From: a virus
Reading direction: 5' to 3' (one strand)
Length of the DNA stretch: 45,603 bases
IMG/VR virus record: IMGVR_UViG_3300025132_006985
Coordinates: 1-45,603 of that record
Part shown: positions 1 through 45,603 of the stretch, one piece after another
How the letters are laid out: every line of letters starts with the position of its first letter
How positions within the stretch are numbered: position 1 is the first letter of the stretch
Program-made: the position numbers and the translations under genes
Notes under the pieces: generated by a model
The model's database searches: none
What the model was told of the DNA's origin: nothing
What the model saw: only the letters and a program-made list of their open reading frames with translations

Positions 1-100
1 TCGACACGAACGGAAACACGAACCTCAGATATCATCTACGCTGACTTCGCCAACCCACCAGCCCCTTCCCACGCCGCCGCGCCGCTGCTAGGCGCGCGCC

Positions 101-1699
101 ATGCTAGCTCCCCATCCTGACCGCCGCACCTTTGCCATCATCTCGCATCCCGACGCGGGCAAGACCACGCTGACCGAGAAATTGCTCGTCGCGGGCGGCG
201 CGATCCATATCGCGGGCGAGGTCAAGGCGCGGGGACAGGCGCGGCGCGCGCGGTCCGACTGGATGAAGATCGAGCAGCAGCGCGGGATTTCGGTGACCTC
301 GTCGGTGATGACGTTTGAACATGCCGGGCTGATCTTCAACCTGCTCGACACCCCGGGGCACGAGGATTTCAGCGAGGATACCTATCGCACCCTGACCGCG
401 GTCGACAGCGCGGTGATGGTGATCGACGCCGCCAAGGGCATCGAACCGCAGACGCTGAAACTGTTCGAGGTTTGCCGCCTGCGCTCGGTGCCGATCATCA
501 CCTTTATCAACAAGGTCGATCGCGAGGGGTTGCCGCCGTTTGAATTGCTCGACGAGGTCGCCGACCGGCTGGCGCTCGACGTGTGTCCGATGAACTGGCC
601 CGCGGGCATGGGCGGGCAGTTTGAGGGAATCTACGACCTCGTCGATCCGGCGATCATGCGGCCGGGCGGCGATGCTTCGCGGATGTACGAAGGGCACCGC
701 GCCAAGGTGACGGGGCTCGACGATCCGGCGCTGGCGCAGGAATTGAGCGCCGCCGCGCTCGCGCACCTCAAGGAAGAAACCGAGCTGGCGTCGGCCTGTT
801 ATGCGCCGTTCGACGGCGCGGCCTATCGCGGCGGCGACCTGACCCCGGTGTATTTCGGATCGGCGCTCAAGGAATTCGGCGTCGTCGATCTGCTCGCGGC
901 GCTGGCGCAGCACGCGCCGGGGCCGCAGCCGCAGCCCGCCGAACCGGCGCCGGTCGAACCGACCGACGATGCCGTCACCGGTTTCGTGTTCAAGGTGCAG
1001 GCGAATATGAACCCCGCGCACCGCGACCGCATCGCGTTCATGCGGCTGTGTTCGGGCAAGTTCGAGCGTGGGATGCGCTTGATGCAGGGCGGGACGGGCA
1101 AGGCGATCGCGATCAGCCGCCCGATGCTGTTCCTGGCGCAGGACCGCGAAATGGCCGAGGAAGCGTGGCCGGGCGACATCATCGGCATCCCGAACCACGG
1201 CACGCTGCGCGTCGGCGATACCTTGTCCGAACGCACCGACATCACGATCACCGGCCTGCCCAATTTTGCCCCCGAATTGCTGCGCCGCGTGGCGCTGGTC
1301 GATCCGACCCAGACCAAGAAATTGCGCAAGGCGCTCGACGACATGGCCGAGGAGGGGATTATCCAGGTCTTCTACCCCGAAATCGGCGCGAACATGATCG
1401 TCGGGGTGGTCGGCCAGTTGCAGCTGGAGGTGCTGATCAGCCGCCTCGACGCCGAATATAAGGTCGAGGCCAAGCTGGAGCAGTCGCCTTGGGAAACCGC
1501 GCGCTGGATCGCGTGCGACGATCCCGTGAAGCTCAAGACGTTCCAGTCCGAACATCGCGGCGCCAGCGCCACCGACCGCGACGGCGCGCCGGTGTTCATG
1601 GCGAAGGACGGGTGGGAAGTGGGGTACATCACCCAGCGTAACCCGGACATCCGTTTTACCGCGACGAAGGAACGGCGGTTGGGGGCTTTGGCGGTCTAG
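101..1699 (+). CDS. prfC: Peptide chain release factor 3 (RF3)
   Basis: This is a translational GTPase of 532 aa, close to the family's usual length. RF3 removes RF1 or RF2 from the ribosome after peptide release. The G1 loop is visible near residue 17 (HPDAGKTT), followed by switch II (DTPGHEDF, about residues 84-91) and the G4 motif NKVD near residue 138. The SDW..IEQQRGISV segment is typical of RF3 and EF-G. The ATG at 101 gives the standard short N-terminus before the G1 loop. The Shine-Dalgarno sequence is weak. This is a host housekeeping gene, convergent with dinB. The 100 bases upstream presumably hold its promoter, but I see no clear consensus there. Confidence 0.95.
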   Translation: MLAPHPDRRTFAIISHPDAGKTTLTEKLLVAGGAIHIAGEVKARGQARRARSDWMKIEQQRGISVTSSVMTFEHAGLIFNLLDTPGHEDFSEDTYRTLTAVDSAVMVIDAAKGIEPQTLKLFEVCRLRSVPIITFINKVDREGLPPFELLDEVADRLALDVCPMNWPAGMGGQFEGIYDLVDPAIMRPGGDASRMYEGHRAKVTGLDDPALAQELSAAALAHLKEETELASACYAPFDGAAYRGGDLTPVYFGSALKEFGVVDLLAALAQHAPGPQPQPAEPAPVEPTDDAVTGFVFKVQANMNPAHRDRIAFMRLCSGKFERGMRLMQGGTGKAIAISRPMLFLAQDREMAEEAWPGDIIGIPNHGTLRVGDTLSERTDITITGLPNFAPELLRRVALVDPTQTKKLRKALDDMAEEGIIQVFYPEIGANMIVGVVGQLQLEVLISRLDAEYKVEAKLEQSPWETARWIACDDPVKLKTFQSEHRGASATDRDGAPVFMAKDGWEVGYITQRNPDIRFTATKERRLGALAV

Positions 1700-1729
1700 C
1701 CTGATTTGTCGCCCCAACCCAACTCGTCG

Positions 1730-1795
1730 CCCCAGCGAAAGCTGGGGCCGCTATCGTCATAGCTGAACGCCAGCGATCCCAGCTTTCGCTGGGAT
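1730..1795. terminator. Paired hairpins between convergent prfC and dinB
   Basis: Two short perfect stem-loops sit in the 104-bp gap between convergent genes. The first, 1730-1747, has 7-bp arms (CCCCAGC/GCTGGGG) closed by a GAAA loop. The second, 1776-1795, has 8-bp arms (ATCCCAGC/GCTGGGAT) closed by TTTC. They share the same core sequence in opposite orientation, so they could also pair with each other. They probably act as a bidirectional terminator. The core looks like a dispersed intergenic repeat unit; that part is recalled rather than tested. Confidence 0.6.
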
Positions 1796-1803
1796 GACGA
1801 TGC

Positions 1804-2934
1804 TTAAATCAGGCTCAATAGATCGTTGGACGCTGCGGGGGCCTCATCCGCCTCATCCTCTTCGCCCTCGAACTTGCTCAGCGTCAGCCCCAGCAGCCGG
1901 ATGCCCTGTTCGGTCGGCAGCAGCGGTGCCAAAATTGCCTCGCCCGCCGCCAGCAGCGCGGCGCCATCGAGGATCGGCGCCGCCACCGATTTCGCGCGCG
2001 TGATCGTTTTGAAATCGGCGTAGCGCAGCTTCAGCGTCACCGTCCGTCCGCGCGCACCTTTCTTGGCGGCGCGATCCCAAACCACGGTGCAGACATGCGC
2101 CAGCGCCTCGCGGATTTCGGTGTCGGTGGTGAGGTCGTTGAAAAAGGTGCGCTCGCCGCCGAGCGATTTCAGCGGCCGGTTCGACTTGACCCGCCGATGG
2201 TCGATGCCGCGCGCCAGGTTGAACAGCCATTCGGCACTGTTGCCGAAATTTTCCGCCAGCCACAGCGGGTCTTTGCCCGCCAGATCGGCGCCCGAAAACA
2301 CCCCGAGCCCCTCCATCTTCGCCGCGGTCACCGGGCCGATGCCGTGAAAGCGGCGGATGGACAGCGTCTGGACGAACGCCGCGCCCTTGCCTGGCGGAAT
2401 GACGGTCAGCCCGTCGGGCTTGTTTTGATCCGACGCCAGCTTGGCGATGAACTTATTATACGACACACCCGCTGAAGCGGTGAGACCGGTTTCGTCGCGG
2501 ATGCGGCGGCGGATCAGCTTCGCGGTCGCGGTCGCGCTGCCCAGCCCGGCCTTGTCGGCGCTGACGTCAAGATAGGCTTCGTCGAGCGACAGCGGCTCGA
2601 CCTCGTCGGCATAGTCGTGGAAAATGGCGCGGATCTGGTGCGACACTTCGCGATAGGCGTCGAAGCGCGGGGGGACGAAGATGAGGTCGGGGCATTGGCG
2701 CTTGGCGGTGATGCTGGGCATCGCCGAGCGGACACCGAATTTGCGCGCTTCGTAACTGGCGGCGGCGACCACCCCGCGCCGCGACGAACCGCCGACGGCG
2801 ACGGGTTTGCCGCGCAGCGCCGGGTCGTCGCGCTGTTCGACCGACGCGTAAAAGGCATCCATGTCGACATGGATGATCTTGCGGACCGGGGCGTCCGTCG
2901 GCGTGTCGGGGGCAAGGTCTGCGGCAACTTCCAC
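1804..2934 (-). CDS. dinB: DNA polymerase IV (Y-family translesion polymerase)
   Basis: This is an error-prone polymerase that extends distorted primer ends and bypasses lesions. The catalytic palm motifs are clear: HVDMDAFYASVEQ near residue 23 and SLDEAYLDVS near residue 118. The helix-hairpin-helix region (FHGIGPVTAAKMEGLG) and little-finger domain follow. At 376 aa it has normal length. The C-terminus ends in DLLSLI after an acidic linker, which resembles a beta-clamp-binding tail. The start is GTG at 2934; no ATG lies before the first catalytic motif. A near-consensus LexA box lies 17 bp upstream, so SOS control is likely. Confidence 0.93.
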   Translation of the reverse strand: MEVAADLAPDTPTDAPVRKIIHVDMDAFYASVEQRDDPALRGKPVAVGGSSRRGVVAAASYEARKFGVRSAMPSITAKRQCPDLIFVPPRFDAYREVSHQIRAIFHDYADEVEPLSLDEAYLDVSADKAGLGSATATAKLIRRRIRDETGLTASAGVSYNKFIAKLASDQNKPDGLTVIPPGKGAAFVQTLSIRRFHGIGPVTAAKMEGLGVFSGADLAGKDPLWLAENFGNSAEWLFNLARGIDHRRVKSNRPLKSLGGERTFFNDLTTDTEIREALAHVCTVVWDRAAKKGARGRTVTLKLRYADFKTITRAKSVAAPILDGAALLAAGEAILAPLLPTEQGIRLLGLTLSKFEGEEDEADEAPAASNDLLSLI

Positions 2935-2950
2935 GCGCGCAGCCTAGCAT

Positions 2951-2965
2951 GTTGCCACGATGTTC
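2951..2965. promoter_or_regulatory. LexA (SOS) box upstream of dinB
   Basis: The sequence is GTTG-CCACGAT-GTTC. It matches the alphaproteobacterial GTTC-N7-GTTC consensus at 7 of 8 defined bases. It sits 17 bp before the dinB GTG start, within the roughly 100-bp divergent gap shared with tRNA-Gly. Its inner bases resemble the second SOS box at 43397-43411 near the right prophage end. Confidence 0.65.
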
Positions 2966-3034
2966 TCAACAACGCGGTTGACGCCAGACTTGACGAAGAT
3001 GGGGCAAGATGGCAATCGCCGCCGACCTTGGTGA

Positions 3035-3108
3035 GCGGGTATAGCATAGTGGTAATGCTCTAGCCTTCCAAGCTAGCTAGGCGGGTTCGATTCCCGCTAC
3101 CCGCTCCA
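3035..3108 (+). tRNA. tRNA-Gly (anticodon TCC), CCA encoded
   Basis: A full cloverleaf can be folded by hand. The acceptor arms are GCGGGTA (3035-3041) and TACCCGC (3098-3104). The D-arm is GCATAGTGGTAATGC. The anticodon stem is CTAGC/GCTAG around the loop CTTCCAA, giving anticodon TCC, which reads GGA. The T-arm is GCGGG-TTCGATT-CCCGC. CCA is encoded at 3106-3108. The 3' 23 nt, from the T-loop through CCA, are the prophage attachment core, so the phage restores the tRNA on integration. Confidence 0.96.
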
Positions 3109-4708
3109 TCGATAGCATACCTGCCGATCCGCGCGATTTTGGGGCTTTTCCGGTCGCCACCTCAAGCATCGCTGCCAGATGCCCGGTCAGCTCGATATCG
3201 ACGCCCTGCCGCGCATCCTTGGGCGTTATCACGATATTGTCGATCATGGCGCGCAGCGCGGGGCCTGCCTCGTCGCGTGCGGCCGGGTCGCTCAGCGCCT
3301 CTTCCAGATTGCGAACCATGCGGCGATATTCGTCCGCGAGCTGGGGATGCAGCGCCACGACGGGCAGCGTTTCCGAATCGCTCAGCGTCTGCCGGATCGC
3401 GTCGCGCTCGCGGGTCGCCTCAGTCATCGCGGCGCGCAGCTCGGTAAATTCGCCGCCGCCGGTCGCGATGGCTTCGACGAGCCGGGCGACGCGTCCCTCT
3501 GCCTCGGTCAGCTTTTTGCGCAATCCGGCATCGCGGCGCTGCGCATCCTTGGACCTGCGCGCATGTTCGGTGTGATATTCCTTGACGAAGGCCGACACCA
3601 AATCGGGGTCGAGCAGCTTGTCGGCGAGGCCGCCCAGCACGCGTCGCTCTAGATCGACGTTCAAGATCGTCCGTTCGTTCGAGCATGCGGCCGCGCCGCC
3701 TTCGCGATAGGCCGAGCAGCCCCAGCGTTCGGGCCGGACGATCGTATAAGCCGAGCCGCAGCGCCCGCACTTTGCGATGCCCGACAACAGGCGGCGCGGC
3801 CGCCGCGCCTGATTGAGCGTCAGGCCGGTGTAGTTCCCGCGAGCGGCGTCGCTCGCGGCCCATAGCTCGTCGCTGATGATGCGAAGATGCGGGACGGGAT
3901 GCACCGACCATTCGCTTTCGGGCTGCGGCTTGATCCGTACCCGGCGCGTGCGCGGGTCGATCATCTTGCGGGTGCGGCCGACGACCAGCTCGCCGCGATA
4001 TAGGCGGTTTCGCAGGATGCCGTCGCCGCGCTTGCCCGAGCCCGATATCGTATTGCTGCGCCAAAATTTCCCCGACACCGGGGCGACGCCGTCGGCGTTC
4101 AGGCCGCCGGCTATATCGCGAACCGACTTGCCCGCCGCATGTTCGGTGAAGATGCGCAGGACGATGGCGGCCGTTTCGGGGTCGATTTCGCGCAAGCCCC
4201 GGATCGGCTCGCCCTTCTCGTCATATTTGAGCAGCTTGCGATAGCCGTAGGCGATCCCGGCGGGCGCGAGGCCCTGCGCGGCGCGGCCCTTTTGCGCGCG
4301 GCGGATATTGTGGGCCAGCTCGACGCGCATATGCTCGTCGATCACGCCTTTGATACCGCCGGTCAGCAGCGTGATTTCGCCGTCCGCAAGGGTGAACAGG
4401 CGCGCGCCCGCGAAGTTTATTTCCTTGCGGATGAAGTCGCTGTCGCCGACGCCGCGCGCGATGCGGCTGGTCGTGTCGGTCAATACCTGATCGACGTCGC
4501 CCCGGCGGATGCGATCGAGCATCGCGGCCATCGCCGGGCGCTGATCCTCGCCAAACCCGGCGCCGCCGCCGATCGCATAGTCGGTAAAGACCTCGACGAC
4601 CGTCCACGCCTCGCGCTCGCAACGCTCGCGGCAGACGGTGACTTGGTCTTCGATCGACCGCTTATTCTGCAGTTCGCTTGAGAACCGGGCGTAGATCAGA
4701 GTGCGCAT
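3077..4708 (-). CDS. int: Large serine recombinase (phage integrase)
   Basis: The protein starts with a resolvase catalytic domain (MRTLIYARFSS, nucleophile in the FSS segment). A recombinase domain follows, then a zinc ribbon (CGRCGSAY..WGCSAYREGGAAACSNE) and a C-terminal coiled coil rich in Arg and Glu. I chose the ATG at 4708 (543 aa) because it places the catalytic strand at the N-terminus as in the family. An in-frame TTG at 4783 is the alternative; neither has a strong Shine-Dalgarno sequence. The last 32 bases lie antisense inside tRNA-Gly and cross attL, encoding the tail ERVAGIEPA. It is the last gene of a leftward operon. Confidence 0.93.
   Translation of the reverse strand: MRTLIYARFSSELQNKRSIEDQVTVCRERCEREAWTVVEVFTDYAIGGGAGFGEDQRPAMAAMLDRIRRGDVDQVLTDTTSRIARGVGDSDFIRKEINFAGARLFTLADGEITLLTGGIKGVIDEHMRVELAHNIRRAQKGRAAQGLAPAGIAYGYRKLLKYDEKGEPIRGLREIDPETAAIVLRIFTEHAAGKSVRDIAGGLNADGVAPVSGKFWRSNTISGSGKRGDGILRNRLYRGELVVGRTRKMIDPRTRRVRIKPQPESEWSVHPVPHLRIISDELWAASDAARGNYTGLTLNQARRPRRLLSGIAKCGRCGSAYTIVRPERWGCSAYREGGAAACSNERTILNVDLERRVLGGLADKLLDPDLVSAFVKEYHTEHARRSKDAQRRDAGLRKKLTEAEGRVARLVEAIATGGGEFTELRAAMTEATRERDAIRQTLSDSETLPVVALHPQLADEYRRMVRNLEEALSDPAARDEAGPALRAMIDNIVITPKDARQGVDIELTGHLAAMLEVATGKAPKSRGSAGMLSMERVAGIEPA
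3086..3108. other. attL core of the prophage
   Basis: This 23-bp sequence, running from the T-loop to the CCA of tRNA-Gly, is repeated exactly at 43462-43484. The flanks diverge immediately on both sides: G versus A before, T versus G after. The serine integrase gene crosses this core on the opposite strand, which marks this end as the integrase-proximal junction. Confidence 0.92.
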
Positions 4709-4814
4709 GGTGACGACGATTCGGCTGGTGACGACAGGTGCCTGTGTCGCGCGCGGCGGCGGCGCGCGCAAGGGCGCGGACAAATTCGAGCAGTTGAGGG
4801 TCGGGTTTGCTCAT
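4662..4814 (-). CDS. Small hypothetical protein upstream of integrase
   Basis: This 50-aa frame begins MSKPDPQLLEFVRALARA. Its ATG overlaps the stop of the upstream gene as ATGA (4811-4814), the coupling style used throughout this operon. The first 23 residues look helical. The rest is Arg/His-rich and overlaps the integrase start in another frame, so only the N-terminal part may matter. It could feed ribosomes to the integrase start by termination-reinitiation. Function unknown. Confidence 0.5.
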   Translation of the reverse strand: MSKPDPQLLEFVRALARAAAARDTGTCRHQPNRRHHAHSDLRPVLKRTAE

Positions 4815-5053
4815 TTGAGCAGCCGGGCGATATGCCCAGCATAGACGCCGACGGCTTTCCAATAGAGGGCCATCGGAGCTTTGTGACGGCGCCAGCTTTC
4901 ATCAGCGCGCAACCGGGCGTCGGCTTGAATTTCCAGCAACAGGACTCGCAGAATAGCGCGAGAATCGTCAGAAAGACTATCGAGCTTGCGAGCTGCCGGA
5001 AGCGCCAGAACCGGATTGCGGACCTCGCGACGATTGCTGCGGGCGTCGGTCAT
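4811..5053 (-). CDS. Hypothetical protein, 80 aa
   Basis: The protein begins MTDARSNRREVRNP and ends VYAGHIARLLK. It looks helical and is rich in Arg, Leu and Ala, with no signal peptide or membrane segment. The ATG overlaps the stop of the cytosine methyltransferase gene as ATGA, and its own stop overlaps the next ATG the same way. Residues 31-50 (SRAILRVLLLEIQADARLRA) form an amphipathic helix. I do not recognise a family. Confidence 0.7.
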   Translation of the reverse strand: MTDARSNRREVRNPVLALPAARKLDSLSDDSRAILRVLLLEIQADARLRADESWRRHKAPMALYWKAVGVYAGHIARLLK

Positions 5054-6642
5054 GCGGCCATTGCCAGCTGGGTGCAATGTTCGGGCAGGTTCGCACGGGC
5101 GAGCGCTTCGGACATAACCGGGCAGACGCTGTTGCCGACCTTCGCGACCTGGTGCGTCTTCGGCAGGCGGCCAAACTTGCGCGCCTTTTTCTTTTCCGTG
5201 ACGTACCAGCATTCGGGATCGAGGATATAGTCGGGCGGGAAGCCCTGCGCGTTCGCCAGCTCGCGCGGCGTCAGCATCCGCATGCCGATATCGAAGATGA
5301 TGTAGGTCGCGGCGTCGATCGTCACCGTCACGACGGCAAAGCGGTCTTTCGTGGTGACGGTGCCGAGAGGCATGTCGAGGCCGTGCCCGCCCTCGTCGGT
5401 GCCGTAATATTTGATCAGGAACGCGGCGACCATGACGGCCCGATCCATCAGCTCGGGCGCCAGGGCGTCGGCCTCCACCATCGTCACCTCGACGGGCTGT
5501 TGCTGCGTCCCGCGGCCGGTGATGGTGCTGAGCGGTTCGGCCATCGACCGGGGCGCGCATCCGTTCCCGGCATTGTGCTGCGCCATGAAGGCGGCGACGA
5601 GGCCATGATGCAGCCCGCCGGCGCTGACGACGTCCAGCGGCGCCGTGACGGGCGCGTCGGAGCAATTGTTGCGCAGTTTGATCAGGCTTGCGGCGCTGAG
5701 CGCCATTTCGCCACGGTGGGCGCCGGTAACGGTCGGCAGCGGCTCGGGCAGCGGATAGACGCGATGCGGCGAACCATGATGCGTCAGCGGGATGATGCCC
5801 GGCGCGGCGGTCGTGACGCCGTTGTCGTTCGCGTGACCGACGATATAGGGGCGCTCGGCCTGCACGACCTGTCGCATGACGCCCGATGCAATGCGCTTGC
5901 AGGTCGCATCCTCGGGCAGTTTCTTGCGGTCGAAGATCGACGGGCATTTGATCGACCAGTCGATGCACTCGGCCGCGGTGCGCCACGGCAACAGCTTCCC
6001 GGTGCGGACCTCGACGCTGTCGGGCTGGCCGTGCGTCGGCTGCGGCCATATGATCGGGCGGCCGTCGCGGCGGGCGATCAGGAACAGGCGCTTGCGGCTG
6101 GTCGGTGCGCCAAAGTCGCACGCGCGAAGCTCGCGCCATTGGACACGATAACCGAGGCGGCGAATCTTACGGACCCAAGGCAGGAACAGCGAGCCCTTTT
6201 GATCCTTGATCGGGCGGCCGTCTTCGTCGAGCGGTCCCCAATCCTGAAATTCTTCGACATTTTCCAGCATGATGACCAGCGGCGCGCCTTCGCCGTCGGG
6301 TGTCTTGCGCTGCAGCCGTTCGATCCAGTGCGGCACGACGTCGGCCATCGCCCGAATGTTGCGATCGAGAGGCTTCCCGCCCTTTGCCTTGCTGTGATGT
6401 TTGCAATCGGGGCTGAACCAGGCGAGCAGCACGGGGGCGCCGCCGGTCGCGTCGAGCGGGTCGATCGAGAATATCGACTGGCAATAATGCTTCGTCTCGG
6501 GATGGTTCGCCGCATGGATCGCGATAGCCGCGTCGTCGTGATTGACGGCGACGTCGACCGAACGGCCGAAGGCGCGTTCAAGCCCGGTGCTGGCGCCGCC
6601 ACCGCCTGCGAAATTGTCAACGATCAGGGGCTGCGGCTTCAT
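5050..6642 (-). CDS. C5 cytosine DNA methyltransferase (phage orphan type)
   Basis: It transfers methyl from S-adenosylmethionine to carbon 5 of cytosine. The SAM-binding motif I is FAGGGGAST (residues 11-19). The catalytic motif IV reads PDC (Cys80) instead of the usual PC followed by Q or S. Motif VI ENV is at 127-129, and a motif VIII-like stretch (ACDFGAPTSRKRLF) follows. The region between about 200 and 420 is long and would hold target recognition. No cognate endonuclease is nearby, so it probably protects phage DNA or shapes regulation. It is ATGA-coupled on both sides in the leftward operon. Confidence 0.9.
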   Translation of the reverse strand: MKPQPLIVDNFAGGGGASTGLERAFGRSVDVAVNHDDAAIAIHAANHPETKHYCQSIFSIDPLDATGGAPVLLAWFSPDCKHHSKAKGGKPLDRNIRAMADVVPHWIERLQRKTPDGEGAPLVIMLENVEEFQDWGPLDEDGRPIKDQKGSLFLPWVRKIRRLGYRVQWRELRACDFGAPTSRKRLFLIARRDGRPIIWPQPTHGQPDSVEVRTGKLLPWRTAAECIDWSIKCPSIFDRKKLPEDATCKRIASGVMRQVVQAERPYIVGHANDNGVTTAAPGIIPLTHHGSPHRVYPLPEPLPTVTGAHRGEMALSAASLIKLRNNCSDAPVTAPLDVVSAGGLHHGLVAAFMAQHNAGNGCAPRSMAEPLSTITGRGTQQQPVEVTMVEADALAPELMDRAVMVAAFLIKYYGTDEGGHGLDMPLGTVTTKDRFAVVTVTIDAATYIIFDIGMRMLTPRELANAQGFPPDYILDPECWYVTEKKKARKFGRLPKTHQVAKVGNSVCPVMSEALARANLPEHCTQLAMAA

Positions 6643-6902
6643 GCCGCCTCTCCATTACGACGCGCAATCTCGGCGGCGCTCAAGCCATAGCCCGAACCGT
6701 AGAAAATACCGTCATCGTCGACCAATCCGGTGTAGCATTCCGCGATCCCGCGCTTGCGCAGCGACCGGCAGGCTTCGGCGACCTCGTCGCGTGACAAACC
6801 TGTGCGCGTCGACAAGTGATTGAAATTCATGCAGCTGGCGTCCGATGGCGTGCCTAGATAGTTCAGCACGCGCCATTCATTGGCCGTCAGTTCGTCGGTC
6901 AC
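6639..6902 (-). CDS. Small winged-helix-like DNA-binding protein
   Basis: This 87-aa protein (MTDELTANEWRVLNYLG...) has the layout of a MarR-like winged helix: a first helix, then LSTRTGLSRDEVAEACRSLRKRGIAE as helix-turn-helix, then a short beta wing. It may regulate this operon or another phage gene. Both ends overlap neighbours by ATGA. The HTH assignment is by eye and the target is unknown. Confidence 0.75.
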   Translation of the reverse strand: MTDELTANEWRVLNYLGTPSDASCMNFNHLSTRTGLSRDEVAEACRSLRKRGIAECYTGLVDDDGIFYGSGYGLSAAEIARRNGEAA

Positions 6903-7321
6903 GCGGCTTTCCTTTCGGGATCAGCGGCGATGATTTCGCCGGTGTGGTGGTCGATGGTCGGCCGGGGCTCGCCGGCGCGGCGTGCCCAGCGGATCGCGAG
7001 GGCGTAGAGAAGGAAGGGACGCGCCTCGGCTTCGCCGCTGACGCGCCCCTTTGCGACCCAGTCCGCCATGGCGGCCCGAGCTATGTCGAGAATGACGCGA
7101 TAGAGATATTCGACCTCTTCAAGATGGTTCGGCGCGACGAGCGGCCGCGGCCGCGTTGCATGCCATAGCTCCCATTCGACGATGGCCGACCATTCGGCGG
7201 CATCGGTGCGGCGCTGGGCGACGGTCAGGCCTTGCATGTTGCGCATCGCCGCGAGGCGGCGCGCCTGCTCGGCGCGCGCGATGGCGAGCGTGTTGTCGGA
7301 GGTGAGGCCGAGGAAGGTCAT
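6899..7321 (-). CDS. Hypothetical protein, 140 aa
   Basis: A mostly helical protein with no clear catalytic motif. The N-terminus (TLAIARAEQARRLAAMRNMQGL) could form a coiled coil. The C-terminal part contains IDHHTGEII, a short motif seen in various phage proteins but not diagnostic. It is ATGA-coupled to the downstream winged-helix gene and to the upstream small gene. No family recognised. Confidence 0.75.
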   Translation of the reverse strand: MTFLGLTSDNTLAIARAEQARRLAAMRNMQGLTVAQRRTDAAEWSAIVEWELWHATRPRPLVAPNHLEEVEYLYRVILDIARAAMADWVAKGRVSGEAEARPFLLYALAIRWARRAGEPRPTIDHHTGEIIAADPERKAA

Positions 7322-7473
7322 AGCATTTGCTCGCGGGTATCCCGGCGCTGATCACGTAATCGCGCGAGGCCGGGCGTCATGGCGGGCGACCAGCGGCGAT
7401 AGTGGCCGGTGCGGCTGACGATGCACCAGCCATTGCGGGTGTCGACTACGTCGAAAGGACGGTGCCGCCTCAT
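7318..7473 (-). CDS. Very small hypothetical protein, 51 aa
   Basis: This short gene begins MRRHRPFDVVDTRNGWCIVS and is basic. Support comes from its position: its ATG overlaps the stop of the 62-aa membrane gene as ATGA, and its stop overlaps the next start the same way. The pattern VVDTRNGWCIVSRTGHYRRW suggests a small beta-rich fold. No function can be assigned. Confidence 0.6.
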   Translation of the reverse strand: MRRHRPFDVVDTRNGWCIVSRTGHYRRWSPAMTPGLARLRDQRRDTREQML

Positions 7474-7658
7474 TGCCCGCCGCCGAAGATGACGGCCGCC
7501 GCGAGCAGGTTCGCGACGCACGCGGCGACCGCAACAACGGTCAGGCCATGCTTGACGAACGCCTTGCGGGTTTCGTGCAGGGTGCGGATGACCGCAACGG
7601 CCTTTGCCACCGCGGGCTCGTCTTTGCCGAGCATCAGCGCGAGCAGGGTCAGACGCAT
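7470..7658 (-). CDS. Small single-pass membrane protein, first gene of leftward operon
   Basis: This 62-aa protein has a cytoplasmic-looking charged half and a C-terminal hydrophobic segment (VVAVAACVANLLAAAVIF), probably one membrane span. A GGGGAG Shine-Dalgarno sequence lies just upstream of the ATG. It is the promoter-proximal gene of the operon that ends with integrase, directly downstream of the leftward promoter and operators. Possible roles include exclusion or a membrane anchor, but nothing in the sequence decides this. Confidence 0.7.
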   Translation of the reverse strand: MRLTLLALMLGKDEPAVAKAVAVIRTLHETRKAFVKHGLTVVAVAACVANLLAAAVIFGGGQ

Positions 7659-7695
7659 AAAAAACTCCCCGCCGGACCATCCGGCGAGGGGTGCA

Positions 7696-7745
7696 ATAGT
7701 AGGATTGGTCCTACGTCGTCAACAAAAAAGTAGGAGCAGTCCTAT
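7696..7745 (-). promoter_or_regulatory. Leftward promoter with paired repressor operators
   Basis: Read leftward, TTGACG (7722-7717) is a good -35 element. Candidate -10 elements are TACTAT (15-bp spacer) or TATTGC (18-bp spacer). Operator 1, GTAGGA-TTGG-TCCTAC at 7699-7714, is a perfect 6-4-6 palindrome between -35 and -10. Operator 2 at 7730-7745 (GTAGGA-GCAG-TCCTAT) lies upstream, centred exactly 31 bp away. The same design recurs at 8876-8921. The S24 repressor is the obvious binder, by inference. Confidence 0.75.
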
Positions 7746-8129
7746 TCAGTCGTCAGGCCATATCTCGTCGGGATACCAGTCGGGGTCCGAATCAACCTTG
7801 GCTGGGGGTGGCGGCAGCGTTGGCGTTTCGCCGTCCAATCCGATGCGAAGGAACCCGCCGCGAGCGCCCATGCCCTGAAAGATAGCGGACACATCGCCGC
7901 GCGCGATTTGCTGCCCGATGAAGGGAGCGCGCTCGGCCGGGATATAGCCAATCTGGACCGCATCGACCGAAAACACCGCGACGGCGTTCGGATCGGCGGG
8001 GTTTTTCGGCTCGGGTCGCAACTCGACGGGATCGCCAGGCCGCAGCAACTCAAGCGCGAAACGGCGGGTCGGTCCCTTGCGGTTCGGAAAATCGACGCCG
8101 ACGATCAGCAGGGTCAGCTGCCGCGCCAT
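7746..8129 (-). CDS. HIRAN-domain protein
   Basis: The 127-aa protein matches the HIRAN pattern: an N-terminal strand (LTLLIVGVDF), then ELLRPGDPVELRPEPKNPADPNAVAVFSVDAVQIGYIPAE. That is the 'P-x-NP-x-D-x-NAVAV...IGYIP' signature. HIRAN domains of eukaryotic Rad5/HLTF bind DNA ends and stalled forks. Stand-alone bacterial versions are uncharacterised. The C-terminus is acidic and Pro/Asp-rich. It lies 6 bp after the repressor gene, so it is probably expressed in the lysogen, and its stop abuts operator 2 of the leftward promoter. Confidence 0.85.
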   Translation of the reverse strand: MARQLTLLIVGVDFPNRKGPTRRFALELLRPGDPVELRPEPKNPADPNAVAVFSVDAVQIGYIPAERAPFIGQQIARGDVSAIFQGMGARGGFLRIGLDGETPTLPPPPAKVDSDPDWYPDEIWPDD

Positions 8130-8135
8130 GTCGCC

Positions 8136-8837
8136 TTACAGGTCGCGCACCAGCCGCAGGACACGGCCGAAGATGCGGACGTCCTCTTCATCGACTATAT
8201 CTTCGGGCACGGTCGGATTGTCGGAAAGCACGATGATCTTGCGGTCGGGGCCGATGCGCAAGCGCTTGATCGCACCGCCGCCGCGGATCGAGCAGGCCCA
8301 AATTTTATCCTGCAAATTCAGCCGCGTTTGCGTCGTGTCGAAAAACACCTCGTCGGATGACAGCAACGTGGGAAACATGCTGTCGCCGATACCCGAAGCG
8401 ATCTTGATCCGGTGCGCAGGCGTGCGGGTGAACGACCGGATGAATTCGATATCGAAGCGCCAGCCGGTTTCCTCGACATAATCCTCGATATGCGTCCCTT
8501 CGCCCATAGCGAGTGACATATCGAGCTTGCCGACCTCGACGGTTCGTTCGTCGCCGGCGTCGGCCGCCATCACTGCAACGCTTGATGGCGCGCCCCACGG
8601 GTCAACCTCTTCGCCTTCGATGGCGCGCTGCAACAGATTTATCGGCTGGCTTAGAACCTTGCTGATCGCCTGCAGCGTTTTCGTCTGAGGATTGGCGCTC
8701 TTCCCGCGCGTTATGTCGAACAGCACTTTGCCCTTCGTCCCCGCGAGCTTCTGAATTTCGCGGTCGTAAAAGTCACGGCTGCGGGGAGCGCTCTCGATCG
8801 CGAGCCGGATGAACCGTTGAAAGGCAGTCTCTTGCAT
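8136..8837 (-). CDS. Phage repressor with LexA-like S24 peptidase domain
   Basis: The protein probably keeps the prophage silent by binding TAGGA-N4-TCCTA operators. An N-terminal helix-turn-helix (about residues 30-62) precedes an S24 domain with GDSMFPTL (Ser153) and AIKRL (Lys191), the Ser-Lys pair that allows RecA-stimulated self-cleavage in this family. An Ala-Gly pair at about residues 94-95 is a candidate cleavage site. I chose the ATG at 8837 (GGGAAG about 9 nt upstream; 233 aa). An ATG at 8873 would add 12 residues. A degenerate third operator overlaps the start codon region (8839-8852). Confidence 0.9.
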   Translation of the reverse strand: MQETAFQRFIRLAIESAPRSRDFYDREIQKLAGTKGKVLFDITRGKSANPQTKTLQAISKVLSQPINLLQRAIEGEEVDPWGAPSSVAVMAADAGDERTVEVGKLDMSLAMGEGTHIEDYVEETGWRFDIEFIRSFTRTPAHRIKIASGIGDSMFPTLLSSDEVFFDTTQTRLNLQDKIWACSIRGGGAIKRLRIGPDRKIIVLSDNPTVPEDIVDEEDVRIFGRVLRLVRDL

Positions 8838-8874
8838 GTAGGACGCTTCCCACAAAGCGCAGCCTTCGGCCATG

Positions 8875-8928
8875 CTAGGATGCGTCCTACTTTTTCCGCT
8901 TGACCGTAGGAATAATCCTACGTTAGTG
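8875..8928 (+). promoter_or_regulatory. Rightward promoter with paired repressor operators
   Basis: Rightward -35 TTGACC (8900-8905) is followed by the perfect palindrome GTAGGA-ATAA-TCCTAC (8906-8921) and a weak -10 TTAGTG (8923-8928), a 17-bp spacer. A second operator TAGGA-TGCG-TCCTA (8876-8889) lies upstream, centred 31 bp away. This copies the layout of the leftward promoter. Transcription would start near 8935, almost at the ATG of the next gene, so that mRNA may be leaderless. The upstream operator also overlaps the repressor's own promoter region. Confidence 0.75.
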
Positions 8929-8935
8929 GACGCGC

Positions 8936-9190
8936 ATGGCATGTCATCATCCTCAGCTGCTCGCCGATATCATCGCCTTCATCGCGAAGGCTGATCGCAT
9001 GTCCGAAGTGACCTTCGGGCGAAAAGCGCTGCGCGACCCTCATTTCGTTCGCGACCTCAAGAACGGCCGTCAGATTTTCGCGACGACCGAGGGCAGAGTT
9101 CGCGAATTCATGCGTCGTTATGAGGCCGAGGCGGCCAGCCAGTCGACGGGAAATGCGGACAGAAATTCCCCCGTCGGGGTGGCCGCATGA
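8936..9190 (+). CDS. Cro-like small regulatory protein
   Basis: The 84-aa protein has two helices (LLADIIAFIAKADRMSEVTFGRKAL) followed by DPHFVRDLKNGRQ and a helix ending VREFMRRY. This pattern is common in small alphaproteobacterial phage regulators with a helix-turn-helix. Its place, divergent from the repressor and under the rightward operators, is that of cro. The start at 8936 keeps the full helical N-terminus; the ATG at 8999 has a better Shine-Dalgarno sequence (GAAGG) but loses it. ATGA overlap with the next gene. Confidence 0.75.
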   Translation: MACHHPQLLADIIAFIAKADRMSEVTFGRKALRDPHFVRDLKNGRQIFATTEGRVREFMRRYEAEAASQSTGNADRNSPVGVAA

Positions 9191-9657
9191 CCGCCGTGTC
9201 GCCCCAGCGCGCCCGCGCGAAGCGCACGACGCGCGGCGCGATCGAGGTTTGCGGCGGGATCGAAGCCGTCGCGGCGACCGACGGGATGCGTGGCAAGTCG
9301 CAGGTCGGCCGGTGGCATAGCCTTGACGAGACCGACCTGCCGTCGATCGATTGTTGCGCGATCATGGACACGATCGCCGTTGCCGAAGGGCGCGAGCCGC
9401 CGTTCGCGACATTCCTCGCGCACGAGATCGGCCGGGTGCTGGTCGATCCGCCGACCGATGCACCGACGCGCGCCAGCCTGAACGCGCGAATGGCGTCGAT
9501 CGTCACCGCTTCGGGCGCGCTGCAGGCCGATTATCTCGACGCTGTTGCCGTGGAAGGCATCGCCGCGACCGAGCGCGCCGAAATGCGTGCGCTGGTCGCG
9601 CAGGTCCAAACCGAATTGGCCGCTTTCGACGCGGCGCTTGCCAAGGGAGCCGAATGA
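9187..9657 (+). CDS. Putative phage transcriptional regulator (CII-like position)
   Basis: The 156-aa protein has a basic N-terminus, then RGAIEVCGGIEAVAATDG-MRGKSQVGRWHSLDE, which fits a helix-turn-helix with a recognition helix around KSQVGRW. The C-terminal half is helical and probably oligomerises. It is the second rightward early gene, coupled by ATGA to the Cro-like gene, so a role like CII or another early regulator is plausible. The family is not certain. Confidence 0.75.
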   Translation: MTAVSPQRARAKRTTRGAIEVCGGIEAVAATDGMRGKSQVGRWHSLDETDLPSIDCCAIMDTIAVAEGREPPFATFLAHEIGRVLVDPPTDAPTRASLNARMASIVTASGALQADYLDAVAVEGIAATERAEMRALVAQVQTELAAFDAALAKGAE

Positions 9658-10088
9658 TGGTCGCCATTCCGCACGTCGATGATTTCAACGCCAGCTGGTC
9701 GAACCGCAACGACGGCGAGGTTCTGGTAACGTGGGGGGCGCTGCGGCTGACGCTGTCGGCGGCGATGGCGAAGCTGATCCACGACAAATTCGGCCGGGCG
9801 CTGACGGTGCCGGCGCGCGCGGCCGAAATGGCGGCGCGGCCGGTCACGCCCGAGCCCGAGCGGATCGCCGATGCCGAGCCTTCGATTTCTGAACCGCTCG
9901 ACCAGCGGCGCCGCCGGCTGGGTTCGCATTTTCCGTTCCGCGTGAAGCGGTTGCAGGCGGTGCGGCGCGCGATCGACGAAGCCGGTCCGATGGCCGACGT
10001 GGTCAGCGTGTGCGGCATCCTGTTCACCATGGAAGAAGCGCAAATCGTCGAACGCGGCCTGCGCCTCGATACCGACGGTCCCCGCTGA
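9654..10088 (+). CDS. Hypothetical early protein, 144 aa
   Basis: Starts ATGATG at 9654, overlapping the upstream stop. The N-terminal 50 residues look like alternating strands and a helix (NDGEVLVTWGALRLTLSAAMAKLIHDKFG). A disordered Pro/Glu stretch follows, then a basic helical C-terminal domain (RRRRLGSHFPFRVKRLQAVRRAIDEAG). The basic domain could bind nucleic acid. No family recognised. Confidence 0.7.
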   Translation: MMVAIPHVDDFNASWSNRNDGEVLVTWGALRLTLSAAMAKLIHDKFGRALTVPARAAEMAARPVTPEPERIADAEPSISEPLDQRRRRLGSHFPFRVKRLQAVRRAIDEAGPMADVVSVCGILFTMEEAQIVERGLRLDTDGPR

Positions 10089-10588
10089 TGTTCATGGGGG
10101 GGGATGACCTGCAGGATTGGGCGCGTGCGGCGCCGGCGGGCACGTCGCTGTGCCTTGGCGTCGCGAGCGCGGTTCCCGCGTCGACCCAGCCCGCGCTGCG
10201 CGCGCTGACCGATGCCGGGCTGATCGATATTGCACGCCGCCGGGTTGGCGATGGCCGATATAGTTTCGAGGTCCAGCGCCGGTCGCGGCGCTATGTCCCG
10301 GCGGCGCAGCCAAAGCCGCGCGGCGGGATGCATGTGCGCCGCGCCGGTACGGTCGAGCGGCGGGTGCTGAAACTGCTGTTGGTGGCCGCAACCAAGGGCT
10401 TATCTTGCCCGACGAATGCCGCCATCGCGCGCGCGGTCGGCCTGGCGGACGGGATCGCGGCGAGTTATCGCCTGCGCCGTTTGCAGATGCGCGGATTGAT
10501 CCGCGTCGAGGTTCCTGCCGACCCGCGCCTGCACCGCGTCGTGACGATCATAGCCAGCGGCAAGGCGACGCGCGGGGGTGTCCGGTGA
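10088..10588 (+). CDS. Putative tandem winged-helix protein
   Basis: The protein (166 aa) starts at ATG 10088 (TGATG overlap) just before a run of eight G at 10096-10103. Two winged-helix-like segments can be seen. One is TQPALRALTDAGLIDIARRRVGDGRYSFEV. The other is CPTNAAIARAVGLADGIAASYRLRRLQMRGLIRVEV. It is likely a DNA-binding early protein, possibly for replication initiation or regulation. The link to function is inference. Confidence 0.75.
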   Translation: MFMGGDDLQDWARAAPAGTSLCLGVASAVPASTQPALRALTDAGLIDIARRRVGDGRYSFEVQRRSRRYVPAAQPKPRGGMHVRRAGTVERRVLKLLLVAATKGLSCPTNAAIARAVGLADGIAASYRLRRLQMRGLIRVEVPADPRLHRVVTIIASGKATRGGVR

Positions 10589-11124
10589 CCGCGCTGCGCG
10601 ACCATCTGTGCAATCGCGCGAGCGGCGATGCGCTGGTGCCGATCCTCTCTGCGGTGCTGACGGCGCTTGATTGTCTGCCCTGTCCGCAAAATCAGATGCT
10701 CGGCCGGATGGCGGGGCTGACCGTGTCGCAGATCGACCTTGCGCTCGCTCGCGGGATCGCGACCGGCAAGCTGCGCCGCGACATGCGGCGGCGGGCGCGG
10801 CGACTGGTCGTTCTAGACGAGGGCGGCAAGGTGGTCGCCGCGACCGATTATTCGCGGTCGGGGGGCGGTTCGCTGCCATCGGTGTTTTGGGAACGCGCGA
10901 AGGCCGCGGCGCGCGCGGCGGGCGGCAATCCGCTCGACGACGGGATCAACAAGCCGATCGCACAGCGCGCGGTCGAGGCGGCGCAGCCGCGGGTCAACAC
11001 GGTGCGCTGCCCGTTCTGCAATCTGCCGCCCGACCATGGCGAATGCCGTCATGGCTGGAATGGGCTGACGACGATCACCCAGCGGCGCGCTATCGCGACC
11101 GAGCTGCGGGACGTCGCGGCGTGA
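10585..11124 (+). CDS. Winged-helix protein with C-terminal zinc-finger-like motif
   Basis: GTG start at 10585, overlapping the previous stop as GTGA; 179 aa. The N-terminal part (LGRMAGLTVSQIDLALARGIATGKLRRDMRRRARRLVV) resembles a winged helix similar in style to the previous gene. The C-terminal part has CPFCNLPPDHGECRHGWNG, a CxxC..H..C..H cluster that could bind zinc. The two neighbouring genes may share an ancestor. Target unknown. Confidence 0.75.
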   Translation: MTALRDHLCNRASGDALVPILSAVLTALDCLPCPQNQMLGRMAGLTVSQIDLALARGIATGKLRRDMRRRARRLVVLDEGGKVVAATDYSRSGGGSLPSVFWERAKAAARAAGGNPLDDGINKPIAQRAVEAAQPRVNTVRCPFCNLPPDHGECRHGWNGLTTITQRRAIATELRDVAA

Positions 11125-11417
11125 GCGGCGTTGGGGGACCTTTGCCGGTCGGCAACAGCGACCTGCTGACGGTCGGCGAGGCGCTGGAATGTTTCGGCGG
11201 GGTCGTGGTCGATGGAATTGGCGACGACGCGTTGCCCGACGAGGGCACGCTGGCGGCCGAGGCCGAACGTGCGGCCATCGCGCGCCGGATCGGCAATATC
11301 GTTGCCGCGTGCCAGCGCGAAGCGGTCGAGGGCGTCATTCCTATTTCGGTCGTCGAAATGCGCCTGGTGGCGCTGTCCGACGACGTGCGCGCGGGAATTC
11401 ATGGGGGCTCGCGCTGA
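11121..11417 (+). CDS. Hypothetical protein, 98 aa
   Basis: GTG start at 11121 (GTGA overlap). The protein is acidic with a helical C-terminal half (RAAIARRIGNIVAACQREAVEGVIPISVVEMRL is the central part). There is no signal peptide or known motif. It sits immediately upstream of the beta-class methyltransferase and may be a small partner of early functions. Function not assigned. Confidence 0.65.
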   Translation: MSGVGGPLPVGNSDLLTVGEALECFGGVVVDGIGDDALPDEGTLAAEAERAAIARRIGNIVAACQREAVEGVIPISVVEMRLVALSDDVRAGIHGGSR

Positions 11418-12784
11418 TGGTCGTGTCGGTCGCCCATGCTGACATGCTTGAATGGCTTCCTGTCTATGCTGCTGCCATCGCAGCGGGCGAGGCAGAGCCG
11501 TTCGACGTCTGCGCGACCGACGGGCCGTATCACCTCACCAGCATCGTCAAGAGGTTCGGAGCTGAAGGTTCCGCCCCGGCCAAGGATCGCGACGGCGCAT
11601 TCCAGCGCGCGGGTCGCGGATTTATGGGCAAAAGGTGGGACGGCGGTGACATATGTCAGCGGCCCGAGACGTGGCGCGCGGTGTGCGACTGTTTGAAGCC
11701 GGGCGCGCATCTGGTGGCCTTCGGCGGTACCCGAACCTTTCACCGGCAGACAGTCGCGATCGAGGACGCGGGTTTTGAAATCCGCGACCAGGTCGCCGAC
11801 CTATTTGACGCCGATCCGCTCGCCGCACTGTTCATGGAGTCCCTGTCTGCCCAGCAGCGCGATATTTTTGCGCGCTTGCTCGACGCGGGTCAATTCACCG
11901 GCTTTCTAGCGTGGATTTACGGTACCGGCATGCCGAAACCGCATAACCAAAAGGGTGATTGGCAGGGGTGGAGTAGCGCGCTTAAACCAGCGTGGGAGCC
12001 TATTTGCGTTGCCCGCAAGCCGCTGTCCGAAGGCAGCATTGCCGCGAACCTTGCTGCGCATAACGTCGGGGCTCTCAATATCGACGCGTGCCGCATCGGT
12101 ACCGACGAAGAATTGCGAACCGGTGCGGGCAAGTTGTGGAGCCATTATCGCGAGGGCGAGGCCAGCGCGGAGCGGCGATATAGCGAACGGGGCGGTACCA
12201 ACTTTGCGATGAAGCCAGGCGCTCGCGGCGGCGATCCGCTCGGCCGGTGGCCCGCCAATGTCGTTCACGACGGCAGCGTCGCGGTCGAGCAGCACTTTTC
12301 CGAAGCACCCGGTCAACTCGCAGCCGTGCGACCGGACAGTGGCGGTGGACGCAAAACCGCTAACGTGTACGGCGAATTCGCCGCCAATTCGGATTTCACG
12401 CCTCGAGGTGATAGCGGGACGGCGGCTCGCTTTTTCTATTCCGCAAAGGCCGGGCCGCTCGATCGTATCGGAAGCGCGCACGCGACCGTGAAGCCGGTGG
12501 ACCTGATGCGCTGGGTCATCCGGCTAGTTACGCCGCCCGGCGGGCGGGTCCTCGACCCGTTCGCCGGCTCTGGAAAAACTGGCATTGCCTGCCTCGCCGA
12601 AGGCTTCGACTGTCAGATGATCGAGCTTGAGGCGGATCACGTCGCCGATATCGAGCGTCAGCTGGCTTTCCTGCGCGGTGAAGGCGAGCTGTCCACCATC
12701 GAATTGCACAAGGCTCGCCGCGCGCGCGAGGCGGCAGAAGGCCTGCCGCCCCTTGGTGGTCTCTTCGAAGGATTCGCAGCGTGA
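11417..12784 (+). CDS. Beta-class N4/N6 DNA methyltransferase
   Basis: It methylates the exocyclic amine of adenine or cytosine. The catalytic motif IV reads DGPY (residues 35-38), near the N-terminus. The SAM-binding motif I, DPFAGSGKT (380-388), is near the C-terminus. This order defines the beta class, as in CcrM. The middle, about 150-350, is the target-recognition region, and 'HATVKPVDLMRWVIRLV' just before motif I is typical. Start ATG at 11417 overlaps the upstream stop (TGATG). No restriction enzyme is adjacent, so it is an orphan phage methyltransferase. Confidence 0.9.
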   Translation: MVVSVAHADMLEWLPVYAAAIAAGEAEPFDVCATDGPYHLTSIVKRFGAEGSAPAKDRDGAFQRAGRGFMGKRWDGGDICQRPETWRAVCDCLKPGAHLVAFGGTRTFHRQTVAIEDAGFEIRDQVADLFDADPLAALFMESLSAQQRDIFARLLDAGQFTGFLAWIYGTGMPKPHNQKGDWQGWSSALKPAWEPICVARKPLSEGSIAANLAAHNVGALNIDACRIGTDEELRTGAGKLWSHYREGEASAERRYSERGGTNFAMKPGARGGDPLGRWPANVVHDGSVAVEQHFSEAPGQLAAVRPDSGGGRKTANVYGEFAANSDFTPRGDSGTAARFFYSAKAGPLDRIGSAHATVKPVDLMRWVIRLVTPPGGRVLDPFAGSGKTGIACLAEGFDCQMIELEADHVADIERQLAFLRGEGELSTIELHKARRAREAAEGLPPLGGLFEGFAA

Positions 12785-12984
12785 GCGTCGCGGAAGACCT
12801 CGGCCCGACGGTGCCGTCGCGCGGTTCGATCCGGTTCGCGGCGCAGGAAGCTGCCCGCCTGTCGGCCGTCATCCTTGAAATCACGGTCGAAGGGCCGTGC
12901 TGCGACGTGCCGCGCGCCGCTCAGCTGTTGGAAAAGCTCAGGGCCGTCGTCGGTCCGCCGAGGGAGAATGACGATGCAGATTGA
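12781..12984 (+). CDS. Small hypothetical protein before the sliding clamp
   Basis: The 67-aa protein starts with GTG at 12781, overlapping the methyltransferase stop (GTGA). It contains a helix (SIRFAAQEAARLSAVILEI) and a central CC pair. It overlaps the clamp gene start by 11 bp. Nothing identifies a function. Confidence 0.55.
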   Translation: MSVAEDLGPTVPSRGSIRFAAQEAARLSAVILEITVEGPCCDVPRAAQLLEKLRAVVGPPRENDDAD

Positions 12985-14194
12985 AGTGAACCGCCGCGCG
13001 CTGCTGCGCGGCCTGCAGGCGGCCGGTTCGGTCATCGAACGCCGCTCGACGGCGCCGATCCTGACCACGATGCTGATGCGCGCGAACGGATCGCTCGAGC
13101 TGTTGGGGACCGACCTCGATACCGAGCGCCACGCATCGGTGCCGATCGTCGAGGGCGTCGGTGCGGGCGATTATCTGATAGAAGACCCTCGCGGCCTCGC
13201 CGCCGTTCTGAAACAGGCGGGCAGCGAGCGCGTCCAGTTGGTGACCGAGGATTTCGAGGGTGGGACGCGCATCGAATGGCGCGCAGGGCCGATCGCAACG
13301 CGCGGCCAGCATGTCATGCACCCGACCGATTTCCCGCGCATGTTCATGACGCCGCAGTTCGTCGAGGCGACGGTAGGTGCCGATTTCCTGCGCGCCGTGC
13401 GGCGGTTGATGCCGGCGATCAGCACCGAAGAGACGCGATATTATCTGAACGGCATTGCGATTTCGCATGTCGGGGGCTGGTCGTATCGCCTGGCGGCGAC
13501 CGACGGACACCGGCTGCACGTCGCGCAGGTCGAATTGCCCGATGCGACCGGCGAGCATTGGAAGGGCGATGCGATCGTTCCCCGGCGCACGCTGGCGCGC
13601 CTGCTCGATATGCTGGCGACGGCCAAGGATGGCGCGCGGCTGTCATTCGGCAGGAGCCAACGCGGGAATTCGGACCCGGGCAAATTGCCCGATCCGGTGC
13701 CACAGGCGGGATTTCCGAACAGCCTGACGCTTTCGACCGCCGACGGTGCCATCATGTCCAAGCTGATCGATGGCACTTATCCCGATTTCATGCGGATCGT
13801 ACCCGGCGCCGCGCAGACGACAATCAGGGCAAAGACCGCCGACCTTCGTCGCGCCGTCGCCGCCGCACGGGCGGGGATAGCGACAAAGCGATCGGCAGCG
13901 GTGCGGATCGACGTCGGCGCGGTGGGTCAGTTGACGGTCAGCACGAAGGGTGCCGAAGCACTCGATACATCGGTCGCGGTCCATTGCGAGGCTTCGGCCA
14001 GCGGCTTTTACGTCGGGTTCAACGGCGATTATCTGATGCAAACGCTCGACGCGCTGGGCGGCGAAGTCACGGTGATGGCGTGGGATGCCTTGCCCGGCGG
14101 CGAGGGCGGCGGGCTGTTGTCGGCGACGCCCTGCAAGCTGATCGACCCGACCGACGACAAGTTTTTTGCCGTCCTGATGCCGATGCGCGTCTGA
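12974..14194 (+). CDS. dnaN: Phage-encoded DNA polymerase III beta subunit (sliding clamp)
   Basis: The 406-aa protein carries DnaN landmarks across all three clamp domains. They include PILTTMLMRANG and LLGTDLDTE near the N-terminus, RYYLNGIAISH and LAATDGHRL in the middle, and GTYPDFMRIVP, FNGDYLMQTLDAL and FAVLMPMRV towards the C-terminus. The clamp would encircle DNA and tether a polymerase, most likely the host replicase or a translesion enzyme. I chose ATG 12974 because GGGAG ends 7 nt upstream; ATG 12968 is too close. A clamp gene inside a temperate phage is uncommon. It is next to primase and helicase genes. Confidence 0.92.
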   Translation: MQIEVNRRALLRGLQAAGSVIERRSTAPILTTMLMRANGSLELLGTDLDTERHASVPIVEGVGAGDYLIEDPRGLAAVLKQAGSERVQLVTEDFEGGTRIEWRAGPIATRGQHVMHPTDFPRMFMTPQFVEATVGADFLRAVRRLMPAISTEETRYYLNGIAISHVGGWSYRLAATDGHRLHVAQVELPDATGEHWKGDAIVPRRTLARLLDMLATAKDGARLSFGRSQRGNSDPGKLPDPVPQAGFPNSLTLSTADGAIMSKLIDGTYPDFMRIVPGAAQTTIRAKTADLRRAVAAARAGIATKRSAAVRIDVGAVGQLTVSTKGAEALDTSVAVHCEASASGFYVGFNGDYLMQTLDALGGEVTVMAWDALPGGEGGGLLSATPCKLIDPTDDKFFAVLMPMRV

Positions 14195-14204
14195 CCCCTG
14201 ACCT

Positions 14205-15998
14205 ATGTCGCGCTTTACCCCCGCCTTTCTCGACGAGCTGCGCGCTCGCATCACGCTGTCGACGCTGATCGGTCGCACGGTCAAGCTGACGAAGGTTGGG
14301 CGCGAGCATAAGGGCTGTTGCCCGGTCCATAGCGAGAAAACGCCGAGCTTTACCGTCAACGATGAAAAGGCGTTCGGGCATTGCTTCGGTTGCGGCTGGC
14401 ATTGCGACGCGATCCGCTTCGTCATGGATACGCAGGGCCGGACCTTTGTCGAAGCGGTCGAGGATTTGGCAGGCGAGGCCGGGATGGAGCTGCCCGCGCC
14501 GTCGCCCGAGGCTGCGCGGGCGGCCGAACGCGTCGTCGGGGTCCGCGCGGCGATCGAGGCGGCGCAGGCGGTCTATGTGCGCGAGCTGGCGGGATCGGCC
14601 GAGGCGCAGAATTGGCTCGCGGCGCGCGGGATCGACCGGGCGACGGCCGAGGCGTTCGAGCTGGGCTGGTCGCCAGCGTCTTCCGACCATCTGGACCGCG
14701 CCGGGATCGGCTTCGACGATGCGCGCGGCGCCGGGCTGGCGTGGCATCGCCCCGCCGACGGCGCCGAGCCCGCGCGCAGCGGCTGCACCTTTCACCTGCG
14801 GGTCATGGTGCCCGTTCACGATGCACGCGGCCGGTTGATCGCGTTCGGCGGCCGGTCGCTCAAGCCCTCGTCGATGGTGCCGAAATACAAGAATAGTCCC
14901 GACGGCCCACTGTTCGACAAGGGTCAGACGCTGTTCAATCTGCATCGCGTCACCGCGCTACTGAGCGAAAAGGCGAAATATTCGAACCTGCTGCTGCGCA
15001 CGCGCGGCCTCGACCCCGGTCAGACGGTCGTCGTCGAGGGCTATATGGACGCGATCGCGTTGCACCGCTGCGACATCCCGGCGCTCGCGCCGATGGGCAC
15101 CGCGCTGACCGAAGGGCAGCTGGAAAGGCTGTGGCGCTCGGATCAATCGCCGCTGTTGCTGTTCGACGGCGACGCGGCCGGTATCGCGGCGGCTCACCGT
15201 GCGGCCGAGCGCGCGTTGCCGCTGCTCGCGCCGGGCAAGTCACTTCGCATCGGCCGGATGCCCGAGGGGATCGACCCCGACGACCTGGTGCGCAACAGCG
15301 TGAAGGCCGGGGAAGACCCCGCTATGGCGCTCGCCGCGTGGCTCGCCGCGCATCCGCCGGTCGGGGTTGTCGACGCACTGTTCGACGCTGTTGCGTCGGC
15401 CGTTCCGCGTCCGCGCAATCCCGAAACGACGGCGGCGGCGTGGTCGCGGCTCGAGGCGCAGGCCGCGCGGATCGGAAACGAGACGTTCCGGCGCGAAGTA
15501 TTGGCGCATTGGCGCGGGCGGTTCGATGCCGAGCTGAGTATCGCGCCGCGGGTGCGGCCGACGTTGCCCGAAATCACTGCCGACGACGAAGAGGCGGGCG
15601 CGGCGCGCCTCGAGGCCTATCCCGATGGCGAGGTTCATGTCGACAGCGAGTCGGCCGACAAGCTGCGCCAGCTCGCGCATTATGCGCTGGATCGGCGCGC
15701 GGCGCGGCGCGAGATCAGCGACGAGTTGAAGCATGTCAGCGCGATGGCGAAGGCGCTCGGCTTTACGCCCAAGGTTTTCAACACCGCCGTGCGCCAGATG
15801 GAAGAGGATTCGGCGGTTCGCGAGACATTCGAGGCCGAATTGGCCTGTTATCGCAACGCGTTGGGCGTGCGCGGGCCGATGACGGCGGCGATGCTGCCCG
15901 CGATCGGCGCCGAGCAGATGACAAAGGCCGCGAAGGTCGCCGACAAGCGCATGGCGCGCACGATGGCGCTGATCGATGCGCGCGGGGTGGCGGCGTGA
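14205..15998 (+). CDS. DnaG-like primase (CHC2 zinc finger plus Toprim)
   Basis: The protein makes RNA primers. A CHC2 zinc site is formed by Cys39, His42, Cys60 and Cys63. The Toprim domain has VEGYMD (Glu278) and FDGDAAG for metal binding. At 597 aa it has the full DnaG-type core but the C-terminal part beyond about 400 differs from host DnaG and may contact the phage helicase. The gene starts 10 bp after the clamp gene, and its stop overlaps the next start as GTGA. The host will have its own dnaG elsewhere. Confidence 0.92.
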   Translation: MSRFTPAFLDELRARITLSTLIGRTVKLTKVGREHKGCCPVHSEKTPSFTVNDEKAFGHCFGCGWHCDAIRFVMDTQGRTFVEAVEDLAGEAGMELPAPSPEAARAAERVVGVRAAIEAAQAVYVRELAGSAEAQNWLAARGIDRATAEAFELGWSPASSDHLDRAGIGFDDARGAGLAWHRPADGAEPARSGCTFHLRVMVPVHDARGRLIAFGGRSLKPSSMVPKYKNSPDGPLFDKGQTLFNLHRVTALLSEKAKYSNLLLRTRGLDPGQTVVVEGYMDAIALHRCDIPALAPMGTALTEGQLERLWRSDQSPLLLFDGDAAGIAAAHRAAERALPLLAPGKSLRIGRMPEGIDPDDLVRNSVKAGEDPAMALAAWLAAHPPVGVVDALFDAVASAVPRPRNPETTAAAWSRLEAQAARIGNETFRREVLAHWRGRFDAELSIAPRVRPTLPEITADDEEAGAARLEAYPDGEVHVDSESADKLRQLAHYALDRRAARREISDELKHVSAMAKALGFTPKVFNTAVRQMEEDSAVRETFEAELACYRNALGVRGPMTAAMLPAIGAEQMTKAAKVADKRMARTMALIDARGVAA

Positions 15999-16561
15999 CG
16001 CGTTCGATGCTCGACCCTCTGATTTCCTTCGACCGGATCGACAACGACGAGCTGAACCGCTGTCTCGTCGATTGGAAGCATAAGATGGGACCGCTCCAGC
16101 GGCCGCAATATGTCGAAGGCATCGCGCACGGCATGCGGCACGACGGGCGGCTCGTCGCCGTCACCGCGACCGAGCAGATGATTCCGGCTGAAACCTGCGG
16201 GATGCGGCGTGACGAGGCATTCGAGCTTGCGCGTGTCTGCGCAGCTCGGCCCGACATTTGCCGCGTGGCCGTGCGCCTGTGGCGTGAGTTCGTCTTTCCG
16301 GCGGTCTCGCTCGCATGGGAGTGCCCTTGGTCGATCAGTTATCAGGATGCCGCAGCGCATCGCGGCGACCTCTACCGCTTCGACGGGTGGGTGCGCCTCG
16401 GCTGCACGCGCAGCGGCACCGACCGGCGCGCGATCGGGGGCGAGCGGCGCGGCCGCAACAAGGTCGTATGGGGCTGGACGCTCGACGCAGAAAAAATGGC
16501 AGAAAAACGAGAATTGGCGGCCAAAATCGATTGGCCGCGATGGGCGAAGGTTGCGGCATGA
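15995..16561 (+). CDS. Possible Mom-like GNAT-fold protein
   Basis: The 188-aa protein starts with GTG at 15995 (GTGA overlap); ATG 16010 is possible. The C-terminal half contains ISYQDAAAHRGDLYRFDGWVRLG followed by a basic Arg-rich loop and KVVWGW. I recall this 'SY-D...H-G-xxYR..GW..xG' arrangement from phage proteins related to Mom of phage Mu, which modifies adenine in phage DNA to evade restriction. The N-terminal AVTA..MIPAETCG..RDEAFELARVCA is compatible with a GNAT acyltransferase core. The CDS is firm; the Mom link is tentative. Confidence 0.7.
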   Translation: MTRSMLDPLISFDRIDNDELNRCLVDWKHKMGPLQRPQYVEGIAHGMRHDGRLVAVTATEQMIPAETCGMRRDEAFELARVCAARPDICRVAVRLWREFVFPAVSLAWECPWSISYQDAAAHRGDLYRFDGWVRLGCTRSGTDRRAIGGERRGRNKVVWGWTLDAEKMAEKRELAAKIDWPRWAKVAA

Positions 16562-18183
16562 TTGATGACGAGTCGGCAGGTCACCTGTCGACGACCGCGG
16601 GGGCGGCTGATCCTTTGCTAGTGCGGTCGAAATGGCCGCTGAACGATCATGGCAACGCGATGCGCTTTAACGTGCATGCCGACGGCCGCCTGAAATTCTG
16701 TGGCGAAATCGGACGTCAGGGCGACTGGATATGGTTCGACAAGGTGCGCTGGAACGCCCGCGACGGCGGCGCGCGCGCGCGATCGGTCGCGCTGGCGGTT
16801 GGCGACGGCCTGATGGACGAAGCGTGGGCGCTGAAAGCCGCGACGATCGAGCAGGTTCAGACGGTCTATGGCGGGCGATGGAACGAAGAGCGACGCGACG
16901 AACGCGTCACCCAGCTGGTCGCGTGGAGCATGAAAACCGGCAACAGCGACCGGACGTCGGGGATGATCAAACAGGCGCAGAGCCTGACCGACGACGACGG
17001 CCGATTCCTGATGCGCGCGAGCCTCGACGAGTTCGATACCGACCTGTACGCCTATCATTGCCTGAACGGCACGCTGCGCTTTGTCGAGACGCAGGACGGC
17101 TGGATTGCCGACTGGACCGAGGGGCACGACGCCGCCGACATGTTCATGCAGGTCGCGGCGGTCGCCTATGACCCCGACGCCAAATGCCCGCTATGGCTGA
17201 AACGGCTCGACGAGCTGCACGACGACCCCGTCGCGCGGACGATGTTGCAGCGCGTGTACGGCATGACGCTGACCGGCCTGATCAGCGACCAGCGTTTCTA
17301 TATCTGGCAGGGCAAGGGCGGCGACGGCAAGTCGATGACGAACGACATCATCGGCGCGATGCACGGCGACTATTTCCGGTCGGCGAGCCCCAAAACCTTC
17401 CTTCAATCGCGGCAGGACCGCAGCGGTAGCGAGCATCAGGCCGATATCGTGCGCCTGCGCGGCGATATCCGCCTGGTCGTCATCGACGAGCCCAAAAAGG
17501 GCAGCACATGGGACGGCGAGCGCATCAAGCAGGTGACGGGCAGTCAAGTGACGGTGCGCGCGCCGAACGCGGTCGAGGATGTCACCTTTACCGCGCATTT
17601 CCAGCTGATCGCCGAGGTCAACCCGCTGCCGAACCCGCCGAGCGACGATCGGGGATTTAGACGACGGTTCGGACTGTTGCCGTGGCTGAAAGCCTATGGC
17701 GTGTCGCCGGGGCTGGTCGACGAGGCGCCGCATATCGTCAAGGCGCGGCTGATGAAGGAAACCAGCGGCATCCTCAACTGGATGCTGAAGGGCACGCTCG
17801 ATTGGCTCGACACCAGCGACGTTCCCGAGCCCGATACGGCGCGCATGGCCATCGCCAGCTTTTGGGCGACGGGCAGCGCGATGTCGGAATGGCTCGAGGC
17901 GAATTGCGACCTGTCGGACCCGACGGCGCATGTCGGTGCCACCGATTTGTACGAAAATTTCAAGCAGTTCTGCCTCGATCGCGGGGACAAGGACGACATG
18001 ATCATGAAGCAGACCACGTTCGGCAAGCAGCTGACCGAGGCGCAATTCTATGTCGATCGCGACACCGCGACGGGCCGCAAGGTGCGGCTCGGGATCAAGC
18101 TCAAGACGTCCGACCTTGCCTCGCCGGCGGGTGATGGCGCGCACGGGGACGATGACCCCGACGCGTGGCGCGGGCGCGTGTGA
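16558..18183 (+). CDS. D5/P4-type SF3 replicative helicase
   Basis: The 541-aa protein is a phage or plasmid-type helicase that opens the origin. The Walker A motif GKGGDGKS begins at residue 252, and Walker B VVIDEP at about 308-313. Downstream, TAHFQLIAEVNPLPNPPSDDRGFRRRFGLLPW matches the SF3 sensor and arginine-finger region of the D5 family. The N-terminal 200 residues would hold the D5_N-type domain, and the C-terminus a winged helix. The ATG overlaps the upstream stop (ATGA). The iteron-like repeats begin 14 bp after its stop. Confidence 0.92.
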   Translation: MIDDESAGHLSTTAGAADPLLVRSKWPLNDHGNAMRFNVHADGRLKFCGEIGRQGDWIWFDKVRWNARDGGARARSVALAVGDGLMDEAWALKAATIEQVQTVYGGRWNEERRDERVTQLVAWSMKTGNSDRTSGMIKQAQSLTDDDGRFLMRASLDEFDTDLYAYHCLNGTLRFVETQDGWIADWTEGHDAADMFMQVAAVAYDPDAKCPLWLKRLDELHDDPVARTMLQRVYGMTLTGLISDQRFYIWQGKGGDGKSMTNDIIGAMHGDYFRSASPKTFLQSRQDRSGSEHQADIVRLRGDIRLVVIDEPKKGSTWDGERIKQVTGSQVTVRAPNAVEDVTFTAHFQLIAEVNPLPNPPSDDRGFRRRFGLLPWLKAYGVSPGLVDEAPHIVKARLMKETSGILNWMLKGTLDWLDTSDVPEPDTARMAIASFWATGSAMSEWLEANCDLSDPTAHVGATDLYENFKQFCLDRGDKDDMIMKQTTFGKQLTEAQFYVDRDTATGRKVRLGIKLKTSDLASPAGDGAHGDDDPDAWRGRV

Positions 18184-18197
18184 CGGGGGAGGGGGTG

Positions 18198-18305
18198 ACT
18201 GTTCGGGCAACTGTTCAGGCGTGTGTTCAGGGCCGCCTTGGCTGGCCGGGGCTGGGCGCGCGGGATCGGGGTCGGCGACCCGTTCCGAACAGTCGGCCGA
18301 ACAGT
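18198..18305. repeat. Iteron-like 12-bp repeats: candidate phage replication origin
   Basis: Three head-to-tail 12-bp units start at 18198, 18210 and 18222, each containing ACTGTTC or a close variant (TGTGTTC). Two units in the opposite orientation, with GAACAGT starting at 18287 and 18299, are again exactly 12 bp apart. Further single copies sit at 18377 and 18443 inside the adjoining inverted repeat. The stretch 18184-18470 has no convincing gene. Iteron arrays beside a helicase gene are typical of origins, hence the call. It could instead be an operator array for a late regulator. Confidence 0.65.
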
Positions 18306-18376
18306 CGCTGTCCGCTCCATAAAGGGGGCGCGAGGCGTTGAAATAGCGCGAAGAATGGGCGCGGCTGATCGGGTCC

Positions 18377-18449
18377 GAACAGTTTTGTCAGGGTTGGTGG
18401 TCTGTCATGCGCCCACACACGGGATTTCCTAACCCTGACATGACTGTTC
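18377..18449. repeat. Long imperfect inverted repeat next to the iteron array
   Basis: The arms are 18377-18395 and 18431-18449, 19 bp each with 17 matches, separated by 35 bp. Each arm begins or ends with the iteron core (GAACAGT / ACTGTTC) and carries TGTCAGGGTT or its complement. The structure ends 21 bp before the next gene. It could be an origin cruciform, a paired operator, or a terminator closing the early operon. There is no U-tract after the right arm (GAGAAAGAGG follows), which argues against a simple terminator. Confidence 0.65.
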
Positions 18450-18470
18450 AGAGAAAGAGGAAGATAGAAG

Positions 18471-18941
18471 ATGGGTGATATAGAGGGGGCCGATGCTGTC
18501 GTGACCTTTGGCGAGGTCGAGCAGGCGATGGTCGAGGCGATAGAGCTGTGGCGCCGGTCGCCTGGCAGCGGGCGCGGATCGCCGTGGGCGTCCGACGCGC
18601 CTTGGGACCTTGGCGACCAGCCGCTCTATGGTCCCGACGTCGACAAGGATGCGCCGGTGCGCGCGGCACCGCTGACGCGGGCCGAGGTCGCGGTGCGTGA
18701 TGCGCGGTCGGCATGGCTGCTGCTGGTGCCCGAACGCGACCGCCGGTTGGTCGGTCTCGCGGTCAATCAAATGTCGCAGACGGGGCATAAGCGGCCGTCG
18801 TTCAAGGATTTGCGCCGCCCGATGGGCATCGCGCTCGGCGCTGATGGCCTGCGGATGCGGTACAATCGCGCCCTCTTCGCCGTCGCCCAATATCTGAATT
18901 TGCACGCCGATGCTCGCAAAGCCGCAGGATTGCGTAGGTAG
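18471..18941 (+). CDS. DUF6362-like small HTH protein before terminase
   Basis: The 156-aa protein has an N-terminal helix (EVEQAMVEAIELWRRSPG) and a long central part. Its C-terminal segment, RRLVGLAVNQMSQTGHKRPSFKDLRRPMG followed by RMRYNRALFAVAQYL, looks like a helix-turn-helix. I recall similar short proteins annotated as DUF6362 near phage terminase genes. A late-gene activator is plausible. A purine-rich Shine-Dalgarno sequence (GAGGAAGATAGAAG) precedes the ATG. Confidence 0.7.
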   Translation: MGDIEGADAVVTFGEVEQAMVEAIELWRRSPGSGRGSPWASDAPWDLGDQPLYGPDVDKDAPVRAAPLTRAEVAVRDARSAWLLLVPERDRRLVGLAVNQMSQTGHKRPSFKDLRRPMGIALGADGLRMRYNRALFAVAQYLNLHADARKAAGLRR

Positions 18942-18978
18942 AGCCGGTCAACAGGTAGAATGTGACATGGAGAAAATA

Positions 18979-19221
18979 ATGGGTGTTCGCCCCGCGCCTC
19001 AAATCACCTATTTGAAAGACAGACTGGCGGGGCGTGCGGGTCGCATGGTGCGACCTCTCGCGCTGGTCGACGACCCCGGCGCTGATCGCCGCCCCGCCCG
19101 TCGCACCCCCCTTTGGGTCCTCCCCAGCGGAAAACCCTATACGGGGGCCGAAGGCGCGGAAGATGTGAGTGACCTGATTTTTTCGGCACCCTTTTGTTTT
19201 TGTTCGGATTTCGGTCGATGA
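18979..19221 (+). CDS. Hypothetical protein, 80 aa
   Basis: Chosen start is ATG 18979, preceded by GGAG at good spacing; ATGs at 18967 and 18910 are in frame too. The stop overlaps the terminase small subunit start as ATGA, which supports a real gene. The protein is basic in the middle (DRRPARRTPLWVLP) and ends in a hydrophobic, Cys-containing tail (APFCFCSDFGR). In this position an HNH endonuclease is often found, but no HNH motif is visible. Function unknown. Confidence 0.5.
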   Translation: MGVRPAPQITYLKDRLAGRAGRMVRPLALVDDPGADRRPARRTPLWVLPSGKPYTGAEGAEDVSDLIFSAPFCFCSDFGR

Positions 19222-19823
19222 CTGACGCGGTAACCGAGCCGATGAAGGGGTCGCTTGGCGAGCTGGCGATGATGCCGGGCATGCCGAGCGAGCCGACGCT
19301 CAAGAAATTGATGGCGGAACATCCCGCTTTCCCGGTGCTGTCGCGCGGGAAAAACGGGGTCGCCTATGAAATAGACCTCGCCGCGGCGCACCAGTTCGTG
19401 ACGGCGATCCGCGATGCGGAAGAGCTTTCGGCCCGCAGCCGGGCGGCCGTGGTCCACCAGCTGGGCCTCGAGCTGATGGGCGGGCAGAGCCTCGCGGGTC
19501 CGAGCGATGCCGGGCTGACAGCTTCGGATCGCAAAGCGATGATCGAAGCCGAGATTTTGGCGAACCGCCTTGGCAAAGACCGGGGCGAGCTGGTCTCGAA
19601 AGCGTCGATGGAAGCGGCTATTGCCGCAGTATTCCAGCTGTTGAACGGAAAATACCGGTCGTTTGGGGCGCGGCTTTCGAAGCGCCTCGAGCTGAGCCGC
19701 GAGCATATCGTGATGATTGATCAGATCGCCGAACGCGACCTGATAGAATTGGCAAAGAAATTCGAGGAAATGGGCGGGACGGGCGATGCGACATTCGACG
19801 TTCCCGACGATCCCGCCGTTTGA
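19218..19823 (+). CDS. Terminase small subunit
   Basis: The 201-aa protein starts at ATG 19218, overlapping the upstream stop. The N-terminal part (MPGMPSEPTLKKLMAEHPAFPVLSRGKNGVAYEIDLAAAHQFV) is a Nu1-like winged-helix DNA-binding region that would recognise the packaging site. The rest is helical (KAMIEAEILANRLGKDRGELVSKASMEAA in part) and probably oligomerises. It directly precedes the GpA-type large subunit and overlaps it by 38 bp, as in lambda-like packaging modules. Confidence 0.85.
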   Translation: MTDAVTEPMKGSLGELAMMPGMPSEPTLKKLMAEHPAFPVLSRGKNGVAYEIDLAAAHQFVTAIRDAEELSARSRAAVVHQLGLELMGGQSLAGPSDAGLTASDRKAMIEAEILANRLGKDRGELVSKASMEAAIAAVFQLLNGKYRSFGARLSKRLELSREHIVMIDQIAERDLIELAKKFEEMGGTGDATFDVPDDPAV

Positions 19824-21891
19824 GACCGGCCATCAGATTGTTGCGCGGCTCGCCTTTCTGGTGCGCCCCAAGGAAAAGCTGACCGTTTCGGAATGGGCGG
19901 CTGAGTATCTGAACGATTACGACGCCGACGCGCTGCCGCTTCTCGCCGAAATCATGGACGCCTGCGGCGCGCCCGAAACCTGCGAAGTCGGGGACATGGG
20001 GCCGGCTCAGGGCGGCAAGTCGAAGGTCGGCGAAGCGTTCATCGGCTGGACGATCGATCAGGACCCCGCCACTTTCATGGCGGTCCAGCCTGACAAGTTC
20101 GCGATGGAATCATTCATCAAGCTGCGCATCAACCAGATGATCAGCACGATTTCGGTGCTGAAAGAAAAGCTGACGTCGGCCAGCAACGCCGACAATATGT
20201 TCATCAAGCTGTTCCGCGGCATGTCGTTGATGTCGGGTTGGCCGGTTGAAAATTTCTTCCGCCAGCGCACCGCGCAGCGCGGGTGGCTCGACGATTACGA
20301 CGGCTTTCCGACCAATGCCGACGGGCAGGTCGATATCGAAGGCAAAGGCGACGGCATCAGCCTGATGGACGGACGCATGACCGTCCACAAGGGCCGCGAT
20401 ACCAAGCTGGTGTCGTCGTCGCCCGCGCTTGGTGCCGATGCGGGGATCGAACCGTTCATCGCCGGCGGCACCGACGAACGGCTTTGGCCGGTTTGCCCCG
20501 AGTGCGATACACGGTGGGAAATCGACCTGATCCGCGACCTGCGGTTCACTGCAACGGGGACGCCCGAGGATGCAGCGCAGTCGGCGTATGTGGCCTGCCC
20601 GACCGGATGTATCCTGCCGCCGAGCGCGCGACATAAGCTGCTTGAAAGCCTGAAAACATTGCCGCACCGGGGCTTCGTCGCGAAGCAACCCGAAAAGGGG
20701 AAGTATCGGCGGACGTTCCGCCGTGATGGGCTGTTGGCCTTCACGCCTTGGTCTGAACTTGCCCGCGCCTGGCGCGAGGCGATGATTGCTTGGGAAGCCC
20801 GGCAGGACGAAGCGCCGTTGCGGACGTTCTATAACGTCAAGGCGGGGAAGAATTACCGCTCGCAACTATCCGGCGAAGAGCCGGTACGCGCCGACGAGCT
20901 GAAAGCGCGGCGCGAAAAGGGTTGGCGGCGCGGCACCGTGCCACGCGGCGTCCGAGTCGTGAATGCGCTGGTCGACGTTCAGCGCGACCGATTCGAGGTC
21001 GCGCTGATCGGCAGCGGCGTCGAACGCGAGACATGGCTGATCGACCGTTTCCCGGTCGACGTGCTGGACGATGGGCTGACGCAGGTCGCGCCCTTCGTTC
21101 ACAAAGAGCATTTCAAGGTGCTGCTCGGCCTGTTCGATCGGCTGTTGCCGCTCGCCGAGGTCGGTGACGACGGGAAGCCGGTCGGATATGCGCGCATCCT
21201 GTCGGTCGTCGTCGACACCGGCGGCAGCGACCGCAGCGGCGATCAGGCGACCGAAGGAGCGAAATGGTTCTGGAATGCGGCGCGGGCGCTGGGGGTCCAT
21301 CCGTCGCGCATCACGTTGATGAAGGGCGGTTCCAACCCGAACGGCAAGTTGATGCCGCCGGGCCAGTTCGCCGACCAAAAGATGCGGTCGGGGGCGAAGC
21401 GCAGCAGCGCCCGCCTTTGGATTCCGAACGTCAACGCGATCAAGAATATGATCGACGCCCGCCTGCGCCGCACGGCGCCGGGGCCGGGATATATCCATTT
21501 TCCGGGCGACCTGCCAGCGAGTGCGGCGGTCGACGGGATCGACTATTTCGAGGAAATCACCGCCGAAGAGCTGGTCAAAGGCAAATGGAAGCCGATGCGG
21601 CGGCGCAACGAAACTTGGGATCATCTGGTGATGTCCGAAGTCGCGCTGCTGAAACCGCCGTTCGCGCAGAGCCGCACCGATATGCGGTGGGTGCCGAAGG
21701 ATTTCCGGGTCATCTGGCCGAAAAGCGGGGTTGCGTTGTTGCCGCGCCCGGCGGCCAATGACGAACCGAGCAACGACAATATCACGGCGCCAGTTCCAGC
21801 GCCGAAGCCCGCCCCGACCCCGAAACGGTCGCAGCGGGCGCCAGCTGCCACACGGCGGCGGGGTAAGAGCTGGATGGGCCGACTAACCTAG
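19786..21891 (+). CDS. Terminase large subunit, GpA family
   Basis: This 701-aa motor cuts and pumps phage DNA into proheads. The ATPase region has a Walker-type GPAQGGKS (residues 72-79), and the FIAGGTDERLWPVCPECDTRW segment is characteristic of lambda GpA-like enzymes, including a CxxC pair. The nuclease half includes SVVVDTGGSD and RMRRTAP-like basic stretches. The C-terminal 45 residues are a Pro/Ala/Lys-rich disordered tail. The start overlaps the small subunit in another frame, as expected for coupled terminase genes. Confidence 0.93.
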   Translation: MRHSTFPTIPPFETGHQIVARLAFLVRPKEKLTVSEWAAEYLNDYDADALPLLAEIMDACGAPETCEVGDMGPAQGGKSKVGEAFIGWTIDQDPATFMAVQPDKFAMESFIKLRINQMISTISVLKEKLTSASNADNMFIKLFRGMSLMSGWPVENFFRQRTAQRGWLDDYDGFPTNADGQVDIEGKGDGISLMDGRMTVHKGRDTKLVSSSPALGADAGIEPFIAGGTDERLWPVCPECDTRWEIDLIRDLRFTATGTPEDAAQSAYVACPTGCILPPSARHKLLESLKTLPHRGFVAKQPEKGKYRRTFRRDGLLAFTPWSELARAWREAMIAWEARQDEAPLRTFYNVKAGKNYRSQLSGEEPVRADELKARREKGWRRGTVPRGVRVVNALVDVQRDRFEVALIGSGVERETWLIDRFPVDVLDDGLTQVAPFVHKEHFKVLLGLFDRLLPLAEVGDDGKPVGYARILSVVVDTGGSDRSGDQATEGAKWFWNAARALGVHPSRITLMKGGSNPNGKLMPPGQFADQKMRSGAKRSSARLWIPNVNAIKNMIDARLRRTAPGPGYIHFPGDLPASAAVDGIDYFEEITAEELVKGKWKPMRRRNETWDHLVMSEVALLKPPFAQSRTDMRWVPKDFRVIWPKSGVALLPRPAANDEPSNDNITAPVPAPKPAPTPKRSQRAPAATRRRGKSWMGRLT

Positions 21892-21901
21892 CGGGGTAAA
21901 A

Positions 21902-22465
21902 ATGGTGAATGTGCTGCTGACCCCGCTCGCGCGGGTGCCGGATCGCGTCATTGCAGGCGACAGCATTGTCGTGCGCGCTGACGGCCTGATGGCCGCTTAT
22001 GACAGCAACGAAGGCTATTCGGTGACGTGGCTGTTCCAGCCCGCCGCCGGCGGCCCTATTACGACGATCGCGGGCGTTGCCGATGCCGATGCGTGGAAGC
22101 TGGTCGTTCCGGCATCAGCGACGTCCGCGTGGGCGACCGGTCGGTGGCGGTGGTCGGTGCGGGTCGTCAACGACGATTTCGCGCAGGTCATCGACCAAGG
22201 GATGATGACGGTCGACCCGAACCCGGCGACCGCCGACCTCGACAGTCGTTCGCAGGCGCAGCGGATCCTCGACCTCGTCAATGCCGCGATCGAGGGTCGC
22301 GCCAGTTCGGCCGACCTTGAGTATGAATTCGAGGACGGCCGACGCGTGCGGATGATGACGCATGCCGAATTGATGGTGTTGCGCGACCGTTATGTGAAAA
22401 TCGTTGCGACCGAGGCGAACAAGGCGCGGCGCACCGGTCCCGGTCGCGTGCTGGCGAGCCTCTGA
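21902..22465 (+). CDS. Probable head-tail connector (gpW-like C-terminus)
   Basis: The 187-aa protein has two parts. The N-terminal about 100 residues look like a beta sandwich (VLLTPLARVPDRVIAGDSIVVRAD...WLFQPAAG). The C-terminal part, YEFEDGRRVRMMTHAELMVLRDRYVKIV, matches the strand-turn-strand-helix layout of gpW-type connectors. Its position between terminase and portal agrees. The N-terminal extension is unusual for gpW, which is about 70 aa. TGATG overlap with the portal gene. Confidence 0.75.
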   Translation: MVNVLLTPLARVPDRVIAGDSIVVRADGLMAAYDSNEGYSVTWLFQPAAGGPITTIAGVADADAWKLVVPASATSAWATGRWRWSVRVVNDDFAQVIDQGMMTVDPNPATADLDSRSQAQRILDLVNAAIEGRASSADLEYEFEDGRRVRMMTHAELMVLRDRYVKIVATEANKARRTGPGRVLASL

Positions 22466-24048
22466 TGCGCTTCCTTGGATTCGACATCAGCCGCCGCGGC
22501 GAGCCGTCGGCGCCGGAAGCGCAGGCGCCGGGCCTGCCCGTCGCGGCGCGGCGCCAGGCGCTGATGCGCGGTCGCGCAGTGTCGAAGCGCTCTTTCGAAG
22601 CCGGAACGACCGACCGCCTGTCGAAGACATGGTCGACCGCCGACCTGTCGGATAATATGGCGCTGCGGTCGAAGCTGCGCGCGATGCGGGGCCGCAGCCG
22701 CACTTGGTCGCGCGATACCGAATATGGCCGGAAATTTCTGGCTATGTGTCAGACGAACATCGTCGGTTCGGGGGGGTTCGCGCTCAAAGTCAATTGCCTG
22801 AACGACGCCGGAAAGCCGGACAAGGCCGACAGCGCCCGGATCAAGGCGGCATATGCGCGTCAGGCAAAGCGCGGTCAGTTCGACGTCACCGGCAAGCTGT
22901 CCGAACGGCTGTTCGACACGCTCGCGGTTCGCATGGTGGCGCGCGACGGCGAAGCGCTGATCCGGCTCGTCGAGGGACGGGATCGCGGCAATCACGGTTG
23001 CCAGCTGCAGCTCTTGCCGGGGCACCTGCTCGACGAAGAGCATAACCGCGACCTGCCGGGCGGCGCGCGCATCCGCATGGGCGTCGAGTTCGACGCGTTC
23101 ATGAAGCCCGTCGCCTATCACCTGCGCCAAGTGCCGCAGGCGGGCGACATGCACGGCGTCACGTCGCAACGCTATATCCGCGTCCCGGCGAGCGAAATCA
23201 TTCACCTGTTCCTCGCCGAGGATGCCGAGCAATGGCGCGGGGTACCATGGGCCTATGCCGCGCTGCGCGGCGCATGGCAGCTCGACAAGTTCGACGAGGC
23301 CGCACTGGTCGCGGCGAATGTCGGGGCGTCGAAAATGGGCTTTTTTCGCCAGATCGACCCCGAGGCTGGGCCGCCGATGGGCGCCGCCGAGGGTGATGGC
23401 GAAGAGGGCGTAGGTCCCGAGGGGCCAGAATTTATCACCTCAGCGGAACCGGGCGAATTTTCGGTCATCCCCGACGGATATCAATTCGAGAATTTCAACC
23501 CGGACTATCCGAACGGGGTTTACGAGCCCTTCTCTAAATCGGTCCAGCGTCGCATGTCGGCGGGATTGCTCGTCAGTTATCACGGCCTGACCGGCGACCT
23601 GCGCGAGGTCAATTTCAGTTCGATCCGGCAAGGAACGCTCGACGAGCGCGAAATCTGGATGCTGCTGCAGAGCTGGTACATCGAAACGGTCAAAGAGCCG
23701 GTTTTCACCTGGTGGCTGGGTCACGCGATGGTGCGCGACGCCGAGCTTTCGCGCCTGCCGCCGAGCAAATTCGATAAGTTCAACCGGCCCGAATTTACGG
23801 GTCGGCGGTGGGGCTGGGTCGATCCCAAGGCCGACGTTCAGGCGAACAGGGAATCGGTCGCGCTACGCACGAAGAGCCGGGCGCAGATCATCCGCGAGGG
23901 CGGCGGTGATCCCGACACGGTGTGGGCCGAGCTGGAAGAGGAAGAGGCGCGCGGCATGACCCCGCCGCAGGCGCCGGGCGCTGCCAAGGAAGCAAAGGAC
24001 GACGACGACGGCGACGACGAAGCCGCCGCCGAGGCCGAGGACAAATAG
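22465..24048 (+). CDS. Portal protein, lambda family
   Basis: The 527-aa protein forms the dodecameric ring at the capsid vertex for DNA passage. Typical lambda-portal features are LRAMRGRSRTWSRDTEYGRKFLAMCQTNIVG near the N-terminus. Later come DGEALIRLVEGR, the WRGVPWAYAALRGAWQLDKFDEAALVAA segment, and YEPFSKSVQRRMSAGLLVSYHGLTGDL. An Asp/Glu-rich tail closes the protein. Its length is normal for the family. The gene lies between the connector and capsid genes. Confidence 0.95.
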   Translation: MRFLGFDISRRGEPSAPEAQAPGLPVAARRQALMRGRAVSKRSFEAGTTDRLSKTWSTADLSDNMALRSKLRAMRGRSRTWSRDTEYGRKFLAMCQTNIVGSGGFALKVNCLNDAGKPDKADSARIKAAYARQAKRGQFDVTGKLSERLFDTLAVRMVARDGEALIRLVEGRDRGNHGCQLQLLPGHLLDEEHNRDLPGGARIRMGVEFDAFMKPVAYHLRQVPQAGDMHGVTSQRYIRVPASEIIHLFLAEDAEQWRGVPWAYAALRGAWQLDKFDEAALVAANVGASKMGFFRQIDPEAGPPMGAAEGDGEEGVGPEGPEFITSAEPGEFSVIPDGYQFENFNPDYPNGVYEPFSKSVQRRMSAGLLVSYHGLTGDLREVNFSSIRQGTLDEREIWMLLQSWYIETVKEPVFTWWLGHAMVRDAELSRLPPSKFDKFNRPEFTGRRWGWVDPKADVQANRESVALRTKSRAQIIREGGGDPDTVWAELEEEEARGMTPPQAPGAAKEAKDDDDGDDEAAAEAEDK

Positions 24049-24057
24049 GAGAGCAAC

Positions 24058-26136
24058 ATGCGTAAGAAATTGCTCGCTGCGGCCGCCTCGGCCGCGGTGC
24101 TTTCTGCCGTGCCCGCGGCCGTGCTGACGCGCGACAGCGAGGCGCCGGCGGATAATCTGCTCTATCGCGACATCACGTTCGAAGTTCGGTCGGAAACGAT
24201 CGACGAAGCCGAGCGCACGGTCGAGCTGAGCTTTTCGTCGGAAGCCCCCGTGGAACGCTGGTGGGGCACCGAAATACTGGATCATGGCGGCGCGTCGGTT
24301 CGGCTTGGACGGCTGAACGGCGGTGCGGCGCTGTTGATGGACCACAATCACCGGGACCTGGTGGGCGTGGTCGTGAAAGCCTGGGTGAAGGGGCGCATCG
24401 GTCGCGCCATCGTGCGATTTGGACAATCGGCACGCGCCAAGGAAATCTTTCAGGACGTCGTTGACGGTATCCGAAAGCTGGTGAGCGTCGGATATCGCCC
24501 GCACAAAGTCGTGCTGGAAAAGCAGGAAGGCGATCAGGCCACCTATCGCCTGATGGATTGGGAGCCGTTCGAAATCAGTTTCGTCTCGGTTCCCGCAGAC
24601 ACGACGGTCGGCGTCGGTCGTGATGGCGACCCGTCGGCATTTGATCCCCGAAACCTTGTTGAAGAAGAAGAGGACGACGACATGCGGCTTAACCGTAATG
24701 CCGGCGGCGGCGCTGCGCCGATCGCCACCCCCGCCGCTGCGCCCGCTGCCCCGGCAGCGCCTGCAGCTCCCGAAACCCGCGGCGCTCCCGCCGCGTCTGC
24801 GCCGACCGTTCCGGCAGCGCCCGGCGTCAGCGATACCGAACGCGCCGCCATTGCGACCGCCGAACGCGACCGCATTGCGAATATCCGTGCGCTCGGTCAG
24901 CGCCTGAACGCCGGCGACCTCGCCGACACGTCGATTGCCGAAGGGCATTCGATCGAGGCGTTCATGCGCGCCTTCACGCAGGCGCAGCCGAATGCCACCC
25001 CGGTGCGCACCGCCGAAAGTCCCGTCATCGGGATGAATTCGCAGGATCAGCAGCGCTACAGCTTCCTTCGGGTGCTTCATGCGCTTGCCAATCCGAACGA
25101 CCGCCGGGCGCAGGAAGCCGCGACGTTCGAATTCGAATGCTCGGAAGCGGCTCGCCAGCTGCGTCCCGGCGCCGAATTTCAGGGTGCGATCACGGTCCCG
25201 GCGGACGTCATTCGTGCCGCGATCGACCCGTCGCGTCAGCCCGGCCAACGCGACCTGACGGTCGGCACGGCCACGGCGGGCGGCAACACGGTCGCGACCG
25301 ACCTGCTCGCCGCCAGCTTCATCGAGCTGCTGCGCAATCGCATGGCGCTGCAGGGCCTTGGCGCGCGCGTCATGACCGACCTGAACGGCAACGTCGCGAT
25401 CCCGCGCGCGACCGGCGGCGCAACCGCCTATTGGGTCGCGGAAAGCGGCGCACCGACCGAAAGCCAGCAGGCTTTCGACCAGGTGCCGCTGACGCCGAAA
25501 ACCGTCGGTGCCTTCACCGACATTTCGCGCAAGCTGCTGCTGCAAAGCTCGATCGACGTCGAGGCGTTCGTTCGTCAGGACCTCGCTACCACGCTGGCGC
25601 TGGCGATCGACCTCGCCGGCATCAACGGCAGCGGCGCGTCGAACCAGCCGCGGGGCGTGATGCAGACCGCCGGTATCGGTTCGGTCGCCGGCGGCACCAA
25701 CGGCGCGGCCCCGACGTGGGATCATATCGTCAAGCTAGAAACCGAAGTCGCGATCGACAATGCCGATGTCGGGGCGCTCGCGTACCTGACCAACAGCAAG
25801 GTTCGCGGCAAGCTCAAGACGACCCAGCGCTTTGCCTCGACCGACGGCGGCGCCATCTGGTCGGACGACAACCGCCTGAACGGCTACAATGCGGCCGTCA
25901 GCAATCAGGTCCCGTCCAATCTGACGAAGGGCACCGCCGCTGGCATCTGTTCGGCGGCGCTCTTCGGCAATTGGGCCGACCTGATCATCGGCATGTGGGG
26001 CGGCCTCGACCTGCTCGTCGATCCCTACAGCAATTCGACCAGCGGCACCGTCCGCATCGTCGCGCTGCAGGATGTCGATGTCGCCGTTCGCCACGCCGAG
26101 AGCTTCGCGGCCATGGTCGATATTCTCACCGACTAA
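24058..26136 (+). CDS. Fused prohead protease-major capsid protein (HK97 type)
   Basis: This 692-aa polypeptide joins an S78-type prohead protease to an HK97-fold capsid protein. The protease part has LLMDHNH (His96), KLVSVGY (Ser143) and EISFVSVPAD (172-181). An acidic stretch and an Ala/Pro-rich linker (about 218-256) follow, then a helical scaffold-like delta region. The capsid domain runs from about residue 375, with NGNVAIPRATGG and INGSGASNQPRGVMQTAG. The first 24 residues resemble a signal peptide, which is odd. An internal ATG at 24682 (Met209) has AGAGGA 8 nt upstream, so the capsid part may also be made separately. Confidence 0.93.
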   Translation: MRKKLLAAAASAAVLSAVPAAVLTRDSEAPADNLLYRDITFEVRSETIDEAERTVELSFSSEAPVERWWGTEILDHGGASVRLGRLNGGAALLMDHNHRDLVGVVVKAWVKGRIGRAIVRFGQSARAKEIFQDVVDGIRKLVSVGYRPHKVVLEKQEGDQATYRLMDWEPFEISFVSVPADTTVGVGRDGDPSAFDPRNLVEEEEDDDMRLNRNAGGGAAPIATPAAAPAAPAAPAAPETRGAPAASAPTVPAAPGVSDTERAAIATAERDRIANIRALGQRLNAGDLADTSIAEGHSIEAFMRAFTQAQPNATPVRTAESPVIGMNSQDQQRYSFLRVLHALANPNDRRAQEAATFEFECSEAARQLRPGAEFQGAITVPADVIRAAIDPSRQPGQRDLTVGTATAGGNTVATDLLAASFIELLRNRMALQGLGARVMTDLNGNVAIPRATGGATAYWVAESGAPTESQQAFDQVPLTPKTVGAFTDISRKLLLQSSIDVEAFVRQDLATTLALAIDLAGINGSGASNQPRGVMQTAGIGSVAGGTNGAAPTWDHIVKLETEVAIDNADVGALAYLTNSKVRGKLKTTQRFASTDGGAIWSDDNRLNGYNAAVSNQVPSNLTKGTAAGICSAALFGNWADLIIGMWGGLDLLVDPYSNSTSGTVRIVALQDVDVAVRHAESFAAMVDILTD

Positions 26137-26153
26137 CCGAGGTTCCTTGCCGG

Positions 26154-26225
26154 GAGGGCGTCGCTTCGGCGGCGCCCTCTTGCTCGCGGCTGGCGTCGTC
26201 CCGGTCGACAGCCGCGAGCAAGAGG
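26154..26225. terminator. Two overlapping strong hairpins after the capsid gene
   Basis: Hairpin A, 26154-26179, has 11-bp arms (one G-U pair) closed by a TTCG tetraloop. Hairpin B has perfect 17-bp arms at 26176-26192 and 26209-26225 with a 16-nt loop. They share CCTC at 26176-26179, so A and B cannot form fully at the same time. No T-tract follows either stem. They may attenuate transcription or protect the capsid mRNA from 3' decay. The next gene's Shine-Dalgarno sequence lies 9 bp after B. Confidence 0.7.
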
Positions 26226-26246
26226 ACAGCAGTAAAGGATAGAATC

Positions 26247-26876
26247 ATGGGAAACAGAAAACCCGCCGCCTCGCGCAATTCCGCGCCTGCGGCCAATGCC
26301 GCCGCCAAGCCCGGCGACGACGTCACCGCCGAATATTTCGCCCTGTCGAACACGGCGATTGACGGCGTTCATTTCGCATCCGGCGACCCGATTACCGGGC
26401 TCACCGATCGCGACCAGATTGCGCTCGCCCTGCGGATCGGTGCCATCGGCCCAAACCCTCCGGGGGCGGCCGCGCCGGAAACTGACGCTGCCGCCGCGAT
26501 CAATGCCGCGCTGACCGACGCAGGCGCTGCCGACGCGGTCGCGGCCAAGCGGTTGCTCGCGACGGTGGCTTCGACGTTCGTCGACCTCGGCGCGCGGATG
26601 GGCGACGGCGCCAAGGTCTTGATCGATCTGACCAAAGAGGCTTTCGATCAAGCCGATGCGGTCGCAACGACGCTCGAGGAAGCGCTGACGGCGGTTGCCG
26701 AGGATGCTTCCGACGACGTGAAGGCCGCTGCGGCGGCGGAATCCGATCAGGCGCAGGCGGCTCGCGAAATCGCCAAAACCGCGTTCGCGGCGTTCGAGGA
26801 CGCCGAGGGCTTCGCGGACGAATATGCCAAGTTCGACACCGCGCTGAAAGCGGCGGTCGCGGAGCTGAGCAAATGA
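26247..26876 (+). CDS. Hypothetical head-region protein, Ala-rich
   Basis: The 209-aa protein starts at ATG 26247 after AAAGGAT. A low-complexity N-terminus (KPAASRNSAPAANAAAKPG) precedes a small domain (VTAEYFALSNTAIDGVHFASGDPITGLTDRDQIALALRIGAI in part). A long acidic Ala-rich helical region with coiled-coil character follows. It may be a head decoration or accessory protein from its place after the capsid gene. It is separated from the capsid gene by the hairpin pair. Family not recognised. Confidence 0.7.
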   Translation: MGNRKPAASRNSAPAANAAAKPGDDVTAEYFALSNTAIDGVHFASGDPITGLTDRDQIALALRIGAIGPNPPGAAAPETDAAAAINAALTDAGAADAVAAKRLLATVASTFVDLGARMGDGAKVLIDLTKEAFDQADAVATTLEEALTAVAEDASDDVKAAAAAESDQAQAAREIAKTAFAAFEDAEGFADEYAKFDTALKAAVAELSK

Positions 26877-27067
26877 AAGCGATCCAGCTCCACACGGCCG
26901 CTGTCGACAACGGCGGCGCTCGTCGCGACGCGCCTGCTGTCCTGACGGTCGGCAAGGATGCCGACCAGATCGACGCGGTACGCGCCAAGGCGCTGGTCGA
27001 CAGCGGCGGCGCCGTCGATGCGACGCCCGCCGAAAAGGGCGCTCAGAAAGGCAATGCCGGTCAATGA
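26873..27067 (+). CDS. Small hypothetical protein, 64 aa
   Basis: ATGA overlaps join it to both neighbours. The sequence (MKAIQLHTAAVDNGGARRD...) starts with a likely strand and becomes acidic and Ala-rich. It is probably a small head or joining accessory. No motif is visible. Confidence 0.6.
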   Translation: MKAIQLHTAAVDNGGARRDAPAVLTVGKDADQIDAVRAKALVDSGGAVDATPAEKGAQKGNAGQ

Positions 27068-27399
27068 GCGATTGGCCGGGCAGCGACGCTGCGGCGTCGA
27101 AAATTCACGGCGCGTTCGCGCTGCCGGTGACCTATGTGCCGCTGTCCGGCCCTTCGAAACCGATCAACGCCGTCTATTCGAACAAGCCCGCGCCCGGTTT
27201 CATGGGCGAGGGCGCGACGCTGCGCACGGTCAAATGGCAGGTGTTGCAGACCGATGTCGCGGAACCGGCGAAGGGCGACAAGGTCGTGGGCGGCGCCGAG
27301 CTGCCCGCGCGCCTGCGCGGCGAATGGCTGGTCATCGACATTACCGAACGCGACGATGTCGCGGCGAACGATCTGATCGTGGAGCGCGTCAGTGCCTAG
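27064..27399 (+). CDS. Probable head-tail joining protein (gpFII-like)
   Basis: The 111-aa protein looks all-beta. The part WQVLQTDVAEPAKGDKVVGGAELPARLRGEWLVIDI fits the pattern of small head-completion proteins of the FII type, where a 'P..GD.V' turn precedes a loop and the last strands. Position between head and tail terminator genes agrees. ATGA overlap upstream; 8-bp overlap downstream. Confidence 0.65.
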   Translation: MSDWPGSDAAASKIHGAFALPVTYVPLSGPSKPINAVYSNKPAPGFMGEGATLRTVKWQVLQTDVAEPAKGDKVVGGAELPARLRGEWLVIDITERDDVAANDLIVERVSA

Positions 27400-27811
27400 C
27401 ATTCGGGGAGACGCCTTTCTCGCGCTCGACGCGGCGCTATCGCCTGACGTGAATGAATATGAGCGCATGCCGTCGAGCGACCCGGCCAAGTTTCCGGCGC
27501 GCCATCTGCACGACAGCGGTCAGTCGGTCATCGAACGCGAGGCGCAGAATAGCCGCTATGATATGGAAATCACGGTCGAGGGCTTTGTTCAGGGCAATGG
27601 CGGTGCCGACACCCATGACAAGCTGAACGATCTGTATGCCGATACTGTCACGCGCGTGATGGCGCTGGTCGGCCTGCACAATATCGAAGCGATCGAAGAG
27701 GGCACCCTGCGCCCCTCTGTCGCCCCGCTCGCGTCAGTGCGCTGCATGGGCTTCGCGCTCGATTTCGCCATCACCTTTGCCACCCGCCGAGGCGATCCCA
27801 CCCAAATTTGA
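27392..27811 (+). CDS. Probable tail terminator (gpU-like)
   Basis: GTG start at 27392 overlaps the upstream stop by 8 bp. The 139-aa sequence has an N-terminal helix (AFLALDAALS) and an alternating strand core (YDMEITVEGFVQG). A helix (HDKLNDLYADTVTRVMAL) and C-terminal strands (VRCMGFALDFAITFATR) complete it. That is the layout of minor tail proteins that cap the tail tube, next to the tube gene. The assignment rests on layout and synteny. Confidence 0.7.
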   Translation: MPSIRGDAFLALDAALSPDVNEYERMPSSDPAKFPARHLHDSGQSVIEREAQNSRYDMEITVEGFVQGNGGADTHDKLNDLYADTVTRVMALVGLHNIEAIEEGTLRPSVAPLASVRCMGFALDFAITFATRRGDPTQI

Positions 27812-27839
27812 CGCACCCAATTTTGAAGGGAGTACCACG

Positions 27840-29078
27840 ATGCCCGATCCGATTATTCGCACGACCAATGTCGCGATGCTGTTCAAGCTCGAGACGACCG
27901 AAAATGTCGATGCTGCACCTGTCGCGGCCGACGCCTTCCCGTTCGAAGAGGACGGTTACAGCTATAATTCGCCCTACAGCTCCGAAGGGTCGAACGAAGC
28001 GAACGGCTCGCTCGTCGCGGCGGCGCCGCTGATCATCGGCCAGCCTGCCGAAATTTCGATCCGTTGCCGCCTCAAGGGCATCGCCGGCGCAACCGCCTAT
28101 TCGGCGAGCGTCAAGCCGCCGCATCATGCGCTGCTGTCGGCGAGCGGGCTTCGCGGGCTGTTCACCGCCGCCATCACCGGTGCGGCGCTGACCGCAGGCT
28201 CGACGACTTCGGCGACGCTCGGCGCCGCCTTTGCCGCCATCGCGCAGGCCTACCGCGGCATGCCGCTTGCGATCACGGGCGGCCCTGGTAACGGCCAAAC
28301 CCCATTCATCGCCGATTACACGGCGGGCAAGGTAGCGACGCTGACCGACACGATGCCGACGCTGACGACTTCGACGATCGCGGGCATCCCCGACAACTGG
28401 ACCTATGCGGGCACCAGTCCACAGGACGTCGCCGCCCGCACGACCGACCATCCGTCGGGCACCCTCTATATCTATGAGGACGGCACGCTGTTGAAGTTCA
28501 CCGGCTGCCGCGCGACGCCCGACGATATCGCGGTCGACACGGCGCGGCCCGGCTTTGTCACCTTCAAGCTGATGGGCGTTTTTGCGGGCAAGTCCGATGC
28601 GGCAATCCCGAGCGGCCTTGCCGTGCCGGGTCATAGCGCCCCGATCCTCGCACAGGGTCTCGGCGGTCTCGACGCATCCTTCCTCGTCAACCGCCTGCCG
28701 CTGCCCATCGCGACGCTGTCGGTCAAGCCGGCGTCAGCGCTGGAAAGCCCCGACGATCCGAACACGGCCTATGGCTTCGCCGCGGCGCAGCTCGGCGAGC
28801 GGTCGCCGACGCTGACGTGCAACCCGCTCGGAACGACCGTCGCTGTTCGCAACACCCTGAACCAGATCGCCGCTTACACGCAATATCCGGGGATTATCCG
28901 TTGCGGCAGCGCGGTGCGCAATCGGTGGGCCATCACCTTCCCGGTGCTGCAGCCCGTCGAAAGCGCGCCGGGCACGCGCGGTCAGTTCCGGTCCGAAGAC
29001 CTGTCGCTGCGCATTCTTGCGCCGTCGTCGCGTGATCCGCAGAGCCGCGACAACGAACTTGTTCTCTGTTTCTGGTGA
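27840..29078 (+). CDS. Major tail tube protein
   Basis: The 412-aa protein begins MPDPIIRTTNVAMLFKLETTEN after a GGGAG Shine-Dalgarno sequence. It is rich in Ala, Gly, Thr and Ser with many predicted strands, as in large siphophage tube subunits. Examples are PAEISIRCRLKGIAG and LYIYEDGTLLKFTGCRATPDDIAVD. The VTFKLMG and ATLSVKPASALESP segments are compatible with a duplicated tube domain. It precedes the frameshifted chaperone gene, as is standard. Confidence 0.85.
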   Translation: MPDPIIRTTNVAMLFKLETTENVDAAPVAADAFPFEEDGYSYNSPYSSEGSNEANGSLVAAAPLIIGQPAEISIRCRLKGIAGATAYSASVKPPHHALLSASGLRGLFTAAITGAALTAGSTTSATLGAAFAAIAQAYRGMPLAITGGPGNGQTPFIADYTAGKVATLTDTMPTLTTSTIAGIPDNWTYAGTSPQDVAARTTDHPSGTLYIYEDGTLLKFTGCRATPDDIAVDTARPGFVTFKLMGVFAGKSDAAIPSGLAVPGHSAPILAQGLGGLDASFLVNRLPLPIATLSVKPASALESPDDPNTAYGFAAAQLGERSPTLTCNPLGTTVAVRNTLNQIAAYTQYPGIIRCGSAVRNRWAITFPVLQPVESAPGTRGQFRSEDLSLRILAPSSRDPQSRDNELVLCFW

Positions 29079-29084
29079 GCTGAC

Positions 29085-29771
29085 ATGGCTGAATTGATGA
29101 CAACCACGACGGCGCCGACGCGGTTCGTTCCGCAATGGCGTCGGGACGACCCCGACGCGCCCGCCTTCATGCTGCGCGCCGGCTCGGTCATCGAGCGCGA
29201 ATCGCTCGAGGCCGAGTTGGCGGGCGAGCATCGGGCGGGGCGCGTTTGGCCCTATGAGCTGGCGAACGTGCTGTGCGATGCGTTCCGCGCGATCGGCGGC
29301 GAGGATGTCGGCCTGTTGATCGGCCTTGTCGAGCGCGAGCAGGGGGCGGCGCTGCTCGGCGGCGAAAAGCTGGACGACACCGACCAGGCGACGCTCGACG
29401 GCGCGCGGCAAGTCGCAATCGAATATTGGCCCGACTATGCCGCGCTGGTCGCGCAGATGCAGCGGCGCGAGTTGTTGTTGCCGATCCTTGCATTCCGTCG
29501 CTTCTGCGTCGGTTGGGAGAATGTGAAAGGCACGTTCAAGCGCGGCCTCGGCGGCGTTGTCGATGACAGCGCATTGAAAAGCGTCGATCCGCTGCACATG
29601 CGTGCGGCGGGAATCGAGGCCTACAATTTGCTCTATCTGGACCCGAGTGCGGAAAAAAACTCCGCGGCGCCCTTACCGTCGAGCGATTCCCCGCCGATTT
29701 CCGGTTCGGGCGAACCTTTGGCGACGGGTGGGACATCGGCCCCGACCGATGGAGCGCAAACCCAGCCATAG
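29085..29771 (+). CDS. Tail assembly chaperone, short form (gpG-like)
   Basis: The 228-aa product of the unshifted frame starts at ATG 29085. Its body is helical (LANVLCDAFRAIGGEDVGLLIGLVEREQGAALLGG includes the core). It ends in a Ser/Pro-rich tail after the slippery site. Such proteins coat the tape measure during tail assembly and are not in the virion. The same start yields a longer -1 product through A AAA AAC at 29654-29660. Its place just before the tape measure block is standard for gpG. Confidence 0.85.
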   Translation: MAELMTTTTAPTRFVPQWRRDDPDAPAFMLRAGSVIERESLEAELAGEHRAGRVWPYELANVLCDAFRAIGGEDVGLLIGLVEREQGAALLGGEKLDDTDQATLDGARQVAIEYWPDYAALVAQMQRRELLLPILAFRRFCVGWENVKGTFKRGLGGVVDDSALKSVDPLHMRAAGIEAYNLLYLDPSAEKNSAAPLPSSDSPPISGSGEPLATGGTSAPTDGAQTQP

Positions 29772-29965
29772 TTATCCCGCGCGACGTCCGGTTCGCGGTC
29801 AAGATGTTTCTCGCATCGAAACAGGCCGCGAGCGGGCCGCTGGGCGGCGGTGCGGCGCTGATCGGCGCGGGGAGCCTGCTAGACCAGCCCGCCGCCCTGA
29901 CCGACGCCTTTGCCCTGTTGGAGCGCCTGTTGCATGAGCAGCTTTCGGACCGACCTGACGGTTGA
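29085..29965 (+). CDS. Tail assembly chaperone, -1 frameshift form (gpGT-like), 293 aa
   Basis: Ribosomes that slip back one base at 29654-29660 leave the short frame after 192 codons and read 101 more codons from 29660 to the TGA at 29963-29965. The added domain begins LRGALTVERFPADFRFG. It includes RDVRFAVKMFLASKQAASG and ALTDAFALLERLLHEQL, which looks like a folded helical domain. It has no start codon of its own that would give the full domain. Its end overlaps the next gene's start by 32 bp. Known lambda-like GT proteins bind the tape measure through this T domain. Confidence 0.8.
29654..29660 (+). promoter_or_regulatory. Programmed -1 ribosomal frameshift site (A AAA AAC)
   Basis: The heptamer A-AAA-AAC is in the exact phase needed: codons GAA, AAA, AAC in the zero frame. 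It fits X-XXY-YYZ, one of the most efficient bacterial slippery sequences. A possible weak stem (GGTT/AACC) lies about 43 nt downstream; no strong pseudoknot is obvious. Confidence 0.82.
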
Positions 29966-30611
29966 CGAGGCCAAGCTAAACGCCGACCTCGATCGCTGGA
30001 TTTCCGACGTCCTGCGCGCCGGAACCGGGGCGATCCGCACGACGACGCGGAAGCTGGAAAAGGCGCTGGAAACGACGACTCGGTCGACCGTGAAAGGTCG
30101 GCTGCATCGGGCGTGGAAGAGCCAGGCGTTTCCGGCGGCCGATATCCCCGCCTATTCGCCGCAGGGCACTGTCTATGTCAACGGCGGCAAGCGGTCGCAG
30201 GGCGCGATGCAATATTGGACGCAACCCGGTATCAACAAAAGCAAGGCGGGATATTGGCTCGCCATCCCGACCCCGGCGGCGGGATCGCGCGGCCGCGACC
30301 GTCATATCACGCCGGGCGAATGGGAGCGGCGAACGGGCGTGCGCCTGATCTTCGTCTATCGCGGCGCCAGTCGACCGGCCTTGCTGGTCGCCGAAGGGAC
30401 GCTGGCCAAGGGCGGGCCGTCGTTTCGGGAATTTACCGAGGCGCGTCGCCGCGGCGGGCAGCATCCGCACGTCACGGTGCCGATCTTTGTCCTGATCCCG
30501 TTTCAGCGCTTTGCGAACCGGATTTCGATCAAGCCCATTGTGCTGCGGCACGAGGCGATTTTGGCGAGGGATTTCGAGGCGCGGGTGGCGCAACTCGAGC
30601 GGGCTGGTTAA
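29934..30611 (+). CDS. DUF6441-type phage tail-region protein
   Basis: The 225-aa protein starts at ATG 29934. The central part, GYWLAIPTPAAGSRGRDRHITPGEWERRTG-VRLIFVYRG, together with LLVAEGTL and VPIFVLIPFQ, matches the pattern I recall for DUF6441 phage proteins. These often sit between the tail chaperone and tape measure genes. Role unknown, perhaps tail completion. Its TAA overlaps the TAA of the oppositely oriented membrane gene at 30608-30611. Confidence 0.8.
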   Translation: MSSFRTDLTVDEAKLNADLDRWISDVLRAGTGAIRTTTRKLEKALETTTRSTVKGRLHRAWKSQAFPAADIPAYSPQGTVYVNGGKRSQGAMQYWTQPGINKSKAGYWLAIPTPAAGSRGRDRHITPGEWERRTGVRLIFVYRGASRPALLVAEGTLAKGGPSFREFTEARRRGGQHPHVTVPIFVLIPFQRFANRISIKPIVLRHEAILARDFEARVAQLERAG

Positions 30612-30928
30612 TCAGACGCCATCGGGATCAACACGATTTGACAGTGTTTGCAGCGTGTCGCCGATTTGGGGACGAAGCTGCGACATTCAGGGCAAGGCGC
30701 AACTTTGGAGGTGTCGACCTTGAGCGGTCTCGCCGCGACGCCCTCGAATACCCTCCCCGCGCAATAGGGGATGACGACGAAAGAAAGGCCGATGACGGAT
30801 GAGAAGTCGGGTCCGCCGCCGGTGCCCATGCCGAATAGAGAACCGAAAAGAAGATAGGTGGCTACCGCGCAGCCGAGGATAGTTAGGCCGTGGCAAATGT
30901 CGGCAAGGTTCCACCATATTTCTCGCAT
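30608..30928 (-). CDS. Membrane protein with C-terminal zinc ribbon (moron)
   Basis: The 106-aa protein has two hydrophobic segments (LTILGCAVATYLLFGSLFG and VIGLSFVVIPYCAGRVF). A zinc ribbon follows: CPECRSFVPKSATRCKHC, CxxC..CxxC. A GGGGGA Shine-Dalgarno sequence precedes the ATG. It lies on the minus strand inside the rightward tail operon, 4 bp downstream of the RHH gene, so the two form a small separate operon. The position and orientation suggest a lysogenic-conversion gene, perhaps affecting the host envelope or superinfection. That is inference. Confidence 0.8.
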   Translation of the reverse strand: MREIWWNLADICHGLTILGCAVATYLLFGSLFGMGTGGGPDFSSVIGLSFVVIPYCAGRVFEGVAARPLKVDTSKVAPCPECRSFVPKSATRCKHCQIVLIPMASD

Positions 30929-30932
30929 GTTA

Positions 30933-31109
30933 TCATTCCCCCAAATGGTGGCGAAGGATACGTCGAATTGCTTCCGGGCGCGAGGGGGAATCGGTTTGTT
31001 CAGCTATCCAGCGATCGACTGCAGCCAACTCGTCCGGCGGCAGTCGGCAGTTGACGGATGTTGCGCCTACCTTGGGCCGCCCGCGTTTTCTTGCACCAGA
31101 AATTGACAT
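30933..31109 (-). CDS. Ribbon-helix-helix (CopG/Arc-type) regulator, 58 aa
   Basis: The sequence begins MSISGARKRGRPKVGATSV. The strand (TSVNCRLPP) and two helices (DELAAVDRWIAEQ and SRPEAIRRILRHHL) form the RHH fold, which binds DNA as a dimer. It probably represses its own promoter. A direct repeat of CTGG-YR-CAAGAAAA spans the start codon. The gene is co-oriented with the membrane zinc-ribbon gene and divergent from the 31193 gene. Confidence 0.8.
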   Translation of the reverse strand: MSISGARKRGRPKVGATSVNCRLPPDELAAVDRWIAEQTDSPSRPEAIRRILRHHLGE

Positions 31110-31128
31110 AGCGATTTTCTTGTGCCAG
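31086..31128 (-). promoter_or_regulatory. Candidate RHH operator: 14-bp direct repeat
   Basis: On the minus strand, CTGGCACAAGAAAA (31128-31115) and CTGGTGCAAGAAAA (31099-31086) match at 12 of 14 positions and are spaced 29 bp apart. One lies upstream of the RHH start codon, the other within its first codons. Autoregulation by the RHH protein is a reasonable guess; no promoter consensus is clear here. Confidence 0.45.
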
Positions 31129-31192
31129 TTAATGCGGGCCGAAGCAAGGTTACCGCCTCGCTCCGACCCTAACCTGAAACATGGAGTGACCC

Positions 31193-31510
31193 ATGATCCA
31201 AGCTGATGACGGCCATAGCAGCCGAGACCCCGCGCCGTCAGCGGGGAATATCGAAAAAAATTCCCCCCGGTCCACCGGAAAGGGCGAGGCGATTTCCGGC
31301 GTGCTGGGCGCGATGGAACGCAACGACGTCTATTATGCACTGAGCATGATCGACGCGCGGGCGACGGCGCTTCGCCAGATGCTTGAGTTGGTCAAATCCG
31401 CGCGGGATATAGACGATCATGTTCGCGCGCTTCTGGACGTCATTGGCTTCGAGGTCATGGCGATCGAGGATTTGGCAGACGAACAGATGCGCGAAAGGAC
31501 AATCCAGTGA
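31193..31510 (+). CDS. Hypothetical protein preceding Rha
   Basis: The 105-aa protein begins at ATG 31193 after GGAG. The first 35 residues are polar and probably disordered. The rest is helical (RNDVYYALSMIDARATALRQMLELV in part). Its stop overlaps the Rha gene's GTG start as GTGA. It is divergent from the RHH gene. No family recognised. Confidence 0.7.
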   Translation: MIQADDGHSSRDPAPSAGNIEKNSPRSTGKGEAISGVLGAMERNDVYYALSMIDARATALRQMLELVKSARDIDDHVRALLDVIGFEVMAIEDLADEQMRERTIQ

Positions 31511-32244
31511 GCGCGCTGGTCGAGCTGACGCAGTTCGGGGCGCGGACGAATAGCCGGATCGTCGCCGAGGTTTTCGAAAAAGAGCATAAAAACGTCCTGT
31601 CCGCGATTGACGATATTCTCGAAAAAAAGCCCGAGCTGCGACGGCTTAATTTTCAGCCGTCGCGGGCGGTGGTTCAGGCGGGCATCCATCAGCGCGAGGT
31701 GCGCGCCTTCGAAATGGATCGCGACGGCTTCACGCTGGTCGCGATGGGATTTACCGGGGCGAAGGCGCTCGACTGGAAGATCGCCTTTATCGACGCGTTC
31801 AACCGGATGGAGGCGGCGCTGCGATCGGAGGCCGAGGCCGACCGGGACGCCGAACCGTTGGTGATGCGCGACTATTCCCCCGCGCTAGCGGTTATCCGCG
31901 AAGCGCGGCAAATATTCCCGCCCAAGGCGGTGCGCGACTTGTGGCCCCGGCTCGGCCTGCCCGATCCATATCGCCGGGCAGCGATTGGGTCGGGCGAGGA
32001 TGGGCTGGCGCTGATCGACGACAGCATTTCGGCCTGGCGCGATGCTTGTACGGTTGACGAAGACGGCACGACAACACGCGCAAACGAACTTTGGGCCAGC
32101 TATTGCAGCTGGTGCGAAACCTCGGGCCGGGCGGGCGTCAATCAAACGCGGTTCGGGCGGGCGCTGACGAACATGGGGTATCGACCGGCGAGGGCGAGCG
32201 ATTCTGGCTATGTCCATCGGCATGGGCTCAAGCTGATCGACTGA
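31507..32244 (+). CDS. Rha-family phage regulatory protein with extra C-terminal domain
   Basis: GTG start at 31507. The N-terminal half is a clear Rha domain: RIVAEVFEKEHKNVLSAIDDIL, then FEMDRDGFTLVAMGFTGAKALDWKIAFIDAFNRME. Rha proteins are phage regulators or antirepressor-like factors. The C-terminal part from about residue 165 (ISAWRDACTVDEDGTTTRANELWASYCSWCETSGR, then FGRALTNMGYRPARASDSG) resembles the winged-helix tail of D5/P4 primases. The combination suggests a DNA-binding regulator expressed in the tail block. Confidence 0.85.
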   Translation: MSALVELTQFGARTNSRIVAEVFEKEHKNVLSAIDDILEKKPELRRLNFQPSRAVVQAGIHQREVRAFEMDRDGFTLVAMGFTGAKALDWKIAFIDAFNRMEAALRSEAEADRDAEPLVMRDYSPALAVIREARQIFPPKAVRDLWPRLGLPDPYRRAAIGSGEDGLALIDDSISAWRDACTVDEDGTTTRANELWASYCSWCETSGRAGVNQTRFGRALTNMGYRPARASDSGYVHRHGLKLID

Positions 32245-32314
32245 GATCGCAGATAATTAGTTTCAACAGGCTGGGTGGTGTTGCTGCCCGGCCCTTTCGG
32301 CATGGGGTGACGGC

Positions 32315-35300
32315 ATGACTACCGATGTTGTCGCACGGCTTCGGCTGCGCGCGCAGGATTTCTCGCGCGACGTTCGCAAGGCGTTCGACGATGTTCCCGC
32401 TGTCGCCGACAAGGCGGGGCGTGAAGCCGGCACCCGCATGGGGGAAGGAATCGGATTCGGGTTGAAAGGGGCGTTGTCGGGTATCGCCCTTGGCGCCATC
32501 GTCAACGAACTCGCACAAGTGACGAAGCGCGCCGTCGACTATGGTGTCGAGCTTGGCAACAATGCCCGAGCGCTGAACGCAAACGTCGAGGAATTGCAGG
32601 CCTATCGCCAGGCCGCCAGTGAGGTCGGCATCGTCAACAAAACGCTCGACGACGGATTGCAAGAGCTGTTCGAATCGATGACGGAAGCAGCGGGCGGGGG
32701 CAAGGATCAGGCAGCTGCATTCAAAGAATTGGGCGTTTCGCTGGTCGATGCGAACGGCCACGCGCGATCGACCACGTCCGCGATGGGTGAGGTTATCGAC
32801 AAACTTCGCGCGATTCCGGACCCTCTCGCTCAGGCCCGGTTGGGGACCGAGATTTTCGGCGATAAGTGGCGGGACATGGCGCCGCTTCTGTCGGCTGGTT
32901 CGGACGGCCTGCGCAATTTGACGGGCAGCATTCTTGAAACCGGCGATGCGCTTTCGACCAAGGAAATTCAGGAGCTGAACCGGATCAACGCCGAGCTCGA
33001 GCATATGAAAACGACCTTCGAGGTCGATTTCAGCCGGATTGTCGCGGCAAACGCCGATGCAATCATCGCCATGGGGCGGGCGTTGGGTTATGTGGCTGGG
33101 CTCGCGGCGCAGGCGGCGGCATCGGTCGCGTCGTTTTTCCAGACTGCGCAAGGTTTCGCAAATATGCGCGAAACCAAAGGGATATTTGCCGCGTTGAACG
33201 CGACGCCGGGACAAGCGAAGCAGTGGGCGACACCGTCGGGTGCGATCATGCAACAGCGTGACGCCATCGCCAATCTGAAAAAGGATATCTATTCCCCTGG
33301 TGGCTACACCACCGATTTGATATTTAACGGCAGTAAAAAGGCGGCACAGCTGCGCGATATGGAACGCGAGCTGGGCCAGATGCAGCGCGCCGCTTTAGCG
33401 CGAGGCGATTTTTTCAATGTCACACCGCTGGCGTCGACTGTCGGCGGGCTCGCCAATATCAAGCCGCCGAAGGTTGGCGGCGGCGGCGCAGCGCGCTCGC
33501 GCAGCGGTGGGGGCGGCGGGGTCGACAAGGAAGCGCGCGAGCGCGAGCAAGCCGCCAAGCGGCTGCGCGCCGAATATGAGCGCATCGTCGACACGCTCGA
33601 CAAGGATATCGAAAAGCAGCGCATCGCAGCCGAGGTCGAGGCGATCCGCGCCATGGGGCTGGAGCGCGAGGCCGAGAAGCATGAAAAGATCAACGAGATC
33701 GCGGCGCGCTATCCCAAGTTGATCGGCACGACGGCAGCGCAGCTCGCCAAGGATTTCAACATCACGGTCGCCGAGGCCGAGGCCGAGCTGAAAAATCTCG
33801 ACAACTTGCGCCTGAACGCGCTGCTCGAGATCGATATCAAGTTCGATAAAAAGGCGGCCGATGCTGCCGCCAAGGCCATCGCCGCAGGTATGAAAAAGCA
33901 GGTCGAAGCGCAGCAGGCGATGCAGAAGGAAAATCGCGATCGCTCGGCCGAGCAGGCGCGCCGCCAGTTCGAGGACCTCTCGTCGGCCTATTTCGACCTG
34001 TTCGACGGCAATACGCGCAACCTGTGGGACAATTTCAAGCGCCTTGGCCTGAACGCGCTCGCCGAGCTGGCGGCGGACCAGACGATGAAACTGCTCAATG
34101 GCGAAAAGGGCGCCAATCTGGGCGACAGCCTGACCAAGCTATTTTCGGCGCAGAAGGGCGACTTGATCGGCGGCATGCAGAAGGGCGCGCTGGCATCCAG
34201 CATCGCCGATGCCATCGGCATCAAGCAGTCGAAAACGGGCGCGATGGCGGGATCGGCGATCGGCACCGTCGCGCTAGGGCCATTGGGCGGCGCGATCGGC
34301 GGTCTGCTGGGCGGGACGCTGGGCGGGCTGCTGAAAAAGACTCCGCGCGGTTATGCGACGATCGGCGGCGAGGGCGGCGACCTGCGCATCGTCGGTGCCG
34401 GCGGGAACAGCAAGGATGCCCGCGCGCAGGGCAACAAGGCCGCGGGTGCCACGCTGACGTCGCTCGACCAGATCGCTGCCGCGCTGGGCGGCACTTATGA
34501 CGCGTCGCGGGGCAAGGTGTCGATCGGGCGCAGCGGCGACAGTTGGCACGTCGATACATCAGGTCGCGGCAAGCTGAAGAAAAGTCAGGGCGGGTTCGAT
34601 TTCGACGATGATTATGAGGCCGCGGTGCGCTTTGCCACGATGGACCTGATCAAAGACGGCGTCCTGCAGGGCATTTCGGACGCGGCGCAACGTATCCTGC
34701 AGTCGGGCGATGATATCGAGCTGGCGCTGGAAAAGGCGTTGATGATCGAAGAAATTCCCAAGCGCCTGAAAGCCCGGCTCGACCCGCTCGGTGCGGCGCT
34801 CGACGATATCGACGCGCAATTCACCCGGCTGGCCGACGTACTGCGCGAGGGCGGCGCCAGCGCCGAACAGATCGCACAGGCGCGGCAATTGTGGGAGCTG
34901 GAGCGCGCCGACGCCATCCGCGAAATCGGTCAGGCTTCGGCGACGTTGCGCGATTACCTGAAAACGCTGCGGATCGGGGCCGACAGCCCGTTGTCGCTGC
35001 GGACGCAGGCGATCGAGGCCGAGGCGGCCATGGCACCGTTCGTCGACCAGATTCGCAAAGCCGAGGCCGCGCGGGCGAACTATGATCGCCTGGCGGCGTC
35101 GAAGGCAGCGGGTGGCGCGGTGAGCGAAGCCGAACTGAAGGCGGCGAAAGATGCCGCCACGGCGGCCGCCTCGGCGGTCGATCAGAGCGGATTCCGTGAC
35201 AGTGCGGCGCTGTTCCTTGATGTCGCGCGTCAGCTCGGCGGGTCGACCAAGAGTTTCTTTGACCAGTTCGACCGTATTCAGGGGTTGACCAACAATGCGA

Positions 35301-35518
35301 TCGCGCTGGTCGAAAATGCGGTGCCGCTGCGCGGTGACGCCAAAGACCCCTTTGCCGAGCTGACCGCAAAATCGACCCAGGCGGCGGCGAACATCCTCGA
35401 CGCCCACACGGCGCTGTTGCAGCGGATTGCGAATAGTATCGGCGGTGTCGGTCTGGGCGGCGGCGGCGACGTTTTCATCGGCGGCGGTCGCGGCTTTACC
35501 AACAACGCGCTACGCTGA
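32315..35518 (+). CDS. Tail tape measure protein
   Basis: At 1067 aa it is the longest protein in the window. It is largely helical and Ala-rich, with coiled-coil blocks (about 400-530) and hydrophobic segments (SGIALGAIVNELAQ; YVAGLAAQAAASVASFF; AIGTVALGPLGGAIGGLLGG). The glycine-rich segment near residue 660 is typical of tape measures. At about 0.15 nm per residue it predicts a tail near 160 nm. ATG 32315 follows a GGGGTGA Shine-Dalgarno-like stretch. It lies downstream of the chaperone pair, separated only by DUF6441 and the regulatory cassette. Confidence 0.92.
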   Translation: MTTDVVARLRLRAQDFSRDVRKAFDDVPAVADKAGREAGTRMGEGIGFGLKGALSGIALGAIVNELAQVTKRAVDYGVELGNNARALNANVEELQAYRQAASEVGIVNKTLDDGLQELFESMTEAAGGGKDQAAAFKELGVSLVDANGHARSTTSAMGEVIDKLRAIPDPLAQARLGTEIFGDKWRDMAPLLSAGSDGLRNLTGSILETGDALSTKEIQELNRINAELEHMKTTFEVDFSRIVAANADAIIAMGRALGYVAGLAAQAAASVASFFQTAQGFANMRETKGIFAALNATPGQAKQWATPSGAIMQQRDAIANLKKDIYSPGGYTTDLIFNGSKKAAQLRDMERELGQMQRAALARGDFFNVTPLASTVGGLANIKPPKVGGGGAARSRSGGGGGVDKEAREREQAAKRLRAEYERIVDTLDKDIEKQRIAAEVEAIRAMGLEREAEKHEKINEIAARYPKLIGTTAAQLAKDFNITVAEAEAELKNLDNLRLNALLEIDIKFDKKAADAAAKAIAAGMKKQVEAQQAMQKENRDRSAEQARRQFEDLSSAYFDLFDGNTRNLWDNFKRLGLNALAELAADQTMKLLNGEKGANLGDSLTKLFSAQKGDLIGGMQKGALASSIADAIGIKQSKTGAMAGSAIGTVALGPLGGAIGGLLGGTLGGLLKKTPRGYATIGGEGGDLRIVGAGGNSKDARAQGNKAAGATLTSLDQIAAALGGTYDASRGKVSIGRSGDSWHVDTSGRGKLKKSQGGFDFDDDYEAAVRFATMDLIKDGVLQGISDAAQRILQSGDDIELALEKALMIEEIPKRLKARLDPLGAALDDIDAQFTRLADVLREGGASAEQIAQARQLWELERADAIREIGQASATLRDYLKTLRIGADSPLSLRTQAIEAEAAMAPFVDQIRKAEAARANYDRLAASKAAGGAVSEAELKAAKDAATAAASAVDQSGFRDSAALFLDVARQLGGSTKSFFDQFDRIQGLTNNAIALVENAVPLRGDAKDPFAELTAKSTQAAANILDAHTALLQRIANSIGGVGLGGGGDVFIGGGRGFTNNALR

Positions 35519-35880
35519 TGCCCGCGCTTGCTGCTGATATCGCGCGGGCTCAGCGCCGCGCGACGATCGTCGAAGCCGAAAATGCCGCGATCAAGGCTGT
35601 CTATGCGCAGGCGCGCGACGGGCGTTCGGCGCCTGCCGTCGGCTATTTCGACAGCGCCAGCGATGCACAGGCGGCAATGGATGCGCGCAAGGGGATCAAT
35701 GCCGTCATCCGGCGCCGGTTCGCGGTGACGGTCGACGGGCTGGTGTTTCCCGACCTGTCGTCGGGCGTGCCGGTGTGGACCCTGATCGACGCTGAGAACG
35801 ACGCGAACGGGCCGTTTCTGGTCGCCCGCATCGAATTCGACACCGAAAATGAAATCACGACCATGGAGCTGTACGGGTGA
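35518..35880 (+). CDS. Minor tail protein, 120 aa
   Basis: TGATG overlap with the tape measure gene. An N-terminal helix (ADIARAQRRATIVEAENAAIKAVYAQA) is followed by a beta-rich C-terminal half (FAVTVDGLVFPDL...GPFLVARIEFDTENEITTMELY). Position suggests a distal tail or hub component. The exact family is not recognised. Confidence 0.7.
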   Translation: MPALAADIARAQRRATIVEAENAAIKAVYAQARDGRSAPAVGYFDSASDAQAAMDARKGINAVIRRRFAVTVDGLVFPDLSSGVPVWTLIDAENDANGPFLVARIEFDTENEITTMELYG

Positions 35881-36683
35881 GCAATGCGATCGGGTTCAAG
35901 CCGCTAGCGATAGCCGCGGCCACCGCCAGCGCCACTGCTGCCGGATTTGACCCGGCGTATGTCGGCAATGATTATATGGGCGTCCAATGGAAAAGCCCGA
36001 CCGGCGCGGCCTCGCGGTCGCTGGTCATCGACCTTGGCGGCGACACGGCATTCGATACGATCGCGCTGTTCGGGCTGACCGGGGCGCAGCCGGGATGGAC
36101 GTTGCAGGTCGAGGCAGCGACGGCCGCGCAGGGCAGCGGCTTTCCCGGCGGTTCGTGGGTCGGCACCGCGGCGGGGTTGCTCGCCGGTACGGCCATGCCG
36201 ACCAGCGGCCGCGGAAAATCGCTGTGGCTTGCGCCGTCGGCATCGCCCCCACCCGCCAGCCGATACATCCGCCTGACCTTTGCGACGCTGTCCAATGCCG
36301 CCGTTGCGGTCAGCCGCGTCGCGATCGGCAAGCGGTTCCAGTTCGCGCGGAATTTCGAGTTCGGCGCGGCGTTCGGCGTGCGCGACCTTGGCAGCTTTGA
36401 ATTTTCGGCGCGCGGCGTCCCGCTTCGTCGCCGGGCGGAAAAGCTGCGGTCGGTCGGCATTTCCTTTGGCAATGTCTATCGCGACGAGGTCGAGGCGATC
36501 GTGCATCCGCTGCTCGAGCAGGTCGGCAATACCGAGCCGATCGTGCTGGTAACCGACCCCGACGCGCACGCCCAGCGACAGAATCGCATGTGGTTCGGCC
36601 CGCTGGTCGGCGACCTTGGCACCGTATGGCCGCGCGCGAGCGGCTTTGAATGGCGCGCGAACCTTGTCGGGCTGGATCGCTGA
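35877..36683 (+). CDS. Probable distal tail protein with discoidin-like N-terminus
   Basis: GTG start at 35877 (GTGA overlap). The first 155 residues are beta-rich with SRSLVIDLGGDTAFDTIALFGLTGA and SRYIRLTF..., a pattern like an F5/8 or discoidin jelly-roll that could bind carbohydrate. The C-terminal half (FQFARNFEFGAAFGVRDLGSFEFSARG in part, ending WRANLVGLDR) looks like a distal-tail hub fold. 268 aa. The role is inferred from layout. Confidence 0.7.
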   Translation: MSNAIGFKPLAIAAATASATAAGFDPAYVGNDYMGVQWKSPTGAASRSLVIDLGGDTAFDTIALFGLTGAQPGWTLQVEAATAAQGSGFPGGSWVGTAAGLLAGTAMPTSGRGKSLWLAPSASPPPASRYIRLTFATLSNAAVAVSRVAIGKRFQFARNFEFGAAFGVRDLGSFEFSARGVPLRRRAEKLRSVGISFGNVYRDEVEAIVHPLLEQVGNTEPIVLVTDPDAHAQRQNRMWFGPLVGDLGTVWPRASGFEWRANLVGLDR

Positions 36684-36686
36684 ACG

Positions 36687-39425
36687 ATGCCGACCGCATG
36701 GCTGTGTCAGATAGACGGTTTTGCCCGCGTCGGCGGCGCCGCGACCACGGTCCGGCTGGCCAGCCACGATGATGACCGGCTGTGTCATCTCGACGCGCAG
36801 GTCTGGTGGCCCGCAATTGCGCGCCTGCCGCCGCTGTCGCGTGATTTCTTTGATGGCGCCTTCGGCGGCGAGATCGTCACGCCGACGACGCGCTTTGATA
36901 TGGCGATCGAGGGGGTGCCGAGCTTTGCCGCGCTGATGCTGCACGGCGCACGTATCCGCTGGTGGGACGGCGAGCTGGGCGCGGACATCGGGGCTTTTAC
37001 TCTGCGTTTCGACGGGCTGGTCGACAATCACCCCTCGACGCGCGACGGGATCGCCAGCGTCGACATGCGGGTCGATGACGCCTGGTTGGACGACCCGATC
37101 CTTGCGACCTATGCCGGAACGACCGGCGCCGAGGGCGATGCGGCGCTGAAAGGTCAGGTCAAACCGCTGCTGCTCGGCGTGCCGAAGATGGTCGAGGGCG
37201 TGCTGATCAACAGCGTCGATACTATCGTGCAGCTGAGCGACGGGCCGATCGCAGGCGTTGACGTCGCGATGGAAGATGCCGCGCGCTTCCCTGCCGCGGC
37301 GGGCAATTATGCCAGCTATGCAGCGCTGGCGGCGGCGACGATCGCGCCGGGATTCTATGCAACCGCGCTCGCGGTCGGGATGGTGCGTCATGGCGCCCCG
37401 CTGGCAGGCGTCGCGTCCTATGACGTACAGGGCAGCAACAGCGGCGCCGATGGCGGCGGGCACGTCCGCCGGGCGGGCGCGATGATCAAGCGACTGGCGG
37501 CGCGCGCAGGCAAGTCGGCGAAGATCGACGCGAGCAGCATGACCGCGCTCGACACCGCGCGGCCGTGGAATATCTCGGTCGCGCTGATGCAACAGACGAC
37601 CATGCGCGAACTGGTGCAGTCGTTCGCGCAAAGCCTGAATGCCGTTGCCGGGGTGACGTGGACGGGCCTGCTGACGGTACTGCCGATCAATCGGCCCGAG
37701 GATGGGGCTGTTGTCGGGACGCTGGCGGCGGACGGGTCGAACCTGCCGCCGGTCGGCCGCGTCGACCAGCTCGGCATTGCACCGCCGTTCTGGCGGCTTG
37801 CGATCGAGGCCGAGATGACGAACCGCGTCCACAGCAACGATGAAATCCGCTTTACGGCGCAGTTGATCGACCGCGGCAGATATAGCGCCGGCGAATCCTA
37901 TCGCGAGGGTCATATCGTCGACATGGCCGACCAGTCACGCTGGCTGTATGTCGCGGTGACGCCGACGACGGGCAATGCGCCGCCGACCTGGCCGATTACC
38001 AGCGACGCGTTCTGGACGCTGCTGACGCCGCCCGCAAACCGCGGCAAGACGTTCGTCCAGATCGCCGCGCCCTCGGTCGCCGAAAGCACCGGCGGCGACC
38101 TGTGGCAGGATGGCGCGGCTCGTTATTGGCTGCGGCGCGAGGATATGCACCTGGCGATCGGCGGCAATCGGATCATGATCGGCGGCAATCTGTTGACGAT
38201 GGCATGGACGCCGAACGCGGTGCAGCCGGTGCGCGACGGTATCCAGAATGGCATGGATACGGTGCTGATCGTGGTCGATACGGTGCGGGCGCTGGCCAAT
38301 GACGCGCAGGCAACCGCCGACGGCAAGGTGCAGAGCTTTTATGCGGCGAGTGCGCCGACCGCCGAGGGGATCGGCGATCTGTGGTTCCACACCGCCGACG
38401 GCAACAAGCAATATCGCTGGTCGGGCACGGCGTGGGTCGCAGTGCAGGATACGGCGATCGGCGATGCGCTGGACGCCGCGGCGGCGGCCGATGCCAAGGC
38501 CGATGGCAAAGTCACGACCTTTATCAGCGAAACGACGCCGACCGCCGAAGGGGATGGCGATCTGTGGTTCAAGGAATCGACCGGCGAGCTGCGCGTGTGG
38601 GATGCGGTCGGGGCGACCTGGGGCGATCCGCTGGTCGACCTGACGTCGGCGGCGCAAGTCGTCGTCGTGCCGCCCGCGACATTTACCCTGTATCGGACGG
38701 CCGCCGGGGCGGTGAAGCCCGATCAACTGCCGATTGACCTTCGGCCCGCGGTCACGCGCGGCGGCGCCGATTATCGCGCGCAAAACGCGGTGTCCTATGC
38801 GGTGACGGGCACCGGCGGGCTGTCGGGCAAGGTCAGCGTCAATAATACGACCGGCAGCGCGGCAAAGGGCGACGTAACGCTCGCGAACACGATTACCGGC
38901 GCGGGCACATTCCAGTTGACGGTGACGGTCAGCGGGATCGTCGTCGGCACCTATGTGACCCAGCTGATCACGATCGACGATCCGCCGCCGGTCGATAACG
39001 GGACGTCGGGCGGCACCGACAGCTCGCTCGAGGCGGTGACATCGACCAGCTATGCGGTGATGACCGGGCAGGATGGCGGCGATCCGACGATGGATGTCGT
39101 GATCGCATCGGGCCAGACGCTGAAACTCAATACCAATTTCTATTATCGCAATGCCTCTGGCACCTCGCTGACGATGACCTGCAAGGGCCAATATCAGCTG
39201 GGCGGCGTGTGGTACGACATGGATAGCGGCACGACCGAACAGACCGGCACTGCGGCGGAAAAGCTGCTCGATCCGGTCGAATATGTCGAGGGTGAAGCGG
39301 TGTTCGCATTCACCAAAGCCAGCCTGTCGCCGGGAACCTATCCGGTCCGCCTGATGGGCAAGCTGACCAGCGGCAGCGGGACACTGACCCCGACGTCGGG
39401 CGGTGCCACCAGTTCGAAAGCATAG
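36687..39425 (+). CDS. Large tail tip / central fibre protein
   Basis: The 912-aa protein has a hub-like N-terminal region (to about 400) with VDDAWLDDPILATYAG and PLLLGVPKMVEGVLINSVDTIVQLSDGPI. Then comes a repeat region: two 61-residue units start at residues 546 and 607, each with GKV..(F)..PTAEG-GDLWF. The C-terminal domain is Thr/Gly-rich and all-beta, probably receptor-facing. It begins 3 bp after the previous gene. It plays the part of lambda gpJ by position. Confidence 0.85.
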   Translation: MPTAWLCQIDGFARVGGAATTVRLASHDDDRLCHLDAQVWWPAIARLPPLSRDFFDGAFGGEIVTPTTRFDMAIEGVPSFAALMLHGARIRWWDGELGADIGAFTLRFDGLVDNHPSTRDGIASVDMRVDDAWLDDPILATYAGTTGAEGDAALKGQVKPLLLGVPKMVEGVLINSVDTIVQLSDGPIAGVDVAMEDAARFPAAAGNYASYAALAAATIAPGFYATALAVGMVRHGAPLAGVASYDVQGSNSGADGGGHVRRAGAMIKRLAARAGKSAKIDASSMTALDTARPWNISVALMQQTTMRELVQSFAQSLNAVAGVTWTGLLTVLPINRPEDGAVVGTLAADGSNLPPVGRVDQLGIAPPFWRLAIEAEMTNRVHSNDEIRFTAQLIDRGRYSAGESYREGHIVDMADQSRWLYVAVTPTTGNAPPTWPITSDAFWTLLTPPANRGKTFVQIAAPSVAESTGGDLWQDGAARYWLRREDMHLAIGGNRIMIGGNLLTMAWTPNAVQPVRDGIQNGMDTVLIVVDTVRALANDAQATADGKVQSFYAASAPTAEGIGDLWFHTADGNKQYRWSGTAWVAVQDTAIGDALDAAAAADAKADGKVTTFISETTPTAEGDGDLWFKESTGELRVWDAVGATWGDPLVDLTSAAQVVVVPPATFTLYRTAAGAVKPDQLPIDLRPAVTRGGADYRAQNAVSYAVTGTGGLSGKVSVNNTTGSAAKGDVTLANTITGAGTFQLTVTVSGIVVGTYVTQLITIDDPPPVDNGTSGGTDSSLEAVTSTSYAVMTGQDGGDPTMDVVIASGQTLKLNTNFYYRNASGTSLTMTCKGQYQLGGVWYDMDSGTTEQTGTAAEKLLDPVEYVEGEAVFAFTKASLSPGTYPVRLMGKLTSGSGTLTPTSGGATSSKA

Positions 39426-39433
39426 GAGAATTT

Positions 39434-40267
39434 ATGGCCGACACAGATGTGTGGGGGCTGGGCGCCATCGGCGCGCCTGCCGGGACCGACCGCATCCCGA
39501 TCGCTACCGCCTCGATCGCAGGGGGATATTCGACGCGCGGCGAGTTCATCTGGCGAAATGCCGCGGGAAAATATGTCCACAACGGCGCCAGCGCCAATTA
39601 TGCGATCAATTTCGCTGATGTGAATCCGGGGCGGGGGATCGTCGGCGACATCGCCAACAACGCCTCGTCGGGCCTGACGGGCGCGATGTGGTCTTTCACG
39701 CAAAACACCATCACGAACAATTGCTTCGGAATGGTCCCCGGGTCGCCCGACATGGCGATATGGTTCAATCGAAACATCGCTGCCGATGGGACTTTGGCCT
39801 GGCGCTGGCAATCCGACGGCCATTATCGGCCCGGCGCCGACAACAGCTATGACATTGGCACGGCATCGTTTCGCGGGCGTACCGCCTATTTCGGAACGGG
39901 GTCGATCAACACGTCTGATGGCCGCGAAAAGACCGAGGTTCGCCCCCTTAACGATGCCGAATTGCGGGCGGCAAAACGGATTGCCGCGGACATCGGGGTT
40001 TTCCAGTTCCTGACCGGCGCGCGCGACCATGTCGGCGTGATTGCGCAGCAGGTGTGGGCGATCATGGCGGACGAAGGGCTGATCGATCCCCTCGTCGAAG
40101 GTGAGGCGCCGAGCTGCAGCTATGCGTTCCTGTGCCATGACGCGTGGGAGGCCGACGACCTCGCGGGCACCGAGGCGGGCGATCGTTTCGGCGTTCGCTC
40201 CGATCAGCTCGCCCTGTTCCTGATCGCCGCGCAAGAGGCGCGGCTAGCGGCGCTCGAGGCCGCCTGA
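39434..40267 (+). CDS. Tail fibre with S74 intramolecular chaperone domain
   Basis: The 277-aa protein begins at ATG 39434. The first about 160 residues form a receptor or fibre domain. The C-terminal part contains SINTSDGREKTEVRPL, AAKRIAADIGVFQFL, DHVGVIAQQVWAIM and QLALFLIAAQEARLAALEAA. This is the peptidase S74 signature: SD..K motif, 'G-IAQ' and a terminal coiled coil. The chaperone helps the fibre trimerise and then cuts itself off near the SD. It is the last structural gene before lysis. Confidence 0.9.
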   Translation: MADTDVWGLGAIGAPAGTDRIPIATASIAGGYSTRGEFIWRNAAGKYVHNGASANYAINFADVNPGRGIVGDIANNASSGLTGAMWSFTQNTITNNCFGMVPGSPDMAIWFNRNIAADGTLAWRWQSDGHYRPGADNSYDIGTASFRGRTAYFGTGSINTSDGREKTEVRPLNDAELRAAKRIAADIGVFQFLTGARDHVGVIAQQVWAIMADEGLIDPLVEGEAPSCSYAFLCHDAWEADDLAGTEAGDRFGVRSDQLALFLIAAQEARLAALEAA

Positions 40268-40291
40268 ATTACCCACCGAAGGAGAATGACG

Positions 40292-40438
40292 ATGAAGAAG
40301 TGCATTTATGCGCTCGCAGCCGCGTGCGCCCTTTCGCTGACCGCCTGCGACGACAGCGGCCCGGCGCAGCCCGATCCCGCCGCCCCGGTGGTCATCGACG
40401 AAGAATGTCCGCGCGCCGACGGCGAACCCTGCCGATAG
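40292..40438 (+). CDS. Small lipoprotein, 48 aa
   Basis: The protein begins MKKCIYALAAACALSLTAC. The lipobox LTAC makes Cys19 the likely lipidated residue. The mature part is acidic and Pro-rich with two further Cys. AAGGAG lies upstream of ATG 40292; an in-frame ATG 6 nt earlier is too close to it. It opens the lysis block and might be a superinfection or lysis accessory lipoprotein. Confidence 0.75.
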   Translation: MKKCIYALAAACALSLTACDDSGPAQPDPAAPVVIDEECPRADGEPCR

Positions 40439-40450
40439 GCGCGCATCGCT

Positions 40451-40549
40451 ATGGCGGCGCTGTTCGGCTGGACCGCGACCGCGATTACGGCTTCGGCCAT
40501 GATCGCGGTCATTCTTTACAATGCATTGGGCGGGGAGCGGCGATTGTGA
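40451..40549 (+). CDS. Tiny single-span membrane protein, 32 aa
   Basis: The product is MAALFGWTATAITASAMIAV plus ILYNALGGERRL: one hydrophobic span followed by a positively charged tail. Its stop overlaps the next gene's GTG start (GTGA), supporting translation. Size and place fit a holin-associated or antiholin-like peptide, but nothing more specific can be said. Confidence 0.55.
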   Translation: MAALFGWTATAITASAMIAVILYNALGGERRL

Positions 40550-40836
40550 GCGTTGGCGAAATTATCGGCATTGGCGTTAGCGCGCTGGCGCCGCTGGGCG
40601 CCGCGGGCGCCTTCATTTGGAACAAGATCGAAAAGCGGTTCGGCCATATCGAAAACCAGCTTGAGGAATGCGAGACACGCGAGCGTGAAAGCCTTGAGCG
40701 GCGCGGCGTGCAACTGACCGTCATCGAATTGCTGTGGCAGGAAGTGAAGCGCCTGGCACCCGACGCGCCGATCCTCGGCCGCGCGAAAAAGCTGCTCGAC
40801 GACCTCAAGGAACAGAACGACGAAGCCCGGCGCTGA
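40546..40836 (+). CDS. Membrane-anchored coiled-coil protein of the lysis block
   Basis: GTG start at 40546; 96 aa. A hydrophobic N-terminal segment (IIGIGVSALAPLGAAGAFIW) precedes a charged coiled coil (KIEKRFGHIENQLEECETRERESLERRG). This is a common layout for phage lysis accessory proteins. It lies 24 bp before the endolysin gene. Holin-like or regulatory function is possible. Confidence 0.7.
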   Translation: MSVGEIIGIGVSALAPLGAAGAFIWNKIEKRFGHIENQLEECETRERESLERRGVQLTVIELLWQEVKRLAPDAPILGRAKKLLDDLKEQNDEARR

Positions 40837-40860
40837 GGCGCCATTTCAAAGGAAATCGCT

Positions 40861-41661
40861 ATGAAAATGACCGATATTCTCGGAATGGCGACGCGCGTCC
40901 TGATGGCGGCCGTGCCGCAGCTGGGACCGCCAGCGCCGCCGGTCAAGCCCGCGCTGCGGCCCGAGCCCGAGACGCCGACCGACCTGTCGTTCGCGCAGCG
41001 GCAAATCGACCTCGACCTGCTGTGCCTCGCTTTCCCGTCGAACCGCCGCGCTGCGCTCGAACCGTGGGTGAAGCCGACGCAGGCCGCCTGCTATCGCTGG
41101 GGGATCGACACGTTCCGCGAGGTGTCGAGCTTCCTAGCGAACATCGACGTCGAAACCTCGGGCCTGACTCGCCTTGAGGAAAGCCTGAATTACTCGGTCG
41201 AAGCGCTGATCGAGAAATTCGGCCGCCACCGCATCAGCATCGCCGATGCGCAGCGCTATGGCCGCAAACCGGGTCAGGCCGCCAATCAGGAAATGCTCGC
41301 GAACCTGCTCTATGGCGGGTCGTTCGGCCGCAAACAGCTCGGCAATATCGAGCCCGGCGATGGTTGGAAATTCAAGGGCTATGGTCCAAAGCAGCTGACG
41401 GGTCGCGACAATCAGACGCGCTTCGCGAAGGCGATGGGGCTCAGCGTCGATGACATGCCCGCCTATCTGCGCACGCCCGAGGGCGGCATGATGGGCGCGG
41501 GCTGGTTCTGGAAATCGCATAACCTCGACGCGAAGGCAGCAACGCCCGGCGTTCGCGACGACCGGATCGCGATCAATGGCGGCGTTTTCGGCCTCGCCGG
41601 CGTCGAAGCCGCGTTCGATAAGCTGATCGAAGAGCTGCTGCGCCGCGAGCGCGCGCAATGA
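40861..41661 (+). CDS. Endolysin, glycoside hydrolase family 19
   Basis: The enzyme cuts peptidoglycan glycan strands. The catalytic core begins near residue 97: DVETSGLTRLEESLNYS, whose first Glu is the likely acid. It continues with WKFKGYGPKQLTGRDNQTRF and a C-terminal INGG motif, all typical of phage GH19 lysozymes. The first 45 residues are a Pro-rich extension with no clear signal peptide, so a holin is needed for release. Its stop overlaps the start of the holin candidate (ATGA). Confidence 0.92.
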   Translation: MKMTDILGMATRVLMAAVPQLGPPAPPVKPALRPEPETPTDLSFAQRQIDLDLLCLAFPSNRRAALEPWVKPTQAACYRWGIDTFREVSSFLANIDVETSGLTRLEESLNYSVEALIEKFGRHRISIADAQRYGRKPGQAANQEMLANLLYGGSFGRKQLGNIEPGDGWKFKGYGPKQLTGRDNQTRFAKAMGLSVDDMPAYLRTPEGGMMGAGWFWKSHNLDAKAATPGVRDDRIAINGGVFGLAGVEAAFDKLIEELLRRERAQ

Positions 41662-41945
41662 GCTGGACCGCCCGCGACTGGCGCCAGTTTACCGCGCTGA
41701 CGCTGCTCGCGCTGGCGGCGATCCCGCTGACCATGATCCTCGCGGCGTCGCTGGTCGTCGTCTATTATCAGCCGCACAATGCGAAGGCCTTTTATCTCGG
41801 CCTCGCGACCGCCGCGCTGATCCTCGTCGACCTCGTCTGCCTCGGCGCCATCCTCGGCCGCCGCACCTTCCGCTTCAAGGTCGGCGACAATGAGGTCGAG
41901 GCGACCGGCGACGCGGGCGAGCGTGTGCTGGAAGGGGCGGCCTGA
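41658..41945 (+). CDS. Two-span membrane protein, holin candidate
   Basis: The 95-aa protein has two strong hydrophobic segments (FTALTLLALAAIPLTMILAA... and FYLGLATAALILVDLVCLGA) and a charged C-terminal tail (RRTFRFKVGDNEVEATGD). Size, topology and coupling to the endolysin by ATGA fit a class II holin. The acidic tail is somewhat longer than usual. Confidence 0.75.
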   Translation: MSWTARDWRQFTALTLLALAAIPLTMILAASLVVVYYQPHNAKAFYLGLATAALILVDLVCLGAILGRRTFRFKVGDNEVEATGDAGERVLEGAA

Positions 41946-42322
41946 TGCGCGACCGCACCGACGCCGACGATGTCGTTCAGGGCGCCTATAATCGCGCGCT
42001 GCTCGACCTGATCCTGCCGCCGATGCGGCGGGCCGCGAAAGATGAAGGCTATGCCATCACCGTTCACGGCTCGCTGAACCGCGATATCGACCTCGTCGCC
42101 GTGCCGTGGCGCGAGCATTGCGTCGCTGATCCCGATGAGCTGGTTCGCCGTCTCGCGGGCGCAATCTGCGGCGTGACGGGGCGCTGCAATTTCCGCGATC
42201 AATGGACCCAAAAGCCTCACGGCCGGATCGCAAAGACGCTGCTCGTCTGGTGCGGCGAAAGCACGGCCGACCTCGACCTGAGTGTGATGCCCTTCATTCC
42301 CGAAAAGGAGAAAACCCCATGA
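41945..42322 (+). CDS. Nucleotidyltransferase-like phage protein
   Basis: The 125-aa protein contains YAITVHGSLNRDIDLVAVPW. The HGS...DxD arrangement resembles the core of minimal nucleotidyltransferases, although the gap between GS and DID is very short. I recall similar short proteins in many phage lysis blocks, without known function. It starts by TGATG overlap and ends by ATGA overlap with Rz. Confidence 0.75.
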   Translation: MRDRTDADDVVQGAYNRALLDLILPPMRRAAKDEGYAITVHGSLNRDIDLVAVPWREHCVADPDELVRRLAGAICGVTGRCNFRDQWTQKPHGRIAKTLLVWCGESTADLDLSVMPFIPEKEKTP

Positions 42323-42693
42323 TTTCTCTACTCGCCTATTGGCTGGCGCAGCACGTTGGCGTGCGCGCGGCAAAGCCCGTCGCTTGGGCGCTCGTCATCG
42401 TCGTGGCGCTGCTGCTGCTCTCGATCGCCAAATGCACATACGACGGCCGGGTCGTCGCCGATCACGACGCCAAGGTCACGGCGAAGACCCAGCGCATCGA
42501 CGCGGCTGCGAAAGACGAGGCGGCGGCGCAGCGCGCCACTGACACCATCACCATCAACCAAGCCGAAAAGGAGCGAAACGATGCGATCAATGACGAACCG
42601 GCTGGGCGGCCCGATGCTGCTCGCAATCGCCTTAATTGTCAGCGGCTGCGCCGGGCAGGCTTCGACACGGCCGACTTTGCCGAGTGCCGCTGA
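42319..42693 (+). CDS. Inner-membrane spanin (Rz-like)
   Basis: The 124-aa protein has an N-terminal membrane anchor (PVAWALVIVVALLLLSIAK) and a periplasmic helical region (DHDAKVTAKTQRIDAAAKDEAAAQRATDTI in two parts), the i-spanin layout. Its last 113 bases overlap an embedded Rz1 lipoprotein gene in the +1 frame. Together they would fuse inner and outer membranes after peptidoglycan is cut. Confidence 0.8.
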   Translation: MISLLAYWLAQHVGVRAAKPVAWALVIVVALLLLSIAKCTYDGRVVADHDAKVTAKTQRIDAAAKDEAAAQRATDTITINQAEKERNDAINDEPAGRPDAARNRLNCQRLRRAGFDTADFAECR

Positions 42694-42886
42694 CCTGGCG
42701 GTGGAATCGAAGCCCGCCATCACCCCGGCGGTGCTGACCGACAGCAACGCCGCGGCGCAGCACGACAGCGCTATCGAGGCGTGGGGCGAGCGGGGTTGGG
42801 CTGCGGTGGCGCGTATCTGTCGATGGGCCGCCCGTCATGGCTCGCCGGCGCCTTGCCCTGCGCCAGAGCCTCCGCCGCCTCCCTGA
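42581..42886 (+). CDS. Outer-membrane spanin lipoprotein (Rz1-like), embedded start
   Basis: This gene begins inside Rz with AAGGAG 7 nt before ATG 42581. The product MRSMTNRLGGPMLLAIALIV is followed by SGCAGQ, so SGC is the lipobox. The C-terminus is Pro-rich (PAPEPPPPP), typical of o-spanins. At 101 aa it is longer than many Rz1 proteins. Its last 116 bp overlap the 3' end of an oppositely oriented gene. Confidence 0.78.
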   Translation: MRSMTNRLGGPMLLAIALIVSGCAGQASTRPTLPSAADLAVESKPAITPAVLTDSNAAAQHDSAIEAWGERGWAAVARICRWAARHGSPAPCPAPEPPPPP

Positions 42887-43028
42887 CGGCGCGCAGGGCA
42901 TCCTCGGGCGTGTCTCGCACGCCCTGCAGATGGTCGCTCGTCGATCCATCGGGATAGACCCACCAGCCAGAGGCGCGGACAGGTCCCGAGCCGTGCCAGC
43001 ATAGGCGAAGTTCAGCGCGGGCGGTCAT
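42771..43028 (-). CDS. Hypothetical protein, second gene of the SOS-type pair
   Basis: ATG 43028 overlaps the upstream gene's stop as ATGA. The 85-aa protein contains SGWWVYPDGSTSDHLQGV and a helix (DALRAVREAAEALAQG), then a Pro-rich tail (YAPPQPNPARPTPR). Its 3' end is antisense to Rz1. No family recognised. It would be transcribed leftward with the next gene from the promoter near 43400. Confidence 0.65.
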   Translation of the reverse strand: MTARAELRLCWHGSGPVRASGWWVYPDGSTSDHLQGVRDTPEDALRAVREAAEALAQGKAPASHDGRPIDRYAPPQPNPARPTPR

Positions 43029-43378
43029 ACAGGACCGCCCGGCTTTTCGCGTTTCTGGCGCTGATGGCACGAAAATATCATGTCGGTGGAGCGATAGACC
43101 CCGACCGATTTATAGATTCCGTATAGTTCGCGGTCCGCGCCGCTCGATCGCACGATGTTGGTCGAAGTCGGCGTCGATTGATGATGATCGCCGATGTCGG
43201 TCACGATCCGCCAGAATTCGTCGAAGCTCGCGCGACGGCCGTCGCCATGCGCGAATAGATAGGCGAGCGTGAAGCGCAGCGCGAAGCTCGGCGGGATCGG
43301 CGCCTTCTGGGCCTGCCATCCGACCTCTTCCAGCGCGGTCAGCGCCTTGACGATCAGCATGTCGGTTCCGATTCGCAT
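43025..43378 (-). CDS. Hypothetical protein under a LexA box at the right prophage end
   Basis: The 117-aa protein begins MRIGTDMLIVKALTALEEVG and looks mainly helical (FALRFTLAYLFAHGDGRRASFDEFWRIVTDI in part). The second half contains TSTNIVRSSGADRELYGIYKSVGV. No membrane segment is present. A perfect GTTC-N7-GTTC SOS box is 18 bp upstream. Candidate roles are an antirepressor like Tum of phage 186 or a recombination directionality factor, but the sequence itself does not show either. An alternative start is ATG 43360. Confidence 0.7.
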   Translation of the reverse strand: MRIGTDMLIVKALTALEEVGWQAQKAPIPPSFALRFTLAYLFAHGDGRRASFDEFWRIVTDIGDHHQSTPTSTNIVRSSGADRELYGIYKSVGVYRSTDMIFSCHQRQKREKPGGPV

Positions 43379-43396
43379 CGCGCCTACATGCCATCT

Positions 43397-43411
43397 GTTC
43401 TCACAATGTTC
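43397..43411. promoter_or_regulatory. LexA (SOS) box, perfect GTTC-N7-GTTC
   Basis: GTTC-TCACAAT-GTTC at 43397-43411 matches the alphaproteobacterial SOS consensus at all 8 defined bases. Read leftward it is GAAC-ATTGTGA-GAAC, similar to the dinB box. It lies 18 bp before the ATG of the 43025-43378 gene and 50 bp from attR. Confidence 0.75.
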
Positions 43412-43461
43412 TAGTTATGCGGTTCCCACTAAACGCGCGCGCGGGCCAAGGTATGTTTCAA

Positions 43462-43484
43462 TTCGATTCCCGCTACCCGCTCCA
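43462..43484. other. attR core of the prophage
   Basis: This is an exact copy of the 23-bp tRNA-Gly 3' end found at 3086-3108. The rest of the tRNA is absent here, so this is the distal junction. Host sequence resumes at 43485, 11 bp before the stop of the FKBP gene. Confidence 0.92.
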
Positions 43485-43495
43485 GGTGTTTCCGA

Positions 43496-43987
43496 TCATC
43501 CCGCCGGTTCGATGCCCAGCAGTTCGACCGTGAACAGCAAGGTGGCGGCGCCCGGGATCGGGCCTTTGCCGTCGGCGCCATAAGCGAGCTGGTAGGGGAT
43601 CGCGAGTTCGACCTTGTCGCCGACGCCCATCAGCGCGACGCCTTCCTGCCAGCCCTTGATGACGCGATTGAGCGGAAAGCTGGTCGGTTCGCCGCGCTTG
43701 ATCGAGCTGTCGAATTCCTGACCATCGGCGAGGGTGCCGACATAATGGACGGTGACCATGTCGGTCGGGCCGGGCCGGGCGCCGTTGCCGTCGCCGGCGA
43801 TACGGCGCCAGCGCAGGCCGCTGGCCGTGACGTGCCAGCCATCGGCGCCATGGCGCTGGGCGAGCGCCGCCATCTGGCGGTTGAGCCACGCGGTTCCCTG
43901 CGTGGGTTCGGCGGCGATGGTGGCGGGGGACAATATGCCGAGGCCGAGCGTCGCCAGCAGCAGTCGGTGGGGTAGCGATACGCGCAT
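43496..43987 (-). CDS. FKBP-type peptidyl-prolyl cis-trans isomerase, exported
   Basis: The protein (163 aa) has a signal peptide (LLLATLGLGILSPATIAAEP). The FKBP domain shows DMVTVHYVGTLADGQEFDSS, then FPLNRVIKGWQEGV and KVELAIPYQLAYG, then a closing LLFTVELLGI. It would fold proline-containing proteins in the periplasm. ATG 43987 has AGGAG 5 nt upstream. It is a host gene, normally convergent with tRNA-Gly before the prophage inserted. Confidence 0.93.
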   Translation of the reverse strand: MRVSLPHRLLLATLGLGILSPATIAAEPTQGTAWLNRQMAALAQRHGADGWHVTASGLRWRRIAGDGNGARPGPTDMVTVHYVGTLADGQEFDSSIKRGEPTSFPLNRVIKGWQEGVALMGVGDKVELAIPYQLAYGADGKGPIPGAATLLFTVELLGIEPAG

Positions 43988-44205
43988 GGTCACTCCTGTT
44001 ATGATCGCTGTTCATAAGCGCACCCGTGCCCGGTTGTGCAATCCCTATCATGCGCCAACGTCGCTTTTGCGCGCGCCGCGGCGCTGCGGCGCCCTCCGCC
44101 GACCTGTCCGATTAATGCGACGAACGCCGCGGCGCGCCGGATCAATCCGCCGGTGCGGATCGTTGGTCGGGTTCAACGTCACAGTTTTCACGGATGGAGA
44201 ATGCA

Positions 44206-44433
44206 ATGCATATGGTCAAAAAGCTCGTCATCGCGCTGGCGGCGACGTCCGCCGTCGTGGCGCCGGTTGCCGCATCGGCGGCCAGCGGCGCGCGGGCGGG
44301 GTCGATGGTCGAGGGCGACAGCGAGCTGGAAGGCAATTCCGGCTGGTTGATCGGGCTCGTCGGCCTGCTCGCCGGGGTCGTCGCGATCGTGCTGGTCGCC
44401 GATAATGACGAGGATTCGCCCACCAGCCCCTGA
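44206..44433 (+). CDS. Small exported membrane protein, 75 aa
   Basis: The protein starts MHMVKKLVIALAATSAVVAP, a signal peptide, then a short acidic stretch (EGDSELEGNSG) and one membrane span (WLIGLVGLLAGVVAIVLVA) with an acidic tail. GGAG 6 nt upstream of ATG 44206 decides the start over ATG 44194. Host gene of unknown function. The 218-bp divergent gap with FKBP shows no clear regulatory site. Confidence 0.75.
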   Translation: MHMVKKLVIALAATSAVVAPVAASAASGARAGSMVEGDSELEGNSGWLIGLVGLLAGVVAIVLVADNDEDSPTSP

Positions 44434-44452
44434 TCCAGCCATGCGAGACGAC

Positions 44453-44489
44453 CGCCGGGCGTGCGCATTGTCGGTGCGCGCGCCCGGCG
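44453..44489 (+). terminator. Rho-independent-type terminator
   Basis: The arms at 44453-44467 and 44475-44489 are 15 bp with a single G-U pair and a 7-nt loop, GC-rich, followed by TTTGCGTT. It lies 19 bp after the stop of the small membrane gene. The T-tract is short. Confidence 0.7.
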
Positions 44490-44536
44490 TTTGCGTTGCC
44501 GATAGGGTTGCGCGGCGATGAATGGCGCGGCGCGGC

Positions 44537-44556
44537 TGCGACATTTTGCGACATTT
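44537..44556 (+). promoter_or_regulatory. Tandem TGCGACATTT repeat upstream of EF-hand gene
   Basis: TGCGACATTT occurs twice in direct succession (44537-44546 and 44547-44556). Two half-sites one helical turn apart are typical for OmpR-family response regulators. A response regulator gene starts at 45411. The link is an inference only. Confidence 0.4.
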
Positions 44557-44653
44557 TTGCGCCGATCCGGCAAGGGACTGGGACAAATGGCGCCTAGAAC
44601 GGCTTCATCGGGATCCGGCCTTTGCCCGGACAGCCCATGAAGGAGTTCGTGAC

Positions 44654-45262
44654 GTGAACAAAAGAATGACATTTCTGACCCTGGGTGCGGCGCTGATCGC
44701 GGTGCCGGTGCTTGCGGCGCCCGGTGGCAAGGGTGATACCGACGGCAATGGCACGGTGTCGCGTGCCGAGGCGCAGGCGCATGCGACGCAGATGTTTGCC
44801 CGGATGGATGCGAACAAGGACGGCAAGATCGATCCGAGCGACCGCGGCGCTCAACAGGCCGAACGCCAGGCCAAGATGTTCGCCGCGATCGACGCCGACG
44901 GCAATGGCAGCATCAGCAAGGCCGAATGGGACCAGCATGGCGCCGATCGCGCCACGAAGCGCGCCGAACGCCGGGCCAAGAGCACCGACGCGGGTGCGGC
45001 TGGCGAAGGCAAGCGTCATGGCATGCGCGGTCCCGGCAAGCGCGGTGGCCACCACGGCATGCGCGGCGGCATGATGGCCAAGGCCGATACCAATGGTGAC
45101 AAGGCGATCAGCCAGGCCGAGTTCCAGACCGCGGCGCTCGCGCGCTTCGATGCGTCCGACGCCAACAAGGATGGCCAGGTGACCGCCGAGGAGCGTCAGG
45201 CGCAGCGCGGCGCATGGCGCGCCAAGCGTGCCGCACCGCCGGCCGCCCCCGCCAGCGAATAA
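44654..45262 (+). CDS. Exported EF-hand calcium-binding protein
   Basis: The start is GTG 44654, with AGGAG 8 nt upstream, giving VNKRMTFLTLGAALIAVPVL as signal peptide (202 aa in total). Five EF-hand-type loops are seen: DTDGNGTVSRAE, DANKDGKIDPSD, DADGNGSISKAE, DTNGDKAISQAE and DANKDGQVTAEE. A His/Gly/Lys-rich linker separates loops three and four. It probably binds calcium or other metals in the periplasm. Host gene, upstream of a response regulator. Confidence 0.88.
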   Translation: MNKRMTFLTLGAALIAVPVLAAPGGKGDTDGNGTVSRAEAQAHATQMFARMDANKDGKIDPSDRGAQQAERQAKMFAAIDADGNGSISKAEWDQHGADRATKRAERRAKSTDAGAAGEGKRHGMRGPGKRGGHHGMRGGMMAKADTNGDKAISQAEFQTAALARFDASDANKDGQVTAEERQAQRGAWRAKRAAPPAAPASE

Positions 45263-45346
45263 GCATTTGGCCGGGGCCAGCGGCACGGGGCAGGCTTTCT
45301 TCCCCCCTCCCGGCATTGCCTTTGCCGCCGGTCCCTGCCAGCTATC

Positions 45347-45372
45347 GCCCATCGGCCTTTCGGCCGGTGGGC
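45347..45372 (+). terminator. Hairpin between EF-hand gene and response regulator
   Basis: GCCCATCGGCC-TTTC-GGCCGGTGGGC forms 11-bp arms with one G-U pair. No T-tract follows. It may be a terminator for the EF-hand gene or part of the leader of the response regulator gene. Confidence 0.5.
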
Positions 45373-45410
45373 GAACCAGCGTTCAACCCCCGTTTATCCA
45401 TGGGCCGACG

Positions 45411-45603
45411 ATGACCGACAGCAATTCCCCGCGCATCCTGTTGATCGACGACGAGCCGTCGATCCGCGAGCCGCTGACCGAATATCTGGCGGCGCAGGGC
45501 TTTGCGGTGACCGCCGCGGCGAGCGCCGCCGAGGCGCGGTCGGTGCTGCGCGCCCAATCGGTCGATCTGGTCGTCAGCGACATCATGATGCCCGGCGAGG
45601 ACG
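45411..45603 (+). CDS. Two-component response regulator, N-terminal part
   Basis: The frame opens with ATG 45411 and runs off the window. The receiver domain is clear: ILLIDDEPSIREPL with the acidic pair, and DLVVSDIMMPGED with the phosphorylated Asp in SDIMMPG. The output domain is outside the window, so the subfamily (OmpR, NtrC or other) cannot be decided. Confidence 0.88.
   Translation, partial: MTDSNSPRILLIDDEPSIREPLTEYLAAQGFAVTAAASAAEARSVLRAQSVDLVVSDIMMPGED

Follow-up and report, generated by a model that had tools for sequence, protein, structure and literature searches.

In the Myxococcus phage Mx8 (Tojo 1996; Magrini 1999), attP is located inside the integrase gene (int) and a change of the C-terminus has been established. 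Integration of Mx8 is reported to exchange 112 C-terminal residues for 13, with an effect on the enzyme that excision reverses (PMC6070905, PMC4701971). For streptococcal ICEs in rumA, one of these sources reports a serine integrase gene that contains the att site and a changed C-terminus (PMC4701971). In mycobacteriophage BPs, it is the repressor gene that carries attP, and integration removes an ssrA-like degradation tag; a proteolysis signal is also present at the C-terminus of the BPs integrase (PMC4557955). For elements inserted in tRNA genes, the Islander study of 2014 stated that no integrases of the serine family were known to use tRNA genes as targets, and it noted Mx8 and SSV as examples of integrases extending across attP (PMC4383910).

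The locus analysed here is in the IMG/VR virus record IMGVR_UViG_3300025132_006985, and the whole stretch of 45,603 nucleotides is referred to as the window. It carries a prophage whose integrase gene, as a sequence-only reading had proposed, crosses its own attachment core, with one C-terminus in the integrated phage (prophage form) and another in the circular phage (free form). Compared across relatives, the attP-encoded tail of the free form looks like the native C-terminus, which would be removed by integration.

The prophage and the two ends of its integrase

The prophage sits between two identical copies of a 23-bp core, TTCGATTCCCGCTACCCGCTCCA, and the bases flanking the two copies differ. 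The left copy forms the 3′ end of a host tRNA-Gly(TCC) gene (Table 1). In a search of 80 genomes from the nearest genus, 79 matched the left host flank, including one with 100% identity across 209 bases, and it was only from this search that the empty site emerged; when the right host flank was searched in a family sample, no tRNA was found nearby. The attB is empty in four genomes (L421, L422, L423 and L426), where the left flank up to position 3,108 abuts the right flank from 43,462, and the overlap of the two flanks is the 23-bp core, present once (24 in L426). These boundaries agree with the simple 23-bp join that the earlier reading had assumed. The two core copies being identical, the exchange point within the core has no effect on the attP junction. 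With the tRNA 3′ end restored, a displaced fragment and an empty site in relatives, the element has the features of a temperate phage integrated in a tRNA gene. The window also holds a temperate-phage gene set, with a CI-like repressor (8,136–8,942, minus strand), a DNA methyltransferase (5,050–6,642, minus strand) and a lambda-type portal (22,465–24,048, plus strand).

Table 1. Positions in the window of the integrase gene, the attachment sites and the adjoining host genes
Feature	Position	Strand	Basis or remark
Large serine integrase gene, prophage form, 543 aa	3077..4708	-	Pfam domains, translation, AF2 model
attP-side coding tail LKHTLARARV and stop	43429..43461	-	Contiguous with the core only in the circular phage
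attL core, 23 bp	3086..3108		Minus strand codes ERVAGIE, common to both enzyme forms; empty-site overlap
attR core, 23 bp	43462..43484		Repeat identity; empty-site overlap
Host tRNA-Gly(TCC), intact at attL	3035..3108	+	ARAGORN
Host FKBP-type isomerase gene, right of attR	43496..43993	-	Pfam FKBP_C; flank adjoins the tRNA at empty sites
attP P arm CATACCT, inverted relative to 43449-43455	3116..3122	+	Inverted-arm scan
attP P′ arm AGGTATG, overlapping the H-T-L codons of the free tail	43449..43455	+	Inverted-arm scan
Predicted crossover dinucleotide at the centre of attP symmetry (CT, plus strand; AG, integrase strand)	3097..3098		Inference

For the window integrase, the Pfam domains Resolvase, Recombinase and Zn_ribbon_recom were all found above cut-off in a single protein, and S10, the catalytic serine, and R8 are invariant columns in the alignment with its relatives. 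The fold of one relative (L309) matches integrase complexes, and the window protein has the characters of a large serine integrase. The prophage-form ORF runs from an ATG at 4,708 to a stop at 3,079–3,077 inside the tRNA-Gly, giving 543 aa with the C-terminus MERVAGIEPA. An alternative TTG start, which would give 568 aa, is unlikely, as the first M of relatives coincides with the ATG at 4,708. Translation therefore bore out the claim that the minus-strand integrase reads through attL into the tRNA and ends in VAGIEPA, correct in both coordinates and lengths, and across 3,077–3,108 the prophage tail reads the antisense of the tRNA with which the core is shared.

When attP was joined in silico, the join point fell on a codon boundary of the integrase frame, and the same frame continued to a stop at 43,431–43,429, giving 551 aa with the C-terminus VAGIELKHTLARARV / MERVAGIELKHTLARARV. 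The free-form C-terminus can also be written as GIELKHTLARARV, with HTLARARV as its final residues. The ten residues LKHTLARARV that had been predicted on the attP side were thereby reproduced, and the sequence by itself yields a prophage form of 543 aa and a free form of 551 aa that differ in their tails. As judged from sequence, the locus is of the Mx8 and rumA-ICE type, in which the att core is inside int and the two C-termini are set by the integration state.

A directionality factor was looked for and none was identified; the right-end genes of the window had no PHROGs match, and those that were scanned had no Pfam match. Small minus-strand ORFs at the right end (43,025–43,394; ATG at 43,394 or 43,378) begin, in the circular phage, approximately 35–51 nt past the stop of the free-form int, an arrangement as if co-transcription with int were possible only in the free phage. 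The ORF from 43,378 had no PHROGs match.

Relatives and the conservation of the free tail

When the window integrase was used as a single query sequence, scans of genome and viral collections gave no matches, and relatives were gathered from these collections by alignment-based searches. The 265 non-redundant full-length relatives comprise 165 that read tRNA antisense in the GxEP frame, 14 that read it in a different frame, 30 that are free attP forms seen directly, and 56 without tRNA overlap. On these counts, read-through into the tRNA is commoner than chance. An ending of homologues before the core, which would have spoken against the earlier reading, is not general, as most tRNA-targeting relatives read through it. 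The targets are mostly tRNAs with a CAT anticodon and, among relatives close to the window integrase, tRNA-Gly. The tRNA-crossing relatives are mostly from alphaproteobacterial prophages, and one of the direct free forms comes from an isolated phage, Rhizobium phage RR1-A. The sequence of the prophage tail is set by the tRNA, and its frame varies (GIEPA versus GNRTRLTSLEG).

Some unusual arrangements were also seen. Tandem in-frame copies of the att core (VKMVAG…), at least two, were present at the element end in L387 (attR of L044), L380 (attR of L032), the tails of L023 and L048, and L384 (L087). Such a repeated core motif means that the tail holds attP-like repeats, perhaps from repeated integration and excision. 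On one contig, two related integrases (L238 and L245) are located in tandem elements, and the first of them continues into the following element's right end, resulting in a long free-type tail without excision. In four relatives of the tRNA-Met type (L006, L008, L009 and L066), the integrase codons before the core hold a GC-rich hairpin followed by T residues on the tRNA strand, and the element may therefore supply a terminator for the tRNA.

Free-form tails were obtained for 63 elements, either read directly in free-phage contigs or from joins, which were mostly made in silico after the attR partners had been located by core-pattern searches. Conservation of the attP-side residues in related phages, proposed earlier as a check, was found in these tails. 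For example, the integrase of G303 (76% identical, with the same tRNA and site, in an element of approximately 18 kb) has the free tail ERVAGIEPDHTLAKTKV and the C-terminus GIEPDHTLAKTKV, ending in HTLAKTKV, compared to HTLARARV in the window. Two integrases of about 60% identity (L252 and G345) have the free tail ERVAGIGFQRTLIVGRA, L309, on a contig that reads the free form directly, has the C-terminus GLELQHTLRRIRV, and L335 has the free tail GLDRTLRRIRV. The tail KRTFLKAQV is shared by L012 and L014, with five synonymous and no nonsynonymous changes in the last nine codons. In L258, the core is read in another frame and the tail is one nucleotide shorter, and it ends in YFLKAAV, near the FLKAQV of L012 and L014.

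In the 14 window-type tails, which have a median body identity of 45%, the stop is at a fixed distance from the core across different tRNA targets. Their last six residues scored a BLOSUM of 1.04 per column, compared to -0.30 when shuffled within tails (p = 0.0002, shared ancestry uncorrected). A sister group has long free tails (IDLGTWQIAL…), conserved for approximately 50 residues past the core with a pN/pS of 0.23. The tail is not rigidly fixed, as the comparison of L013 and L014 (attR loci L366 and L379) suggests; their bodies are 97% identical and their tails are RHKRKFLMATV and GRKRTFLKAQV, so the module can apparently change with the other genome end. Random read-through as the origin of the free tail was rejected based on the fixed stop distance and the frame-specific conservation.

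Most free forms carry an inverted arm pair, approximately 14–25 nt on each side of a common centre located 9.5 nt from where the core GG motif begins. In the window, the arms are a 7-bp run at offsets 18–24 from the centre, and the crossover dinucleotide was placed as in Table 1 because most relatives share this centre. The attP-side conservation could then be a DNA constraint from the attP half-sites only, with the coding being incidental, which would fit the presence, in most elements, of inverted arms whose offset and centre are both constant, and the arm that encodes H-T-L; these three residues may be kept for DNA binding alone. However, the last five codons of the window-type tail are outside the arms and are conserved in the integrase frame only. 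Their mean BLOSUM was 0.84, compared to 0.13 after a column-wise nucleotide permutation that breaks codons and keeps the base composition of each column (p = 0.0002, shared ancestry uncorrected), and the same test on these codons showed no conservation in either alternative frame. Tail similarity beyond the attP arms is confined to the integrase frame. The fixed position of the stop, the R to K changes, which arose through multi-base codon changes, and the long conserved tails of the IDLGTWQ group are also against this explanation, which is largely refuted and in our view very improbable. Arm symmetry as the sole cause of conservation was rejected for the last five codons by the arm scan and the permutation test.

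The patterns in these tails indicate that the free tail is selected as protein, the uncorrected common ancestry of the relatives being the chief statistical weakness of these tests. On this comparison, it is the free form on which selection acts, the prophage tail being a by-product of the tRNA sequence, and the swap of tails is probably not an accident.

Possible roles of the free tail

In the AF2 models of the L309 free form and the window prophage form, the enzyme body is confident and the tail is of very low confidence, with residues 527–543 of the window prophage form at low confidence. The tail is predicted to be disordered, and a short linear signal is a better candidate than a folded segment. 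An A or V was at the end of 61% of 61 free forms, compared to 22% of 1250 background ORFs (p = 3e-10), the background being a mechanical ORF list and not annotated genes. Hydrophobic-Ala ends were found in 30% of free forms, 9% of background ORFs and 0% of prophage forms. L075, which has an immediate stop, was excluded from this composition test; for L066, one of two uncertain candidate attR sites, each over 220 kb distant, was kept.

Nonpolar C-terminal ends are a known kind of proteolysis signal, which these free ends resemble, and the tag of the BPs repressor offers a comparison. Some free tails of the family end in KLAA, SVAA or LIAA and others are LFRAAA or IIIAC, and the Ala/Val enrichment across the family suggests a proteolysis signal. 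This is weakest for the window phage, because its RARV end is unlike the tmRNA tag of the host genus, ANDNEALALAA; an ssrA-like end was sought in the window tail and no clear match was found.

The tail could also be the ancestral C-terminus with a modest general role, such as solubility or folding, and its swap could be tolerated and regulate nothing, attP being inside int since the overlap saves space and keeps att and int linked. This can account for the conservation of the free form together with the indifference to the prophage frame, and it agrees with the relatives of at least 45% identity (n = 59), 29 of which overlap a tRNA and 30 of which do not. However, it leaves the Ala/Val bias of the ends unexplained, as well as the frequent read-through into tRNAs in a large clade, and we consider it possible but on the unlikely side.

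Another possibility, and the main rival, is that the free tail takes a functional part in recombination itself, through DNA contact, synapsis or directionality, with Int-551 tuned for attP x attB and Int-543 tuned for, or tolerated in, excision with a directionality factor. The tail comes after the zinc-ribbon and coiled-coil region, basic residues are conserved in the window group (ARARV, AKTKV, RRIRV), and relatives that do not cross a tRNA are often basic-ended, with 67% having at least two K/R in the last six residues. For Mx8, the prophage form is described as less active (PMC4701971) or altered in specificity (PMC6070905). The predicted disorder of the tail is against such a function, and the divergent sister tails (LFRAAA, IIIAC, IDLGTWQ…) fit one shared mechanical role poorly; we consider this role, too, possible but on the unlikely side.

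We favour an explanation in which the element is a temperate phage that uses a large serine integrase to enter the 3′ end of tRNA-Gly, with an int gene that spans attP, so that the right end of the phage would supply the true C-terminus (…HTLARARV, Int-551). Integration would carry that end approximately 40 kb away, and a short antisense-tRNA tail (…EPA, Int-543) would take its place. In the free phage, the tail would be of some use to the enzyme, and losing it would mark the lysogenic state. The likeliest specific role, offered as a lead, could be that of a short disordered C-terminal signal setting the stability of the free enzyme through proteolysis; Int-551 would then be transient after infection or excision, and the Int-543 made by the prophage would not. 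The reading as a whole, that int spans attP and that a conserved free tail, useful to the free enzyme and perhaps a stability signal, is lost on integration, seems to us fairly probable. A stability switch throughout the clade, in which the attP-encoded tail is a degradation signal of the free enzyme that is swapped for a neutral tRNA-derived tail, is doubtful. The hypothesis that the integration state could be coupled to enzyme behaviour, put forward in the earlier reading, gains evolutionary support from the relatives.

If the favoured explanation is true, no extra regulator would be needed to sense insertion, as recombination itself would rewrite the enzyme, and this could explain how integration is separated from excision. 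It would add a large clade of tRNA-targeting serine integrases. Users of these enzymes in genome engineering would also be affected, as annotated prophage integrases would carry a non-conserved C-terminus.

Comparison with known systems

Like the window phage, Mx8 has attP inside int and a C-terminus that is replaced on integration. However, Mx8 has a tyrosine integrase and a much larger replaced segment, whereas the window has a serine integrase with a 10-residue tail and conservation across many phages. The rumA ICEs use a protein-gene target in Firmicutes, whereas the window clade uses tRNA genes and is found mostly in alphaproteobacterial prophages; the conserved free tail of the window clade also differs from the rumA ICEs, for which the part of the source consulted reports no tail conservation (PMC4701971). 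In BPs, as in the window, attP is in a coding gene and the free form has a C-terminal extension that is lost on integration. In BPs, however, the switched gene is the repressor and degradation has been shown, whereas in the window it is the integrase, for which degradation is suggested.

The large serine integrases of SPbeta (YokA), phiC31 and Bxb1 have the same fold and domain order as the window family. To our knowledge, the genes of these three do not extend through attP. The tRNA islands in Islander are similar to the window in their insertion at the tRNA 3′ end, the restored tRNA and the displaced fragment, but tRNA-targeting serine integrases were not known to that study, whereas here a whole serine clade targets tRNA genes. 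A limited literature search found no later paper describing such a clade. Therefore, the principle of a self-altering integrase has precedents, and what looks new is a clade of serine integrases that targets tRNA genes and has a switched tail under conservation.

Follow-up and report, generated by a model that had tools for sequence, protein, structure and literature searches.

The window, the whole stretch of 45,603 nucleotides that we analyzed (positions 1 to 45,603 of IMG/VR virus record IMGVR_UViG_3300025132_006985), carries on its plus strand a gene that begins with an ATG at 29085 and can be read in two ways. Read without a shift, it extends from 29085 to 29771 and encodes a gpG-like product of 228 codons plus stop. 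At 29654–29660, the slippery heptamer A_AAA_AAC lies in X_XXY_YYZ phase of the 29085 frame (codons GAA AAA AAC), and post-slip reading from base 29660 gives a –1 frame extension of 101 codons plus stop (29660–29965, with the stop at 29963–29965) that would encode a gpT-like domain. Both the phase of the heptamer and the length of the open –1 frame had been claimed in a preliminary description of this DNA, and translation confirmed them. The two products would have in common the 192 aa encoded by 29085–29660, predicted to be a mostly helical domain, and the unshifted frame continues for 36 codons beyond the heptamer, so that a hydrophilic tail is encoded over the start of the –1 domain (dual-coded overlap, 29661–29771). 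The –1 frame is open from 29567; however, its first ATG, GTG or TTG is at 29804, inside the –1 domain, so there is no start codon for the full-length domain, as the preliminary description had also stated.

The gene is preceded on the plus strand by a tail tube protein gene (27840–29078; the start at 27840 was picked by eye, and the queries used 27837), which has homologues of 56–64% identity and is called "tube" by position, as annotated in RcKemmy. It is followed by a plus-strand gene for a DUF6441 protein (29934–30611; PF20039, E 2.3e-16), whose ATG overlaps the end of the –1 frame and which is an annotated minor tail protein in Rhodobacter phages. The tape measure protein gene lies further downstream (32315–35518, plus strand; PF10145, E 1.4e-10, and PHROG tape measure families), and the order in the window is head-tail attachment (27064), 27392, tube, chaperone gene, DUF6441, Rha cassette and tape measure. 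The order tube, chaperone, tape measure given in the preliminary description is correct in that the gene lies between the other two, but it passes over the DUF6441 gene and the regulator cassette that stand before the tape measure gene. When we compared 17 loci, 15 of them with the chaperone gene, we found the tube gene before it and the DUF6441 gene after it in 15/15, and there was a tape measure match further downstream in 9/15, the other stretches being short. In L020 (5998–8203), the tube gene continues directly into the tape measure gene, and both the chaperone gene and the DUF6441 gene are missing, an arrangement that is either a deletion or a misassembly; L020 was excluded from the tallies below.

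Single-sequence scans yielded no confirmed relative in viral contigs (shared part and –1 domain), and no relative in genome contigs (shared part), in phage records (shared part of the window and of L054) or in plasmids (–1 domain). We reached relatives via the neighboring tube and DUF6441 genes and then with profiles of both domains. By tblastn, the shared part and the –1 domain occur together in 11 related contigs, and in 11/11 of these the –1 domain match starts directly 3' of AAAAAA. Altogether, –1 domain homologues are present at 73 loci besides the window. A –1 domain without homologues in related prophages had been named in the preliminary description as a point against frameshifting; in fact, many related phages and prophages carry it. 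Several entries stand outside the 74 loci as repeats (L105 is the L092 locus, L106–L108 are L091, L090 and L093, and L102 is the L079 contig), and the 13 host-genome places in the tally may in part overlap with prophages that are also present as IMG/VR contigs. A sphingomonad is the probable host of the window, because the named host contigs among the relatives are Sphingobium and Sphingomonas.

Loss of the heptamer with both frames kept had been named as a second point against frameshifting. We found that in 68/74 loci, window included, the junction of the shared part and the –1 domain is marked precisely by an in-phase AAAAAAC or GGGAAAC. The first set of 54 distinct contigs, which includes the window, has AAAAAAC at the junction in 32 and GGGAAAC in 16 (48 in all), and further viral contigs have a junction heptamer in 7/7. 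An independent survey of 397 genomes of a Sphingomonas host's family, searched with the –1 profile alone, gave 13 genomes with a match at 14 places, including four in which profiles recognize the shared part poorly or not at all, and one of the two heptamers is at the junction in 14/14; one of these places was a locus already counted, and 13 were added to the tally. The loci are related by descent, and the tallied counts are not independent events. When loci were grouped into 46 clusters at 95% identity, AAAAAAC was at the junction in 26 clusters and GGGAAAC in 15. As a control, the shared parts upstream of the junction in the 46 cluster representatives contain a single in-phase heptamer in 8606 codons. 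As a bare word, AAAAAAC is about as frequent in the window as expected by chance (3 occurrences over the two strands against 2.15 expected; 39 of 100 shuffles reach 3); judged from the aligned loci, chance falls far short of explaining its in-phase position where a conserved –1 domain begins. Six of the 74 loci depart from the pattern: L063 has AAAAAAC 3 nt upstream, L064 has A_AAA_AAA, L062 has A_AAT_TTT, L067 has C_CCT_TTG, and L046 and L047 have none. In these last two (about 2970–3000), both frames are kept without an X_XXY_YYZ heptamer, and the local sequence is CGG ACT TTT C, which points to a different way of slipping or to an error.

An alignment of 46 sequences of the –1 domain contains 7 invariant columns, and the conservation of the domain begins right at the heptamer. 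Its frame is –1 relative to the shared part in 54/54 contigs, and among the loci tallied we saw none with both domains in one frame. These data bear on the possibility that the locus consists of two separate genes, the second translated by re-initiation, or of one gene broken by an indel. Re-initiation could suit the 7/74 loci with a first-frame stop directly after the heptamer; however, in the window no start codon precedes the –1 domain, the conservation of the –1 frame starts right at the heptamer, and the same –1 offset in all 54 contigs is not that of a random indel. We consider both forms of this explanation very improbable.

At this fixed place, K-N and G-N are exchanged for one another between loci via three bases of the heptamer, and the X_XXY_YYZ form and the final C are unchanged, which looks like selection on the slippery signal and speaks against transcriptional slippage. 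Long A runs can make RNA polymerase slip, and the window has a run of seven A (29653–29659) on which transcriptional rather than ribosomal slippage could give access to the –1 domain. Transcriptional slippage needs a long run, but many relatives have only A6 before the C, the GGGAAAC found in 25/74 loci contains no long run, and the X_XXY_YYZ pattern and its C are kept as tandem tRNA slippage needs. Transcriptional slippage is therefore a highly unlikely route to the –1 domain.

The preliminary description called the site canonical, which is right for its X_XXY_YYZ form but not for a known efficiency, since A_AAA_AAC is described as weak in E. coli, where it is much less shift-prone than A_AAA_AAG (PMC5009743). 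In search of stimulatory elements, we found that a stem can form downstream of the heptamer in the window and some relatives; RNAalifold gave no consensus structure for the downstream region in any of six runs. Compared with random windows from the same loci, this region has a higher stability (mean z –0.85), but the excess disappears when the comparison is with synonymous recodings of the –1 protein (mean z +0.32; window –0.48), indicating that the stability above random windows comes from coding content. Upstream of the heptamer, Shine-Dalgarno (SD)-like 4-mers occur at 6 to 14 bases in 15/46 clusters as compared to 9.3% of control windows, and over a wider span in 24/46 as compared to 20.6%, in both cases with kinship ignored; in the window, there is no SD-like site upstream of the heptamer.

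Neither domain belongs to a described sequence family that we could detect: searches of Pfam and PHROGs with the 46 members gave no family matching more than one member, and sequence searches of the PDB gave weak, seemingly unrelated matches only. Profiles of the shared part and the –1 domain show no detectable similarity to single sequences of lambda gpG and gpT, which membership in this highly diverged family would not require. The AlphaFold2 model of the shared part has a mean pLDDT of 93.9 and is mostly helical, and that of the –1 domain has a mean pLDDT of 83.2. Foldseek searches with both models gave nothing significant; for the shared part, no viral match was significant and YqbN (3klu) had E 1.1. 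Among 995 aligned chains, the best match of the shared-part model was YqbN (3klu), with Z 6.0 where unrelated folds can reach 6 and the next chain has 4.5; the alignment has an rmsd of 4.6 over 97 residues at 11% identity, and it favors a chaperone fold without proving one. The –1 domain model matched no solved fold among the 17 chains compared. YqbN of Bacillus subtilis is called a phage tail assembly chaperone and is grouped with HK97 gp13 in PMC9603447. HK97 gp13 itself is not among the structure matches listed for the shared part.

The gene resembles the G/GT gene of lambda in that it follows the gene for the major tail protein and precedes that for the tape measure protein, as on the lambda map. 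The lambda shift site is G_GGA_AAG, in contrast to the A_AAA_AAC of the window, and the window also differs in its long overprinted hydrophilic tail, in the DUF6441 gene and regulator cassette before the tape measure gene, and in the lack of detectable sequence similarity between the genes. In Rhodobacter RcC phages, likewise, a tail assembly chaperone annotated as a two-piece product is encoded between the tube and tape measure genes, and in RcKemmy genes 15/16 we found G_GGA_AAC in phase. In contrast to the window, the DUF6441 gene of these phages precedes the tube gene, and profile comparison showed no relation of either chaperone domain of RcKemmy to ours. A chaperone frameshift is described as usual in the Rhodobacter phages of PMC8601537, and the prediction of tail chaperone frameshifts is treated in PMC10885494. 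The haloviruses HCTV-1, HCTV-2 and HCTV-5 are a further point of comparison: in the g-t genes of HCTV-1 and HCTV-2, the shift sites are G_GGA_AAC and A_AAA_AAC (PMC5009743). These viruses have archaeal hosts, and their likeness to the window is drawn from the shift sites.

These comparisons also bear on the possibility that ribosomes do shift frame here but that the two products serve the tail in some capacity other than that of a gpG/gpGT-type chaperone. This would suit the lack of any family or sequence match to known chaperones, the weak fold matches, and a downstream neighbor that encodes DUF6441 rather than the tape measure protein. However, the gene follows the tube gene in 15/15 loci carrying it, it has the two-product architecture, and YqbN is the best solved match, so we regard another kind of tail factor as unlikely. 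Synteny, the two-product architecture and the weak fold match suggest that the gene very probably has a chaperone role, and the gpG/gpGT-type reading of the preliminary description gains support from the conserved in-phase heptamer, the conserved –1 domain and synteny. We are confident that this gene encodes tail assembly chaperones of the lambda G/GT type and that it is translated with programmed –1 ribosomal frameshifting. The signal, the two frames, their conservation and the signs of selection on both overlap frames are evident in the sequences; slippage itself, its rate and the roles of the two products are inferred.

By programmed frameshifting, most ribosomes would read the 29085 frame to 29771 and produce the 228-aa chaperone with a hydrophilic, probably unstructured tail. 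On a minority of ribosomes, tRNA-Lys and tRNA-Asn on AAA AAC would slip together to AAA AAA and reading would continue in the –1 frame, giving a 293-aa fusion (192 + 101 residues). In lambda, a –1 shift near the 3' end of the gene adds the second domain, and roles for gpG and gpGT are described (PMC5009743). By analogy, the common product may coat the tape measure protein and the –1 domain of the rarer fusion may bring in tube subunits.

The overlap itself carries signs of both frames. The unshifted tail has a length of exactly 36 codons in 20/46 clusters, and as read from alignments its stop overlies the codons for the conserved ENPRL segment of the –1 domain. S, A, P, G, K and T are abundant in the tails. 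To compare them with what the –1 protein alone would dictate, we swapped –1 codons for synonymous ones drawn from the same genes, using tails that span 15 codons or more. The tails have a hydrophobic fraction of 0.032 as compared to a mean of 0.165 in the recodings, and it is lower in 43/43 loci. The same recoding had no effect in the later –1 domain (0.254 vs 0.232) or in the middle of the shared part (0.220 vs 0.225). In the window alone, the tail goes in the same direction (0.083 vs 0.202), which is not significant (P 0.19). In the 20 clusters with a 36-codon tail, divergence at four-fold sites is 0.467 in the overlap and rises to 0.572 beyond it; within the overlap, it is 0.314 in the first nine codons and 0.627 in codons 10–18. 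Thus, both overlap frames seem to be under selection, which is evidence that both products are made. In 7/74 loci (L033, L044, L054, L097, L113, L114 and L121), a first-frame stop directly 3' of the heptamer (AAC TGA or AAC TAA) has done away with the unshifted tail, indicating that it is not indispensable.

On balance we favor a reading in which the 36-codon overlap is truly dual-coded. The disordered, S/A/P/G/K/T-rich tail would be selected as such and would keep the common product soluble or set its interaction with the tape measure protein, shifted chains would swap this tail for the folded –1 domain, and the loci with a stop after the heptamer would be a second, tail-less solution. We found no overlapping disordered tail of this kind in the literature, judged by titles and the starts of abstracts, which is weak evidence of its absence from print.

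The gene belongs to a divergent family of the known lambda G/GT kind, and the –1 frameshift itself is a known trick of long-tailed phages. What is new here are domains beyond Pfam and PHROGs, an overprinted tail that is kept hydrophilic and two interchanging heptamers. Literature listings contained no report of sphingomonad phages with a frameshifted chaperone, again weak evidence of absence from print. A large, unannotated family is added to the frameshifted tail chaperones; profile libraries miss it, and annotated sphingomonad phages and prophages therefore probably lack an entry for the fusion domain. The signs of selection on both overlap frames provide sequence-only evidence that both products are used, and they offer a test of the role of the unshifted tail.

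Two other parts of the window's structural gene region are worth describing. Inside the tail operon, between the DUF6441 gene and the tape measure gene, a cassette at 30608–32244 contains two minus-strand ORFs, which by eye encode a possible membrane/zinc-ribbon protein and a possible ribbon-helix-helix protein, and a Rha-family regulator at 31507–32244. Homologues of the 30933 ORF and of Rha occupy the same place in L040, L045 and L090. At 24058–26136, a 692-aa ORF matches the major capsid family at E 3.5e-52, has a weak match to a prohead protease (E 0.0072) and resembles the annotated capsid-protease fusion of RcKemmy.
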